A stretch of 51,252 bases of DNA. Source: an uncultured Paraprevotella sp. Lineage in GTDB: Bacteria > Bacteroidota > Bacteroidia > Bacteroidales > Bacteroidaceae. Below are positions 1 through 51,252 of the stretch, piece by piece; within the stretch, counting starts at the first letter, position 1, and each line of letters opens with the position of its first letter. The DNA lies in the NCBI GenBank assembly GCA_944321975.1, contig CALUNJ010000004.1, positions 1 to 51,252 on the forward strand. The letters are read 5' to 3'. The notes below the pieces were generated by a model. The model worked only from the letters and a program-made list of their open reading frames with translations, was not told where the DNA came from and ran no database searches. The position numbers and the translations under genes were made by a program.

Positions 1-34
1 CGATTTCGTGCTATTCCCGTCACACACTTTTCCA
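1..34 (+). repeat. Edge fragment of the dispersed palindromic element (copy 1)
   Basis: The first ~34 bases align with the conserved tract that follows the hairpin in the other copies (for example around 8660-8695: ATTTTGTCCTATCCCGCC...; here ATTTCGTGCTATTCCCGT...). The hairpin itself would lie to the left of the window, so this is seen only as a fragment. Orientation matches the copies at 8.6, 41.3 and 51.0 kb. Confidence 0.5.
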
Positions 35-124
35 AGCACAAGCAGCCCCAAAGCCGCCGCAAGGAGAAGGCCATGGCACTCAACATGTAAAAAGAACGAA
101 TTCTGAAGAAGCGCCCGCCTGCGG

Positions 125-143
125 AAAGGCACGCGGTGCCCCC
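125..143 (-). terminator. Possible terminator of the DUF1460 gene
   Basis: A small hairpin, GGCAC (128-132), loop GCG, GTGCC (136-140), lies just past the stop of the minus-strand gene ending at 152 and reads into a short T stretch (TTT) on that strand. The stem is short, so the call is tentative. Confidence 0.35.
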
Positions 144-151
144 CGACGTGC

Positions 152-1027
152 TCAAATAACCCGCACCACACGCACGCCAAGTTGCGAAGGATGCTTCTTC
201 ATGTATTGCCTCAGGGTCATGGGCTCCAGCACCACCTTTTTATGAATGCTCGAAGCATTGAGCAGATGCAAACGGCCTTTCCTCCACACGGCAAAACCCA
301 GATGGGACGTGTCCAGCCCCCGCTTCCGCGTCACAATGGCCAGGATGTCGCCATCGTGAATGGCACCCAGCTCGTCTCTCCCCTTTCCCGTCCAGTCCGC
401 AGGCACATATCTCACCCGCTTTCCGTCGAAACGCTGTTCGTTCGCCCGTATGCGGCGCACGTCTTCAGGTTTCCCCTTCAACATCGGATAAGCCTCCGGA
501 TGGGTGGTCATGTAGTTCAGTTCCAACCGCTGCACGCCCACGAAAGGACGGAAACCGTCCTGCGCCTCCCCGCAGATTTCCCGCACCAACCCTTGCCGCC
601 CGTTGCTCTCAATCCATTCGCTAAAATAGTGGTTGCGTGACGGATAACCATCCAGCCTCCCCTCGCGGTAGCGCAGTTTTTCCAGATTCCGGCAAAAAAC
701 GGCGAACGAAGGGGAAGCATCGCGCAACGTGAGCGCCAGGGCCACCACGTTTTCGACCAATGTCGTGCAGTCCACTTGCCGCAGATTGACCACAAGCTCC
801 TCTTCCCCGTTCACCTCCAACGTAGAAGCCACATAAGGCGTCCCGATGAACTTTTCCGCGAAAAAGAGCGTCCAATCCGTGTCCTTCGGCCTGCGTGCCG
901 CTTCAGACAACCAAGCCATGACCTTCACAGAATCTTCCGGCGCATAAGTCAAGGCCAGAAGGCGCACCGGGCAACACATCGCCGCAATGACGCAAACTTT
1001 CATTATCCAGACATTTCGTCCCATCAT
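152..1027 (-). CDS. DUF1460 family, N-acetylmuramoyl-amidase-like exported protein
   Basis: A 291-residue protein with a hydrophobic N-terminus ending near LLALTY, consistent with export. The core fits the DUF1460 / amidase-like family of NlpC/P60-type fold: a cysteine in VDCTTLVENV (about residue 87) is the likely nucleophile, and HLGFAVW with LLNASS near residues 243-258 supplies the likely histidine. These proteins are thought to hydrolyse peptidoglycan fragments in the envelope; the exact substrate here is not known. Upstream on its strand an AGGAAG-like Shine-Dalgarno lies ~20 bases before the start, and several ATG codons cluster there (1027, 1024 and later), so the start could shift by a few residues. 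Transcribed alone, divergently from the sigma-factor gene. Confidence 0.8.
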   Translation of the reverse strand: MMGRNVWIMKVCVIAAMCCPVRLLALTYAPEDSVKVMAWLSEAARRPKDTDWTLFFAEKFIGTPYVASTLEVNGEEELVVNLRQVDCTTLVENVVALALTLRDASPSFAVFCRNLEKLRYREGRLDGYPSRNHYFSEWIESNGRQGLVREICGEAQDGFRPFVGVQRLELNYMTTHPEAYPMLKGKPEDVRRIRANEQRFDGKRVRYVPADWTGKGRDELGAIHDGDILAIVTRKRGLDTSHLGFAVWRKGRLHLLNASSIHKKVVLEPMTLRQYMKKHPSQLGVRVVRVI

Positions 1028-1298
1028 CCATAAGCATTTGAGTGGTTACTTCCTTTCTTTTCCTCCCGCAGCAACCGCCTTGAAACGATTGAACCACGCC
1101 CGCCCCCAAAGGTTGCGGCCACAAGCTCCGACCGCCAGGCTGAAAACACGTGGAAAAATATAAAAAAAGGCACAATCCCGCAAGGAAAAGAACGGAAACA
1201 TTCGCCAACGCAGAAACAAAAGCCGGTAAAAGCTGACTTTTCCACATTCTGAAAGCAATAAATCCAAGTTTATGTCGCTTCGTCCCAATCTTTTTTCG

Positions 1299-1306
1299 TA
1301 CTTTTG
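1299..1306 (+). promoter_or_regulatory. Bacteroidota -7 box for the sigma-factor gene
   Basis: TACTTTTG matches the Bacteroidota -7 consensus TAnnTTTG exactly. A start of transcription near 1311-1313 would leave a leader of about 120 bases before the ATG at 1436 and rules out initiation at the further-upstream in-frame ATG (1304). The rest of the gap 1028-1435 between the two divergent genes shows no other gene. Confidence 0.6.
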
Positions 1307-1435
1307 CGGGCAAACAGACCGGCCACGGCCGGCATCCTCCCCGGGATGAACGTTGCCTTGGTTGCCCCCGCATGCCATTGTGCTGCACATGGGCGGGGGA
1401 CGTTGAAGAATACCTTTGAACACGAAAAACGGGAA

Positions 1436-2056
1436 ATGGACGTTAAAAAAATCTATTTTGAGGACTTGCAGATAGCCCAAGCCCTGATCCACAGGGACGA
1501 AAGGGTTACGCGCAACTATTTCTACCGGAAGTGTTATCCCCTGTTCAAGTCCATTTACAACAGCTATTACACCGATTGTGCCGGCTGCAAGGAGTTTATG
1601 GATGAAATTTACATCATAGTATTAGCACCAGACAGGAAGACCGGCAAATGCCAGATGGAAAACTTCAGAGGAGAAAGCACGTTGGCCAGTTGGCTGAAAA
1701 CGGCTTGCCTGTATTATTGCTACAGGAAATACGAATTGAAAAACCGCATGCCGAGATATGAACGTCTGATCCCCGGCAACGACCGGGAAAAAGAAAATGA
1801 CAGAGACCGGGACGAAGAAAAATACGGCTCCGTCGAAATAAACTTCAACCACCTCAACCGTGAAGACGCCTTGGTGATCCTGAAACAAATGCCCAACAAA
1901 CGTTACAGCGAAATCATCCGTCTCAGGTATCTGGAACTCCTCACCCACGAAGAAACGGCAAAAGCCCTTGGCATGACCATGGAAAATTACTACAACAAAC
2001 ACAAACTTGCGAAAGCCCAATATGTTCGCATTCACGGAAAGGAGGAACAACGATGA
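1436..2056 (+). CDS. RNA polymerase sigma factor, ECF-like sigma-70 family
   Basis: A 206-residue protein. The N-terminal half (about residues 5-100, including RNYFYRKCYPLFKSIY and the segment GESTLASWLKTACLYYCYRKY) resembles sigma region 2, and the C-terminal part (about 140-200, NREDALVILKQMPNKRY...LTHEETAKALGMTMENYYN) resembles the region 4 helix-turn-helix. The start at 1436 was chosen because the -7 box sits at 1299-1306 and because the family starts close to this point; upstream in-frame sequence is rich in Ala/Gly/Cys and unlike a sigma factor. The region between 2 and 4 carries a charged stretch (NDREKENDRDRDEEK). Its stop overlaps the next gene by 4 bases, so the two are translationally coupled. 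Target promoters are unknown. Confidence 0.75.
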   Translation: MDVKKIYFEDLQIAQALIHRDERVTRNYFYRKCYPLFKSIYNSYYTDCAGCKEFMDEIYIIVLAPDRKTGKCQMENFRGESTLASWLKTACLYYCYRKYELKNRMPRYERLIPGNDREKENDRDRDEEKYGSVEINFNHLNREDALVILKQMPNKRYSEIIRLRYLELLTHEETAKALGMTMENYYNKHKLAKAQYVRIHGKEEQR

Positions 2057-2568
2057 CATTTGACAATCTCGACTTCATGCACGACGGTTCCGGTTTTCCG
2101 GTGAGCATCGAAGAATTGGCCGCCTATCTTGACGGAAACCTGGCAGAAGATGAAAGGCGGCGCGTGGCATCCGTGATAGAAAAGGACGACACGATGCAGG
2201 ACATTATGGACGGGATGGAGCAAGCGGAAGAAGAACTCGCGGCGTGTGCCCCAGAGGACATGCAGCTGCCCGGCGAATTGGCCGGAGCGGACTTTGACCT
2301 GCCCGACCTTGACCGCCACGGCGCTTACAGGGGCAACCGCTTCGGACCGTTCCTGGCGGCGGCATGTTTTGCGGTGCCGACAGGACTATTCGAAGAAGCC
2401 TTCGACCCATGTGAAGCCCCGGGAGGACGGGTTTCCACCCCAATAGATGCCGCCGGCCCAACCACCGCAGGCGACCTGCCAGCCGATGAGGCCGAGGATG
2501 CCGGGTCCCTTCCGTCAGAAGACGACGAACAGCCTTTGAACGATCCACAAGACGAAATGCTCAAATAG
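2053..2568 (+). CDS. Hypothetical acidic partner protein of the ECF sigma factor
   Basis: A 171-residue protein whose start overlaps the sigma-factor stop (ATGA). Residues 17-62 (SIEELAAYLDG...EERRRVASVIEKDDTMQDIMDG) look like the helical N-terminal segment that many anti-sigma factors and Bacteroidota partner proteins place ahead of a membrane helix. Here no convincing membrane helix follows: the only mildly hydrophobic stretch is FGPFLAAACFAVPTGLF (about 98-114), and the C-terminus is a disordered Pro/Asp/Glu-rich tail. The position suggests a regulator of the sigma factor, perhaps a cytosolic anti-sigma, but this is inference from context and weak N-terminal likeness. Confidence 0.6.
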   Translation: MTFDNLDFMHDGSGFPVSIEELAAYLDGNLAEDERRRVASVIEKDDTMQDIMDGMEQAEEELAACAPEDMQLPGELAGADFDLPDLDRHGAYRGNRFGPFLAAACFAVPTGLFEEAFDPCEAPGGRVSTPIDAAGPTTAGDLPADEAEDAGSLPSEDDEQPLNDPQDEMLK

Positions 2569-2800
2569 AAGGGATCATGGCATGACGGAAAGAGCGTGGG
2601 CACCATCGTGGAAGCCATTTGCAAAAGGATATAAAAAGAAATCAAGACACTTAAATATAGCCCTTAGGGGGACATCGAAAGAAATATCCGGTCAAGAACC
2701 GGAAAAGGAGAGCCGGCCGGACTGGCAATCCGCCCACTGGAACCATCAAAGAAAGCCTGATTTTGGCCTTCCATTTCTTTTTTCTTCGGATTTATCTCCT

Positions 2801-2808
2801 TATTTTTG
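2801..2808 (+). promoter_or_regulatory. -7 box abutting the T9SS plug gene start
   Basis: TATTTTTG matches TAnnTTTG. The next ATG (2813) is only five bases beyond the box, so transcription would begin at or next to the start codon. The 244-base gap before it (2569-2812) holds no gene; it contains a 6-bp hairpin (TCCGGT/ACCGGA, 2687-2703) without a T-run. Confidence 0.6.
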
Positions 2809-2812
2809 CAGC

Positions 2813-4069
2813 ATGAGAACAATGATTTTACTGCTCTGCCTGCTGGGCAGCATGGCCGGCATGCATGCGCAACGGCATGAAATCCTGGACGAACGCCTGC
2901 ACACGTTGCAAGTGGTCGTGAACGACGACCCGCTTCTCCCCCCCATAATGAACCTGGGAGGAAGGAACCATGTGGAAATCAGTTTCGATGAATTCTCACA
3001 CGAATATCATCGCTATATCTACAAGGTGGAACATTGCAATGCAGACTGGACACCCTCTACCGAAATCTTCGAATCCGACTATCTGAACGGATTTAACGGC
3101 GAGACCATCGAGGACTACGAGAAAAGTTTCAACACGACTGTACTCTACACCCATTACGCCTTGCGAATCCCCAACGAATATGTCTCGCTCAAGCTCTCGG
3201 GAAACTACAAAGTGACGGTCTACAACGACGAAGGGGAAGAGCCTGTGCCCGTGCTGACGGCATGCTTCTGCCTGGTCGAACCGGGCGTGAGCATCGGGGT
3301 CACCGTGAGCACCAACACCGACATAGACTTCAACGCCTCGCACCAACAACTTGATTTCACCGTCAATTACGGACTCCTGAAGGTGGTCGACCCGCACCGT
3401 GAACTGCAAACCGTAGTGATGCAAAACCGAAGATGGGACAACTGCGTGGTCAATCCGGAACCGGACATCCAAGCCGCCGGAAAAATCGAATTCACCCACA
3501 ACCGCCAACTGATTTTCCCGGCAGGCAACGAATACCACAAATTTGAAATTCTCGACCTCCACGTGCCCACACTCAATGTAGACCGCATGGAATGGTTCGA
3601 TCCTTATTACCACGCCACACTGCTGCCCAGCCGCACCGCGCGGAATTACCTCTATGACGAAGACCAGAACGGCGCCTTCATCATCCGCAACAGCGAGGAT
3701 TACGACGTGGAAACCACATGCGACTACGTGTTCACCCACTTCACCCTCCACAGCCCCCAACTTCCCGGAGGGGAAGTCTATCTGAACGGAGCCTGGACGT
3801 GTAACCGTTTCACACCAGAGTTCCGCATGACTTACAACCGGGACAGGCAGGCCTATGAAGCCACTGTCCTGCTGAAGCAAGGATATTATAATTACAATTA
3901 TCTGTTCGTGCACGAGGGCAGCAATCATGGCGACAGCGGCCCGACCGACGGAAATTTCCATGAGACCGAAAACGAATACATCATCCTGGTCTACTACCGG
4001 CCCAACGGCGGACGATATGACAAGCTCGTGGGCTACCGGAGAATGAACTTCAAAATCAACAAAAGATAA
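2813..4069 (+). CDS. Type IX secretion system plug protein (DUF5103 family)
   Basis: A 418-residue exported protein with a clear signal peptide (MRTMILLLCLLGSMAGMHAQ, cleavage after HAQ). The order of motifs (LQVVVNDDPLLPPIMNLGG, ISFDEFSHEYHRYIYKVEHC, DWTPS, FLVEP-type strands, LPGGEVYLNGAW, YYNYNYLF, ENEYIILVYYRP) matches the DUF5103 family, now assigned as the plug that closes the SprA outer-membrane channel of the type IX secretion system. The start at 2813 is fixed by the signal peptide and by the -7 box immediately upstream; the longer open frame from 2582 is not credible. The gene is 11 bases ahead of a 2-hydroxyacid dehydrogenase and probably co-transcribed with it. Presence of this gene implies a T9SS elsewhere in the genome. 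Confidence 0.85.
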   Translation: MRTMILLLCLLGSMAGMHAQRHEILDERLHTLQVVVNDDPLLPPIMNLGGRNHVEISFDEFSHEYHRYIYKVEHCNADWTPSTEIFESDYLNGFNGETIEDYEKSFNTTVLYTHYALRIPNEYVSLKLSGNYKVTVYNDEGEEPVPVLTACFCLVEPGVSIGVTVSTNTDIDFNASHQQLDFTVNYGLLKVVDPHRELQTVVMQNRRWDNCVVNPEPDIQAAGKIEFTHNRQLIFPAGNEYHKFEILDLHVPTLNVDRMEWFDPYYHATLLPSRTARNYLYDEDQNGAFIIRNSEDYDVETTCDYVFTHFTLHSPQLPGGEVYLNGAWTCNRFTPEFRMTYNRDRQAYEATVLLKQGYYNYNYLFVHEGSNHGDSGPTDGNFHETENEYIILVYYRPNGGRYDKLVGYRRMNFKINKR

Positions 4070-4080
4070 GAGGAAGAAAA

Positions 4081-5040
4081 ATGAAAATCATCGTATTAGA
4101 CGGTTACGGGCTGAATCCGGGCGACTTGTCGTGGGAAGGCATCGAGGAGATGGGGGACCTGACCGTGTATCCACGCACCAGCGACGAGGAATTTTACGAC
4201 CATGCCGCCGGAGCGGACATTCTGCTGACCAACAAGCCCCCCATTACGAAAGAACGACTCTGCCGCCTGCCCGACCTGAAATACATCGGCGTGCTGGCCA
4301 CCGGCTATAACGTGGTAGACACGGAGGCAGCACGGCAGCACGGCATTCCCGTATGCAACATCCCGGCATACAGCACGGCATCGGTGGCGCAAATGGCATT
4401 CGCCTTGATTTTGTCCATCACCAACAGGGCTGAACATTATGCGGAAGAAAACCGCCAAGGCAAATGGAGCCGGAATCCCGACTTCTGTTATTGGGACACC
4501 CCGCTCGTCGAACTGGCCGGAAAGAAAATGGGCATCGTGGGATTGGGACACACCGGGATGGCCACGGCACACATCGCCTTGGCTTTCGGCATGGAAGTGC
4601 ATGCCTTCACGTCCAAAAGCCAGGCGCAACTCGGCACAGCCATTCACAAGGAACCGACCTTGGAAACCCTGCTTGCCACATGCGATGTGGTGAGTCTGCA
4701 CTGCCCCCTCACACCCGCCACCCAACATCTCATCAACCGGAAAACACTAAACCAGATGAAACCCGGTTGCATCCTGATCAACACGGCCCGCGGCCCGCTG
4801 GTGAACGAAAACGACGTGGCAGAAGCCCTTTGCGCCCGCACTCTCGCGGCATACGGAGCCGATGTCATGGACAGGGAACCGCCCTCGGCCGAAAGCCCCT
4901 TGTGGAAAGCCCCCAATGCCTATCTCACGCCACACATCGCATGGGCCACGCGCGAAGCACGCCAGCGCCTGATGGACATCTGCGCGGACAACTTGCATGC
5001 CTTTCTCGACGGAAAACCGCAAAACATAGTGAATCCATGA
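4081..5040 (+). CDS. D-2-hydroxyacid dehydrogenase (glycerate dehydrogenase-like)
   Basis: A 319-residue NAD(P)-dependent oxidoreductase of the D-isomer 2-hydroxyacid dehydrogenase family. The dinucleotide-binding motif GLGHTG is at 154-159, and the catalytic Arg/Glu/His triad is seen as TARGPL (R237), MDREPP (E266) and LTPHIAW (H285). The N-terminal catalytic-domain signature LKYIGVLATGYNVVD (67-80) is typical of the glycerate dehydrogenase / hydroxypyruvate reductase branch, reducing hydroxypyruvate or a related 2-keto acid in the cytoplasm. Substrate choice between glycerate, lactate and other acids cannot be settled from sequence reading alone. It overlaps the next gene by 4 bases. Confidence 0.85.
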   Translation: MKIIVLDGYGLNPGDLSWEGIEEMGDLTVYPRTSDEEFYDHAAGADILLTNKPPITKERLCRLPDLKYIGVLATGYNVVDTEAARQHGIPVCNIPAYSTASVAQMAFALILSITNRAEHYAEENRQGKWSRNPDFCYWDTPLVELAGKKMGIVGLGHTGMATAHIALAFGMEVHAFTSKSQAQLGTAIHKEPTLETLLATCDVVSLHCPLTPATQHLINRKTLNQMKPGCILINTARGPLVNENDVAEALCARTLAAYGADVMDREPPSAESPLWKAPNAYLTPHIAWATREARQRLMDICADNLHAFLDGKPQNIVNP

Positions 5041-5714
5041 CCGGCCAACTGCTGCACATCTTGCAAGCCATGGGCGAAACATTGCGCATCCCGGCTTCGT
5101 TCGTCGTCATCGAATTTGTCGGCACAATGGCTTTCGCCATTTCGGGCATCCGGCTGGCTTCTGCCAAACGTTTTGACTGGTTCGGCGCATATATCGTGGG
5201 CATGGCTACAGCCATCGGCGGCGGAACCTTGCGCGATGTCATGCTGGGCATACCTCCTTTCTGGATGACAAATTCCATCTACGTCATCTGTTGCGGCCTT
5301 GCCTTATTATGGGTGATTCTGTTCGGAAAGAAAATCATCCGCCAGCAAAGCACGTGGTTTATTTTCGACACCGTGGGGCTGGCTCTTTTCAATATCATCG
5401 GTCTGGAAAAGACTCTCAACATGGGATATCCCCTGTGGATGGCCGTCATCATGGGATGCATCACGGGGGCTGCAGGAGGCATCCTGCGAGACATTCTTAT
5501 CAATGAAGTGCCGCTCATATTCCGGCAAGACATCTACGCCATGGCCTGCATCGCCGGTGGAATGGTTTATATTGCCGGTTATTCCGGCGGGCTTCCGGCC
5601 GAAGTCAATGCCGTATTGTCAGCCATCGTGGTTATCTCCATCCGGCTGCTGGCTGTGAGGTTCCATTGGCATCTGCCCATTCTGAAAGGCAATGGGGAAA
5701 AGGAAGAAAAGTAA
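5037..5714 (+). CDS. TRIC/UPF0126 family inner-membrane channel protein
   Basis: A 225-residue polytopic membrane protein made of two tandem repeats of three helices, the hallmark of the UPF0126 (YadS/YicG) family, whose members are bacterial relatives of TRIC cation channels. The paired signatures GGGTLRDVMLG (about 61-71) and AAGGILRDILI (about 147-157) mark equivalent points of the two repeats, and GTMAFAISGI opens the first. The start ATG at 5037 overlaps the dehydrogenase stop, giving translational coupling. The bacterial family has been linked to glycine uptake in some species and to cation permeation in others; the role here is open. Confidence 0.8.
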   Translation: MTGQLLHILQAMGETLRIPASFVVIEFVGTMAFAISGIRLASAKRFDWFGAYIVGMATAIGGGTLRDVMLGIPPFWMTNSIYVICCGLALLWVILFGKKIIRQQSTWFIFDTVGLALFNIIGLEKTLNMGYPLWMAVIMGCITGAAGGILRDILINEVPLIFRQDIYAMACIAGGMVYIAGYSGGLPAEVNAVLSAIVVISIRLLAVRFHWHLPILKGNGEKEEK

Positions 5715-5718
5715 AAAG

Positions 5719-5758
5719 CAGGGGGAAATCCCCAAAAACGAATCAAGGCTTCCCCCTG
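5719..5758. terminator. Bidirectional terminator between convergent genes
   Basis: CAGGGGGAA (5719-5727) pairs with TTCCCCCTG (5750-5758); a smaller hairpin GGGGGAAATCCCC nests at its left. It lies where the plus-strand membrane gene and the minus-strand MmcQ gene end within 28 bases of each other, and the right arm lies inside the MmcQ coding end. Confidence 0.45.
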
Positions 5759-6102
5759 AGTTGCCCGCGCAACTTTCGGGGAAACCTTTGTATCACTTCG
5801 TCATAAGAATGGTCAATCAGGTGGCGTATCAACGAATCGGGCACATCGCCATGCGTAATCGCAATCTGGTTCCAATAGCGTTTGTTCCAATGCCAGGCTC
5901 CGGTGATTCCCCGGTAATGATCGCGCAACTCGATGGCATAATCAGGTGCGCACTTCAGGCAAAACCAATCCACGTTGTTCAAGTCTATGCACGCAAAAAT
6001 CTTGTGCATCACCCGGAACACCAAAATCGTCTCGCCAAAAGGAAAATCTTCTGTGGCAGCAGGTTTCGCAAGGCAATAAGCCCTGATTTCCTCCACATCC
6101 AT
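5743..6102 (-). CDS. MmcQ/YjbR family protein
   Basis: A 119-residue small protein of the MmcQ/YjbR fold (CyaY-like, double-wing DNA-binding suggestion). Diagnostic segments are EEIRAYCLAKPAATEDFPFG near the N-terminus, KIFACIDL, WFCLKCAPD, AWHWNKRYWNQI and the end VPDSLIRHLIDHSYDEV. The start MDVEEIR at 6102 was chosen from the family pattern; upstream in-frame sequence overlaps the PqqD gene and looks non-coding. It is the last gene of the five-gene operon and starts 16 bases after PqqD. Family members are widespread and mostly uncharacterised, so no enzymatic role is claimed. Confidence 0.8.
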   Translation of the reverse strand: MDVEEIRAYCLAKPAATEDFPFGETILVFRVMHKIFACIDLNNVDWFCLKCAPDYAIELRDHYRGITGAWHWNKRYWNQIAITHGDVPDSLIRHLIDHSYDEVIQRFPRKLRGQLRGKP

Positions 6103-6118
6103 CCCGACGCACGGCCTT

Positions 6119-6385
6119 TTACACCAACAAACCGATCTCACGCCATGTGAGAAGCACATGTTCCACATCCTTACGGGCCGTATCGGCATCCACGTCATAA
6201 GCGGCTAACAAGGCTTCCGTAAGAAGCTGTTCGTCAAATTCCTTTCCGACAGCTTCTTTCCAAAGGAAAGCGGCCGTTTCATTCAGAGAGATGATTTTAC
6301 TGAAATCAATGTTTTCCATACCCTGCGACAAAACCACATTCTCGCCGCAAATCTCCCGCAGTTCAAATCCGTCTTTGATTCTCAT
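6119..6385 (-). CDS. PqqD-like peptide chaperone (RiPP recognition element)
   Basis: An 88-residue protein with the PqqD layout: beta-hairpin start (DGFELREICGENVVLSQG), the linker MENIDFSKIISLNETAAFLWKEAV typical of PqqD relatives, then two helices (FDEQLLTEALLAAYDVDADTARKDVEHVLLTWREIGLL). In RiPP pathways such domains bind the leader of a precursor peptide and hand it to a modifying enzyme. Here it sits between an S26-like peptidase (5 bases upstream) and MmcQ, in an operon with an HPr-kinase-like ATPase; comparable kinase plus PqqD pairings are known as HPr-rel systems in other phyla. No precursor or radical-SAM gene is seen nearby. Confidence 0.8.
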   Translation of the reverse strand: MRIKDGFELREICGENVVLSQGMENIDFSKIISLNETAAFLWKEAVGKEFDEQLLTEALLAAYDVDADTARKDVEHVLLTWREIGLLV

Positions 6386-6390
6386 TCCCT

Positions 6391-6879
6391 TTAAATATTT
6401 GAAAGTTTCAATTTAATCTTATATATGAATAAAAGGTAACGGCGTATCGGAAGCAATTTTCTCCAAGCCCTCACCCTGCGGCGTAGCCTCTCATCGGAAG
6501 CCGCTATCGTGCGCCCAAAATGACAATAATGTGTGACGATCCCCACCACATCGGACTTCCGGCAATGCTCCGTGCCGCAAATGTTCCCGTCTCCCATCAA
6601 CGTGACACGATCGCCTTCAAGCGCGATGATGCGATGCAACACATACACGCCCTTTGAAATTTCGGCCAACACGGCATCACCGACTTGCAGATTGCCGGCT
6701 TGCGCCAATTGCACCTTGTCCCGGCAATGCTCAAGGAAAGGCCGCATGCTGTAACCTTTCACGTTAATGGTTGCCGTGTGTCCAGTCCGCAAGGCTTCTT
6801 TCACTTGCCCCAATAAAACGGCATTGGGCACTTCCATTTTGCGAATTGCCATTCCGGCTTCTCTTGCTTTTGCTTTCAT
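6391..6879 (-). CDS. S24/S26 family peptidase, soluble signal-peptidase-like
   Basis: A 162-residue protein. GYSMRPFLE gives the nucleophilic serine (S44), VGDAVLAEI follows as box C, YVLHRIIALEGD carries a histidine (H82) at the position that is lysine in classical signal peptidase I, and MGDGN (96-99) resembles the closing GD box. This is the Ser/His arrangement of the SipW/Sec11-type branch. Unlike true signal peptidases there is no N-terminal membrane anchor; instead the C-terminus is strongly basic and partly hydrophobic (LRRRVRAWRKLLPIRRYLLFIYK). The start overlaps the kinase stop by 4 bases (ATGA); the longer open frame upstream is a shadow of the kinase gene. Probably cleaves a peptide inside the cell, by context a leader; the substrate is unknown. 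Confidence 0.75.
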   Translation of the reverse strand: MKAKAREAGMAIRKMEVPNAVLLGQVKEALRTGHTATINVKGYSMRPFLEHCRDKVQLAQAGNLQVGDAVLAEISKGVYVLHRIIALEGDRVTLMGDGNICGTEHCRKSDVVGIVTHYCHFGRTIAASDERLRRRVRAWRKLLPIRRYLLFIYKIKLKLSNI

Positions 6880-7754
6880 TTTCCCGTCAACGTCTGGTAA
6901 CTCAAGCGTGCCGCCGCTTCGTCTGGCAGGCACCCCAAATGGAATAACGGCACCTTGCGGATAAGGTCTGAAATCGTGTCGCAGTGGGCTGTATAAATCC
7001 GGCGGTCCCATTTCATGGTGGAAATGGAAGGAAGCAACGAAGCGAAACTGCCCAACACATTCTCCCGGCGGATGGAATTCTCCGGACATTGTTGCAGTTG
7101 CACAAAGCCACCTACCGGTGCCGCGACGTTGCGGTAACAAGGTGTTTTCCCACTCCAAGGCGACCCGTACACACGGGCTTCCCCGTCCTCAATTCTCACA
7201 ACAGGATTGTCGTCATTCATCAAGTCAGACCCGGGAATGTGTTGGAGCCACAAGCGGGTGTGCGTGCTTTTCCCGGTGCCGCTCTTGCCCAAAAACAAAT
7301 ACCCCACGCCGGCGTTACGCACGACAGAGGCATGCATCAACAAAGTGGCATAAGGGGCAGAGGCAAAAGCATAAGCCAGCATCAGCGCATTGTTCAAGCC
7401 AAAATCACGGTCGGACGCATGAGGGCGCTGCAAACTCACGACACAATCCGAAAAGTCCGGATTGGCTTGCATCAACGCGCACAATTGCATCCGCTCATTA
7501 CAGATTTCAAACTGATAGCCTCCATCGCGCACACGATAAACGCCAAAATTATTACCTCCGCAATCAAACTGCCCCACTTCATCCCCCTGCATTTCCCATG
7601 AAAAAGCATCGTCCACGACGAGGCGGAACAAAAGCCCGCCTTCACCGGCTGTCTCAAAAGGAGCAAAAGAAGCAATCAGACTGGCATCATCACCCGCATT
7701 GCGGAACACGATTTCACACAAATGGCCGGCAATTTTGTATCTATAGGTTTTCAT
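6876..7754 (-). CDS. HPr kinase-like ATPase (HprK-related)
   Basis: A 292-residue protein. Its C-terminal half has the P-loop GKSGTGKST (156-164) preceded by HASVV...GYLFL, as in HPr(Ser) kinase and related kinases, followed by NDDNPVVRIEDG (180-191), whose acidic residues probably bind magnesium, and YGSPWSGK (197-203). The N-terminal half has no recognised catalytic motifs. HprK relatives paired with PqqD-like proteins are found in putative peptide-modification loci, and HprK-like enzymes phosphorylate lasso peptides in some bacteria; whether this one phosphorylates a peptide or a protein is not known. It starts 3 bases after the exported protein gene and overlaps the peptidase gene. Confidence 0.75.
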   Translation of the reverse strand: MKTYRYKIAGHLCEIVFRNAGDDASLIASFAPFETAGEGGLLFRLVVDDAFSWEMQGDEVGQFDCGGNNFGVYRVRDGGYQFEICNERMQLCALMQANPDFSDCVVSLQRPHASDRDFGLNNALMLAYAFASAPYATLLMHASVVRNAGVGYLFLGKSGTGKSTHTRLWLQHIPGSDLMNDDNPVVRIEDGEARVYGSPWSGKTPCYRNVAAPVGGFVQLQQCPENSIRRENVLGSFASLLPSISTMKWDRRIYTAHCDTISDLIRKVPLFHLGCLPDEAAARLSYQTLTGK

Positions 7755-7757
7755 TCG

Positions 7758-8258
7758 TCAGTTCTTTTCTGATGAGTCCCTTTTTCCTTCCACTGAGGCT
7801 TCCGCAGCTTTTTCCCGCTCCTTGGGCTTTTTTTCCTCTGCCCCAGAAGGGATATAAGAAGGAGCCTGGAATTTGAATTGTCCGCCTGGCAAATCCTTCA
7901 GCACGATGCCGCTTTCTTTTTCATAATGCTTGCGGAGCTCATTGTATTCCTCCACCAGCTTACTTTTCTTTGTGTTGAAAAAAACCGCGCAAGTGCAATC
8001 CGGCATCAAGTTTGCGGTTTCCACAAAAGTCTGCAACTGGTCGCTATACACTACGCGGTCCAGCAGGAAATCGGTTTTCGTGTCAATATAGGCACTATCT
8101 ATCTGCTGGATGTCTGTAATGTAGGCAAGGGAATCCGTGAAAGAAGCCGAGAAGCCAAACATGTAAACGGTTGTTCGTTCCACTTTGGCAAACAAAACGG
8201 CCCCCATGCAGAATAACATGCAAACCAATCCGCCTAAACGCTTTAATGTCATGTCCAT
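7758..8258 (-). CDS. Conserved Bacteroidales exported hypothetical protein
   Basis: A 166-residue protein with a signal peptide (LGGLVCMLFCMGAVLFAK, cleavage near residue 25) and then VERTTVYMFGFSASFTDSLAYITDIQQ, a pattern I recall from small exported proteins widespread in Bacteroidales. The C-terminal third is low complexity and charged (EEKKPKEREKAAEASVEGKRDSSEKN), suggesting a disordered tail. Two cysteines (PDCTC) sit in the middle. It is the promoter-proximal gene of the operon with the kinase, peptidase, PqqD and MmcQ genes. Function unknown; a link to the kinase system is suggested only by co-transcription. Start could be ATG 8258 or the next ATG two codons in. Confidence 0.7.
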   Translation of the reverse strand: MDMTLKRLGGLVCMLFCMGAVLFAKVERTTVYMFGFSASFTDSLAYITDIQQIDSAYIDTKTDFLLDRVVYSDQLQTFVETANLMPDCTCAVFFNTKKSKLVEEYNELRKHYEKESGIVLKDLPGGQFKFQAPSYIPSGAEEKKPKEREKAAEASVEGKRDSSEKN

Positions 8259-8279
8259 ATTTGTCTTGTTTTACTAATG

Positions 8280-8287
8280 CAAAGATA
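8280..8287 (-). promoter_or_regulatory. -7 box of the five-gene kinase/PqqD operon
   Basis: On the minus strand this reads TATCTTTG, an exact TAnnTTTG match, with transcription expected near 8274 and a leader of about 15-20 bases. The remaining gap 8259-8898 holds only this box, the dispersed palindromic element and a tRNA terminator. Confidence 0.6.
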
Positions 8288-8579
8288 AGTATTTATAAGA
8301 CATAAGAAAAGCATTTTCAAAAAAAAAGGAGAAGAGGCGTTTGGGTTGGTCCGGAAAGGACTGTCTCCAAACGCCAAGTCCCTCTGCCCCCTTCAAGGGC
8401 AGAGATTTAGTCCGTTAATGATTGAGCGGTCCAACTCTCCGTAAGAAGGCAACCGCGCATCATACCCCCCGAAGATTCAAATCGCCCCGGCATTTCAGAC
8501 CGCATAGAAACATAGAACGCCCCACATGGCGACAGCATGGTCGTTCGCCCCATGGGATCGCACACACCGAAGCACCCTG

Positions 8580-8830
8580 TTTTTCTCAAGCGATTCACAT
8601 TTTTTTCTCAAGCCTAAAAAATGTGAATCGCTTGAAGAAAATTTCCGTTCCTCTTGAAGGCAATTTTGTCCTATCCCGCCACACGTTTTTTCCTTTCACG
8701 AGGCAATGGAAACGTCTCCCGCATCAACTCTGCAAACTTTTAGACTATCCCACTAAATTTCTATCCTCCCGGAATTCCCGTGCAGTATAAAAAACAAATC
8801 CCCGCTAAAATTCTACTGTCCCCCATATCG
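8580..8830 (+). repeat. Dispersed palindromic element, copy 2
   Basis: A 20-bp perfect inverted repeat (arms 8586-8605 and 8616-8635, core CAAGCGATTCACAT) with loop containing CTCAAGC. It is followed by a conserved tract (TTCCTCTTGAAGGCAATTTT, then GTCCTATCCCGCC, later CACGAGGCA and CTTTTAGAC) shared with the other copies and extending to about 8830 (match to the tail CCATATC of the copy at 51 kb). No open frame in it is credible. It lies in the gap between tRNA-Pro and the operon promoter. Confidence 0.8.
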
Positions 8831-8858
8831 GCATAAAAACATATAAACGGGTACAGAA

Positions 8859-8886
8859 AAGGAGCTACATTTTTATGTAACTCCTT
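8859..8886 (-). terminator. Terminator of tRNA-Pro
   Basis: The hairpin AAGGAG-CTACAT / ATGTA-A-CTCCTT (8859-8886) with a TTTT loop lies 13 bases past the tRNA 3' end on the minus strand and reads into a short T-run. Confidence 0.6.
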
Positions 8887-8898
8887 GGTTTTCAACTG

Positions 8899-8973
8899 TC
8901 GGGGTGAAAGGATTCGAACCTTCGACCCCCTGCTCCCAAAGCAGGTGCGCTAACCGGACTGCGCTACACCCCG
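8899..8973 (-). tRNA. tRNA-Pro, anticodon TGG
   Basis: The minus strand folds as a cloverleaf: acceptor stem CGGGGTG/CACCCCG with discriminator A, D-arm from AGCGCAGTCCGGTTAGCGC, anticodon stem CCTGC/GCAGG around loop TTTGGGA (anticodon TGG, decoding CCA and other CCN proline codons), and T-arm with GGTTCGAATCC. The 3' CCA is not encoded. A promoter and a terminator flank it, so it is a single transcription unit. Confidence 0.95.
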
Positions 8974-9015
8974 AAACCCTTCTCCCTATTGTAAGAGGAC
9001 TTCTCAAAATCGGTG

Positions 9016-9047
9016 CAAAGGTACGCCTTTTCAGTGTCTTTTCCAAA
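9016..9047 (-). promoter_or_regulatory. Promoter of tRNA-Pro
   Basis: On the minus strand TTTG (9044-9047) and TACCTTTG (9016-9023) form a textbook Bacteroidota -33/-7 pair separated by 20 bases. Transcription would start near 9010, about 37 bases before the tRNA. Confidence 0.7.
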
Positions 9048-9059
9048 TGGAAACGAAAA

Positions 9060-9085
9060 AAAGTGGCATGCATGCATGCCACTTT
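9060..9085 (-). terminator. Terminator of the GH35 gene
   Basis: A perfect palindrome, AAAGTGGCATG-CATG-CATGCCACTTT, sits 27 bases past the GH35 stop and is followed on the minus strand by a run of T residues: a strong intrinsic terminator. Confidence 0.75.
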
Positions 9086-9111
9086 AACATAAACCATGAC
9101 TTTATTCCTGT

Positions 9112-11466
9112 TTAGAACTTGAACGGAGTGTCTTTCACATAAATCTTATATGATTTAATGCTTTCCGGAGCACCTTGTTCCACACGAGGAAGATACTGGA
9201 AGCCACCCAAGTGTTGTACCGCGCCTAAATCCAACACGATATAATGCGGGAATTTCACGCCCTGATTGGTGCTCCAATAAGTCGATTCCTGCAAGTCAAA
9301 AATTTTGTCGGCCGTTTTATTGCCACTTGTAATGTCTTCATCATCTGCATATTTTACGGTCCATGGTTCACGGCTGATGCGCTGTCCCTTGTCGTCCAGC
9401 ATATACCATTCGGCAATGCAGGCATATTCACGGTTGTTGTGTGAATTCAGGGCTTCAATGCAAACATAACGTCCACTGACAGGATGGTCGAACTTTATTT
9501 CTTGCCAACCGTTCCCGGGCGCGAATTCCCCGGATTTGCATGGTTGCTCTCCCGTCAGGTCCAGATTTTGCCCTTCTTTGCGGTGGACGTTCGGTGCGGC
9601 CACGTTCAACCTGTCTATGACCGGTTTGTCCAATCCCTCCACGACTGTTTTTTCCGGCCCTACAATATCCTGCACAATAATCTCATTCTCACCTTTCTTC
9701 AGCCAGCATCCAGGCATGTAAAGAGTCTGTTGCGGGCCGATTTTCCAGAATCTGCCGATGGCATGTCCGTTCACGTAAACTTGTCCTTTGCCCCAGGTTT
9801 CCATGTTGATAAAGGTGTCACCCGTCTTTTTCAGATTAAAAGTAGCCCGGTAACATCCCGGCACTTTTTGGTCGGTCAACGGTACATATTTCATGTCCTT
9901 TTGGGTCTGATAATTATCGTCCAGATTATAGATTTGCCAGTTTTTCAGATTGATGGTCACTTGACTGCCATTGTTCATCGTGTAGCTCAATTCCACTTTT
10001 TCCGTGATTCCCTTGAAATCTTTGATGGCCCGTCCGAAATTGATACGTCCCATCGCTTCTACCAGAATGTCCAATTGGTCGCCTTCTTTCATGGGAGGAA
10101 GCAACAAGGTCTTTTCGTGATTGCGGCGGTCTATGGAACCAATGAGCGTGCCGTTGATGAACACTTGCGTGAAATCATGCCCGTCGGTTACGGTGAGCAC
10201 GCTCTGTGCGGGCACAGCCGGTGCTTTGGTGCGATAAAGGATGCTCCCCCAGCCTTGCCCCAAGGCTTCCATGGTCTGGATGTCCATGGAATTCTTTGCC
10301 GCCGGCAGGTTTTCGAACAACGGCGCGACTTCCGTAAACTTCACTTCCGGAATCGTGATCACCGGAAAGGCCTTGGGGATCGCGGGCAGTTTCTTGTCGC
10401 TGTATTCCGCCAACATTTCTCTCAACTCCATATACTTCGGAGTAACCTGCCCCGCTTCGTTGATGGGCGCATCATAATCATAAGAAGTCACGTCGGGCGA
10501 GAATCCGGGGCTGTTGGCACCGGCCCAATGCCCCCAGCTTGTGCCCCCGTGGGTCATGTAGAGCGAAAAAGAGATGCCATTGTCCAGCATTTCCTTCAAT
10601 CCGCCCACCATCTCCTTGCTGCCGCGCGTTTCATGGCGTCCGCCCCACTTGTCGAACCAGCCGCTCCAGAATTCGGAACACATCAAGGGGGATTCCGGGC
10701 GCAGCTCTTTCAGTTTCTTGAACTCATTCTCGATGTTGGCGCCCGTGCCGAAATTCATGGTCCACACCAAGTCGTCCAATCCGTTTTTCGTGAAGTTCGA
10801 GCTCCAATCACATTGGAAAAGCGTAACCTTGTCAAATCCTGACTCGCGGATGATGTCGCGGATGGCAGACACGTAAGGTTTGTCTTCCCCATAAGAGCCA
10901 TATTCATTTTCCACCTGCACCATGATGATCGGCCCGCCTTTGTCTATGGTCAGATCACTGATCTGCTCGCCCAGTTTCTTGGCGAAAATGCGGTAACGCT
11001 CCATAAAATAAGGGTCTTGCTCACGCAGCCGGATGTCCTTCTTCTTCAATAACCACCAAGGCAGCCCGCCCATTTCCCATTCTGCACACACATAAGGCCC
11101 CGGGCGCACAATGACATACAAACCGTTTTTCTGTGCCAGGCGGATAAATTCAGCCACGTCGTTATTTCCCGTAAAGTCGAATTTTCCTTCTTCTTGTTCA
11201 TGAATGTTCCAGAACACATAGAGGCAAAGGGTGTTCATGCCCAAAGCCTTGCACATTTTGATCCGTTGTTCCCAATAAGGACGAGGAATACGCGGGTAAT
11301 GCACTTCGGCAGCCTTTACGATAAAGGGTTTGTCGTTTAACAAGAAGGTTTTGTTTCCCACTTCGAAAGTCTCTGTCTGAGACTGGATGTCGCCAGGAGC
11401 CCCCAACAGCAGTCCTGCCGCAAGCAAGGAGGTCTTTAGCACATGGCCAATACTTTTGTTCATCAT
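9112..11466 (-). CDS. Secreted beta-galactosidase, glycoside hydrolase family 35
   Basis: A 784-residue exported enzyme. The signal peptide ends near IQSQ (residue 30). The GH35 catalytic barrel follows: VIVRPGPYVCAEWEMGG (118-134), acid/base Glu in VQVENEYGSYG (E188) and nucleophile Glu in MCSEFWSGW (E265). Beta-sandwich domains follow (about 400-600), and the last ~150 residues (SGRYVCIEALNSH...IVLDLG...LPR) resemble an F5/8 type C carbohydrate-binding module. It probably removes terminal beta-galactose from host or dietary glycans in the periplasm or at the surface. No SusC/SusD pair is adjacent, so it is not part of a typical polysaccharide utilisation locus in this window. It has its own promoter and terminator. 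Confidence 0.9.
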   Translation of the reverse strand: MMNKSIGHVLKTSLLAAGLLLGAPGDIQSQTETFEVGNKTFLLNDKPFIVKAAEVHYPRIPRPYWEQRIKMCKALGMNTLCLYVFWNIHEQEEGKFDFTGNNDVAEFIRLAQKNGLYVIVRPGPYVCAEWEMGGLPWWLLKKKDIRLREQDPYFMERYRIFAKKLGEQISDLTIDKGGPIIMVQVENEYGSYGEDKPYVSAIRDIIRESGFDKVTLFQCDWSSNFTKNGLDDLVWTMNFGTGANIENEFKKLKELRPESPLMCSEFWSGWFDKWGGRHETRGSKEMVGGLKEMLDNGISFSLYMTHGGTSWGHWAGANSPGFSPDVTSYDYDAPINEAGQVTPKYMELREMLAEYSDKKLPAIPKAFPVITIPEVKFTEVAPLFENLPAAKNSMDIQTMEALGQGWGSILYRTKAPAVPAQSVLTVTDGHDFTQVFINGTLIGSIDRRNHEKTLLLPPMKEGDQLDILVEAMGRINFGRAIKDFKGITEKVELSYTMNNGSQVTINLKNWQIYNLDDNYQTQKDMKYVPLTDQKVPGCYRATFNLKKTGDTFINMETWGKGQVYVNGHAIGRFWKIGPQQTLYMPGCWLKKGENEIIVQDIVGPEKTVVEGLDKPVIDRLNVAAPNVHRKEGQNLDLTGEQPCKSGEFAPGNGWQEIKFDHPVSGRYVCIEALNSHNNREYACIAEWYMLDDKGQRISREPWTVKYADDEDITSGNKTADKIFDLQESTYWSTNQGVKFPHYIVLDLGAVQHLGGFQYLPRVEQGAPESIKSYKIYVKDTPFKF

Positions 11467-11510
11467 AGAAAAATAAGTTAATTTGATTTTAGTTCCTCAT
11501 TTTAAGAATT

Positions 11511-11542
11511 CAAAAATACGACACTTATTTCTTATATACAAA
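11511..11542 (-). promoter_or_regulatory. Promoter of the GH35 gene
   Basis: On the minus strand TTTG (11539-11542) and TATTTTTG (11511-11518) are spaced by 20 bases, matching the Bacteroidota -33/-7 pattern; the leader would be about 40 bases. It is back-to-back with the aspS promoter. Confidence 0.65.
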
Positions 11543-11591
11543 TTTTTTAAGTGAAAAGGATGGGGAAAGAAGTGAAAACTTCTGTTGGGCA

Positions 11592-11622
11592 TTGAATAGT
11601 TCATAAAAAAAGGATAACTTTG
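11592..11622 (+). promoter_or_regulatory. Promoter of aspS
   Basis: TTG (11592-11594) and TAACTTTG (11615-11622) are 20 bases apart; transcription near 11627 leaves a leader of about 26 bases before the ATG at 11653. Confidence 0.65.
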
Positions 11623-11652
11623 CACGTTGAATCCGTAATAAGCAGATAAATT

Positions 11653-13413
11653 ATGTATAGGACAAATACTTGTGGCGAATTGAGACTTTCCGATGCAGGA
11701 AAGGACGTAATGTTGGCTGGCTGGGTGCAACGTGTGCGCAAAATGGGCGGAATGGCGTTCGTGGATTTGCGCGACCGTTACGGAATCACCCAATTGGTGT
11801 TTAATGAAGAAATAAACCATGCGCTTTGCGAGCAAGCCAACAATCTGGGGCGCGAGGATGTCATTCAGGTAAAAGGCAAGGTGAACGAGAGGGAATGCAA
11901 GAATCAGCATCTTCCGACAGGCGAAATCGAAATTGTCGTGAACGAGCTGAACGTGTTGAATTCCTCGGAAGTCCCTCCTTTCACCATAGAAGACCACACG
12001 GACGGAGGAGACGACCTTCGCATGAAATACCGTTATCTGGACTTGCGGCGCGGTTGTGTGCGGAAAAACCTCGAATTGCGCCACCAAATGACAATGGAGG
12101 TGCGCCGTTACCTCGACAGCAAAGGTTTTCTGGAAATAGAGACTCCCATGCTCATTGGCTCCACGCCGGAAGGGGCACGGGATTTCGTGGTGCCTTCACG
12201 CATGAACCCTGGACAATTTTATGCATTGCCACAAAGCCCGCAGACGCTGAAACAGTTGCTGATGGTGGCGGGCATGGACCGATATTTCCAGATTGTCAAA
12301 TGCTTCCGCGATGAAGACTTGCGCGCCGACCGTCAACCAGAATTCACACAAATTGACTGCGAAATGAGTTTCGTGGAACAGGATGACGTGATCGAACTCT
12401 TTGAAGGCATGGCCAAGCACTTGTTCAAGACTATCCGTGGCGTGGAACTCACCGAACCCTTTCCCCGCATGCCATGGAGCGAGGCCATGCGCCTGTATGG
12501 CAGTGACAAGCCCGACACCCGTTTCGGGATGGAATTTGTGGAATTGATGGACGTGTTGCAAGGCACTGGCGAATTCTCCGTGTTCAACGATGCCCGTTAC
12601 ATCGGCGGAATTTGTGCTCCAGGCTGTGCGACTTATACCCGCAAACAAATCGACCAGCTGACCGATTTTGTAAAACGGAGCCAGATCGGCGCGAAAGGTT
12701 TGGTCTACGCGAGGGTGCAAGAGGATGGCAGCGTAAAGTCAAGCGTAGACAAATTTTACACACAAGAAGTCCTGCAACGCCTCAAAGAAACCATGCAGGC
12801 TCATGCCGGCGACCTGATACTCATCATGAGTGGCGATGACGCGATGAAAACCCGCAAGCAACTCTGTGAACTACGCTTGGAGATGGGCAACAGATTAGGC
12901 CTGCGCGACAAGAACAAGTTCTCGTTGTTATGGGTGGTAGACTTTCCCATGTTTGAATGGAGCGAGGAAGAAGGCCGCCTGATGGCCATGCACCATCCTT
13001 TCACACACCCCAAAGACGAAGACATTCCTTTGCTCGACACACATCCGGAACAAGTGAGGGCAGACGCCTATGACATGGTGTGCAACGGAGTGGAAGTCGG
13101 TGGAGGCTCCATCCGAATCCACGATCCTGAACTTCAGGATAAAATGTTCAAGATCCTTGGCTTCACTGAAGAACGGGCACAGGAACAATTCGGTTTCCTA
13201 ATGAACGCCTTCAAATATGGCGCACCGCCTCATGGGGGCTTGGCCTATGGACTTGACCGTTGGGTGAGCCTGTTTGCCGGCCTCGACAGCATTCGCGACT
13301 GCATTGCTTTCCCGAAAAACAACAAAGGCCGCGATGTGATGTTGGACGCGCCGGCAGCCTTGGATCAAAAACAGCTGGACGAACTGAACTTGTCCATTGA
13401 CATAAAAGAATAA
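11653..13413 (+). CDS. aspS: Aspartate--tRNA ligase
   Basis: A 586-residue class II aminoacyl-tRNA synthetase of the bacterial AspRS size. An N-terminal OB-fold anticodon-binding domain ([11 protein letters not shown]...[22 protein letters not shown]) is followed by the catalytic core: motif 2 in [17 protein letters not shown], the inserted bacterial GAD-type domain (about 290-420, containing [15 protein letters not shown]), and motif 3 in [13 protein letters not shown]. It charges tRNA-Asp with aspartate in the cytoplasm; bacterial-type AspRS may also charge tRNA-Asn where Asn-tRNA is made by amidation, which is not decidable here. Single-gene unit with promoter and downstream hairpin. Confidence 0.97.
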
Positions 13414-13419
13414 ATGAAG

Positions 13420-13466
13420 AATGAATGAGGAGGTGTCCCGCATGCGAGGCATCCCCTCATTCATTT
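13420..13466. terminator. Terminator between aspS and the convergent small gene
   Basis: ATGAATGAGG (13421-13430) pairs with CCTCATTCAT (13455-13464), with further pairing of GGTGTC/GGCATC-type bases inside. The structure lies 7 bases after the aspS stop. Confidence 0.65.
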
Positions 13467-13557
13467 CAACTTGGCTGTTTGCCTGTTTTTTACAGTTCCT
13501 TTTTGGAAAAACGGATCCTTTCTTGTCTGGGATTTTGACGTACACCGTTTCCCGGTT

Positions 13558-14004
13558 TCAACGCCGATGCGGAGCCATCTGTCGCGGGGCACCTTGCGGA
13601 CGCATCATCCGGGCATTGAAAGCCGGACGTTCATAAATTTGTTCAACCTGACGCATGGTCAAGACCCCTTTGAACTTTTCATAATAATCTTTTTGTACCT
13701 CCAAACGCTTTTCCTGAGCGGAAAAATGTGCTTGAATCCGACTGTCGATAGCTTCATCCGATTCATCATTCTTTCCATTGCCGTCTTTCTTCGGCACCCT
13801 GCATTCAGCCAACTTCTGCATATATTCCTGATAAAGCGGAATAAACTTTGCCGAAGTCTCGTCGTCCAGCATCAATCTTTCAGCCGTCCGCTTGGCCACC
13901 TGCTCCGGATTCCATCTTTCACGCGGCATTTTTCCGGGATTTTGTGCCGACAACGTGCCTCCGGCCAACAAGGCAAAACATACGGCCATTGCTAATTTTC
14001 TCAT
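13558..14004 (-). CDS. Small periplasmic Spy/CpxP- or DUF4890-like protein
   Basis: A 148-residue protein with a signal peptide ending in LSAQ (about residue 20). The mature part is helical and rich in charged residues, Gln and Met: ERWNPEQVAKRTAERLMLDDETSAKFIPLYQEYMQKL and VQKDYYEKFKGVLTMRQVEQIYE. The pattern of an R-rich helix, then 'L..D....F.PLY..Y', then 'F...LT..Q...IY' is what small Spy/CpxP-like and DUF4890 proteins of Bacteroidales show. These are periplasmic chaperone- or stress-related proteins, but the assignment is by pattern. Stands alone. Confidence 0.6.
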   Translation of the reverse strand: MRKLAMAVCFALLAGGTLSAQNPGKMPRERWNPEQVAKRTAERLMLDDETSAKFIPLYQEYMQKLAECRVPKKDGNGKNDESDEAIDSRIQAHFSAQEKRLEVQKDYYEKFKGVLTMRQVEQIYERPAFNARMMRPQGAPRQMAPHRR

Positions 14005-14254
14005 ACTCTAATACTCTTTTGTTAAACTGTTTTCTGTCGTTTCACATAAGATAAGACCCGCCATCTTTCAAAAGGTTTACCGGTTTCTTCTACACAAACA
14101 TCGGAAAAAACATGATTTAACACAAAAGAACCTTCTGAAACGCCATTGAAAGCCCAATGAAGAATAGAGAGCCAACTTTCTATTTCTTATGACAAGCAGC
14201 GCACAATGTTATTGGGTACCGGCTAAAAACAAAGAGAAAAAGCGGAATGGAAAG

Positions 14255-14324
14255 CGAATGTACATCATGAAAAACACATAACAAACTATTTATCAATAAA
14301 ATAATCCATTTCGATTGTACATCA
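14255..14324 (+). repeat. Direct repeat pair upstream of the fimbrial operon
   Basis: CGAATGTACATCA (14255-14267) and CGATTGTACATCA (14312-14324) are 57 bases apart and differ at one base. The core TGTACA is itself palindromic. Spacing of the second copy, about 30-43 bases before the operon -7 box, suits a regulator site. The remainder of the 372-base gap 14005-14376 holds no gene and no convincing hairpin. Confidence 0.5.
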
Positions 14325-14354
14325 AAAAAGCATCGCCAGCTTATGAAAAGCCAT

Positions 14355-14362
14355 TAAATTTG
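14355..14362 (+). promoter_or_regulatory. -7 box of the fimbrial operon
   Basis: TAAATTTG matches TAnnTTTG. Transcription near 14368 leaves a very short leader before the ATG at 14377. A clear TTTG -33 element is not seen at the expected distance, so activation by a regulator is plausible. Confidence 0.55.
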
Positions 14363-14376
14363 CACCGAAAACAAAA

Positions 14377-16998
14377 ATGAACTGCATGAGCAACTATAAA
14401 TTCATATTCCGAATCATGACGCCGATGTGGCTCGCAGCCAGCCTTGGCATCCTTTCGTGCGCGGATGAATGGAACGAAGCATCCACGGGCGAAGAACAGA
14501 TTTTCTTCGACGCACACATTCAGAATTCATGGATAACGCCTATGAGAACCATTCGCGGCACAAAGACATGGGGCGGCGCAATGGCCATGCAATCGGACAA
14601 CCCCATGCCCGTCTACTTGCACACCATATATACAGATAGTATAGTGCAGCCTGAAAAAGACGCAATAAACGACGCGCCCGCGAAAAGAGCCATCCCCGTG
14701 GGACAGGACAACATGTATGCCACCTTCGGCGTGTCGGCCTACGCCACGGCCGGCGACTGGAGCAATGCCACGCCCACGACTTACATGTACGATGTAGCCG
14801 TCAACTTCTCCGGCTCCGCCTGGCTATCCGCCGAGTCTCATTATTGGCCCGGCAATGCCCATCGGATGAAATTTTTCGCCTATGCGCCAAAAGGAAACGA
14901 CGCCTACCGCCTCTCCGGACCGGCGGCTTGCCCCCCTGACATCTTCTGCCTGATCCCCAGCGACGTCGCGGATCAGAAAGACTTGTTAGTGGCCGCTTCC
15001 GGAGAGGTCGGCGGTGCGTTGAACTCCGCCGTTCCCCTCACATTCCGGCATGCCCTGACGGCCGTGCGCTTCGTCTGTGGCGACGACATGCGTCCCGGGC
15101 AACTCAAAAGCGTAGCCCTAAAAGGTGTGTACTCCAGCGGAACCTACGACATGGAAGCCCAAAAATGGAGTGCCGTGGGCACGCCCAAAAACTTCAGCCA
15201 GACATTGAACCTGACCGTGGAAGGACGGACGGGCGAAACCATCACCACCGCACCGCAGACTTTCATGATGGTGCCGCAGACGCTACCCGACGGTGCCACT
15301 GTGGAAGTCGTATGGAACGACGGGAGCAGCGACTTCGTGCTCACCGCCGACATCGCACAGAGCACATGGGGCATGGGCAAGACCGTCACTTACAAGCTAT
15401 CCAGTTCTTCCATTAATTGGGAATACACGCTCGTCGTGGCTCCCCCAAACGACTTCGGCTATACTGGAGGGGCGGACACATGCCAAGTAACCAGCTACCG
15501 CACGAACGGACTGGGCCAATCGGAGCCTGTGGCATGGACTGCAGAATTCTCCACCGACAAGGGTGCCACCTGGAGCACGAACCGCCCGGCATGGCTGACC
15601 GCTTTTGCCAACACCGGCAACGGAGGCACCGCCGCCGACGTGTTCCGCGCCTCCGTGTCGCCGCAAGCCGGCATCACCGACAACCCACACACCCGTGAAC
15701 TCCGCCAAAGGGCAGCGAAAGGTTCTGCGGCCCTACCTTATAATCTATCCAATGCGACCGGAGGACCGAAAGTGGAGAACACGGCCAACTGCTACGTGGC
15801 AGACGCACCGGGCGTCTACTCGCTCCCATTGGTCTACGGAAACGCCATCTGCGGCGGCGCGCCCAACCCGTCGGCCTACACCTCCACCACCACAGGCTCT
15901 GCCATTCTCGCTGCGTTCGTCAACCATCGTGGCGAGCCTATCACCACCCCCTACATTGCGCTCAATGCCGGATGCACTCCCTCCAAGGCCGAGCTGATAT
16001 GGCAGGACGCTCCTGCCCTTCTCTCAGCCATCAAATACCATAACGCCACCGACGGGGGCTACATTTCCTTCCACGTGAGTGACAAGACCATCCGGCAAGG
16101 CAATGCCTTGGTGGCCATCAAGGATGCGCAGGGCAACATCCTTTGGTCGTGGCACATTTGGGTGACAGACCGGAACATCGCCCAGACCGTGGAAGTCTCC
16201 AATTTCAAACAGAAGAAATACGACTTCATGCCCTTCACCTTGGGGTGGTGTGACAACGATGACACCCGCTATGCCGAACGAACGTGCCTGGTGCGCTTCA
16301 CCGCCGGCAGGCTCACCCGGGAAATCACCATCAGGCAGAAGGCAGAGACCCTCGCCAGCCCGGGCAACCATCCCTACTACCAATGGGGGCGCAAAGACCC
16401 ACTCACGCCCTCGACCGGCACGGGCTCCGCCAACAAGCCCCTCTACGACGGAGACGGCATCGCCATCGCCGGAAGCGAACCGTTGCAGGACATGGGCGCA
16501 GGCATCGCCTGCATCCGCTCCTGCATCCTGAACCCCGGTACGATGAACAGCGGATATGACATGGACAGCCGTTACAACAACTTGTGGAGCGCGAACGACG
16601 CGGGCAACGGGACGGTGCCCGTGGTCAAAACCGTCTACGATCCCTCTCCCGCCGGTTTCAGGCTTCCTCCGACCGATGCCTTCACGGGATTCACCCGCAC
16701 CGGGCAGGTGGTGAACAGCGCGGGACTCGTCAACGGGATGTGGGATGACCACCGCAAAGGATGGCTCTTCTATACTGATGCCTCGAAGGCGCAGACCATC
16801 TTTTTCTCCGCCTCGGGATGGCGCTATTATACCAATGGCAGCATCGACCCGCGAAACTTCAGCGGCTTCTACTGGACTGCCTCCGTTCAGGCGGCCGACA
16901 AGATGGGGCTGACGCTCAGCTTCAACCCCTCGCGCGTGAACCCGCTCATCAACTACAACCGGAGCCACGGCTTCGGCGTGCGCCCCGTGCGGGAATGA
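14377..16998 (+). CDS. Fimbrillin-family tip/adhesin lipoprotein
   Basis: An 873-residue lipoprotein (lipobox LGILSC, Cys about residue 28). Residues ~50-350 are a Mfa-like fimbrillin module: YDVAVNF, the YWPGNAHRMKFFAYAP segment, SDVADQKDLLVA and VPLTFRHALTAVRFVC are diagnostic, the same pattern as the shorter fimbrillin at 19.3 kb. A middle region is Ser/Thr/Asn-rich. The last ~200 residues (YYQWGRKDPL, SPAGFRLPPTDAF, GFYWTASVQ, GFGVRPVRE) resemble the FISUMP-like modules found at the C-terminus of fimbrial tip proteins. It is probably the adhesive tip of a Bacteroidales fimbria, exported as a lipoprotein and assembled outside the cell. First gene of a four-gene operon; starts at M1, M4 or M14 are possible. 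Confidence 0.8.
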   Translation: MNCMSNYKFIFRIMTPMWLAASLGILSCADEWNEASTGEEQIFFDAHIQNSWITPMRTIRGTKTWGGAMAMQSDNPMPVYLHTIYTDSIVQPEKDAINDAPAKRAIPVGQDNMYATFGVSAYATAGDWSNATPTTYMYDVAVNFSGSAWLSAESHYWPGNAHRMKFFAYAPKGNDAYRLSGPAACPPDIFCLIPSDVADQKDLLVAASGEVGGALNSAVPLTFRHALTAVRFVCGDDMRPGQLKSVALKGVYSSGTYDMEAQKWSAVGTPKNFSQTLNLTVEGRTGETITTAPQTFMMVPQTLPDGATVEVVWNDGSSDFVLTADIAQSTWGMGKTVTYKLSSSSINWEYTLVVAPPNDFGYTGGADTCQVTSYRTNGLGQSEPVAWTAEFSTDKGATWSTNRPAWLTAFANTGNGGTAADVFRASVSPQAGITDNPHTRELRQRAAKGSAALPYNLSNATGGPKVENTANCYVADAPGVYSLPLVYGNAICGGAPNPSAYTSTTTGSAILAAFVNHRGEPITTPYIALNAGCTPSKAELIWQDAPALLSAIKYHNATDGGYISFHVSDKTIRQGNALVAIKDAQGNILWSWHIWVTDRNIAQTVEVSNFKQKKYDFMPFTLGWCDNDDTRYAERTCLVRFTAGRLTREITIRQKAETLASPGNHPYYQWGRKDPLTPSTGTGSANKPLYDGDGIAIAGSEPLQDMGAGIACIRSCILNPGTMNSGYDMDSRYNNLWSANDAGNGTVPVVKTVYDPSPAGFRLPPTDAFTGFTRTGQVVNSAGLVNGMWDDHRKGWLFYTDASKAQTIFFSASGWRYYTNGSIDPRNFSGFYWTASVQAADKMGLTLSFNPSRVNPLINYNRSHGFGVRPVRE

Positions 16999-17046
16999 AC
17001 GCTTCCGGAACAGGACTCCATACTCTAAATCATTTCATGGCTTAAA

Positions 17047-18357
17047 ATGCGGAAAGTAATAATAAAAATAGGATTGTCCGGCACGTTGGCTATTTGTTGC
17101 AATGCGGCTTTGGCCGACGGTGCGCCCACCACCGACACGCTCTCCGTGGAGGTGTTCTACCGCCAAGGCGGCCACCGCCCCGATTCGACCTACAAGGCAG
17201 GATCCAAACGGCTGGATAGCCTGCTCGCGACGCTCCATGCGTTGTCCGCCGACACGTCGTTCCGGCTCGACCGGTTCAGCGTGGTGTCCGGCGCGTCGCC
17301 CGAAGGAAGCAGCTCTTTCAACAAAGCACTCTCGAAGAAGCGCACAGGCTACGTCGGCAACTACCTGCGCACGCATCTCCCCGCTCCCTGGACGGTGACG
17401 CTCACGGAAGAGCATCTCGGAGTGGATTGGGAAGGGCTACGGATAAAGGTGAAGCAATCTGCCATGCCCTACAAGGAGGAAGTGCTGCACATTTTGGAGC
17501 ACCCCCCCGAATGGATCGTGCGGGGCGGTGTCGTGGTCGACGGGCGCAAGCGGCAGTTGATGAACCTGCACCGCGGAGAATGCTGGCGCTACATGGCGCG
17601 CGAATTCTTCCCGGAACTGCGGCACTCGGTCGTCACGGTGGAATATTCCTTGACACATCGCCCGTCCGAAGCGGAAAAGAAGTCCGACACCGCGTATAGT
17701 CTGAAAAGCGATACCCTCGTGTGTGACCGGACAGAAGACACCCCCAAAATGGACACCATCGTGTTGACGGTGCAGCCCGAACCGTTGCCCCCGACACGCA
17801 TCGCGGTCAAGACCAACATGCTCTATGATGCCCTCCTCGTCCCCAACATAGGACTGGAATTCTATTTGGGCAAAGGCTTCTCCATCGGCGGCAACTGGAT
17901 GTATGCCTGGTGGAAGACTGACCGCCACCACCGTTACTGGCGCGTCTATGGCGGCGAGCTGGATATAAGGAAGTATTTCGGCCGGGCAATCGGCAACAAC
18001 CCGATGAGCGGACACCACCTGGGGCTCTACGGCCAGATATTCACCTACGACTTTGAAACGGGCGGACGGGGGTATATCGGCGGCAAACCGGGCTGCACGC
18101 TTTGGGAAAGGATGAACTACGCCGCAGGAGTGGAATATGGCTACTCGCTGCCCGTCGCCCGGCGGATCAACCTGGACTTCACCATAGGTGCCGGCTATTG
18201 GGGAGGAGACTATTATGAATACGAACCTGCGGACAACCACTACGTGTGGCGGCAAACGAAGCGGCGCCATTGGTTCGGCCCCACAAAGGCCGAAGTGTCG
18301 CTCATATGGCTCATCGGCCGCGGGAACCATAATGAAAGGAAAGGGGGCAAGCCATGA
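17047..18357 (+). CDS. DUF3575 protein with OmpA-like N-terminal domain, fimbrial operon
   Basis: A 436-residue exported protein (signal peptide to about residue 23). Residues ~30-130 look like an OmpA-like periplasmic domain (FSVVSGASPEGSSSFNKALSKKRTGYVGNYL), and residues ~265-430 form the DUF3575 part, an outer-membrane beta-barrel-like region (KTNMLYDALLVPNIGLEFYLGKGFSIGG, W..YGGELDIRKYFG, LGLYGQIF, YAAGVEYGY, DFTIGAGYWGG). DUF3575 genes recur in Bacteroidales fimbrial operons, suggesting a role in assembly or anchoring; it has not been shown here. It overlaps the next gene by 4 bases. Confidence 0.8.
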   Translation: MRKVIIKIGLSGTLAICCNAALADGAPTTDTLSVEVFYRQGGHRPDSTYKAGSKRLDSLLATLHALSADTSFRLDRFSVVSGASPEGSSSFNKALSKKRTGYVGNYLRTHLPAPWTVTLTEEHLGVDWEGLRIKVKQSAMPYKEEVLHILEHPPEWIVRGGVVVDGRKRQLMNLHRGECWRYMAREFFPELRHSVVTVEYSLTHRPSEAEKKSDTAYSLKSDTLVCDRTEDTPKMDTIVLTVQPEPLPPTRIAVKTNMLYDALLVPNIGLEFYLGKGFSIGGNWMYAWWKTDRHHRYWRVYGGELDIRKYFGRAIGNNPMSGHHLGLYGQIFTYDFETGGRGYIGGKPGCTLWERMNYAAGVEYGYSLPVARRINLDFTIGAGYWGGDYYEYEPADNHYVWRQTKRRHWFGPTKAEVSLIWLIGRGNHNERKGGKP

Positions 18358-19277
18358 AGCGGTTCCAACTCCTGGCCATCGGCCTGTTGGCCTGCCTGCT
18401 GGCCGCCTGCGAGCAGAAAGAACTCTGCTACGACCATTCGCACACGGCCGACCTGGAAGTGGTATTCGACTGGCGGAACGCCCCCGGCGCGCAACCGGCG
18501 AGCATGCGCCTCTATCTTTTCCCCGATGAAGGAGGCCATCCGCTCCTCTACGAATTTGCAGGGCGCGAGGGGGGCACCATCACCGTCCCTGCTGGTTCCT
18601 ACCATGCCATCTGCATGAATAACGACACAGAGTTCATCCTTTTCCGCCACCAAGAGCACTACGAACAGTTCGAGGCCGCGCTGACCGGAGGAACTTTCGC
18701 ACGACCCGTGCCACGCGCCGAAGGCACTGCCACACAAGAAGTGCGCTCCACGCCCGACCGCCTCTGGAGCGACCACGCAGACGAGGTGGAAGTCAAGGCT
18801 CCGGCTCAGGGACAGCAGCTGGTCCTCTATCCCAGCCTATCCGTATGCCGCTACACCGTGGAAATAAGAAACGTGGCCAATCTGAAGTACCTGAAAAGGG
18901 GGGAAATCTTCGGCGCACTCACCGGCATGGCGGGCGGACTGGTGATGAGCACGGGACGGACAGCCGGCGAAATGGTGACCCTGCCCTTCGACATGGAATC
19001 CGACAGGACATCACACCTCTACGCGGAATTCTACACGTTCGGCTGCCCTGCGGACTCGGCTGCGCCACAATACCTGATGGGCTACGCCATATTGGATGAC
19101 GGGAAGAAATACAGCTTTACCTACGACGTGACGGCACAAATCCACGAAGCACCCGACCCGATGGACGTACACATCGTGCTCGACGGGCTCCCGCTGCCTA
19201 AACCGATAGACAACGGCGGAGGATTCACCCCGACCGTAGACGACTGGAATACAGAGGAGGTGGAAATCTCCATGTAA
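18354..19277 (+). CDS. DUF5119 lipoprotein, fimbrial operon
   Basis: A 307-residue lipoprotein (LLAAC lipobox, Cys about residue 19). The start LCYDHSHTADLEVVFDW followed by a strand-rich domain (MRLYLFPDEGGHPLLYEF, GTITVPAGSYHAICMNNDTEF) is the DUF5119 pattern, a family related to Mfa2/FimB-type minor subunits and anchors. The last 17 residues (FTPTVDDWNTEEVEISM) closely match the end of the fimbrillin encoded next (FTVTVDDWTNEEVPINM), so both proteins carry the same C-terminal strand. Likely a minor or anchor subunit. Translationally coupled to the DUF3575 gene. Confidence 0.8.
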   Translation: MKRFQLLAIGLLACLLAACEQKELCYDHSHTADLEVVFDWRNAPGAQPASMRLYLFPDEGGHPLLYEFAGREGGTITVPAGSYHAICMNNDTEFILFRHQEHYEQFEAALTGGTFARPVPRAEGTATQEVRSTPDRLWSDHADEVEVKAPAQGQQLVLYPSLSVCRYTVEIRNVANLKYLKRGEIFGALTGMAGGLVMSTGRTAGEMVTLPFDMESDRTSHLYAEFYTFGCPADSAAPQYLMGYAILDDGKKYSFTYDVTAQIHEAPDPMDVHIVLDGLPLPKPIDNGGGFTPTVDDWNTEEVEISM

Positions 19278-19321
19278 TAAACCCCAAAACATTTATTTTA
19301 TTCACAAAACTACATTTAATT

Positions 19322-20488
19322 ATGAGAGAAAAAATGATCTTAGGCTTAGCCATAGCCTCTGCCGTGTTTGCAGCGTGCTCCAACGACGAGACAGTGGACG
19401 TGAGCACAGGGAATGCCATCGGCTTCCGCACCTCGCTCGACCGGGCTACCCGGAGCAATATCGAAACGACAGCCTCGCTGGACACTTTCAAAGTAACAGC
19501 CGTCGGCAGCAACGGCCTCAACTACTTCACAGACCTGGGAGTGACAAAGCAGGGAACCACCTGGACCACCGCCAGCACCTACTACTGGCCTACCTTCGAG
19601 CTGGAATTTTACGCCTACGCCAACGGCCCCGCCACAGGCAAAGGCACCGTCACCATCAACAAGGACGGACAGCACATCGCCGGTTACGTCCCGGCCGCCA
19701 AGGCGGCAGACCAGAAAGACCTCTTGGTGGCCTACAACAAAGGGACGAGGGCAACGTACAACAACGGCAACACGGCCGTTCCCTTGACATTCAAGCACGC
19801 CTTGTCGCAAATCGGGATCAAAGCCAAATGCTCGAATCCGGCCACGAAAATTGAAGTGGTTGGCGTGAAGCTGGTGAACATGGCCACGAAGGCCGACCTC
19901 GCCTTCCCCGACAGCGTGTTGGCTACCGCCCTGACGCCCCTGGCTTCCTACTGGGGCAACTGGACGGGCTTGAACGACCCGGCCAAGGCATACTACATCA
20001 ACGGCCAGACACCCGTGACATTGACCGACTCGGCACAGTCCATCATGTTCGGCGAAAACAACTTCATGGTCATCCCGCAACAGTTGGCCGCATGGAACGG
20101 GAAATTGAACAATCCCGCTGCGGAAGTAAACAAGCAGGGGGCTTATCTGGCCGTGCTCTGCCGCGTGTCGAACCTGAGCAACGGCAGCGAGACGCTGATT
20201 TACCCCCAGCCGACAGCCACCGACAACAAAGCCGGCAAGTATGCCTACTCGGCCGTAGCCCTCAACACGCTGTGGCTTCCGGGCAAGAAATACGTCTACA
20301 CCCTGAACTTCTGCGGTACCGACGGCGGAGCCGGAAAGATTGATCCCAATCCGGTGAACCCCGACACGAACGACACCATCACGGACGAGACCCCGGGCAC
20401 TGGTGGCGAAGACATTCTGGGCGGCCCCATCACGTTCACCGTCACCGTGGACGACTGGACGAACGAAGAAGTGCCCATCAACATGTAA
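19322..20488 (+). CDS. Fimbrillin family protein, probable major fimbrial subunit
   Basis: A 388-residue lipoprotein (SAVFAAC lipobox, Cys about residue 19). It shows the Mfa-like fimbrillin pattern: IGFRTSLDRATRS (after the lipobox), YYWPTFELEFYAYA, AAKAADQKDLLVAYN, AVPLTFKHALSQIGIKA, FMVIPQQL and the closing VTVDDWTNEEVPINM. The RATRS segment early in the mature protein resembles the arginine cleavage site at which gingipain-like proteases trim fimbrillins in related species; an inference here. Last gene of the operon and the best candidate for the shaft subunit because it is short and lacks the extra tip module. Confidence 0.85.
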   Translation: MREKMILGLAIASAVFAACSNDETVDVSTGNAIGFRTSLDRATRSNIETTASLDTFKVTAVGSNGLNYFTDLGVTKQGTTWTTASTYYWPTFELEFYAYANGPATGKGTVTINKDGQHIAGYVPAAKAADQKDLLVAYNKGTRATYNNGNTAVPLTFKHALSQIGIKAKCSNPATKIEVVGVKLVNMATKADLAFPDSVLATALTPLASYWGNWTGLNDPAKAYYINGQTPVTLTDSAQSIMFGENNFMVIPQQLAAWNGKLNNPAAEVNKQGAYLAVLCRVSNLSNGSETLIYPQPTATDNKAGKYAYSAVALNTLWLPGKKYVYTLNFCGTDGGAGKIDPNPVNPDTNDTITDETPGTGGEDILGGPITFTVTVDDWTNEEVPINM

Positions 20489-20573
20489 ACCCAACCTGGA
20501 TTGTGCCTGCGGCTACCGGGCCTCAAAGTAGTAGGAGCGGCCCGGAAACAGCCCGGCAGTCCTGTGAACGATC

Positions 20574-20608
20574 GAAAGGCAAAGGGCGAAACGCGCTCTT
20601 TGCCTTTC
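20574..20608 (+). terminator. Terminator of the fimbrial operon
   Basis: GAAAGGCAAAG (20574-20584) pairs perfectly with CTTTGCCTTTC (20598-20608). The rest of the 325-base gap before the next gene shows only a weak -7-like TATATTTA at 20737-20744. Confidence 0.75.
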
Positions 20609-20813
20609 ACCGTTTAACAGTGTCTCTAATTTACAGAAACAACAGCAACCGTGCGGAAATAAGCCCCGTCCACGGGGATTCCAGCCCGTCCGGCAATTTT
20701 ATACCGGAAAAACGCATGGATTCCATAAAAAATCCGTATATTTAAAAAACGAAGATGCGACACCGCATGCCTTCCCCCACCGGCATGCCCAAAAGAAAGT
20801 ACAAAAACAGAAA

Positions 20814-22457
20814 ATGAGAAAACAGTTGTTAGCCCTTGTATTGCTGGCCGGCTTGCTTTCATGCTCGGACCGGGAAGCCACCCCCTACAGCCCCGCGCTG
20901 CTGGCATTGGAACGCGCCCTGGACCAGGATCCTGAAACAGCCGCAGCCGAAGTGGAACGGACCGATACGCTCACCATGGACGAGGCCGACAAGGCACTCC
21001 GCCGTTTCCTGCAGATAAAAGCCCGCGCGCTGGCTCCAGGGACTCTGCCGGCCCAACGCACCGAGCCGGAACCGCCCGAAGCCCACTTCGAAGCGCTCAA
21101 GGATTCGGCACGGCTCTGCCGGCTCTATTTCTACATGGGACGGATCCATGCGGGAAACTATGCCTTCTTCAGAGCCAACAACAGCTACCGCCAAGCTGAA
21201 AAGTTCGCCGGAAGCGACATTCGTATGCTATCGGCCATCAAGATTGGCGAAGCCCACATTTACCGTTTCAAGATGATGCACGACGATGAGGAAAAATGCT
21301 TGCAGGAGGCTTACGCACTGGCCCGCCGGCTAAACGACTCTACCCTCATGGCCGACGCCATGCACGAGCTCGCCGAAGTACACATCGCGGAGGGAAACTT
21401 CCCGTTGGCGGAAGAGAAACTGCACCGGGCACTGGCCCTGTTGCCGCACGACCCCGGGCGGAGAGCCGAATGCCACAAGGACCTGGGGAGGACGAACATG
21501 GCCATGAACCGCCTGGAAGAAGCCCTGCGCTTCCTCGACCTGGCCCAGGAAGAGGCAGGGGACGAAACCATGGAACGGTCGTGCAACACCATCAGAGGGT
21601 ATGTGTACCTGAAAATGCACCGCTTGGAGGAGGCCGGGCGCTGCTTCATGAAAGACGTGCAGAAGCTCCCGTTGCTGGAACGCCACAAAGTGTTCTTCCA
21701 AATGGCGCGGCTCAAAAGAGAAGAAGGCGACCTGCAGGCCGCATGGGACTATGCCGAGAGAAGCGTGGCCAGCCGGGACTCCATGGCCGAAAACAGCAAG
21801 ACGGGCTACATCAGCAACCTGAACGCCTTCCAGGAACACGAAAGGCAACAAAAGAAAATAGAACTGATGAACGCCGAACTGGCACGGATGGAGCTGACTT
21901 TCTACCGGCTGGCCACGGCTCTGTCGCTGGTGCTGGTGGTCTCCATCTCGCTCTTCTTCCACTTCAAACACACCCAAAAGAAAGTGGAAATGGCACTGAA
22001 GGAAAAAGAACTGGACATGGCGCGGCTGCAAAACAGCCGCTGGGAAAGCGAGGTGAAATATCTCAGGGAAAAGCACGAACGGGAAGCCGCCGAGATCGAA
22101 TCGCTGAACCAGACGCTGGAATACTACAAACGGCTGAACGCCCTGACCGTGCCCATACTGGCGAAAAGCCGCAACTCGCAAGGCGCACTCCACTTGGGCG
22201 AGGAGGAGTGGGACATCATCATGCAAAACGCGGACGCTTGCTTCAACCACTTCACCCGCAGACTGAAAGAAGCCTTCCCCGACCTGACGGAAGAGGAAAT
22301 CCGCTTCATCTGCCTCCTGAAAATGGAATTTCCCATCGCCTCGCTCTCCGAGGTATACCACATTGCCAAAGGAAGCATCTCGCGCAAAAAGATGCGGCTC
22401 AAAGAAAAAATGCACATCGAGGACACCACGCTGGACGATTTCATCTGCCAGTTCTGA
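20814..22457 (+). CDS. Lipoprotein-like TPR transmembrane regulator with C-terminal helix-turn-helix
   Basis: A 547-residue protein of a Bacteroidota regulator type. A lipobox-like signal (LLAGLLSC, Cys17) opens it, then tetratricopeptide-like helical repeats to about residue 345 (for example AIKIGEAHIYRFKM, ADAMHELAEVHIAEGNFPLAEEKL, AECHKDLGRTNMAMNRLEEAL). A membrane helix spans about 362-384 (FYRLATALSLVLVVSISLFF), followed by a coiled coil (386-440) and a C-terminal DNA-binding domain (470-545: FPDLTEEEIRFICLLKMEF, IASLSEVYHIAKGSISRKKMRLKEK). The N-terminus would be outside the inner membrane and the DNA-binding part inside. It lies right after the fimbrial operon and probably regulates it; the only promoter-like box seen is weak. 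Confidence 0.7.
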   Translation: MRKQLLALVLLAGLLSCSDREATPYSPALLALERALDQDPETAAAEVERTDTLTMDEADKALRRFLQIKARALAPGTLPAQRTEPEPPEAHFEALKDSARLCRLYFYMGRIHAGNYAFFRANNSYRQAEKFAGSDIRMLSAIKIGEAHIYRFKMMHDDEEKCLQEAYALARRLNDSTLMADAMHELAEVHIAEGNFPLAEEKLHRALALLPHDPGRRAECHKDLGRTNMAMNRLEEALRFLDLAQEEAGDETMERSCNTIRGYVYLKMHRLEEAGRCFMKDVQKLPLLERHKVFFQMARLKREEGDLQAAWDYAERSVASRDSMAENSKTGYISNLNAFQEHERQQKKIELMNAELARMELTFYRLATALSLVLVVSISLFFHFKHTQKKVEMALKEKELDMARLQNSRWESEVKYLREKHEREAAEIESLNQTLEYYKRLNALTVPILAKSRNSQGALHLGEEEWDIIMQNADACFNHFTRRLKEAFPDLTEEEIRFICLLKMEFPIASLSEVYHIAKGSISRKKMRLKEKMHIEDTTLDDFICQF

Positions 22458-22549
22458 GCCGCGGCGAAACGTGCCATGCCCACCCATAGGGCACCACAAA
22501 GGAAAGACACCTCCCTGGCATGGCGGTAGTACCCGCCAGGCGGCAGTTC

Positions 22550-22740
22550 CTTTCGGATTGCGGCACGGGTGCAACCGGGGCAGGAACGGAAGCGTTTTTC
22601 CGGCCTTGTGGCAGAGAAAAGGCGCACGGCGGAATAGGACAAAATCGCCCTCAAGAGGAACGAAAAATTCCCTCAAGCGATTCACACTTTTTTCTCAAGC
22701 AAAAAAAACGTGAATCGCTTGAGAAAAATCCGGGTCCTTT
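22550..22740 (-). repeat. Dispersed palindromic element, copy 3 (inverted)
   Basis: CTCAAGCGATTCAC (22672-22685) pairs perfectly with GTGAATCGCTTGAG (22710-22723); the inner poly-T/poly-A part is imperfect. The conserved tract with TTCCTCTTGAGGGCGATTTT and GTCCTATTCCGCC lies on its left, so this copy is in reverse orientation. It lies between convergent genes; the rest of 22458-23058 contains no credible gene. Confidence 0.8.
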
Positions 22741-22993
22741 CAATACATTCCTATCCTGCTGGTTCTTAGAGGAGTAGGCATCTATTCAAAAAAAATGGGG
22801 CAATATGGCTTTGTGGCAGGAGCATACGGAAGGAAGAAGAGGTGGCAAAGGTAAGGCCGCACCGGGTTCCAGTGGAAACCATAGCCGGCATGAAGCCCTG
22901 CTGTTTAAAGATTCCTGCTGCGCCTGCCTGTCAATACCGGTGAGGTTCCCCACCCTGTCGATGCCGGCGAAATTGTCCGGCTTCAAAAAAAAC

Positions 22994-23020
22994 GAAGGTG
23001 TGCCGTCGTAGCACACCTTC
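22994..23020. terminator. Terminator of the cysteine-desulfidase-family gene
   Basis: GAAGGTGTGC (22994-23003) pairs with GCACACCTTC (23011-23020). On the minus strand it is followed by GTTTTTTTT, an ideal T-run for the gene ending at 23059. Confidence 0.8.
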
Positions 23021-23058
23021 TCTGTTCATTTTCATAGTTCCATCTGCATTTCTTCAGG

Positions 23059-24354
23059 CTACGAGCTTTTATGCGTCATGATCTCGAGCACCTTGCGGTC
23101 GGTCTCATTCATGGCTTCCGCCCCGATACTCGTCAGGTTATGGATGCTTTGGTCCACATCGTCGTCAATGATGCCTTCCACACTGCTCACGCATTTCTGT
23201 TGCATGGCCAGCATGGCAGAAAGCACAGCCGTAGACACTCCGCTGGTCAGTTTCAGCGCGCAGCTGGGCTTTGCCCCATCGCAAATCATTCCCGTCAGGT
23301 TGGCAATCATATTCTTCACCGCATAGGAAACTTGTTCATACTTGCCTCCCATCAGGTAGGTGATGCCGCAGCTCGACCCCGTGGAAGCTACCACGCAACC
23401 ACACAATGCAGACAACACGCCCAGGCTCTGCTTGATATAAATGGCCGTCAGGTGGCTCAACATGAGCGCACGGATCAGCTCCTCGTCCGTGTTATGGTTT
23501 TCTTCCGCAAAAATCACCACCGGCATAGTGGCGCATATGCCCTGATTGCCGCTTCCGGAATTGCTCATCACCGGAATCATGGCACCGGCCATACGTGCGT
23601 CGCAAGCACACGACGTGGCCGAAAGGATATGAGAAAAGATATTGTCGCCCATGATTCCACGTCCCAACGGGCGTGACAGGGTTTTTCCCAACTCATGCCC
23701 GTAACAGCCTTTCAAGGCTTGGGCCGAAGCCCTTTCATTCAAAGTGCGTGCCTCGCGGATGAACTCAATTTCTTCCAACGGGGCTTCCATGGCAAAATCA
23801 TACACCTTGCGCAAGTCCAGAACGCATTCTTCCTCCTGGGCCTCGCCCTCCGCCGGTACCCTTTCATCCACCAGCACCTTTCCGTTGCAAGCCACGAAAA
23901 CGAAATGGGTGTGCTTGCCCGCAATGATGGCAGTAGCCTCGCGCCCTTCCGCTCCTTTCACATTTACTTCCGCATAGAGTTTCTCCGATATGTTTTCTTT
24001 CAACGCGATCTTGATCCGGCGTTCCGCAATGTATTGCTTGCCTTTTTCCACGTCGGCCGGTGTGATGTCTTTCAACACCTCCAGCTCATAGGCTGATTTC
24101 CCGGCCAGCACTCCCAAAGCCACAGCAATGGGCAGCCCCACCATCCCTGTGCCGGGAATGCCAACCCCCATGGCGTTCTTCAGGATGTTGGCACTCAAGG
24201 CCACGCTGACCTTTTCCGGCGTTTCGCCCAATACTTCAGCCGCCCGTGCGGCGCACAAGGCCACACAAATCGGTTCCGTACAACCAATGGCTGGCACCAC
24301 TTGCTGTTTCACCAGCCTTATGATACGTTCTCTTTCTTCTTTTTCAAATCCCAT
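23059..24354 (-). CDS. UPF0597/CyuA-type L-cysteine desulfidase-like protein
   Basis: A 431-residue protein of the UPF0597 family (YhaM/CyuA type; related to L-serine dehydratase alpha chains). Cysteines positioned to ligate an iron-sulfur cluster are seen in VPAIGCTEP (C24), TSCACDARMAG, GCVVAS and ICDGAKPSC. The segments NILKNAMGVGIPGTGM, SNSGSGNQG and GGKYEQVSYAVKNM are typical of the family. Members degrade L-cysteine to sulfide, ammonia and pyruvate, or possibly serine in some lineages; which applies here is not decided. It starts 45 bases after the acidic-tailed gene on the same strand and ends at a good terminator. Confidence 0.85.
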   Translation of the reverse strand: MGFEKEERERIIRLVKQQVVPAIGCTEPICVALCAARAAEVLGETPEKVSVALSANILKNAMGVGIPGTGMVGLPIAVALGVLAGKSAYELEVLKDITPADVEKGKQYIAERRIKIALKENISEKLYAEVNVKGAEGREATAIIAGKHTHFVFVACNGKVLVDERVPAEGEAQEEECVLDLRKVYDFAMEAPLEEIEFIREARTLNERASAQALKGCYGHELGKTLSRPLGRGIMGDNIFSHILSATSCACDARMAGAMIPVMSNSGSGNQGICATMPVVIFAEENHNTDEELIRALMLSHLTAIYIKQSLGVLSALCGCVVASTGSSCGITYLMGGKYEQVSYAVKNMIANLTGMICDGAKPSCALKLTSGVSTAVLSAMLAMQQKCVSSVEGIIDDDVDQSIHNLTSIGAEAMNETDRKVLEIMTHKSS

Positions 24355-24399
24355 TTTTACCTCTATCTATAACTAAACACGGCATAAGCCGTTTTGCTG

Positions 24400-25197
24400 T
24401 CAGTCGTCCACCAGATCGTCGTCCACATCCTTGATGTCCGCCTCCGGAGTGTAGCTTTCGTAGAAAGTCTCATCGCTGGCTACCTCGTCGTCCACCTCGT
24501 CGTCGTCCACCTTGTCTTCGATGTCCTCGTCTTCGTCGTTCTCGTCGTTCTCGTCGTCCTCATCTTTCACCTTGCGGTTGCCGTTTTCATCATATCCCGC
24601 TCCTGACATGAAGCGCAGTTTCTCCATCGGCTCGCGTTTTTTGGCAAAAATGGCCTCAATCCACGTGCCCTTTGTGATTTCAAGCACTTCATAGCCATCG
24701 GCCACTTTCCGTTCCAGCGTGCCGCCGGGCGCATGGATGCGCGAGGCCGGCAGCGTCGTGGTGCTGATATCAAAGGCCGACTCGATAATATCCCTAATGG
24801 TCAGCGATATGGACTCCCATCCGCCCCCGAAGTTTGCTTCAATCAACGCCAACAACTGCCCGGCCGTCACATGCTTGATATTTTCATATGACAAGTCGGT
24901 GATTTGACGGATCACTTTCTTCCGAATGGCTATCGCGTCCTTGCGTTTGCTTGATCCCGGCAAGATCACATATTCTCCCGTGCTGTAACGTTTCACCTCC
25001 CGCTCGTCCTTCGGATCAAAATGGAACACATCGAAAGCCAAGCGAATTACGTTCAGCACCTTTTCTTCCGACGAAGCAAAATCCTCTTCCTTGATGTCTT
25101 TCTGCCACAAGTCCAAAAGTTCCTGTCCGTCCACGCCCCATACGTTGTTGGAATTCAAATCAAGAACCGAATCCAAATAGTAATTCTTCTTCTGCAT
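24400..25197 (-). CDS. Conserved hypothetical protein with acidic tail
   Basis: A 265-residue cytosolic protein. Residues 1-200 are compact and mixed (MQKKNYYLDSVLDLNSNNVWGVDGQELLDLWQ, FHFDPKDEREVKRYSTGEYVILPGSSKRKDAIAIRKKVIRQ, IEANFGGGWESIS) and show no motif I can name. The last ~55 residues are almost purely Asp/Glu/Asn with short repeats (DENDENDEDED), encoded by near-repetitive codons around 24480-24560. Start at MQKKNYY (25197) follows a -7 box; the longer open frame upstream contains the promoter and is not coding. I recall similar proteins in other Bacteroidales but do not know a function. Confidence 0.7.
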   Translation of the reverse strand: MQKKNYYLDSVLDLNSNNVWGVDGQELLDLWQKDIKEEDFASSEEKVLNVIRLAFDVFHFDPKDEREVKRYSTGEYVILPGSSKRKDAIAIRKKVIRQITDLSYENIKHVTAGQLLALIEANFGGGWESISLTIRDIIESAFDISTTTLPASRIHAPGGTLERKVADGYEVLEITKGTWIEAIFAKKREPMEKLRFMSGAGYDENGNRKVKDEDDENDENDEDEDIEDKVDDDEVDDEVASDETFYESYTPEADIKDVDDDLVDD

Positions 25198-25223
25198 AAT
25201 GTTTCCTTCATTGAAATTTTTCG

Positions 25224-25231
25224 CAAAAGTA
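25224..25231 (-). promoter_or_regulatory. -7 box of the acidic-tailed gene
   Basis: Reads TACTTTTG on the minus strand, an exact TAnnTTTG match, with a leader of about 20 bases to the ATG at 25197. Confidence 0.6.
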
Positions 25232-25484
25232 ATAAAATAAATACGTTCTGCCACAATGATTCCAAGAAAACGATGGGATGACGCATAAAAAAACGCGGCC
25301 AGAATCCGGCTCCGCCCCATCGGAGGAACCACGCGAATCACGCCCATGAAGAAAAATCCCCCATCCGGCGTTTGCCTGCTTGATGGAAAGCGCATGTAAC
25401 ACCCACGTGGTCAAAAGGAAAAGGGGAAAACAATTGAGCGGAAAACCAAGCCGCAACCGGCTCATAACCTTTTGGGAACCAATA

Positions 25485-25964
25485 TCATTCATTCCACTCA
25501 GTCCCGTCCAGTTTGAACACGATGCGGAACTGGCCGTCCTTGTAACTCGTGCTGGTGATTCTGAAAGTGCCGATCTGCGCCGTGTGTGCCACGTGCGCGC
25601 CGATGCAGGCACACACATCGTAATCCCCCACACGCACCAGCCGCAAACAGTCGGTAGCCCCTTCGGGCAATTTGTCAAGCGGCACCCCGCAAGGCACTTC
25701 CGCCCGGCTCACATATTCATAAGTCACCGGGCTGTCGGCCACGATGACCTCGTTCACCCGCCGGGCGATTTCCTCGACCTGCGCTTCCGTGGGTGCGGCA
25801 GGCAGATCGTAGTTGATTTTACTTTTTTTCCGTTCTACATGCGCGTTTTTCGAGCGTTCGCAACCGAACATCCTCACCATGGTCTGGTTCAAGATGTGCT
25901 CACAAGTGTGCATGGGCGGAAACTCAGCCTTGTGATGTTCATTCAAAACGATTTCTTTCTCCAT
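25485..25964 (-). CDS. AlaX-type alanyl-tRNA editing protein
   Basis: A 159-residue free-standing threonyl/alanyl-tRNA synthetase second additional domain. Zinc ligands are seen as HTCEHIL (H19, H23) and CACIGAHVAHT (C118 or C120, H124), the HxxxH and CxxxH pairs of the family. Such proteins hydrolyse mischarged Ser- or Gly-tRNA-Ala in trans in the cytoplasm. The length fits the short AlaX class. It is preceded by serB on the same strand but separated by a hairpin at 26.0 kb, so probably a separate transcript. Confidence 0.85.
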   Translation of the reverse strand: MEKEIVLNEHHKAEFPPMHTCEHILNQTMVRMFGCERSKNAHVERKKSKINYDLPAAPTEAQVEEIARRVNEVIVADSPVTYEYVSRAEVPCGVPLDKLPEGATDCLRLVRVGDYDVCACIGAHVAHTAQIGTFRITSTSYKDGQFRIVFKLDGTEWNE

Positions 25965-26007
25965 CCCTCTCTTGATTGATTGACATTAGGGCGGGGATAT
26001 TCCCGGA

Positions 26008-26028
26008 GCAACCCCAAGAAAGGGTTGC
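26008..26028 (-). terminator. Possible terminator after serB
   Basis: GCAACCC (26008-26014) pairs with GGGTTGC (26022-26028), extended by flanking G/C bases, in the 94-base gap between serB and the AlaX gene. No T-run follows, so it may only be a stabilising hairpin. Confidence 0.4.
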
Positions 26029-26058
26029 CCCGTACTCCCCCCACACACATTCAGGGCT

Positions 26059-27291
26059 TCATAGCCTTCCCCGGTCCTCAAGATAAGAATCCTTGAATCC
26101 GAGGAAATACAACACCCCGTCCAACCCGATCGTATTGATAGACTGCCGGGCATTGGCCACCACACGAGGTTTGGCATGGAAGGCTATGCCCAGGCCTGCT
26201 TCGGAAAGCATCGGCAGGTCATTCGCCCCGTCGCCCACGGCGATGGTCTGCGCCAGGTTCACATGTTCTACCTGGGCGATCAGTTTCAGCAATTCCGCCT
26301 TTCGGCGTCCGTCCACGATTTCGCCCACGTAACGGCCTGTAAGTTTTCCGTCTTCTACTTCCAATTCGTTGGCATACACATAGTCAATGTCGTACTTGTT
26401 CTTCAGGTAGTTGCCAAAGTAGGTGAATCCCCCCGAAAGGATGGCGATTTTATAACCATATTGCTTCAAGACGAACATCAGGCGGTCTACTCCCTCCGTG
26501 ATGGGCAAATGATGGGCAATATCTTCCATGACAGACACGTCCAACCCCTTCAGCAAGGCTACCCGTTCGGTGAAACTTTCCCTAAAGTCAATCTCCCCGC
26601 GCATGGCCCGCTCCGTGATGGCCCTCACTTGGGAACCCACGCCGGCTCTCTCGGCCAATTCGTCGATGACTTCCGTTTCTATCAATGTGGAATCCATGTC
26701 GAAACAAATAAGGCGGCGCATGCGGCGGTACATGTTGTCCTGTTGGAAAGAAAAGTCCATTTCCAGTTCCCCGGACAGCTTCAACAGTTCGGATTGCATG
26801 GCCTCGCGGTCGCGCGGAGTGCCTCGCACGGAAAATTCGATGCAGGCGCGTATGTTTTCTTTTCGTTCGTCAAGCGGAATACGTCCCGTGAGGCGTTTGA
26901 TGGCATCAATGTTCAGCCCCTGTTCGGCCAGCACGGAAGCCACGGCCTCGATCTGCCGCGCGGAAAGCTTGCGGCCCAACAACGTCAGGATGTAGCGGTT
27001 CTTGCCCTGCATGTTCACCCAATCTTCATACTCCGGCTTCTTCACCGGATAGAACCGGATGTTCACCCCCAATTCCGTGGCCTTGAACAACAAGTCCTTC
27101 ATCACATAACCGGCATTTTCCTCCGCCACGCGGATGAGCAGCCCCAACGTCAGCGTGTTGTGAATGTCGGCCTGGCCGATATCCAGAATCGTCACGTCAT
27201 AGCGCGCCAGCACCCCCATGAGCGAGGCGGTCAGCCCGGGACGGTCTTCGCCCGTGATCCGGATCAATATCAACTCTGCATTCGCATCCAT
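26059..27291 (-). CDS. serB: Phosphoserine phosphatase with N-terminal ACT domains
   Basis: A 410-residue enzyme of serine biosynthesis that removes phosphate from L-phosphoserine. Residues 1-180 form two ACT-like domains (ELILIRITGEDRPGLTASLMGVLARYDVTILDIGQADI; RYILTLLGRKLSARQIEAVASVL), probably binding serine for feedback. The HAD phosphatase core follows: motif I FDMDST (197-202) with the nucleophile Asp198, motif II in ILSGG, motif III/IV in VGDGANDLPML. The start MDANAE (27291) is 25-35 bases after a -7 box; upstream frame is not coding. Single-gene unit. Confidence 0.92.
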   Translation of the reverse strand: MDANAELILIRITGEDRPGLTASLMGVLARYDVTILDIGQADIHNTLTLGLLIRVAEENAGYVMKDLLFKATELGVNIRFYPVKKPEYEDWVNMQGKNRYILTLLGRKLSARQIEAVASVLAEQGLNIDAIKRLTGRIPLDERKENIRACIEFSVRGTPRDREAMQSELLKLSGELEMDFSFQQDNMYRRMRRLICFDMDSTLIETEVIDELAERAGVGSQVRAITERAMRGEIDFRESFTERVALLKGLDVSVMEDIAHHLPITEGVDRLMFVLKQYGYKIAILSGGFTYFGNYLKNKYDIDYVYANELEVEDGKLTGRYVGEIVDGRRKAELLKLIAQVEHVNLAQTIAVGDGANDLPMLSEAGLGIAFHAKPRVVANARQSINTIGLDGVLYFLGFKDSYLEDRGRL

Positions 27292-27315
27292 ATCCAAATG
27301 TTTGGTTAATCTTTG

Positions 27316-27323
27316 CAAAACTA
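27316..27323 (-). promoter_or_regulatory. -7 box of serB
   Basis: Reads TAGTTTTG on the minus strand, matching TAnnTTTG, about 25 bases before the serB ATG; a CTTG-like -33 lies some 17 bases upstream (27341-27343). Confidence 0.6.
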
Positions 27324-27520
27324 CACAAAAACCGGAAAAGCAAGAAACTTTCCGCCACATTTCCCGCCTCCATATCCCAACTTTCCCGCCCCGCGCACAA
27401 ATTCCATGAACCGACGGAACGCATTTCAACCATAGAAAAAGGAAACACAAGAAGACCCACTTTCTCAAAAGATGCAAACCGAAATTGCAATCTTTTCTTA
27501 AATCCGCCAAATGCTGACAT

Positions 27521-28612
27521 TCATCCGTTGGTCTTCCGATAGCTCCACACGGCAAACACGGCAAACACGCCCATGAAACACAACATCTTGCCCAACTGCG
27601 GCCACACGTCGGACAGGCCGCAACCTTTCAGGAAAAGCAAGCGCATGACCTGAATGAAATAAGTCAGCGGGTTGAATGCGGCTATCCACTGCGCCCATTG
27701 AGGCATGCTGCGCACCGGTGTGAAAAGACCGCTCATCAAGATGAATACTATGAGAAAGAAAAACATGACGAACATGGCCTGTTGCATCGTGGCGGAATAA
27801 TTGGAAATAATCAGCCCGAAACCGGATATCGTAAGAATAAAGATGCAGGCAAAAAAATAAATCAGCCCGATGTTTCCCACCGGCACGATGCCATAAAGCA
27901 ACGCGGACAAAACCATGCCGATGGTGAGCACAACAAGCCCCACCAACCAATAGGGCACCAATTTGCCCAAGATGAACACCGACTTGTTCAGCGGGGTCAC
28001 ATTCAACTGCTCAATCGTGCCCGCCTCCTTCTCGCCCACGATGTTCAGCGACGGGAGGAAACCGCAAATCAGCGTCAGCATCATAATCAACAAAGCCGGC
28101 ACCATGAAAACCTTGTAATTCAGGTGAGGATTGTAGAGATTCAACACAGAGAGACGGACCGGTGCCATTCCTCCTTGTTCCTGGGACACGAAATCGTTGA
28201 CCACCGCCGTGAGATAAGAGCTTCCCAGCCCTCCCTTGGTGCCGTTGATGGCATTGGCCGAAACCTGCACCTGCACAGGCTGCCCCGCAACCAAACGCTT
28301 CTCGAAATGGAGGGGAATCTCCAATATGATGTCGGCAGTTCCCTCTTCCACACTCTTCAGCGCGCGGTCATAACCGGACGCATTCTCCACCAAGTTGAAA
28401 TAGTCCGTGGAAGCCACCTTCTCCACCAACCGGCGGGACAATGACGAATGATCCTGATCCACTACGGCCACATTGTTATATTTGATCTCCAAATTGGCCG
28501 CCCAAGGCATGAGAATCATCATGAGGCAAGGAAACACCACGATCAGACGGGGAATGACGGGATTCCGCAGCATCTGCTTGAACTCCTTTTCTATCAAATA
28601 TTTCAATACCAT
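27521..28612 (-). CDS. ABC-2 type transporter permease (YbhR/YhhJ-like)
   Basis: A 363-residue membrane protein: an N-terminal helix (VIPRLIVVFPCLMMILMPW) then a periplasmic domain of ~140 residues (VAVVDQDHSSLSRRLVEKV...VSANAINGTKGGLGSSYL) and five C-terminal helices, including the GEKEAGTIEQLNVTPL loop that marks ABC-2 permeases. Start MVLKYLIEKEF chosen by family pattern (28612), 14 bases after the preceding permease. Last gene of the efflux operon; works with the second permease and the double ATPase. Confidence 0.88.
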   Translation of the reverse strand: MVLKYLIEKEFKQMLRNPVIPRLIVVFPCLMMILMPWAANLEIKYNNVAVVDQDHSSLSRRLVEKVASTDYFNLVENASGYDRALKSVEEGTADIILEIPLHFEKRLVAGQPVQVQVSANAINGTKGGLGSSYLTAVVNDFVSQEQGGMAPVRLSVLNLYNPHLNYKVFMVPALLIMMLTLICGFLPSLNIVGEKEAGTIEQLNVTPLNKSVFILGKLVPYWLVGLVVLTIGMVLSALLYGIVPVGNIGLIYFFACIFILTISGFGLIISNYSATMQQAMFVMFFFLIVFILMSGLFTPVRSMPQWAQWIAAFNPLTYFIQVMRLLFLKGCGLSDVWPQLGKMLCFMGVFAVFAVWSYRKTNG

Positions 28613-28626
28613 AGCCGTTCTTGTTT

Positions 28627-29715
28627 TTATTCCAGACGTTCCTTGAAATTTTTCAGGCTCAATGCAATGAGCAATGCCGCCATCGCCGACAGGATTAGAA
28701 TCTCGCGCCACACGGCCTCAAAGCCCAATCCCTCGATCATGACTTTCTTGACCGCCTGAATATACCATCGGGCCGGGATGATATCCGAAATCCATTGCAA
28801 AACAGCCGGCATGCTCTCGACGGGAAAGATCATGCCGGAAAGCAACATCACGGGCATCATCAACCCTATGCCGGACACGATCATGGCTGCGACTTGGTTC
28901 TGCACCACACAAGAGATGAGCAGTCCCAGCGACAAAGCCACTACGATCAGGAGCAGGCTCAGGAACGACAACGTCCACAAACTGCCCGCCACAGGCACCT
29001 CCAGCACATAGACCGACAGGAGCAATATCGTGGCCAGATTGACACAAGACAAGGCCAGATAGGGCACCGCTTTGGCCAAAATGATGAAAATGGGACGAAT
29101 GGGCGAGACCAGCAACACTTCCATCGTGCCGGTCTCTTTTTCGCGCACGATGGAAATGGCCGTCATCATGGCGCAAATCAACATCAGTATAAGCCCCATC
29201 ACGCCGGGAACGAAATTATAGGCACTCTTCATCTGAGGATTGAACAACAGGTGCGTCTGCAGGTCTACGGCCGGCATGCGCCCTTCCTGCAAGACCTGCC
29301 CGATGATGCCTTGCACATATCCCGAAGTCATGCTGGCCGTGTTCGGGTCCGTGGCATCCACCACCAATTGTATGCCGGCCTCACCAGTCGACAGGTCTTC
29401 ATCGAAGTCGGGCGTGAAAGCCACCACGATGTCCGCCTCGTCACGGCGGAACACCCGCTCGATCTCGACCGGCGAAGACAACCTTTCCACCACCGAAAAA
29501 TAGCGGTTGCCGTCAATCCGCGCCGTAATGCGTGTGGTCACGGCATCAGGCGACGGGTCGAGCACAGCCACACGGCTATGGTTGATTTCAGTGGTGATGG
29601 CAAATCCGAACAATATGATTTGCAACACCGGCATGCCCAACAAGATCAACATCGTCCGGCGGTCGCGGAAGATGTGGAAAAACTCTATTCTGACAAAAGC
29701 CCAAAACTGTTTCAT
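28627..29715 (-). CDS. ABC-2 type transporter permease (YbhS-like)
   Basis: A 362-residue paralogue of the following gene with the same plan: N-terminal helix (TMLILLGMPVLQIILFGFA), periplasmic domain with VAVLDPSPD and VVDATDPNTA, then five helices; the cytosolic loop REKETGTMEVLLVSPIRP is the ABC-2 signature. Start MKQFWAFVRIEFF (29715) lies one base past the ATPase stop. The two permeases presumably form the heterodimeric membrane channel. Confidence 0.88.
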   Translation of the reverse strand: MKQFWAFVRIEFFHIFRDRRTMLILLGMPVLQIILFGFAITTEINHSRVAVLDPSPDAVTTRITARIDGNRYFSVVERLSSPVEIERVFRRDEADIVVAFTPDFDEDLSTGEAGIQLVVDATDPNTASMTSGYVQGIIGQVLQEGRMPAVDLQTHLLFNPQMKSAYNFVPGVMGLILMLICAMMTAISIVREKETGTMEVLLVSPIRPIFIILAKAVPYLALSCVNLATILLLSVYVLEVPVAGSLWTLSFLSLLLIVVALSLGLLISCVVQNQVAAMIVSGIGLMMPVMLLSGMIFPVESMPAVLQWISDIIPARWYIQAVKKVMIEGLGFEAVWREILILSAMAALLIALSLKNFKERLE

Positions 29716-29716
29716 C

Positions 29717-31177
29717 TCATTCTGCGTTACGTGTGGCCTCACGGGCCAAACGGTGGAACACTCCGTCCATATCCTTTTCTCCAAACGTGCGTTTCAGGCC
29801 TTCCGGCGTGTCCAAGGCGCGAATCTTTCCATCCACCATGATAGACACACGGCTGCAGAACTCAGCCTCATCCATGTAATGTGTCGTGACAAACACCGTG
29901 ATACCCTGGTCCGCGGCGCGGTAGATCAGTTCCCAGAACTGCCTCCGTGTCTTAGGATCCACCCCTCCGGTCGGCTCGTCCAGGAACACAATGTCCGGAC
30001 GATGGAACGTGGCCACGGAAAAAGCCAGACGCTGTTTCCAGCCCAAAGGCAATCCCCCCACCAGTTTGCCCCGTTCGGACTCCAGCCCCAACATGCCGAG
30101 CACTTCTTCCGTGCGTGTGGCGATCACTTCGTCCGGCAATCCGTAAATGCCAGCAAACAAACGGATGTTTTCCTTCACCGTCAGATCATCGTACAAGGAA
30201 AATTTCTGGCTCATATATCCAATGTGCCGCTTGATCTGCTCCTGCTGCGTCCAAATGTCAAAACCGGCCACCCGCCCGGTGCCCGACGTGGGATAGGAAA
30301 GCCCGCAAAGCATACGCATGGCCGTCGTCTTGCCTGCCCCGTTGGCTCCCAGGAAACCAAAAATCTCGCCTTTGGCCACACGGAACGACACATGATCCAC
30401 GGCCGTGAACGTGCCGAACCGCTTCACCAAATCCTTCACCTCAATGACATAGCCCGACTGTGTGCCGCCCGGTTCGCGAGCCAGGCCCGGCGGACACAGG
30501 ATGTCGGCAAAACGTTGCAACATGACGGCCGGAGTGTCTATCCCCTTCACTTTGCCTTCAAACAGGAAAGCCATGCGGTCGCAACTTCTGATTTCGTCCG
30601 GATAAGGCGTAGAGACAATGATGGTGATTCCCTCGCGCTTCAGCCGGCGCAACATTTCCCAAAACTCTTTGCGCGACACCGGATCCACGCCTGTGGTCGG
30701 CTCGTCGAGCAACAACACCACGGGCTTATGGATCAAAGCACAGCTCAAGGCCAGTTTTTGCTTCATTCCCCCCGACAAATGTCCGGCCCGACGGGTCTTG
30801 AACGGCTCGATCTGACGATAAATATCTTCGATCAAATGATAATTTTCGCGCACAGTCGTGCCAAACAACGTGGCAAAAAAATTCAGATTCTCTTCCACTG
30901 TCAAGTCAGGATATAAGGAAAAACGACCCGGCATATATCCGATCCGGGCCCGCAGGCTGCGGTAATCCGCCACCGTGTCTGCCCCGTCTATCACAATACA
31001 TCCCTGCTCCGGATTAACCAGGGTGGCCATCATGCGGAACAAGGTGCTCTTCCCGGCCCCGTCGGGTCCTATCAGACCGAAGATTTCCCCGCGCCGCACC
31101 TCGAACGACACATGGTCCAAGGCTGGCACGCAGCCGTAACACTTTGACACGTCCCTTATGCTTGCCACCACCTCCAT
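29717..31177 (-). CDS. ABC transporter with two fused ATPase domains (YbhF-like)
   Basis: A 486-residue cytosolic protein with two complete nucleotide-binding domains. Domain 1 (1-220): Walker A GPDGAGKST, signature HLSGGMKQKLAL, Walker B LLLDEPTTGVDP. Domain 2 (240-480): Walker A GANGAGKTT, degenerate signature GGLPLGWKQRLAF, Walker B VFLDEPTGGVDP. Domain 1 also has a degenerate H-loop (VSTPYPDE in place of the usual His), while domain 2 keeps TTHYMDEAE. The asymmetry suggests one site is weakly catalytic. With the HlyD-like adaptor and two permeases it matches the YbhFSR/YhiI-type drug exporter; the substrate is unknown. Confidence 0.9.
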   Translation of the reverse strand: MEVVASIRDVSKCYGCVPALDHVSFEVRRGEIFGLIGPDGAGKSTLFRMMATLVNPEQGCIVIDGADTVADYRSLRARIGYMPGRFSLYPDLTVEENLNFFATLFGTTVRENYHLIEDIYRQIEPFKTRRAGHLSGGMKQKLALSCALIHKPVVLLLDEPTTGVDPVSRKEFWEMLRRLKREGITIIVSTPYPDEIRSCDRMAFLFEGKVKGIDTPAVMLQRFADILCPPGLAREPGGTQSGYVIEVKDLVKRFGTFTAVDHVSFRVAKGEIFGFLGANGAGKTTAMRMLCGLSYPTSGTGRVAGFDIWTQQEQIKRHIGYMSQKFSLYDDLTVKENIRLFAGIYGLPDEVIATRTEEVLGMLGLESERGKLVGGLPLGWKQRLAFSVATFHRPDIVFLDEPTGGVDPKTRRQFWELIYRAADQGITVFVTTHYMDEAEFCSRVSIMVDGKIRALDTPEGLKRTFGEKDMDGVFHRLAREATRNAE

Positions 31178-31183
31178 CGCACA

Positions 31184-32176
31184 TCAGAATTTTACTTCAC
31201 CGTACATCCCCAATTTGATCAGACCGTCATTCTCCACGGCAATCTTCACGGCATAAACCAAATTCGCCCTTTCATCGCGCGTCTGTATGGTCTTCGGGGT
31301 AAATTCCGCCTGATCGGAAATCCAAGTAATCTTGCCGCCATATTCCCGTTGGCCATCGACGCCATTGTCGGCATAAACTTTCACTTGCTGGCCCAGCTTC
31401 AACGTCGAGAGCCGGTCGCCGCTCACATAGGCCCGGAGAAAGACCCGCCGCATGTCCGCCACTTTGAACAAAGGCTTTCCTGCCGCCGTCACTTCCCCGG
31501 ATTCGGCATATTTGGCCAACACCTTTCCCGCCAAGGGGCAGACAATGCGGCATTTGCCTAATTGGTCATTCAGTTGCATGATTTGTATCACTGTGGCTTC
31601 TTCTTCACCTTCCACCCCTTGATTAGCCCTTTCCAGGGTAGAAAGCTGGGCAGCCAACTGCTTTTTCAACACGGCCAGTTGCGATTCCGCGTCGTCAGCC
31701 TGTTTCTGCGTCCCGGCATCTTGCCTCAGGAGGTTCAGGCTCCGTGTGCGTTCCCTTTCCGCCTTGGCAATTTGCTCCCGCGTGGCCGCCACCTGCTTGG
31801 CAATATCGGCACGCCGGCTTCCCACAGTTTTCAGACTGGCTTCAAGTTGCCTCTTTTTCAAATAAAGCTGCATGGAATCCACATAGCCCACTTGTGCGCC
31901 CTGAGCCAGTTCATCGCCCTCCTCCAGGTCCAATACCATGATTCTTCCGTTTGCCTCAGCCGACACCACCACTTCCGTAGACTCGAAAACGCCCGAAGCA
32001 TCACTCTCCGAGCCACCATTTCCACAAGCCGCCAACAAGCAAGCCATGGCCACGCCGCATGCCCGTCTCCATGCCGGCCGCAAAGCCTTCTCTATTCTTT
32101 CGGTCGCAAGGCTGCGGGCTGTCACCCCGCGCCCCCTTCTGTTTCTCTGCTTCATATGTCCATTCTTTTTAATCAT
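31184..32176 (-). CDS. HlyD/YbhG-type periplasmic adaptor lipoprotein
   Basis: A 330-residue membrane-fusion protein. After a basic N-terminus a lipobox-like CLLAAC leads to the mature part beginning GNGGSESDASGVFESTEVVVSAEANGRI, the usual biotinyl-lipoyl-like first half. A coiled-coil hairpin spans about 100-190 (QLEASLKTVGSRRADIAKQVAATREQIAKAERER...). The second lipoyl half and beta-barrel follow (CRIVCPLAGKVLAKYAESGEVTAAGKPLFKVAD, VFLRAYVSGDRL). It bridges the inner-membrane ABC pump and TolC. The first ATG overlaps the tolC stop by 8 bases; an ATG at 32155 is an alternative start. Confidence 0.85.
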   Translation of the reverse strand: MIKKNGHMKQRNRRGRGVTARSLATERIEKALRPAWRRACGVAMACLLAACGNGGSESDASGVFESTEVVVSAEANGRIMVLDLEEGDELAQGAQVGYVDSMQLYLKKRQLEASLKTVGSRRADIAKQVAATREQIAKAERERTRSLNLLRQDAGTQKQADDAESQLAVLKKQLAAQLSTLERANQGVEGEEEATVIQIMQLNDQLGKCRIVCPLAGKVLAKYAESGEVTAAGKPLFKVADMRRVFLRAYVSGDRLSTLKLGQQVKVYADNGVDGQREYGGKITWISDQAEFTPKTIQTRDERANLVYAVKIAVENDGLIKLGMYGEVKF

Positions 32177-33431
32177 TCAACAGGTATTTGAGGTCATATA
32201 AGGCCTGCAGGCGTTGAATCTCATGCAAAGCCTTGGCCTGACGCGCTTGATTCTCCGCCGTCACTTCCCGCAACATCTCCGTCACAGTCAGCTCCCCCTC
32301 CGCCACTTTGGCTTCAGCGGCCCGCCGGATGTTTACACGCAGCTGTATCAGTTCGTCATCGCGCTTCATCAGCGTGTCCAGCCGTTCCACCGCACGGCGA
32401 CGCCCCATCGCTTCCATGCGGTTTTCCAATCGGAAGGCCGTTTCCTGCACATGAATATCCTGCCGTCCCGCATCCAGCAGCTGTTTGTCGTTTTTCCGGG
32501 TGTAAAGGCTCCCGATGTTCCAGCTTAGCCGCACTCCGGCCACATAATAAGGTTCGAACCCTCCCTTGAGCATATTCAAGCCTGGATCACCATATGCGCC
32601 TTGTGCAAAAAGACTCAAACGAGGCATCAGCCGGGAGTCCAAGGTTTTTTCCTGCACGTCCAAGTGCCTGCGTCGCGAGGCATAAAGCGACAATTCCGGA
32701 CGGCGGAGCTCCCCCGACGGCCTTTCCGCATCGGCCGGACGCGCAAGCCGTTCGCCGTCGGCATATTCCTGGCCTGTGAGCAGCCCCAAAGTCTCCAGAT
32801 AGGCCTTTCGGCTCACGCTCAATTCCGCTTCCGCCTGTCGGGCGTTCAATTGTTCCACACGCACGGCATCCAAATCCGCGCCGGTTGCCAGCCCCTGTTC
32901 CATACAGGCTTCCACTTGGGCGTGGTTCCGGGCCAGCTGTTCCTGCAACAACCCGTTTTGTACCAACTGCGCATCGAGCAACAGGATGCCAAAATAAAGT
33001 TGGTTCACCCGCTCTCGAAGCGCATAAAGATTCACCTCGAGCTGTTCCCGTTGCACATCAGCCTGCACGGAGGCTTCCTTCTTCCGTTGGCGGATAGCCC
33101 CGCCGTCCCATAACGTCTGATTCAATTCCACGACTGCCTGATACTGATCCTTGTCCAACCCGAATTCTATTCCAGGTATCGTAAAGGGCATCTTCGTCAC
33201 GTCTGATTGATAAGACACCTTCCCGGAAATGCCCAATTGGGGCAAATAACCTTTTGAGGCGTTGGCCAAAGCAAACTCTCTGCTACGCTCAATCAGGTCG
33301 AACTGTTTCACCAAGGGGTAGTTCTCCCTTGCCGCATGCCAACATGCTTCCAAGGTCAGCTGGGCAAACGCGGCCTGCGCGGCACAACATGCCGCGACCC
33401 ACACCGCCACTCTTCTTATGGTCTTTTTCAT
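32169..33431 (-). CDS. TolC family outer-membrane efflux protein
   Basis: A 420-residue exported protein (signal peptide ending in QAAFAQ). Two outer-membrane efflux repeats are visible: LTLEACWHAARENYPLVKQ at the N-terminus, a strand region with YQAVVELNQTLWDGGAIR, helical tunnel segments, and a second half with PYYVAGVRLSWNIGSLYTRKND followed by long helices to the C-terminus. It forms the outer-membrane duct of the adjacent ABC exporter. It overlaps tetR by 4 bases upstream and the adaptor gene downstream. Confidence 0.9.
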   Translation of the reverse strand: MKKTIRRVAVWVAACCAAQAAFAQLTLEACWHAARENYPLVKQFDLIERSREFALANASKGYLPQLGISGKVSYQSDVTKMPFTIPGIEFGLDKDQYQAVVELNQTLWDGGAIRQRKKEASVQADVQREQLEVNLYALRERVNQLYFGILLLDAQLVQNGLLQEQLARNHAQVEACMEQGLATGADLDAVRVEQLNARQAEAELSVSRKAYLETLGLLTGQEYADGERLARPADAERPSGELRRPELSLYASRRRHLDVQEKTLDSRLMPRLSLFAQGAYGDPGLNMLKGGFEPYYVAGVRLSWNIGSLYTRKNDKQLLDAGRQDIHVQETAFRLENRMEAMGRRRAVERLDTLMKRDDELIQLRVNIRRAAEAKVAEGELTVTEMLREVTAENQARQAKALHEIQRLQALYDLKYLLND

Positions 33432-34042
33432 TTTCTCAATCGGCTTAATACCACTTCTATGTTTTCCGCCCTTCGCTGGGCCACGAACTGCCGCACGTCC
33501 TCATCATCCATGCCAAAAGCCTCCTTGGCAATCGGCAAGCCCACAAATGTCATGACATTTAGCGAGGCGATAGAAAACATCAGGTCCGACGTGCGGAGCG
33601 AACGGATCTCCCCCCGCCTCGCAGCCGCTTCCAGTTGTTTTCCCACCTCGCTGATCGTGGCCTGCAAAGGGGCGACCAACAAAGGCAAATACACTTCCCT
33701 CCGCTCTTTATTCAGATGTATTTCACGCAAGATAAACATCGGCAAACAGGGATTGGCCGCCACAAAGTCAAAATGTGCGCCCGCCAATGCCGCCACCTGT
33801 TCCATAAAAGGACGCCCGCTGTCAAAGGTTGCCGCCAAAGATTCAGCCAAAAGCCTCACCTTCTCCCGGAAAATCCGCTCGAACAATTTTTCCTTCGTGC
33901 GGAAATAATAATGCAGCATGGCATGCGTCACGCCGGCCGCCCGGGCTATTTCCGTGGTTTTGGCCAACGCAAATCCCTTTTCCAGAAATTCGGCTTCTGC
34001 GGCTTCCAATATGGCTTGTTCCGTATGATCACCTCTCCCCAT
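33428..34042 (-). CDS. TetR/AcrR family transcriptional regulator of the efflux operon
   Basis: A 204-residue repressor-type protein. The helix-turn-helix (about 5-50) reads TEQAILEAAEAEFLEKGFALAKTTEIARAAGVTHAMLHYYFRTKE, the classical TetR pattern; the remaining helices form a ligand-binding domain with no recognisable ligand motif. The start MGRGDHTEQ (34042) was chosen because residues before it derive from an A/T-rich leader. It is first in the operon and overlaps tolC, so it probably represses its own operon. A 5-bp inverted repeat with 3-base spacer (ACAAC-TTC-GTTGT, 34043-34055) abuts the start and a looser TAAC/GTTA pair follows upstream; either could be part of its operator. Confidence 0.85.
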   Translation of the reverse strand: MGRGDHTEQAILEAAEAEFLEKGFALAKTTEIARAAGVTHAMLHYYFRTKEKLFERIFREKVRLLAESLAATFDSGRPFMEQVAALAGAHFDFVAANPCLPMFILREIHLNKERREVYLPLLVAPLQATISEVGKQLEAAARRGEIRSLRTSDLMFSIASLNVMTFVGLPIAKEAFGMDDEDVRQFVAQRRAENIEVVLSRLRK

Positions 34043-34105
34043 ACAACTTCGTTGTTTAACCGTATTGTTAGTTTTGACAAAGAAAAAAATTATTTTCAAG
34101 AAATC

Positions 34106-34113
34106 CAAATATA
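34106..34113 (-). promoter_or_regulatory. -7 box of the tetR-tolC-ABC operon
   Basis: Reads TATATTTG on the minus strand (TAnnTTTG). A leader of ~60 bases precedes the tetR ATG and holds the inverted repeats mentioned under that gene. Confidence 0.5.
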
Positions 34114-34222
34114 ATCCTCAAGCCGTATCGCCCTTTAATCTTTTTTATCAGAAAATCATCCTGACGGCCACGGAATCGGGAAAAACGGGCTAAAAATTTG
34201 AATAAAAAGCGGCATCCGGGTA

Positions 34223-34252
34223 TTGGAAAATCCAAAAGTTTCTTTAATTTCG
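34223..34252 (+). promoter_or_regulatory. Promoter of the structured leader and BIG2 protein gene
   Basis: TTG (34223-34225) and TAATTTCG (34245-34252; one mismatch to TAnnTTTG) are 19 bases apart. Transcription near 34258 would give a leader of about 350 bases, which contains the short ORF and the multi-stem structure. A second, weaker box TAACTTGA lies at 34392. Confidence 0.45.
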
Positions 34253-34302
34253 CAATATTAACCCACAAAAGGAAGGAGGGAAAAAACAAGAAAGAAACAA
34301 AA

Positions 34303-34413
34303 ATGCGCAGGGACGGTTACCCGAAGAAAGGGCATCCCCCACCGAGATTGGACCCAAAGTCGTCAAATCCGAAAAGCGCGTTTCCATCGCATAACTTGAA
34401 TACAGACATATAG
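34303..34413 (+). CDS. Short proline-rich leader ORF (36 codons), tentative
   Basis: Begins MRRDGYPKKGHPPPRLDPKS and has 36 residues with seven prolines including a PPP run, a motif that slows ribosomes. The stop TAG is immediately followed by the hairpin AGAGC/GCTCT and then the structured leader. A purine-rich stretch (GGAAGGAGGG) lies 22 bases before the ATG, rather far for a ribosome site. It could be a real regulatory uORF or a chance frame. Confidence 0.3.
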   Translation: MRRDGYPKKGHPPPRLDPKSSNPKSAFPSHNLNTDI

Positions 34414-34571
34414 AGAGCTTTTAGCTCTTGTTCTCTCTCATGTGAATACCGCCAATTTTCGCTACACGAGAACAAGTGAGCCGGAAGTTCACGCCACAGG
34501 GCGTGAACTATTTCGTTGCTTGCCGTGTAGAAGGTCACTTGGCGGTAACCCACATGAGAGGCAAGTAACGA
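34414..34571 (+). promoter_or_regulatory. Elaborate structured leader RNA or DNA element with alternative stems
   Basis: Complementary segments: AGAGC/GCTCT hairpin (34414-34428); CTTGTTCTC (34427-34435) with GAGAACAAG (34468-34476); CTCTCATGTG (34435-34444) with CACATGAGAG (34551-34560); TACCGCCAA (34447-34455) with TTGGCGGTA (34539-34547); CTACACG (34462-34468) with CGTGTAG (34524-34530); GTTCACGCC-ACAG-GGCGTGAAC (34487-34508); TCGTTGCTTGCC (34513-34524) with GGCAAGTAACGA (34560-34571, one G-U); also CAAGTGA (34473-34479) with TCACTTG (34535-34541). One long hairpin or two side hairpins with kissing loops are possible; some helices conflict. It ends 36 bases before the ATG of the BIG2 protein. 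Whether it acts as RNA or as DNA is not known. Confidence 0.6.
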
Positions 34572-34606
34572 GAATGGTTGACGCCTTTTTCATAAAGCCA
34601 AATGAT

Positions 34607-37600
34607 ATGAACTTTCAGATTAGAAAAACATGTAAGATATTGTTTATCCTCGGAACACTACTTTGTATTCCGACAATGGCACATGCCATATATAACATCG
34701 TAGAAAAAACCATATATACGACTGTTGGAAGTACATTCATAATAAGCCCGTGGGGTGACGGAAAAGACAAAGCACCTGGTTCCATTTGTGCTTCCACGAA
34801 TGTATATGAGGTAAGTGATTATTCTGCTATTAGTAGCAACGTGTTCAGGAAAATAACCACACGCTATCCGAGTTTTAACAACCAATATGAAGATGGATAT
34901 TATTGCACATATAAAGCAGAAGCATTAAAAGCTGGAACCCATATCATTTATACCAACTTCTCCAGTTATAAGAAAGAAGGTAAAACTCTCACTAATTATA
35001 CTATACAAGTAAATTACCACGTCGTTGTCACCGAAAAGCCGGAAGTAACCTCTATCAGCATTCCCGGCAACCTCACTTTGACGCTTGGAAACAGCTACAC
35101 TTTTTCACCCGTCATCCTTGAAGAAGGAGCCAGCACCACATTGTCGTGGAGCAGCAACAACCCCTCCTGTGTGTCCGTAACCAGCGGGGGCGGGATCAAG
35201 GCATTGTCGGTGGGTTCCGCCGTCATCAAATGCACGGCGAGCAACGGCGTTTCCGCCCAATGCGTCGTGACGGTGAATCCGGTTTTCGCCACCGGAATCT
35301 CTTTGACCCCCCGCGAACTCACCCTGGAAAAGGGGGACAAGCAAGTGCTGACGGCCACGGTTACTCCCGCCAACGCCACCATCAGGCAAGTGGCATGGAA
35401 AAGTTCCGATTCCAACGTGGCTTTAGTGGGCACGGACGGAACAGTCATGGGCGTCGGAGTCGGCCAAGCCATGGTCACGGCAACGACCACAGACGGAAGC
35501 AACCTTTCGGCCACATGCATGATAGAAGTGAAACCCGTAAACGTTCCGGCCACATCCATCAAGCTAAGCCAAACGGAACTTTCGCTCACGAGCGGAGACA
35601 CGCGGCAACTTTTGGCCACGGTATACCCCTCGGACGTGACAAACGGAAGTGTGGCATGGAGCGCCAGCAACGACTGCGTTTCCGTGGATGAATACGGGAA
35701 CCTCACGGCACGGAAAGCCGGCACGGCAGTCGTCACGGCCACCACGATGGACGGCACGAACCTGTCGGCCTCATGCCACGTGACCGTCAGCGAAAAGGAC
35801 GTGTCGGCCTTCGACAACATTGTCTACTTCGAACCGCACACCGTGGTGGCCGGACAGCGCGCCACCCTACCGCTCCTGATGAACAACCAGGCCGACATCA
35901 CCGCCATACAGTTCGACCTCACACTGCCCCAAGGCGTTGAAATCGCGAAGAAAGCAGACGGCCAAACCTATGATGTCACCTTCAACGAAGCAGGACGCAC
36001 GGATGAATCCAGCCACAGCATCAGTTGCGCATTGCAAGACAACGGCTCTGTCAGGGTGCTGTGCTATTCCACCGCCCTCGCCGTGTTCGACGGGAACCAA
36101 GGCGCAATCCTCGACCTCGCTTTGGATGTGGCGGACCATGCGGAAACCGGAACACACCGCATTTCCATAGACAATATCGTCCTCACGGACAAGAACGAGA
36201 ACAAATACGCGTTGGCACACTACTCGTCCGTGCTGAAAGTGGTGACCACCACTCCCGGAGATCCCAATGCCGACGGAGTCACAGATGTGGCCGACATCGT
36301 GGCCATAGCCCATTACATCTTGGGAAGCCCCACGGACACGTTCGTGCAGGAAGCGGCCGACTTGAACGGGGATGGCGCCATCGACGTGGCCGACATCGTG
36401 GCCGTAGCCCACAAGATACTGGGCAGCACCACCCGTCGCCTGATGAAAAGGAGCGCAATGACGCAGGAAACGGCCGCCCCGAATTTCGAAATCACGCCCT
36501 TTGCCATGCAGCCCGGAGAAAAATCGAACACGGTCACCCTCGACCTGTACAATCCGGGAAGGGAAATCACGGCTTTCCAGCTTGACCTCGAACTGCCGGA
36601 AGGACTGTCCGTAGACTTAAACCGGCGCGGGACCGCATACAACCTGACCTTCAACACCGATGCGAACCGCACGGATGCCAGCTACCACACCCTGAGTTCC
36701 GCACTCCTGGACAACGGGGACATCCGCATCTTGTGTTATTCCACCGCACTCGAAATCTTTTGGGGAGAAGAAGGGGCGCTGGTCAACATCCCGCTCACCG
36801 CTGACGAAGACATGGCTCCGGGAATCTATGAATTCGGCTTAAAGAACATCGTGCTGACCCAAACCGATGAAACCAAAATCACACCGTGTGACTATCGGGG
36901 AACCATCGTCATCGGAAACGGGGGCCGGATCGGAGCCGTCAAGCTGCACGGCACCTACCGGGAAAGCACGCTCAAGGCATTCTCCGAGGCTTTCGCGTCG
37001 AACGAGCGCATCACCAGCATCGACCTGACCGAAGCCACGGTCCAAAACGAAACGAAAGAGCGGCTCACCACCGGAAATGCCAACACGCTGCTATACACCA
37101 AGGAAGGACAACCGCTGGGGAACAGCCAGAATGTAGTCACGGGCGATTTCTGCGAACACCTGGTACTGGCAGACCTCCTGCCTTTCCACGCCCCGAAATC
37201 GTTTGTGGCGGGCGAGGCGAGCTACAACCGCGAGGTCCCGGAGGCCGGATGGTACTCCGTGTGCCTGCCGTTTGCCCCGACACTGGACGCAGGACTGATT
37301 CTGGAGAAATTCACAGGAGCGGACCTGGAGGCAAGGACCGTGAGCTTCGACAGGGAAACCGACCCGCAAAGCTACAAGCCATACATCCTCAAGGCCAACG
37401 GGAAGGACATTTCACTATATGCCTCAAACGTCGAAATAGCCGCCACGCCCGACCTCATCAGCGACGGGATATTCATCGGGACGCTCAAGGGAATCCAGGC
37501 TCCGGAAATAGACGGTTTCTACGCGCTAAGCCCTGACGGCACCGGATTTTCCATAGCCTCAGAAACGGCTTATGCCCCGGCATTCCGCGCCGTGATAAAC

Positions 37601-37777
37601 GCCCAGGGGCACATCCGGCTGTCGATTATCCACCATGGGCAGGCCACCGGCATCGCCCCCGCAACGGTTTCCGGCAATGCCGAAGAAGGAGCCATCTACA
37701 ACCTGCAAGGCATCCAGATGGAAAAACCCGGAAAAGGCATCTTCATCCGGAACGGGAAAAAATTCATTCAAAAATAA
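34607..37777 (+). CDS. Large surface protein with BIG2, cohesin-like and dockerin domains
   Basis: A 1056-residue exported protein (signal peptide ending in AHA, residue 27). After a unique N-terminal ~145 residues come three BIG2 Ig-like domains (~146-225, 226-310, 313-396). Then a cohesin-like domain (~402-548), a dockerin-like pair of calcium loops (DPNADGVTDVADIVAIAHYIL and DLNGDGAIDVADIVAVAHKIL, 552-606), and a second copy of the cohesin-like domain (~627-775) clearly duplicated from the first. The end (IYNLQGIQMEKPGKGIFIRNGKKFI) is the C-terminal tail common in secreted Bacteroidales proteins and may be a T9SS-type sorting signal; the T9SS plug gene at 2.8 kb agrees. The start 34607 is set by the signal peptide; the frame runs open upstream through the structured leader. 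The 5' part of the gene is visibly A/T-richer than the rest. Confidence 0.8.
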   Translation: MNFQIRKTCKILFILGTLLCIPTMAHAIYNIVEKTIYTTVGSTFIISPWGDGKDKAPGSICASTNVYEVSDYSAISSNVFRKITTRYPSFNNQYEDGYYCTYKAEALKAGTHIIYTNFSSYKKEGKTLTNYTIQVNYHVVVTEKPEVTSISIPGNLTLTLGNSYTFSPVILEEGASTTLSWSSNNPSCVSVTSGGGIKALSVGSAVIKCTASNGVSAQCVVTVNPVFATGISLTPRELTLEKGDKQVLTATVTPANATIRQVAWKSSDSNVALVGTDGTVMGVGVGQAMVTATTTDGSNLSATCMIEVKPVNVPATSIKLSQTELSLTSGDTRQLLATVYPSDVTNGSVAWSASNDCVSVDEYGNLTARKAGTAVVTATTMDGTNLSASCHVTVSEKDVSAFDNIVYFEPHTVVAGQRATLPLLMNNQADITAIQFDLTLPQGVEIAKKADGQTYDVTFNEAGRTDESSHSISCALQDNGSVRVLCYSTALAVFDGNQGAILDLALDVADHAETGTHRISIDNIVLTDKNENKYALAHYSSVLKVVTTTPGDPNADGVTDVADIVAIAHYILGSPTDTFVQEAADLNGDGAIDVADIVAVAHKILGSTTRRLMKRSAMTQETAAPNFEITPFAMQPGEKSNTVTLDLYNPGREITAFQLDLELPEGLSVDLNRRGTAYNLTFNTDANRTDASYHTLSSALLDNGDIRILCYSTALEIFWGEEGALVNIPLTADEDMAPGIYEFGLKNIVLTQTDETKITPCDYRGTIVIGNGGRIGAVKLHGTYRESTLKAFSEAFASNERITSIDLTEATVQNETKERLTTGNANTLLYTKEGQPLGNSQNVVTGDFCEHLVLADLLPFHAPKSFVAGEASYNREVPEAGWYSVCLPFAPTLDAGLILEKFTGADLEARTVSFDRETDPQSYKPYILKANGKDISLYASNVEIAATPDLISDGIFIGTLKGIQAPEIDGFYALSPDGTGFSIASETAYAPAFRAVINAQGHIRLSIIHHGQATGIAPATVSGNAEEGAIYNLQGIQMEKPGKGIFIRNGKKFIQK

Positions 37778-37798
37778 AATATAAATGTACGAGAAAAG

Positions 37799-37963
37799 AT
37801 GAAAAGGAAGTATGTGAACCCGCAGACCCTGACCCGGGAAGTGGAAATGAAAAGTTTTTTGGCAAGTTCTTTCGATGTGGGCGAAGACCATCCCATCACC
37901 GGCCCGGTCGGCGCTCCTCCCAGACGCTACACCATCTGGGGCGACGGGACAGCCCCTGACTGA
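37799..37963 (+). CDS. Short peptide of 54 residues after the BIG2 protein
   Basis: Begins MKRKYVNPQTLTREVEMKSF, continues LASSFDVGEDHPITGPVGAP and ends RRYTIWGDGTAPD. Short Bacteroidales peptides with an N-terminal MKKxYxxP...E....LA.SF pattern and a variable Gly/Pro/Asp-rich tail are common, usually beside surface or secreted protein genes. It starts 21 bases after the BIG2 gene stop and lacks a signal peptide. Function unknown; a precursor or chaperone-like role is speculation. Terminator hairpins follow directly. Confidence 0.55.
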   Translation: MKRKYVNPQTLTREVEMKSFLASSFDVGEDHPITGPVGAPPRRYTIWGDGTAPD

Positions 37964-37967
37964 ACAA

Positions 37968-38039
37968 GGAGGGGATCCACCCCTCCCCCCCCATCCATGA
38001 CTTGCGGCCACGCCCCCTCACGGGGATGCGTGGCCGCAA
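37968..38039. terminator. Two terminator hairpins between convergent genes
   Basis: GGAGGGG (37968-37974) pairs with CCCCTCC (37980-37986), and TTGCGGCCACGC (38002-38013) pairs perfectly with GCGTGGCCGCAA (38028-38039), followed by CATTTTG. They separate the short peptide gene from proS, which ends at 38076 on the other strand. Confidence 0.65.
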
Positions 38040-38075
38040 CATTTTGACCCGGCTGACAGCCGAAAGGCTTCGGGC

Positions 38076-39557
38076 TTAATAGGAGCGGGCAATCAGCACG
38101 CGGCACTTGGCCGGCTTCCCGCTCACCATGTCCGTGCCCGGAGTCTGTTCGAATTCGAAAGGCACGCAGCGGATCGTGGCCTGCGTGTCTTCTTTGATCT
38201 TGGCCTCCGTTTCCGGCGTGCCGTCCCAATGGCAGAGGAAGAAGCCGCCGTCTTTCACGCGCTCCTTGAACTCCTCGTAATGCTCGCATTCGTAGATATG
38301 CGCGTCGCGATAGGCCTTGGCCTTGGCATAAATGTTATGCTGCATGTCGTCCAACACGTCCTTCACGTAGGCTTCCACGCCATCGAGCGTGCGGGTTTCC
38401 TTCTCCAGGGTGTCGCGGCGCATGAGCTCCACGGTGTTGTTTTCCAAGTCGCGCGCGCCCAACACCAGCCGCACGGGCACTCCCTTCAGTTCATAGTCGG
38501 CAAACTTGAAGCCGGGCCGCTTGTTGTCGGCATTGTCATACTTCACGGAGATGCCCAGCTCGCGCAGGCGGGCCACGATGCCGGCCACTTTCCCGTCGAT
38601 GGCTTTCAGTTGCTCCGCGTTCTTATAGATCGGCACAATGACCACCTGGATCGGCGCCAGACGCGGCGGGAGCACCAGCCCGTTGTCGTCGGAATGGGTC
38701 ATGATGAGCGCCCCCATCAGTCGGGTGGACACGCCCCACGACGTGGCCCAGGCATATTCCAGTTTGTTCTCCTTGTTGATGAACTGCACGTCGAATGCCT
38801 TTCCGAAGTTCTGCCCCAGGAAATGCGACGTGCCGCTCTGGAGCGCCTTCCCGTCCTGCATCATGGCCTCGATGGTGTAAGTGTCCAGCGCGCCGGCAAA
38901 ACGCTCCGTCTCGCTCTTCACGCCCTGAACGACGGGCACGGCCATGTATTGTTCGGCAAAGTCGGCATACACTTTCAGCATCATCTTGGCACGCTCCTCG
39001 GCCTCTTCGCGCGTGGCATGGGCCGTGTGGCCTTCCTGCCACAGGAATTCGGAAGTGCGGAGGAAAAGGCGGGTGCGCATCTCCCAGCGCATCACGTTAC
39101 ACCATTGGTTGCACAACAAGGGCAGGTCGCGATAGCTGTGGATCCAATTCTTGTAGGTGTTCCATATGATGGTCTCCGACGTCGGACGGATGATCAGTTC
39201 TTCTTCGAGCCTGGCCGCCGGATCAACCACCACCCCGGTCTTGTCCTCGTTCGTCTTCAGCCGGTAATGGGTCACCACGGCGCACTCCTTGGCAAAGCCT
39301 TCCACGTGTTCGGCCTCCTTGCTCAGGAACGACTTGGGGATCAAGAGGGGGAAATAGGCATTCTGCACGCCCGTTTCCTTAAACTTGTCGTCGAGCACCC
39401 GCTGCATCTTCTCCCATATCGCGTAGCCATACGGCTTGATCACCATGCATCCTCTCACGTCGGCCTGCTCTGCCAAGTCGGCTTTCACGACCAGTTCATT
39501 ATACCATTGCGAATAGTTCTCGCTCCGCTTGGTCAAATCTTTAAGTTCTTTAGCCAT
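38076..39557 (-). CDS. proS: Proline--tRNA ligase (short eukaryote/archaea-like type)
   Basis: A 493-residue class II synthetase charging tRNA-Pro. Motif 2 region [26 protein letters not shown] and the C-terminal anticodon domain ([52 protein letters not shown]) followed by the extra zinc-type extension ([28 protein letters not shown]) mark the 'archaeal-type' ProRS found in Bacteroidota, without the bacterial editing insertion. Start MAKELKD (39557) follows a -7 box. The tRNA-Pro at 8.9 kb is its substrate. Monocistronic as far as can be seen. Confidence 0.95.
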
Positions 39558-39581
39558 AATCCAATATCCATAAATCGGATG

Positions 39582-39589
39582 CAAAATTA
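39582..39589 (-). promoter_or_regulatory. -7 box of proS
   Basis: Reads TAATTTTG on the minus strand (TAnnTTTG), about 25 bases before the ATG; divergent from the OmpA gene promoter. Confidence 0.6.
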
Positions 39590-39632
39590 GCAAAAAGTTT
39601 CCTTTTTATTCGGCAGTTCCACGGAATTTATC

Positions 39633-39640
39633 TAATTTTG
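39633..39640 (+). promoter_or_regulatory. -7 box of the OmpA-like lipoprotein gene
   Basis: TAATTTTG matches TAnnTTTG; transcription near 39645 gives a leader of about 30 bases to the ATG at 39676. Confidence 0.6.
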
Positions 39641-39675
39641 TCCATGATTTTAAAGCTATAATATAAAATATAACT

Positions 39676-40404
39676 ATGAAAGGATTAAAGTTTTATGCGC
39701 TCGCACTGAGCGCAGGTATGCTGATGAGCGGTTGCGGCGGTATGAACAATACGGGCAAAGGTTCCCTGATCGGGGCCGGAAGCGGAACCGCGTTGGGTGC
39801 TGTGGTCGGCACATTGGTGGCCGGCAATAAAGGCAAGGGCGCAGCCATCGGCGCAGCCGTGGGCGCAGCCGTGGGCACCGGCGTGGGAGCCATCATCGGC
39901 AACCGCATGGACAAGGCCAAGGCCGCCGCACAACAGGTAGAGAACGCACAAGTGGAGACCGTGACCGACGTGAACGGGCTGCAGGCCGTGAAAGTCACCT
40001 TCGATTCCGGCATCTTGTTCAACACCAGCAGTTCGGCCCTGAGCAGCAATGCCACGGCATCCCTGGCCAAGTTTGCCAGCACGGTGCTGAACCCGAACAA
40101 AGACATGAACGTAGACATCAAGGGATACACCGACAACACGGGATGGAAGAACAGCACAGCCGCAGAAAGCGTGCAGAAAAACATCAACCTCTCGCTCGAA
40201 CGCGCCAACTCCGTGGCCAACTACTTGAAACAATGTGGCGTGGCCAGCACACAGATCGCATCGGTCGAAGGACTGGGAGAAGCCAACCCCGTGGCTGACA
40301 ACAGCACGGAAGCCGGCCGCGAACAGAACCGCCGCGTGGAAGTCTACCTGACCGCCAGCAAGGCCATGATCGAAGCCGCCCAGGCACAAGCCGGCACGAA
40401 CTGA
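39676..40404 (+). CDS. OmpA family lipoprotein with glycine zipper
   Basis: A 242-residue lipoprotein (lipobox LMSGC, Cys20). Residues ~28-75 are a glycine-zipper-like hydrophobic stretch ([36 protein letters not shown]). The OmpA C-terminal peptidoglycan-binding domain fills residues ~105-232: [65 protein letters not shown]. It ties outer membrane and peptidoglycan together, as YiaD-type proteins do. Seven bases separate it from mtgA, so both envelope genes are probably one transcript. Confidence 0.9.
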
Positions 40405-40411
40405 CCCGCGG

Positions 40412-41086
40412 ATGAAGAAAGTGCAGAAATTTTTGCAATGGATTGTGCTCCTGTTTTTCGGGAGTACAATCTTTTTTGTAGTCCTCTACCGGTTTGTCCC
40501 CGTGCCGCTCACCCCGCTCATGATCATCCGTTGCGCGCAACAGGTGAGCCGGGGGGAGGAAATCCGGCTGAAACACCATTGGGTGCCGCTCGAGGAAATG
40601 TCGAAATACCTGCCCGTGGCGGTCATGGCCTCCGAGGACCAGCGCTTCCTGCAACACAGAGGCTTCGACATGATTGAAATCCAAAACGCCGTGGAAGAAC
40701 GGCGGGCCGGCAAACGGCAACGCGGAGGCAGCACCATCAGCCAACAGACGGCCAAAAACGTGTTCCTGTGGCCCAAGTCGTCATGGGTGAGGAAAGGCTT
40801 CGAGGCTTATTTCACCGTCTTGATCGAACTTTGCTGGAGCAAGGAACGCATCATGGAAGTCTACCTGAACTCCATCGAGATGGGCGACGGGATTTATGGG
40901 GCGGAGGCCGTGGCCCAGCAACACTTCAGCCGTCCGGCCAAAAACCTGTCACGCGCCAACTGTGCCCTGATTGCCGCCACACTGCCCAATCCGTTAAGAT
41001 ACAGTTCGAAAAATCCCTCGCGCTACATGCTGAAACGCCAAACCGCCATCATGCGGCAAATGAAACACATCGACTTGCTCCAATAG
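40412..41086 (+). CDS. mtgA: Monofunctional peptidoglycan glycosyltransferase
   Basis: A 224-residue GT51 enzyme that polymerises lipid II into glycan strands. One N-terminal membrane helix ([20 protein letters not shown], about 10-29) precedes the catalytic domain: [18 protein letters not shown] with the catalytic Glu, [16 protein letters not shown], and [30 protein letters not shown]. No transpeptidase domain follows, so it is the monofunctional type. It starts 7 bases after the OmpA-like gene. Confidence 0.92.
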
Positions 41087-41259
41087 CCCCCCGGAATTTG
41101 CACACAGAGGAAAAGGAAAACGGCTGATTTGTAAAAAAAATTCCCCTCCAAAAGAATGCCTCCAGAACGCCAAACGCAGGCGGGGCACCGCCGGGAAAGT
41201 GGCGGGCCACGTCTCCCACAGGAAAACACAACATCCTCACAGCCAGAAAGATGCACAAT

Positions 41260-41470
41260 TCTTGAAAACTCTAATTTTTTCTCAAGCGGTTCACATTTTT
41301 TTTGCTTGAGAAAAAAATGTGAACCGCTTGAAGAAAATTTCCGCTCCCCCTGAGAGCGGTTTCCCCCATGCCGCACGTCGTCTTCCTCCCCCACGAGGGC
41401 GTAAAAAACTTTTCCGGCCCAGCCCCACAAACCTTCAGGCGATCCCCGCTAAATTCCGACTGCTCGCATT
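41260..41470 (+). repeat. Dispersed palindromic element, copy 4
   Basis: Arms TCAAGCGGTTCACATTTTTT (41282-41301) and AAAAAATGTGAACCGCTTGA (41312-41331) pair perfectly; relative to the other copies GATTC has become GGTTC on the left and GAATC has become GAACC on the right, a compensatory change. The loop carries GCTTGAG rather than CTCAAGC. The conserved tract follows to about 41470 (ATCCCCGCTAAATT at its end). It occupies most of the 531-base gap 41087-41617, which otherwise holds only the promoter of the next gene. Confidence 0.8.
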
Positions 41471-41562
41471 CCAGAACCCGTCACGCCCCCCGGCCGACAA
41501 AATAAACCACCCCCGTTCCTTTCTTTTCAGACGAAATTCGCGGATTTTAAAATTTTGTTTCT

Positions 41563-41570
41563 TAATTTTG
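41563..41570 (+). promoter_or_regulatory. -7 box of the DUF3089 gene
   Basis: TAATTTTG matches TAnnTTTG. Transcription near 41576 leaves a leader of about 42 bases if translation starts at 41618. Confidence 0.55.
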
Positions 41571-41617
41571 CCGGAAAAATGGAAAATATCATGCCACAGC
41601 ACATACATGACTTTAGA

Positions 41618-42595
41618 ATGAAAGGGCTATTCCGCCTCGTCCTGCCTTGCCTCGTTGCGTTCACCTGCTGGCAATGCTCGCCCGCAAAAGACGCCATGCC
41701 GGCAGAAAGCAGCACCCCGAAGAAAGACCTCCTCCCCGAAGCCCCGGACTATGGATCAGCGGACAATTGGTACAGGGTCGCGCGCGAAGGGGCAAAGGCA
41801 GACGTTTTTTACATATTGCCCACCTGCGTATGGGATTGGACCAATGAAACAGGCGACACCATCCATTACGCCGACCCGCGCAACGAAGAGCAGCGCGAAG
41901 CCATGCGCCCGTCATTGGAACTGGCCGCCGACATCTTCAGCAACCACGATTTCTATTCGCCCTATTACCGGCAAACCACTTTGGAATCGTGGATGGAAGG
42001 CGACAGCGTCATCGAAGCGCGTTTCTCATATGCCATGCCGGACGTGGAGGCGGCTTTTGCCCATTACCTTGCCCACGACAACGCGGGGCGGCCTTTCATC
42101 CTGGCCGGATTCAGCCAAGGGGCAAAAGCCGTCGTGGAATTGCTAAAAACATTGCCCGAAGAGGCCAGGCGGCAACTTGTGGCGGCATACGTCATCGGCT
42201 ACAAGGTCACGGCAGAGGAACTTGCGGCACATCCGGAAATCAAAGCCGCGCGCGACTCCGCCGACACGGGGGTCACCATCTGCTATAATTCCGTGGCCTC
42301 GCCCCAAGCCATCTGTCCCGCGCTTTCCCCCAGCCAGATCTGTATCAACCCGGTGAACTGGCACACAGATGCCACACCGGCACAATTGAACGACAGCGTC
42401 AGCGTGAGGGTGGACACGACCCACAAGGTGCTCTTGGTGGAAGGCCTGGACGAATCGCAATATTATGCGCCTTCGTTGGGACAGCTTTTCAAACCGGGCA
42501 ACTACCACCTGCAGGAATTGCTCTTCTATCAGGAACAACTGAGGCATAATTCCGCGTTGCGCACCGAAAGTTTCTTGGAAACAGCCGCAGACTGA
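41618..42595 (+). CDS. DUF3089 lipoprotein, alpha/beta-hydrolase-like
   Basis: A 325-residue lipoprotein. With the start MKGLFRLV the signal runs VLPCLVAFTCWQC, lipobox Cys20, a better fit than the longer frames starting at 41579 or 41591. The mature protein has the DUF3089 pattern: DVFYILPTCVWDW, a segment with YADPRNEEQREAM, YYRQTTL, and the nucleophile elbow GFSQGA (about residue 170), then INPVNWHTD and DESQYYAP. The Ser in GFSQGA with downstream Asp/His is the likely catalytic triad of an esterase- or lipase-like enzyme, substrate unknown. Monocistronic. Confidence 0.8.
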   Translation: MKGLFRLVLPCLVAFTCWQCSPAKDAMPAESSTPKKDLLPEAPDYGSADNWYRVAREGAKADVFYILPTCVWDWTNETGDTIHYADPRNEEQREAMRPSLELAADIFSNHDFYSPYYRQTTLESWMEGDSVIEARFSYAMPDVEAAFAHYLAHDNAGRPFILAGFSQGAKAVVELLKTLPEEARRQLVAAYVIGYKVTAEELAAHPEIKAARDSADTGVTICYNSVASPQAICPALSPSQICINPVNWHTDATPAQLNDSVSVRVDTTHKVLLVEGLDESQYYAPSLGQLFKPGNYHLQELLFYQEQLRHNSALRTESFLETAAD

Positions 42596-42696
42596 CACGA
42601 TGCCGCCGGAACCCTCCCCCGTCCCCGGCGGAAACACGGGCCATGCGGCCTTTCCGGCGCAAGGGCGGGGAACCGCCGTGCGGGGAGAAGAGGAAG

Positions 42697-43644
42697 TCAA
42701 TCGTCCGGGGACATATCGGCGGTCTCCGCAGAATCCCCAAATCCCAGGACGTGCCTTTCCTTGATTTTCCGAAGTTCATCGTGTAGCGTTTCCATGAATT
42801 TCTCGGCCAGCAACGATTGCCTTTTCCCTTTGAGCGACAAAAGGCTGATGTGCATGTGTTCCGCCCTTTCCTTAATGGGTATGGCCTTCAAGTCCGGGCT
42901 GCTGAGGGCCACGTCCTGCGAAAGGATGGAAATCCAATGCCCCGTGCGGATCATTTCAAGCAGCAACGGCGTGCTGTTCACCTCAATTTGGGGCTTCACT
43001 TTCACCTTATACTTCATCAGCATGCGCTCGACCACCTTGCGGGTATACAAATCCTTTTCCAGAAAGATCACGGGAAATTCCCTCAAATCCTGCAGCGAAA
43101 AACGCTTTCTGACAGCCGCCGGATGATTCTTGTGGGCGATCACGCACAAGGGGAAACGGGCAAACTCCGTTTGTTCCGTCAGCGCCGTCACTTCCTGCGG
43201 ATTATAGCTCATCGCAAAGTCGAGCTTATTGGAATTGATCAACTCGACCAGTTCAAACACCGAATGGGAATAGACAATGGAAAGTTCGGCCTGGGGAAAA
43301 GCCCTCGTAAACTTCAGCACGCAGAGGTTCAACAACGAAAAGAAACTATAAATCACCCCAATCCTCACCTTACCGGAATAAAGATGTTGCATCTCCTGCA
43401 TGTGCTGCACGCCATATTCCACTTCTTCCAATGCCTTGCGGGCATGGCTCAGAAAGTCCAAGCCCGAATCCGTCAGATAGACTTTCTTCCCCACCCGGTC
43501 AAAAAGCGGAGCGCCCAACTCTGCCTCCAGTTGCTTGATGCTCTGCGAAAGGGTGCTTTGCGTGATGAACAACTCACGGGCCGCCTCCGTGAAAGACAAT
43601 ACATCAGCCAGTTTGACGAAGTATCTCAAAGGTGTCAGTTCCAT
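42697..43644 (-). CDS. LysR family transcriptional regulator divergent from the ATP synthase operon
   Basis: A 315-residue regulator. The N-terminal winged helix-turn-helix (MELTPLRYFVKLADVLSFTEAARELFITQSTLSQSIKQLEAELGAPLFDR) is the classical LysR pattern, followed by the effector-binding domain (SGKVRIGVIYSFFSLLNL..., LDFAMSYNP, VIFLEKDLYTRKVVERML). Start MELTPL (43644) preferred over the ATG four codons upstream by family pattern. Its effector is not predictable. Its promoter lies 20 bases from the -7 box of the atp operon on the opposite strand, so binding there could affect both. Confidence 0.88.
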   Translation of the reverse strand: MELTPLRYFVKLADVLSFTEAARELFITQSTLSQSIKQLEAELGAPLFDRVGKKVYLTDSGLDFLSHARKALEEVEYGVQHMQEMQHLYSGKVRIGVIYSFFSLLNLCVLKFTRAFPQAELSIVYSHSVFELVELINSNKLDFAMSYNPQEVTALTEQTEFARFPLCVIAHKNHPAAVRKRFSLQDLREFPVIFLEKDLYTRKVVERMLMKYKVKVKPQIEVNSTPLLLEMIRTGHWISILSQDVALSSPDLKAIPIKERAEHMHISLLSLKGKRQSLLAEKFMETLHDELRKIKERHVLGFGDSAETADMSPDD

Positions 43645-43683
43645 AAGAAAAGCCAATAGATGACATGAATATTATTAATTGCA

Positions 43684-43691
43684 CAAATTTA
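43684..43691 (-). promoter_or_regulatory. -7 box of the LysR regulator gene
   Basis: Reads TAAATTTG on the minus strand (TAnnTTTG), about 40 bases before the ATG at 43644. Confidence 0.6.
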
Positions 43692-43711
43692 CGAAAAAGG
43701 GAAATAAGTCC

Positions 43712-43719
43712 TAACTTTG
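43712..43719 (+). promoter_or_regulatory. -7 box and long leader of the ATP synthase operon
   Basis: TAACTTTG matches TAnnTTTG. Transcription near 43724 gives a leader of about 215 bases before atpD. The leader is A/T- and purine-rich with no clear hairpin; no gene is seen in 43645-43941. A closer promoter cannot be excluded, since AT-rich stretches precede the ATG. Confidence 0.5.
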
Positions 43720-43914
43720 AAATACACAAAATGAGGAAGTCCGAAGGTTAAACAATAATAAATGAACCGAAAAAAAGGACGGACGGCATTAAATAGTGTG
43801 TAAGAATGTTGAGAAAGCCAAGCGGACGAAGCCTTTCATCAGGAAGAAGTTGCAAAATGGCCATTTTAATAGGAGAAAAGAATACGAAACGAACAAAACG
43901 GCATTAAAAAGTAA

Positions 43915-45465
<1,551 letters not shown>

Positions 45466-45471
45466 AAGAAC

Positions 45472-45741
45472 ATGGAAAATGACAATGACAATATCCATCT
45501 GGTCATCGTGTCGCCGGAAAAAACATTGTTCGACGGAATGGTGAAATACGTGCGGCTTCCTGGAAGCGGCGGGCTATTCGCGGTGTACCACAACCACGCG
45601 CCGCTGATTTCCACCTTAGACAAAGGAGAAGTCACCTACCGCCACGGAGAAGCCAAGGAGCGCATCACCATCGAAAACGGCTTCGTGGAAGTGAACCGCA
45701 ACGAGGTGTCGGTCTGTGTGACCATCCCCGCCGCCCCCTGA
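45472..45741 (+). CDS. atpC: F1 ATP synthase epsilon subunit, short form
   Basis: An 89-residue protein covering only the N-terminal beta-sandwich of epsilon (LVIVSPEKTLFDGMVKYVRLPGSGGLFAVYHNHAPLISTLDKGEV, then the last strands ENGFVEVNRNEVSVCV). The C-terminal two-helix domain that inhibits ATP hydrolysis in other bacteria is absent; the gene ends soon after the sandwich. Short epsilon forms are known in Bacteroidota. It follows atpD by 6 bases. Confidence 0.93.
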   Translation: MENDNDNIHLVIVSPEKTLFDGMVKYVRLPGSGGLFAVYHNHAPLISTLDKGEVTYRHGEAKERITIENGFVEVNRNEVSVCVTIPAAP

Positions 45742-45773
45742 CCGCGCATGAGAACTGAAAAAGCATTTAAGAC

Positions 45774-46829
45774 ATGAAAACAATAAGACATCTGCTCGTC
45801 GCCTGCTTCTGCCTGTTGCTCGCCCCGCAACCCGCACGGGCCGCAGAAGGCGGAATCGACGTGGCCGAGATCGTGTTCGGGCATATCGAAGATGCCTACG
45901 AATGGCACATCACAGACATCGGGAAAACATCAGTAAGCATCCCCCTTCCGGTCATCGTGAAAAGTTCCACGGGATGGCATGTGTTCTCCTCCAAACGGCT
46001 GAGCGAAGGGGCAGAATATGAAGGGCTATACATTGCCCGGGAAGGAGACCACGCCAAGCAGATTGTGGAACGCAATGCGGCTGGAGAAGAAGTGCGCCCG
46101 CTCGACATTTCAATCACCAAGAACGTGCTGGCACTGTTCATCAACAGCGCAATCCTGGTGGCCATCATGCTGGGCTGTGCCCGGTGGTACAAACGGCACG
46201 AAGTGAGCGAAGGAGCCCCGAAAGGCGGCGTGGGCATGATTGAGGCCACGGTGCTCTACATCCACGACGACGTGATCAAAGCCTGCGTGGGGCCACAATA
46301 CCGGCGCTACGCCCCCTACCTGCTCACCGCCTTCTTTTTCATCCTGGTAAACAACCTGATGGGACTTGTGCCGTTTTTCCCCGGTGGCGCGAACGTGACA
46401 GGCAACATCGCCATCACTATCGTGCTCGCACTTTTCACCTTCGTGCTGACCAACGTCAGCGGCTCGAAAGAATACTGGAAAGACATTTTCTGGCCCGACG
46501 TGCCCACGTGGCTGAAAGTGCCGGTGCCGTTGATGCCGCTGATTGAGTTCATCGGCGTGTTCACCAAACCTTTCACCCTGGCCATGCGATTGTTTGCCAA
46601 CCTCATGGCAGGACACGCCGGCATCCTGAGCATCGTGTGCGTCATCTTCATCACGGCGCAGCTGGGCGCAGGCATCTGCGCTTCCATGAGCCTCATTGCC
46701 GTCATCTTCGGCATCTTCCTGAACGCCCTCGAAGTGTTGGTGGCCTTCATCCAGGCCTATGTGTTCACGCTCTTGTCGGCCATCTTCATCGGCATGGCCC
46801 ATCCTGAAACAGATTTAAAGAAGAATTAA
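45774..46829 (+). CDS. atpB: F0 ATP synthase subunit a
   Basis: A 351-residue membrane subunit forming the proton half-channels with the c ring. An N-terminal signal-like helix (LLVACFCLLLAPQPARA) and a ~90-residue extracytoplasmic part precede the membrane core; such an extension is common in Bacteroidota. The essential Arg is R272 in TLAMRLFANLMAGHAG, and the last helices carry LNALEVLVAFIQAYVFTLL. It follows atpC by 32 bases, with no atpI or other small gene between. Confidence 0.95.
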   Translation: MKTIRHLLVACFCLLLAPQPARAAEGGIDVAEIVFGHIEDAYEWHITDIGKTSVSIPLPVIVKSSTGWHVFSSKRLSEGAEYEGLYIAREGDHAKQIVERNAAGEEVRPLDISITKNVLALFINSAILVAIMLGCARWYKRHEVSEGAPKGGVGMIEATVLYIHDDVIKACVGPQYRRYAPYLLTAFFFILVNNLMGLVPFFPGGANVTGNIAITIVLALFTFVLTNVSGSKEYWKDIFWPDVPTWLKVPVPLMPLIEFIGVFTKPFTLAMRLFANLMAGHAGILSIVCVIFITAQLGAGICASMSLIAVIFGIFLNALEVLVAFIQAYVFTLLSAIFIGMAHPETDLKKN

Positions 46830-46855
46830 AGACAAATAGAGTATTAATCATTTAA

Positions 46856-47122
<267 letters not shown>

Positions 47123-47134
47123 TCCAGATCGTCT

Positions 47135-47641
47135 ATGGGACTGCTAACACCTAATCCGGGTCTGCTGTTCTGGATGGTGATTTGCTTCGGAACCGTATTC
47201 TACGTGTTGGCAAGATTCGCCTTTCCGGCCATCATCGGCGCAGTGGACAAACGGAAAAAGTATATAGACAGTTCGCTGGAGGCGGCCCGCCAAGCCAACG
47301 AGCGACTGCAGCAGGTCAAATCTGAAGCAGAAGCCTTGATGGCACAAGCACGGCAACAACAAACCGCCATGCTGAAAGAGGCTGCGGCCACGCGCGACCG
47401 CATCATAGCGGATGCGCGCGGACGTGCCCGCGAAGAGGCGCAAAAAGCATTGGACGAGACGCGCCACCAAATTGCGGCAGAAAAAGAAAGTGCCATCAGC
47501 GACATCCGGCGCCAAGTGGCTGTCTTGTCGGTCGACGTGGCCGAGAAAATCCTGCGCAAGGAACTGTCTAAAGACCAAGAGCAATTGGATTTCGTCAACC
47601 GCATGATTGCGGAAGTGGAATCAAACAACAAGATTGAATAA
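47135..47641 (+). CDS. atpF: F0 ATP synthase subunit b
   Basis: A 168-residue stalk subunit: one N-terminal membrane helix (GLLFWMVICFGTVFYVLARFAFPAI) followed by a long charged helix (LEAARQANERLQQVKSEAEALMAQARQQQTAMLKEAAATRDRI...) and the C-terminal part binding delta (AVLSVDVAEKILRKEL). The peripheral stalk holds F1 against rotation. It starts 12 bases after atpE and abuts atpH. Confidence 0.95.
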   Translation: MGLLTPNPGLLFWMVICFGTVFYVLARFAFPAIIGAVDKRKKYIDSSLEAARQANERLQQVKSEAEALMAQARQQQTAMLKEAAATRDRIIADARGRAREEAQKALDETRHQIAAEKESAISDIRRQVAVLSVDVAEKILRKELSKDQEQLDFVNRMIAEVESNNKIE

Positions 47642-48202
47642 ATGGACATAGGAATCATTTCAAGACGTTACGCGCGCGCCTTGCTGGCTTATGCCAGCGA
47701 ACACGCGAGCGAATCCACGGTTTACGGACAGGTGGAACTGTTCCTGAAGCAGTACGCGCAAATCCCGGACATCCGCCAGGCGGTGGAAAGCCCCATGGTG
47801 GATCCCGCGGAAAAGATCAGGCTCCTGCAGAATGCCACTGCCGGAGAAAAGACTTGCGAAGAACTGACGAGGTTCTTCGGCCTGCTGCTCGACAACAAAC
47901 GCGAGAAAATGATGGTCTTCATCTTGCATTCCTATTTGTACCTCTACCGGAAGAAGAAACGAATACGCCAAGGCTTGCTGGTCACAGCCGTACCGCTTCC
48001 CGACGACACCCTGGAACAACTGAAGAAAATCATTCTGCATTTCTACCGCGGACGCGAAGTGGAGTTTGAAACCAAGGTCGACCCGGAAATCATCGGAGGA
48101 GGCATCCTCAGTATGGGATATTGGCGGGTGGACGCCAGCATTGCCGGACAGTTGAAAAAGGTGAAAAGACAATTCGTCGAACAAAACAGAAGAATCGTAT
48201 AA
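47642..48202 (+). CDS. atpH: F1 ATP synthase delta subunit
   Basis: A 186-residue delta/OSCP subunit joining the b stalk to the top of F1. Segments [17 protein letters not shown] at the start, [13 protein letters not shown] and the C-terminal [39 protein letters not shown] are the family signature. It starts at the base after the atpF stop and ends 20 bases before atpA. Confidence 0.95.
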
Positions 48203-48222
48203 ATTGGAAAGGAAACAAGCAT

Positions 48223-49809
<1,587 letters not shown>

Positions 49810-49816
49810 TTAAGAC

Positions 49817-50692
49817 ATGGCATCACTCAAAGAAGTAAAGAGCAGGATCCTGTCGGCCAACAACACGCTGAAGATCACGTCGGCCATGAAAATGGTGGCC
49901 TCGGCCAAGTTGCACAAGGCACAGGAAATCATCGAAGGCATGCTGCCCTACGAACAAAGGTTGGCGGCCATCATGACCCACTTCCTGCAATCCGGAGTCA
50001 CCATGCAGTCGCCTTACGCCCAGGCACGCGAGGCACGGAAGATCGCCCTCGTGGTGTTCTCGTCCAACAACAGCCTTTGCGGCGGCTTCAATTCCAACGT
50101 CATCCGCCTCTACCACCGCTGGCTCAACGAGCACGCCCGGATCGCCAAGGAAAACCTCATTGTGTATCCCGTGGGGCGGAAAATAGCCGATGCCGTCAGG
50201 AAGTCGGGCGTCAGGATGGGCGGCGGCGACTACACCCACATGGCCGGCAAGCCCAATTATGCGGAGGCCGCAGGATTGGCGGAAGAGTTATGCCAGCACT
50301 TTGTCAGCGGCGAGATAGACCGCGTGGAAATTCTCTACCACCACTTCAAATCAGCCGGCGTGCAGAAACTGACCCACTCCGTCTATCTGCCCGTGGACTT
50401 GTCGGAACTGGCTGCGGAAAACGAGGCAGCCCCCACCAGGCCCGACTACCTGATCGAACCGTCGGAGGGCGCATTGCTCGAAAGGCTGGTGCCCGAAGTG
50501 CTGAAACTGAAAATCTACACGGCACTTCTGGATTCCAACGCCTCGGAGCATGCGGCACGGAGCATGGCCATGCAAGTCGCCACGGACAATGCCAACAACC
50601 TGATACAAGATCTCACGGTCGTGTACAACAAGGGACGGCAACAAGCCATCACCAACGAACTGCTCGACATCATGGGCGGCACGATGGCCTGA
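49817..50692 (+). CDS. atpG: F1 ATP synthase gamma subunit
   Basis: A 291-residue rotor shaft. The N-terminal helix SLKEVKSRILSANNTLKITSAMKMVASAKLHKAQ and the C-terminal helix HAARSMAMQVATDNANNLIQDLTVVYNKGRQQAITNELLDIMGG form the coiled coil characteristic of gamma, and VFSSNNSLCGGFNSNV marks the middle. Last gene of the operon, 7 bases after atpA. Confidence 0.96.
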   Translation: MASLKEVKSRILSANNTLKITSAMKMVASAKLHKAQEIIEGMLPYEQRLAAIMTHFLQSGVTMQSPYAQAREARKIALVVFSSNNSLCGGFNSNVIRLYHRWLNEHARIAKENLIVYPVGRKIADAVRKSGVRMGGGDYTHMAGKPNYAEAAGLAEELCQHFVSGEIDRVEILYHHFKSAGVQKLTHSVYLPVDLSELAAENEAAPTRPDYLIEPSEGALLERLVPEVLKLKIYTALLDSNASEHAARSMAMQVATDNANNLIQDLTVVYNKGRQQAITNELLDIMGGTMA

Positions 50693-50822
50693 GGGCGGGG
50701 CTTGGATTTGTCGTGCGACGGTTGGGAAGCACACACGAAAACGGGCGCATCAAGCGAAGAAAAACTTTTTTGTGGAAACTCAAAACCGTTTCGGACCGCC
50801 CCCTCTCAAACAGGAAGCACAC

Positions 50823-50849
50823 AGCGTCCCGCCCCCACGGCGGGACGCT
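50823..50849 (+). terminator. Terminator of the ATP synthase operon
   Basis: AGCGTCCCGCC (50823-50833) pairs perfectly with GGCGGGACGCT (50839-50849), loop CCCAC, followed by ACGCTTTTCCC. Confidence 0.75.
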
Positions 50850-50944
50850 ACGCTTTTCCCACCCGCCCCCCTTCCCTGGAACATGGGGGCATTGTCCCAG
50901 GTTGAAACGAAATCTTATTTAGCTAATAACCAAAGTGCCATGCA

Positions 50945-51175
50945 CGGTCTTGAAAGGCTTGGATTTTTCTCAAGCGATTCACATTTTTTTCTCAAGCAAA
51001 AAAAATGTGAATCGCTTGAAGGAAATTTGCATTCCTCCTGAGGCCGGTTCTGCCCTGTTCCTCTGCATGTTTTTCCCCTCACGAGGCAGCAGGAATGTCT
51101 GCCGCCTCTGCACCGCAAGCTTTTAGACAATCCCTGCCCAAATTCCCCTTTCCCGTCATTCTGTCCGCCATATCC
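50945..51175 (+). repeat. Dispersed palindromic element, copy 5
   Basis: TCAAGCGATTCACATTTTTT (50970-50989) pairs with AAAAAATGTGAATCGCTTGA (51000-51019), loop with CTCAAGC. It is preceded by TCTTGAAAGGC-like bases shared with copies 3 and 4 and followed by the conserved tract (ATTCCTCCTGAGG, CACGAGGCA, CTTTTAGACAATCCC, ending CTGTCCGCCATATCC). Together with the operon terminator it fills 50693-51175; no gene is visible. Confidence 0.8.
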
Positions 51176-51211
51176 AAAAAAACTCTCTTCCGACTCACGT
51201 CGGAAGAGAGT
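51173..51211 (-). terminator. Terminator of a minus-strand gene beyond the right edge
   Basis: ACTCTCTTCCGAC (51182-51194) pairs perfectly with GTCGGAAGAGAGT (51199-51211); on the minus strand it is followed by a run of T residues, so it ends a transcript entering from the right of the window. Confidence 0.7.
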
Positions 51212-51252
51212 ACAACACAAACACAAAATAAAACACGACAAAACTATCATGC

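Follow-up and report, generated by a model that had tools for sequence, protein, structure and literature searches.

The window, a stretch of 51,252 nucleotides from an uncultured Paraprevotella sp., carries a gene whose product combines three Big_2 stretches with a dockerin type I domain and begins with a signal-peptide-like sequence; a further in-frame ATG is present at 34574. Directly 5' of this gene, as the preliminary description had placed it, lies a highly structured element (Table 1), and a gene for a TetR-type regulator (33431-34108, minus strand, Pfam TetR_N) is divergent from this leader. Comparison of the whole window with Rfam 15 at the gathering thresholds returned only a tRNA, a tRNA-Pro elsewhere in the window was the sole ARAGORN match, and the search of 34200-34800 at E <= 5 returned U12 and mir-4774 only, both far below gathering.

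A repeat search recovered the complementary segments at the positions claimed for them in the preliminary description. The outer segments are complementary at 9/9 positions (34427-34435 with 34468-34476) and at 11/12 (34513-34524 with 34560-34571), while the segments that they enclose match across the centre: CTCTCATGTG (34435-34444) with 34551-34560 at 10/10, TACCGCCAA (34447-34455) with 34539-34547 at 9/9, and CTACACG (34462-34468) with 34524-34530 at 7/7. The central hairpin (34486-34495 with 34500-34509) is perfect over 10/10. The two halves of the element are correctly regarded as inverted copies of one loop held by different stems. The folding energy of the strand 34400-34610 is -80 kcal/mol, compared with -51.3 +/- 4.6 kcal/mol in dinucleotide shuffles (n=200, z -6.2), and 0/200 shuffles were equally stable. 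Beyond these segments we found a small 5' hairpin at 34415-34427, a helix between 34506-34514 and 34572-34579 that encloses hairpin 2 (RNAalifold), and an arm (34572-34585), followed by a U-run, that can claim 34500-34509 in place of the central hairpin. The last of these, i.e. E:E' versus E':T' with the U-run, is the alternative in which two helices share a strand, and it was absent from the preliminary description.

Table 1. Features of the leader element and its downstream gene (window coordinates).
Feature	Position	Strand	Evidence
Leader RNA element, whole	34407-34591	+	
P0, extra upstream hairpin GAAA-..-UUUC	34370-34385	+	by eye in upstream sequences; low confidence
P1, small 5' hairpin GAGC-UUUUA-GCUC	34415-34427	+	sequence; compensated in two homologues
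A, hairpin 1 5' arm	34427-34435	+	repeat search, RNAalifold; 97.7% of cells paired
A', hairpin 1 3' arm	34468-34476	+	repeat search, RNAalifold, family covariation
B, hairpin 1 inner 5' strand, partner B'	34436-34443	+	covariation, swap test
B', hairpin 2 inner 3' strand	34552-34559	+	covariation, swap test
Hairpin 1 apical stem, GAA 34444-34446 / UUC 34458-34460	34444-34460	+	swap test, covariation
C, hairpin 1 loop ACCGCCAA, partner C'	34448-34455	+	covariation; complementarity in distant relatives
C', hairpin 2 loop UUGGCGGU	34539-34546	+	covariation; distant relatives
D, hairpin 1 inner 3' strand, partner D'	34462-34467	+	covariation, swap test
D', hairpin 2 inner 5' strand	34525-34530	+	covariation, swap test
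Hairpin 2 apical stem, GGU 34533-34535 / ACC 34548-34550	34533-34550	+	swap test
E, central hairpin 5' arm (putative antiterminator arm)	34486-34495	+	99.3% paired with E'
E', contested strand, partner E or T'	34500-34509	+	swap test, covariation
P5 5' arm, extends E' into terminator-type stem	34506-34514	+	RNAalifold, family covariation
F, hairpin 2 5' arm as kept in the family (12 nt, 34513-34524, in the window copy)	34518-34523	+	95.9% of cells paired
F', hairpin 2 3' arm	34561-34566	+	repeat search, covariation
T', terminator-type stem 3' arm	34572-34585	+	covariation, swap test
U-run 3' of T'	34586-34590	+	T4 or longer there in 124/134 loci
Downstream gene: three Big_2 stretches, dockerin type I domain	34607-37777	+	Pfam

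Homologues and covariation of the helices

A DNA search of 61 genomes found the element in 16 (the genome of the window included), all from the same taxonomic family as the window, and in none of the 24 genomes of other families among them. For wider searches we built a covariance model (R1) from 18 clean aligned copies, with the two-hairpin fold and with B:B', C:C' and D:D' not imposed; L018, which is cut by a contig end, L024, a poor match, and L019, which has no second loop, were left out. In a draw of 399 genomes from the window's family, R1 matched 217 (21/30 genera); in draws from the order and, at the stricter cut-off of E <= 1e-5, from the phylum it matched 65 of 198 and 18 of 296, respectively, the window's own genome being counted in each draw. 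Because only a handful of top candidates per genome are scored in these searches, the copy numbers are minimum values. In the own genome two copies are strong (152.7 and 146.6 bits) and one is weaker (39.5 bits); the latter, L082 (G000:C120:5904-6085), lies near a contig end and has a different loop pair, UCUGGACA / GUCCAGA. Thirteen genomes searched singly gave 1-10 matches each, at no more than seven distinct places per genome among the scored candidates, and some of these matches fall on the opposite strand of an element that is itself a match. Two genomes of the order draw (G052 and G570) reached 13 matches each, the number of candidates scored in that draw and hence a minimum, several of them less than 500 bases from contig ends.

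A pattern scan of named genomes gave at least 80 loci; of the 80 listed, 74 hold an R1 match at E <= 0.01 and six do not. The named carriers among the matches listed are Prevotella-type and other Bacteroidales, and they include Prevotella communis, Paraprevotella clara, Xylanibacter caecicola and Palleniella intestinalis. R1 also matches records labelled Ignavibacteria, Kapaibacterium, Lentisphaeria and Deltaproteobacteria (47-58 bits), most of which are metagenome bins that may be misbinned. Two contigs labelled Bacillota (138 and 160 bits) look like strays. The complete genome of Desulfonema magnum contains two matches (66.6 and 58.2 bits), and two Acido-Lenti-1 RNAs (L206:5407-5452 and 6576-6621, plus strand) lie near an element copy there. 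The element matched none of 50,697 phage records and one of 72,556 plasmid records, and the start of the BIG2 protein, used as a query against viral contigs, found no relative. The Rfam search of 15 further element-bearing loci (7 at gathering, 8 at E <= 0.5) returned nothing at the element. Leaders from the window's family seem, by eye, to share a P0-like hairpin some 35 nt further upstream (GGAA-AAGCG-UUCC, CAGAA-UAGCG-UUUCUG and similar forms); none was noticed in the other families.

The pairings were followed in a family alignment of 75 homologues (74 distinct), made with MAFFT without structure. Over the 57 pairs, which fall into ten helices, standard pairing is kept in 92.4% of cells; both sides are changed in 485 cells versus 170 in shuffles, and sliding the partners by one column reduces pairing to 43-47%. 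For these 57 pairs, all five measures were reached by 0/500 shuffles. The loop-loop helix C:C', which the preliminary description had raised as a possible kissing interaction, is paired in 99.5% of cells, shows compensatory changes and is maintained in distant relatives. The weakest helices are B:B' and D:D', the former with 8/8 pairs changed on both sides and 83.7% of cells paired, the latter, which varies in length, with 6/6 pairs and 71%. The apical stem of hairpin 1 is paired in 87.4% of cells.

A second view of the same helices is given by a swap test, in which a strand from each of 95 loci was scored against its own partner or that of another locus; its z-values come from permutations that ignore relatedness and hence are not probabilities. 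Own partners of B:B' gave 8.8 bp versus 5.3 when swapped and were strictly best in 52/95 loci, with corresponding values of 8.4 versus 5.7 (25/95) for D:D' and 8.5 versus 6.6 (14/95) for C:C'. The mismatched combinations B:D', D:B', B:D and B':D' stayed within 0.4 score units of the swaps. The apical stems reached z 6.5 (hairpin 1) and z 13.5 (hairpin 2, with GGC:GCC and GAUUC:GAAUC forms in relatives), and two control pairings of apical sides gave z -4.3 and z 3.1, the latter for the 5' side of hairpin 1 with the 3' side of hairpin 2, whose windows overlap C:C'. P1 gave no swap-test signal in the 95 loci; it is compensated in two homologues (GGAC-UUAUA-GUCC and GAAC-UUCAC-GUUC). One continuous long hairpin formed by pairing of the outer stems across the two hairpins was rejected, the signal being weak both for A:F' (12.0 own, 11.5 swapped) and for A':F (14.6 own, 12.6 swapped).

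A more distant set comprised nine named records and nine phylum-wide loci, of which 12/18 could be parsed and 6/18 were left unscored, their loop motif being unrecognised. In the 12 parsed loci the own score of B:B' was 20.8 against 11.8 +/- 1.1 in permutations, and that of D:D' was 22.0 against 14.0 +/- 1.1. Among relatives the loop sequence is exchanged together with that of its partner (ACCGCCAA, AUCGCCAA, ACGACCAA, UCUGGUAA and CUGGACA). The element comprises two closed hairpins with complementary loops whose pairing is backed by covariation. In 60 diverged copies (L082 from the own genome and 59 loci from other families) only 8/60 unpaired columns are at least 85% identical, a cut-off of our choice; four of them belong to the U-run, two to the T' arm, and one (34426) is actually part of P1.

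The contested strand and the downstream genes

The two helices that involve E' share a strand and cannot coexist, and the U-run follows directly 3' of T'. In the swap test (95 loci) E:E' reached z 11.7, E':T' z 8.2, and E' extended by P5 with T' z 11.2. Over the 74 distinct sequences T' is paired with 34500-34514 in 96.0% of cells, and the complete terminator-type state, counted with F and hairpin 2's apical stem, is paired in 95.3%. None of 500 shuffles attained its covariation score; of the five measures taken, two were matched by shuffles, one in 3/500 and the other in 1/500. Most of the covariation of the terminator-type stem sits in P5, since the five lowest pairs, which belong to E':T' alone, include only three double-change cells, and one of these pairs is broken in 17/74 sequences. 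There are thus mutually exclusive helices on one strand, one of which ends in a U-run, with covariation thin in the lowest five pairs of E':T'; the choice between E and T' is ordinary transcription-attenuator logic. Another candidate for the main terminator stem, GGCGGUAACC (34541-34550) with GGUU..CGCC, reached only z 3.5, as against 8.2 for E':T' and 11.2 with P5, and was rejected.

In the window copy the terminator fold (-64.4 kcal/mol) and the better pseudoknot-free two-hairpin fold (-63.7 kcal/mol) are less than 1 kcal/mol apart, and the other two-hairpin fold has -57.5 kcal/mol. The long hairpin made of B, C and D has -78.4 kcal/mol, retains E:E' and contains no terminator. Because this fold is 14 kcal/mol better and keeps E:E', the energy model suggests that locking of the hairpins to each other would favour read-through.

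The position of the element with respect to genes was assessed in 134 non-redundant loci, 74 from the window's family and 60 others (59 of other families and L082). A same-strand ORF starts between -5 and 70 nt from the end of the element in 104/134 loci, which gives it the placement of a same-strand 5' leader there, and no ORF starts in this interval in 30/134. Within the window's family an ORF starts at -5 to 40 nt in 64/74 loci, and outside it within 40 nt in 13/60; these counts, like that of the 104 leaders, have no chance control. The preliminary description had named coding in frame with the downstream protein as a finding that would refute its reading. This does not hold for the family, where an in-frame stop separates the start of the element from the gene in 101/104 leaders; the three without such a stop are L096, L126 and the window's own copy, whose frame is open through the leader. 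We argue from the sequences that the element family is probably non-coding, because lengths vary and pairs are compensated.

The covariance search proposed in the preliminary description yielded homologues that retain the pairings and lie mostly 5' of genes for exported proteins. In a crude export test, 59/73 leader genes of at least 150 aa pass, compared with 125/342 control ORFs drawn from the 80 loci of the pattern scan, and a lipobox-like word occurs in 18/104 downstream ORFs and in 25/342 controls. A different type of product, a small protein with a HIG motif near its start, is encoded by 15/104 downstream ORFs, with four more relatives recognised by eye; Pfam has no family for the 60-aa piece with this motif, which by our reading of the sequence is a putative HTH/XRE-like protein. 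In L003/L081, L016, L022 and L023 the leader lies 5' of a gene for a small HTH-like protein, and in L003 and L016 we read the ORF just upstream as mfd (transcription-repair coupling factor). The site at the small HTH gene, adjoining mfd in L003 and L016, is possibly the ancestral place of the element. In L080 (G511) the leader lies 5' of a gene whose start resembles that of an Rpn-type nuclease/transposase. The downstream genes share no common pathway, and so no ligand is suggested by them.

Upstream of the element, the word TAnnTTTG, which we take to be the Bacteroides promoter consensus, occurs within 120 nt in 45/133 loci, compared with a mean of 7 and a maximum of 14 in 200 mononucleotide shuffles, and with 7/132 in downstream stretches. 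The exact word is missing upstream in 88/133 loci, and it is found on the reverse strand in 19/133. The window copy has only a near match, as judged by eye.

Interpretation and comparison with known systems

We propose, with a probability of roughly 70%, that the segment 34407-34591 acts in cis as a leader RNA, belongs to a family for which we found no earlier description, and controls the next gene by transcription attenuation. According to this proposal, passage of the polymerase would first let A:A' close hairpin 1 with its loop C and let E pair with E' in the central hairpin; hairpin 2 (F:F', with loop C') would form next, whereupon C:C', B:B' and D:D' may lock hairpins 1 and 2 together. 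If T' displaced E from E', the resulting long stem, enclosing hairpin 2 and ending in the U-run, would stop transcription 16 nt 5' of the start codon, whereas if E:E' were maintained, the downstream gene would be read. Termination at this stem, an influence of the locked core on the choice and the direction of that influence are steps that we infer. As almost no unpaired base is conserved, we favour a signal to which the fold itself responds (Mg2+, temperature, the pace of the polymerase or a shape-binding protein) over one that enters a metabolite pocket.

How the core is organised is a separate question. The preliminary description treated two hairpins and one long hairpin as mutually exclusive, but the helices of the first set (A:A', F:F' and the apical stems) and those of the second (B:B', C:C', D:D') occupy nearly disjoint, abutting bases, so that the pairing logic alone gives no exclusivity. 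Helix spacing could be parsed in 98/134 loci (36 were dropped, their loop motif being unrecognised): A and B lie at most 2 nt apart in 78/98, and the overlap between D and A' amounts to 0-3 nt in 83/98. The windows used for F caught P5, and the gaps F-D' and B'-F' were therefore left out of these results. In the structure string of the family every base takes part in one pair only. This favours coexistence, because alternative helices usually share bases, as E:E' and E':T' indeed do, while the core helix sets hardly share any. It is possible that A:A' and F:F' form the base, B:B' and D:D' the middle, followed by the apical stems and then the paired loops. We tentatively suggest, while regarding it as more doubtful than probable, that all core helices coexist as side-by-side hairpins, in a natural RNA resembling a paranemic crossover, with stacked four-way junctions, and that several bacterial phyla use this fold to switch genes. 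Overlaps of 1-3 bases, which are common at core junctions, count against it.

A bistable core, as envisaged in the preliminary description, would flip between the two-hairpin fold and a long hairpin with B:B', C:C' and D:D' around E:E'; it is a serious contender that we would still rate somewhat below even odds. Both helix sets covary, and the long hairpin is the best fold according to the free-energy model. Moreover, by ordinary geometry a straight B-C-D duplex of about 26 bp would be too long to bridge the closed loop of a hairpin, and hence incompatible with A:A' closing the same loop, which also weighs against coexistence. On the other hand, sets that abut with almost no nucleotides in common, as seen in the 98 parsed loci, are not what such flipping would lead one to expect, and the covarying apical stems GAA:UUC and GGU:ACC would be useless in the internal loops of the long hairpin.

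The remaining explanations concern the function of the element as a whole. The double-hairpin core could be the aptamer of a metabolite riboswitch, in agreement with an expression platform of the riboswitch kind and with the wide distribution; we consider this unlikely, as unpaired bases that line a ligand pocket normally stay invariant, and here only two such columns exist besides the U-run and T', one of which is actually P1. In addition, the loop sequences are exchanged while their complementarity stays, and the downstream genes lack a common pathway. The defined 5' region, the U-run and the 30 loci with no nearby ORF start would also suit a stand-alone small RNA that has its own terminator and merely adjoins genes, but such an RNA would not be expected to have a same-strand ORF start within 40 nt in most loci of the window's family, 5' of unrelated genes, and a constitutive terminator would not need the competition between E:E' and the terminator arm, so we judge this improbable. 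Least credible, in our opinion, is a DNA element with inverted hairpins for a transposase or recombinase (REPIN/BIME-, MITE- or attC-like). The near-palindromic sequence, the reverse strand of which scores 20-47 bits in many loci, the dispersed copies with their wide taxonomic range, and the two genomes with numerous matches, several near contig ends, point in this direction. Against it stand the few distinct places per genome in the 13 genomes searched singly, the near absence from phage and plasmid records, the divergence of the copies (blastn links the two strong copies of the own genome only at E 0.2 and 5), and the fixed orientation 5' of start codons with an orientation-specific T' arm and U-run. 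A role at the DNA level, suggested in the preliminary description, keeps a small probability but is not needed to explain the element.

Several published collections bear on the novelty of the element. Flavo-1 RNA (RF01705) and other Bacteroidetes motifs were described by Weinberg et al. 2010 (PMC2864571), and Flavo-1 matches are found in sense or antisense orientation (PMC9723704), according to the excerpts available of both papers. Like Flavo-1, our element is a dispersed structured element in Bacteroidota; eight loci that carry it match no such family at E <= 0.5, and RF01705 itself had no match in the own genome, nor in the control genomes. Fremin & Bhatt 2021 (PMC8040213) reported 3161 candidate structured RNAs, palindromic Bacteroidetes candidates among them, with 508 upstream candidates, 15 of which lie directly upstream of HTH_XRE genes. 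These candidates, compared here by their description in the text, may include parts of the element, and the portions of the text available describe no such architecture. The small RNAs FopS and GibS (PMC11697453), with a single-stranded 5' part and a terminator, have a different architecture in the sections at hand. The element is not described in the accessible parts of PMC11697453, PMC8040213, PMC2864571, PMC7366714, PMC10168427, PMC10376919 or PMC9723704, and a term search of PMC11109978 returned nothing on it. Our best reading is thus that of a transcription-attenuating leader with an unusual core, from a family new to Rfam and to the literature that we found. If this is true, an unseen layer of control would act on surface and exported proteins in gut bacteria, and a core with almost no fixed unpaired base would make it possible to ask whether a transcription switch can be set by RNA shape alone and not by a ligand pocket.

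Attenuating leaders include the expression platforms of riboswitches, the T-box and protein-responsive antiterminators. The element resembles them in that E' is contested by the upstream E and by the downstream T' with its U-run, before the start codon. It differs from them in its upstream domain, which consists of two hairpins complementary to each other and nearly devoid of conserved unpaired bases, in its lack of a coherent set of genes and in its lack of a matching Rfam family. Two hairpins in cis joined loop to loop recall the kissing-loop L2-L3 of the purine riboswitch. In contrast to that system, the inner strands of the element (B:B' and D:D') also pair across the hairpins and vary freely, and the loop pairing, mostly 8-9 bp by sequence, can be replaced by another sequence.

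To our knowledge, the paranemic-crossover (PX) fold is known only from designed nucleic acids. If all its helices coexist, the element would share with PX RNA the strands that pair alternately within and between hairpins, and a fold that is otherwise designed would then have a natural counterpart; PX RNAs are products of design, whereas the PX connectivity of the element is only predicted. In the excerpts available, PX RNA is presented as a designed object of nanotechnology (Afonin, Cieply, Leontis 2008, as cited in PMC10376919), and the PX triangle of CASP15 is listed as 'Non natural' (PMC10168427).
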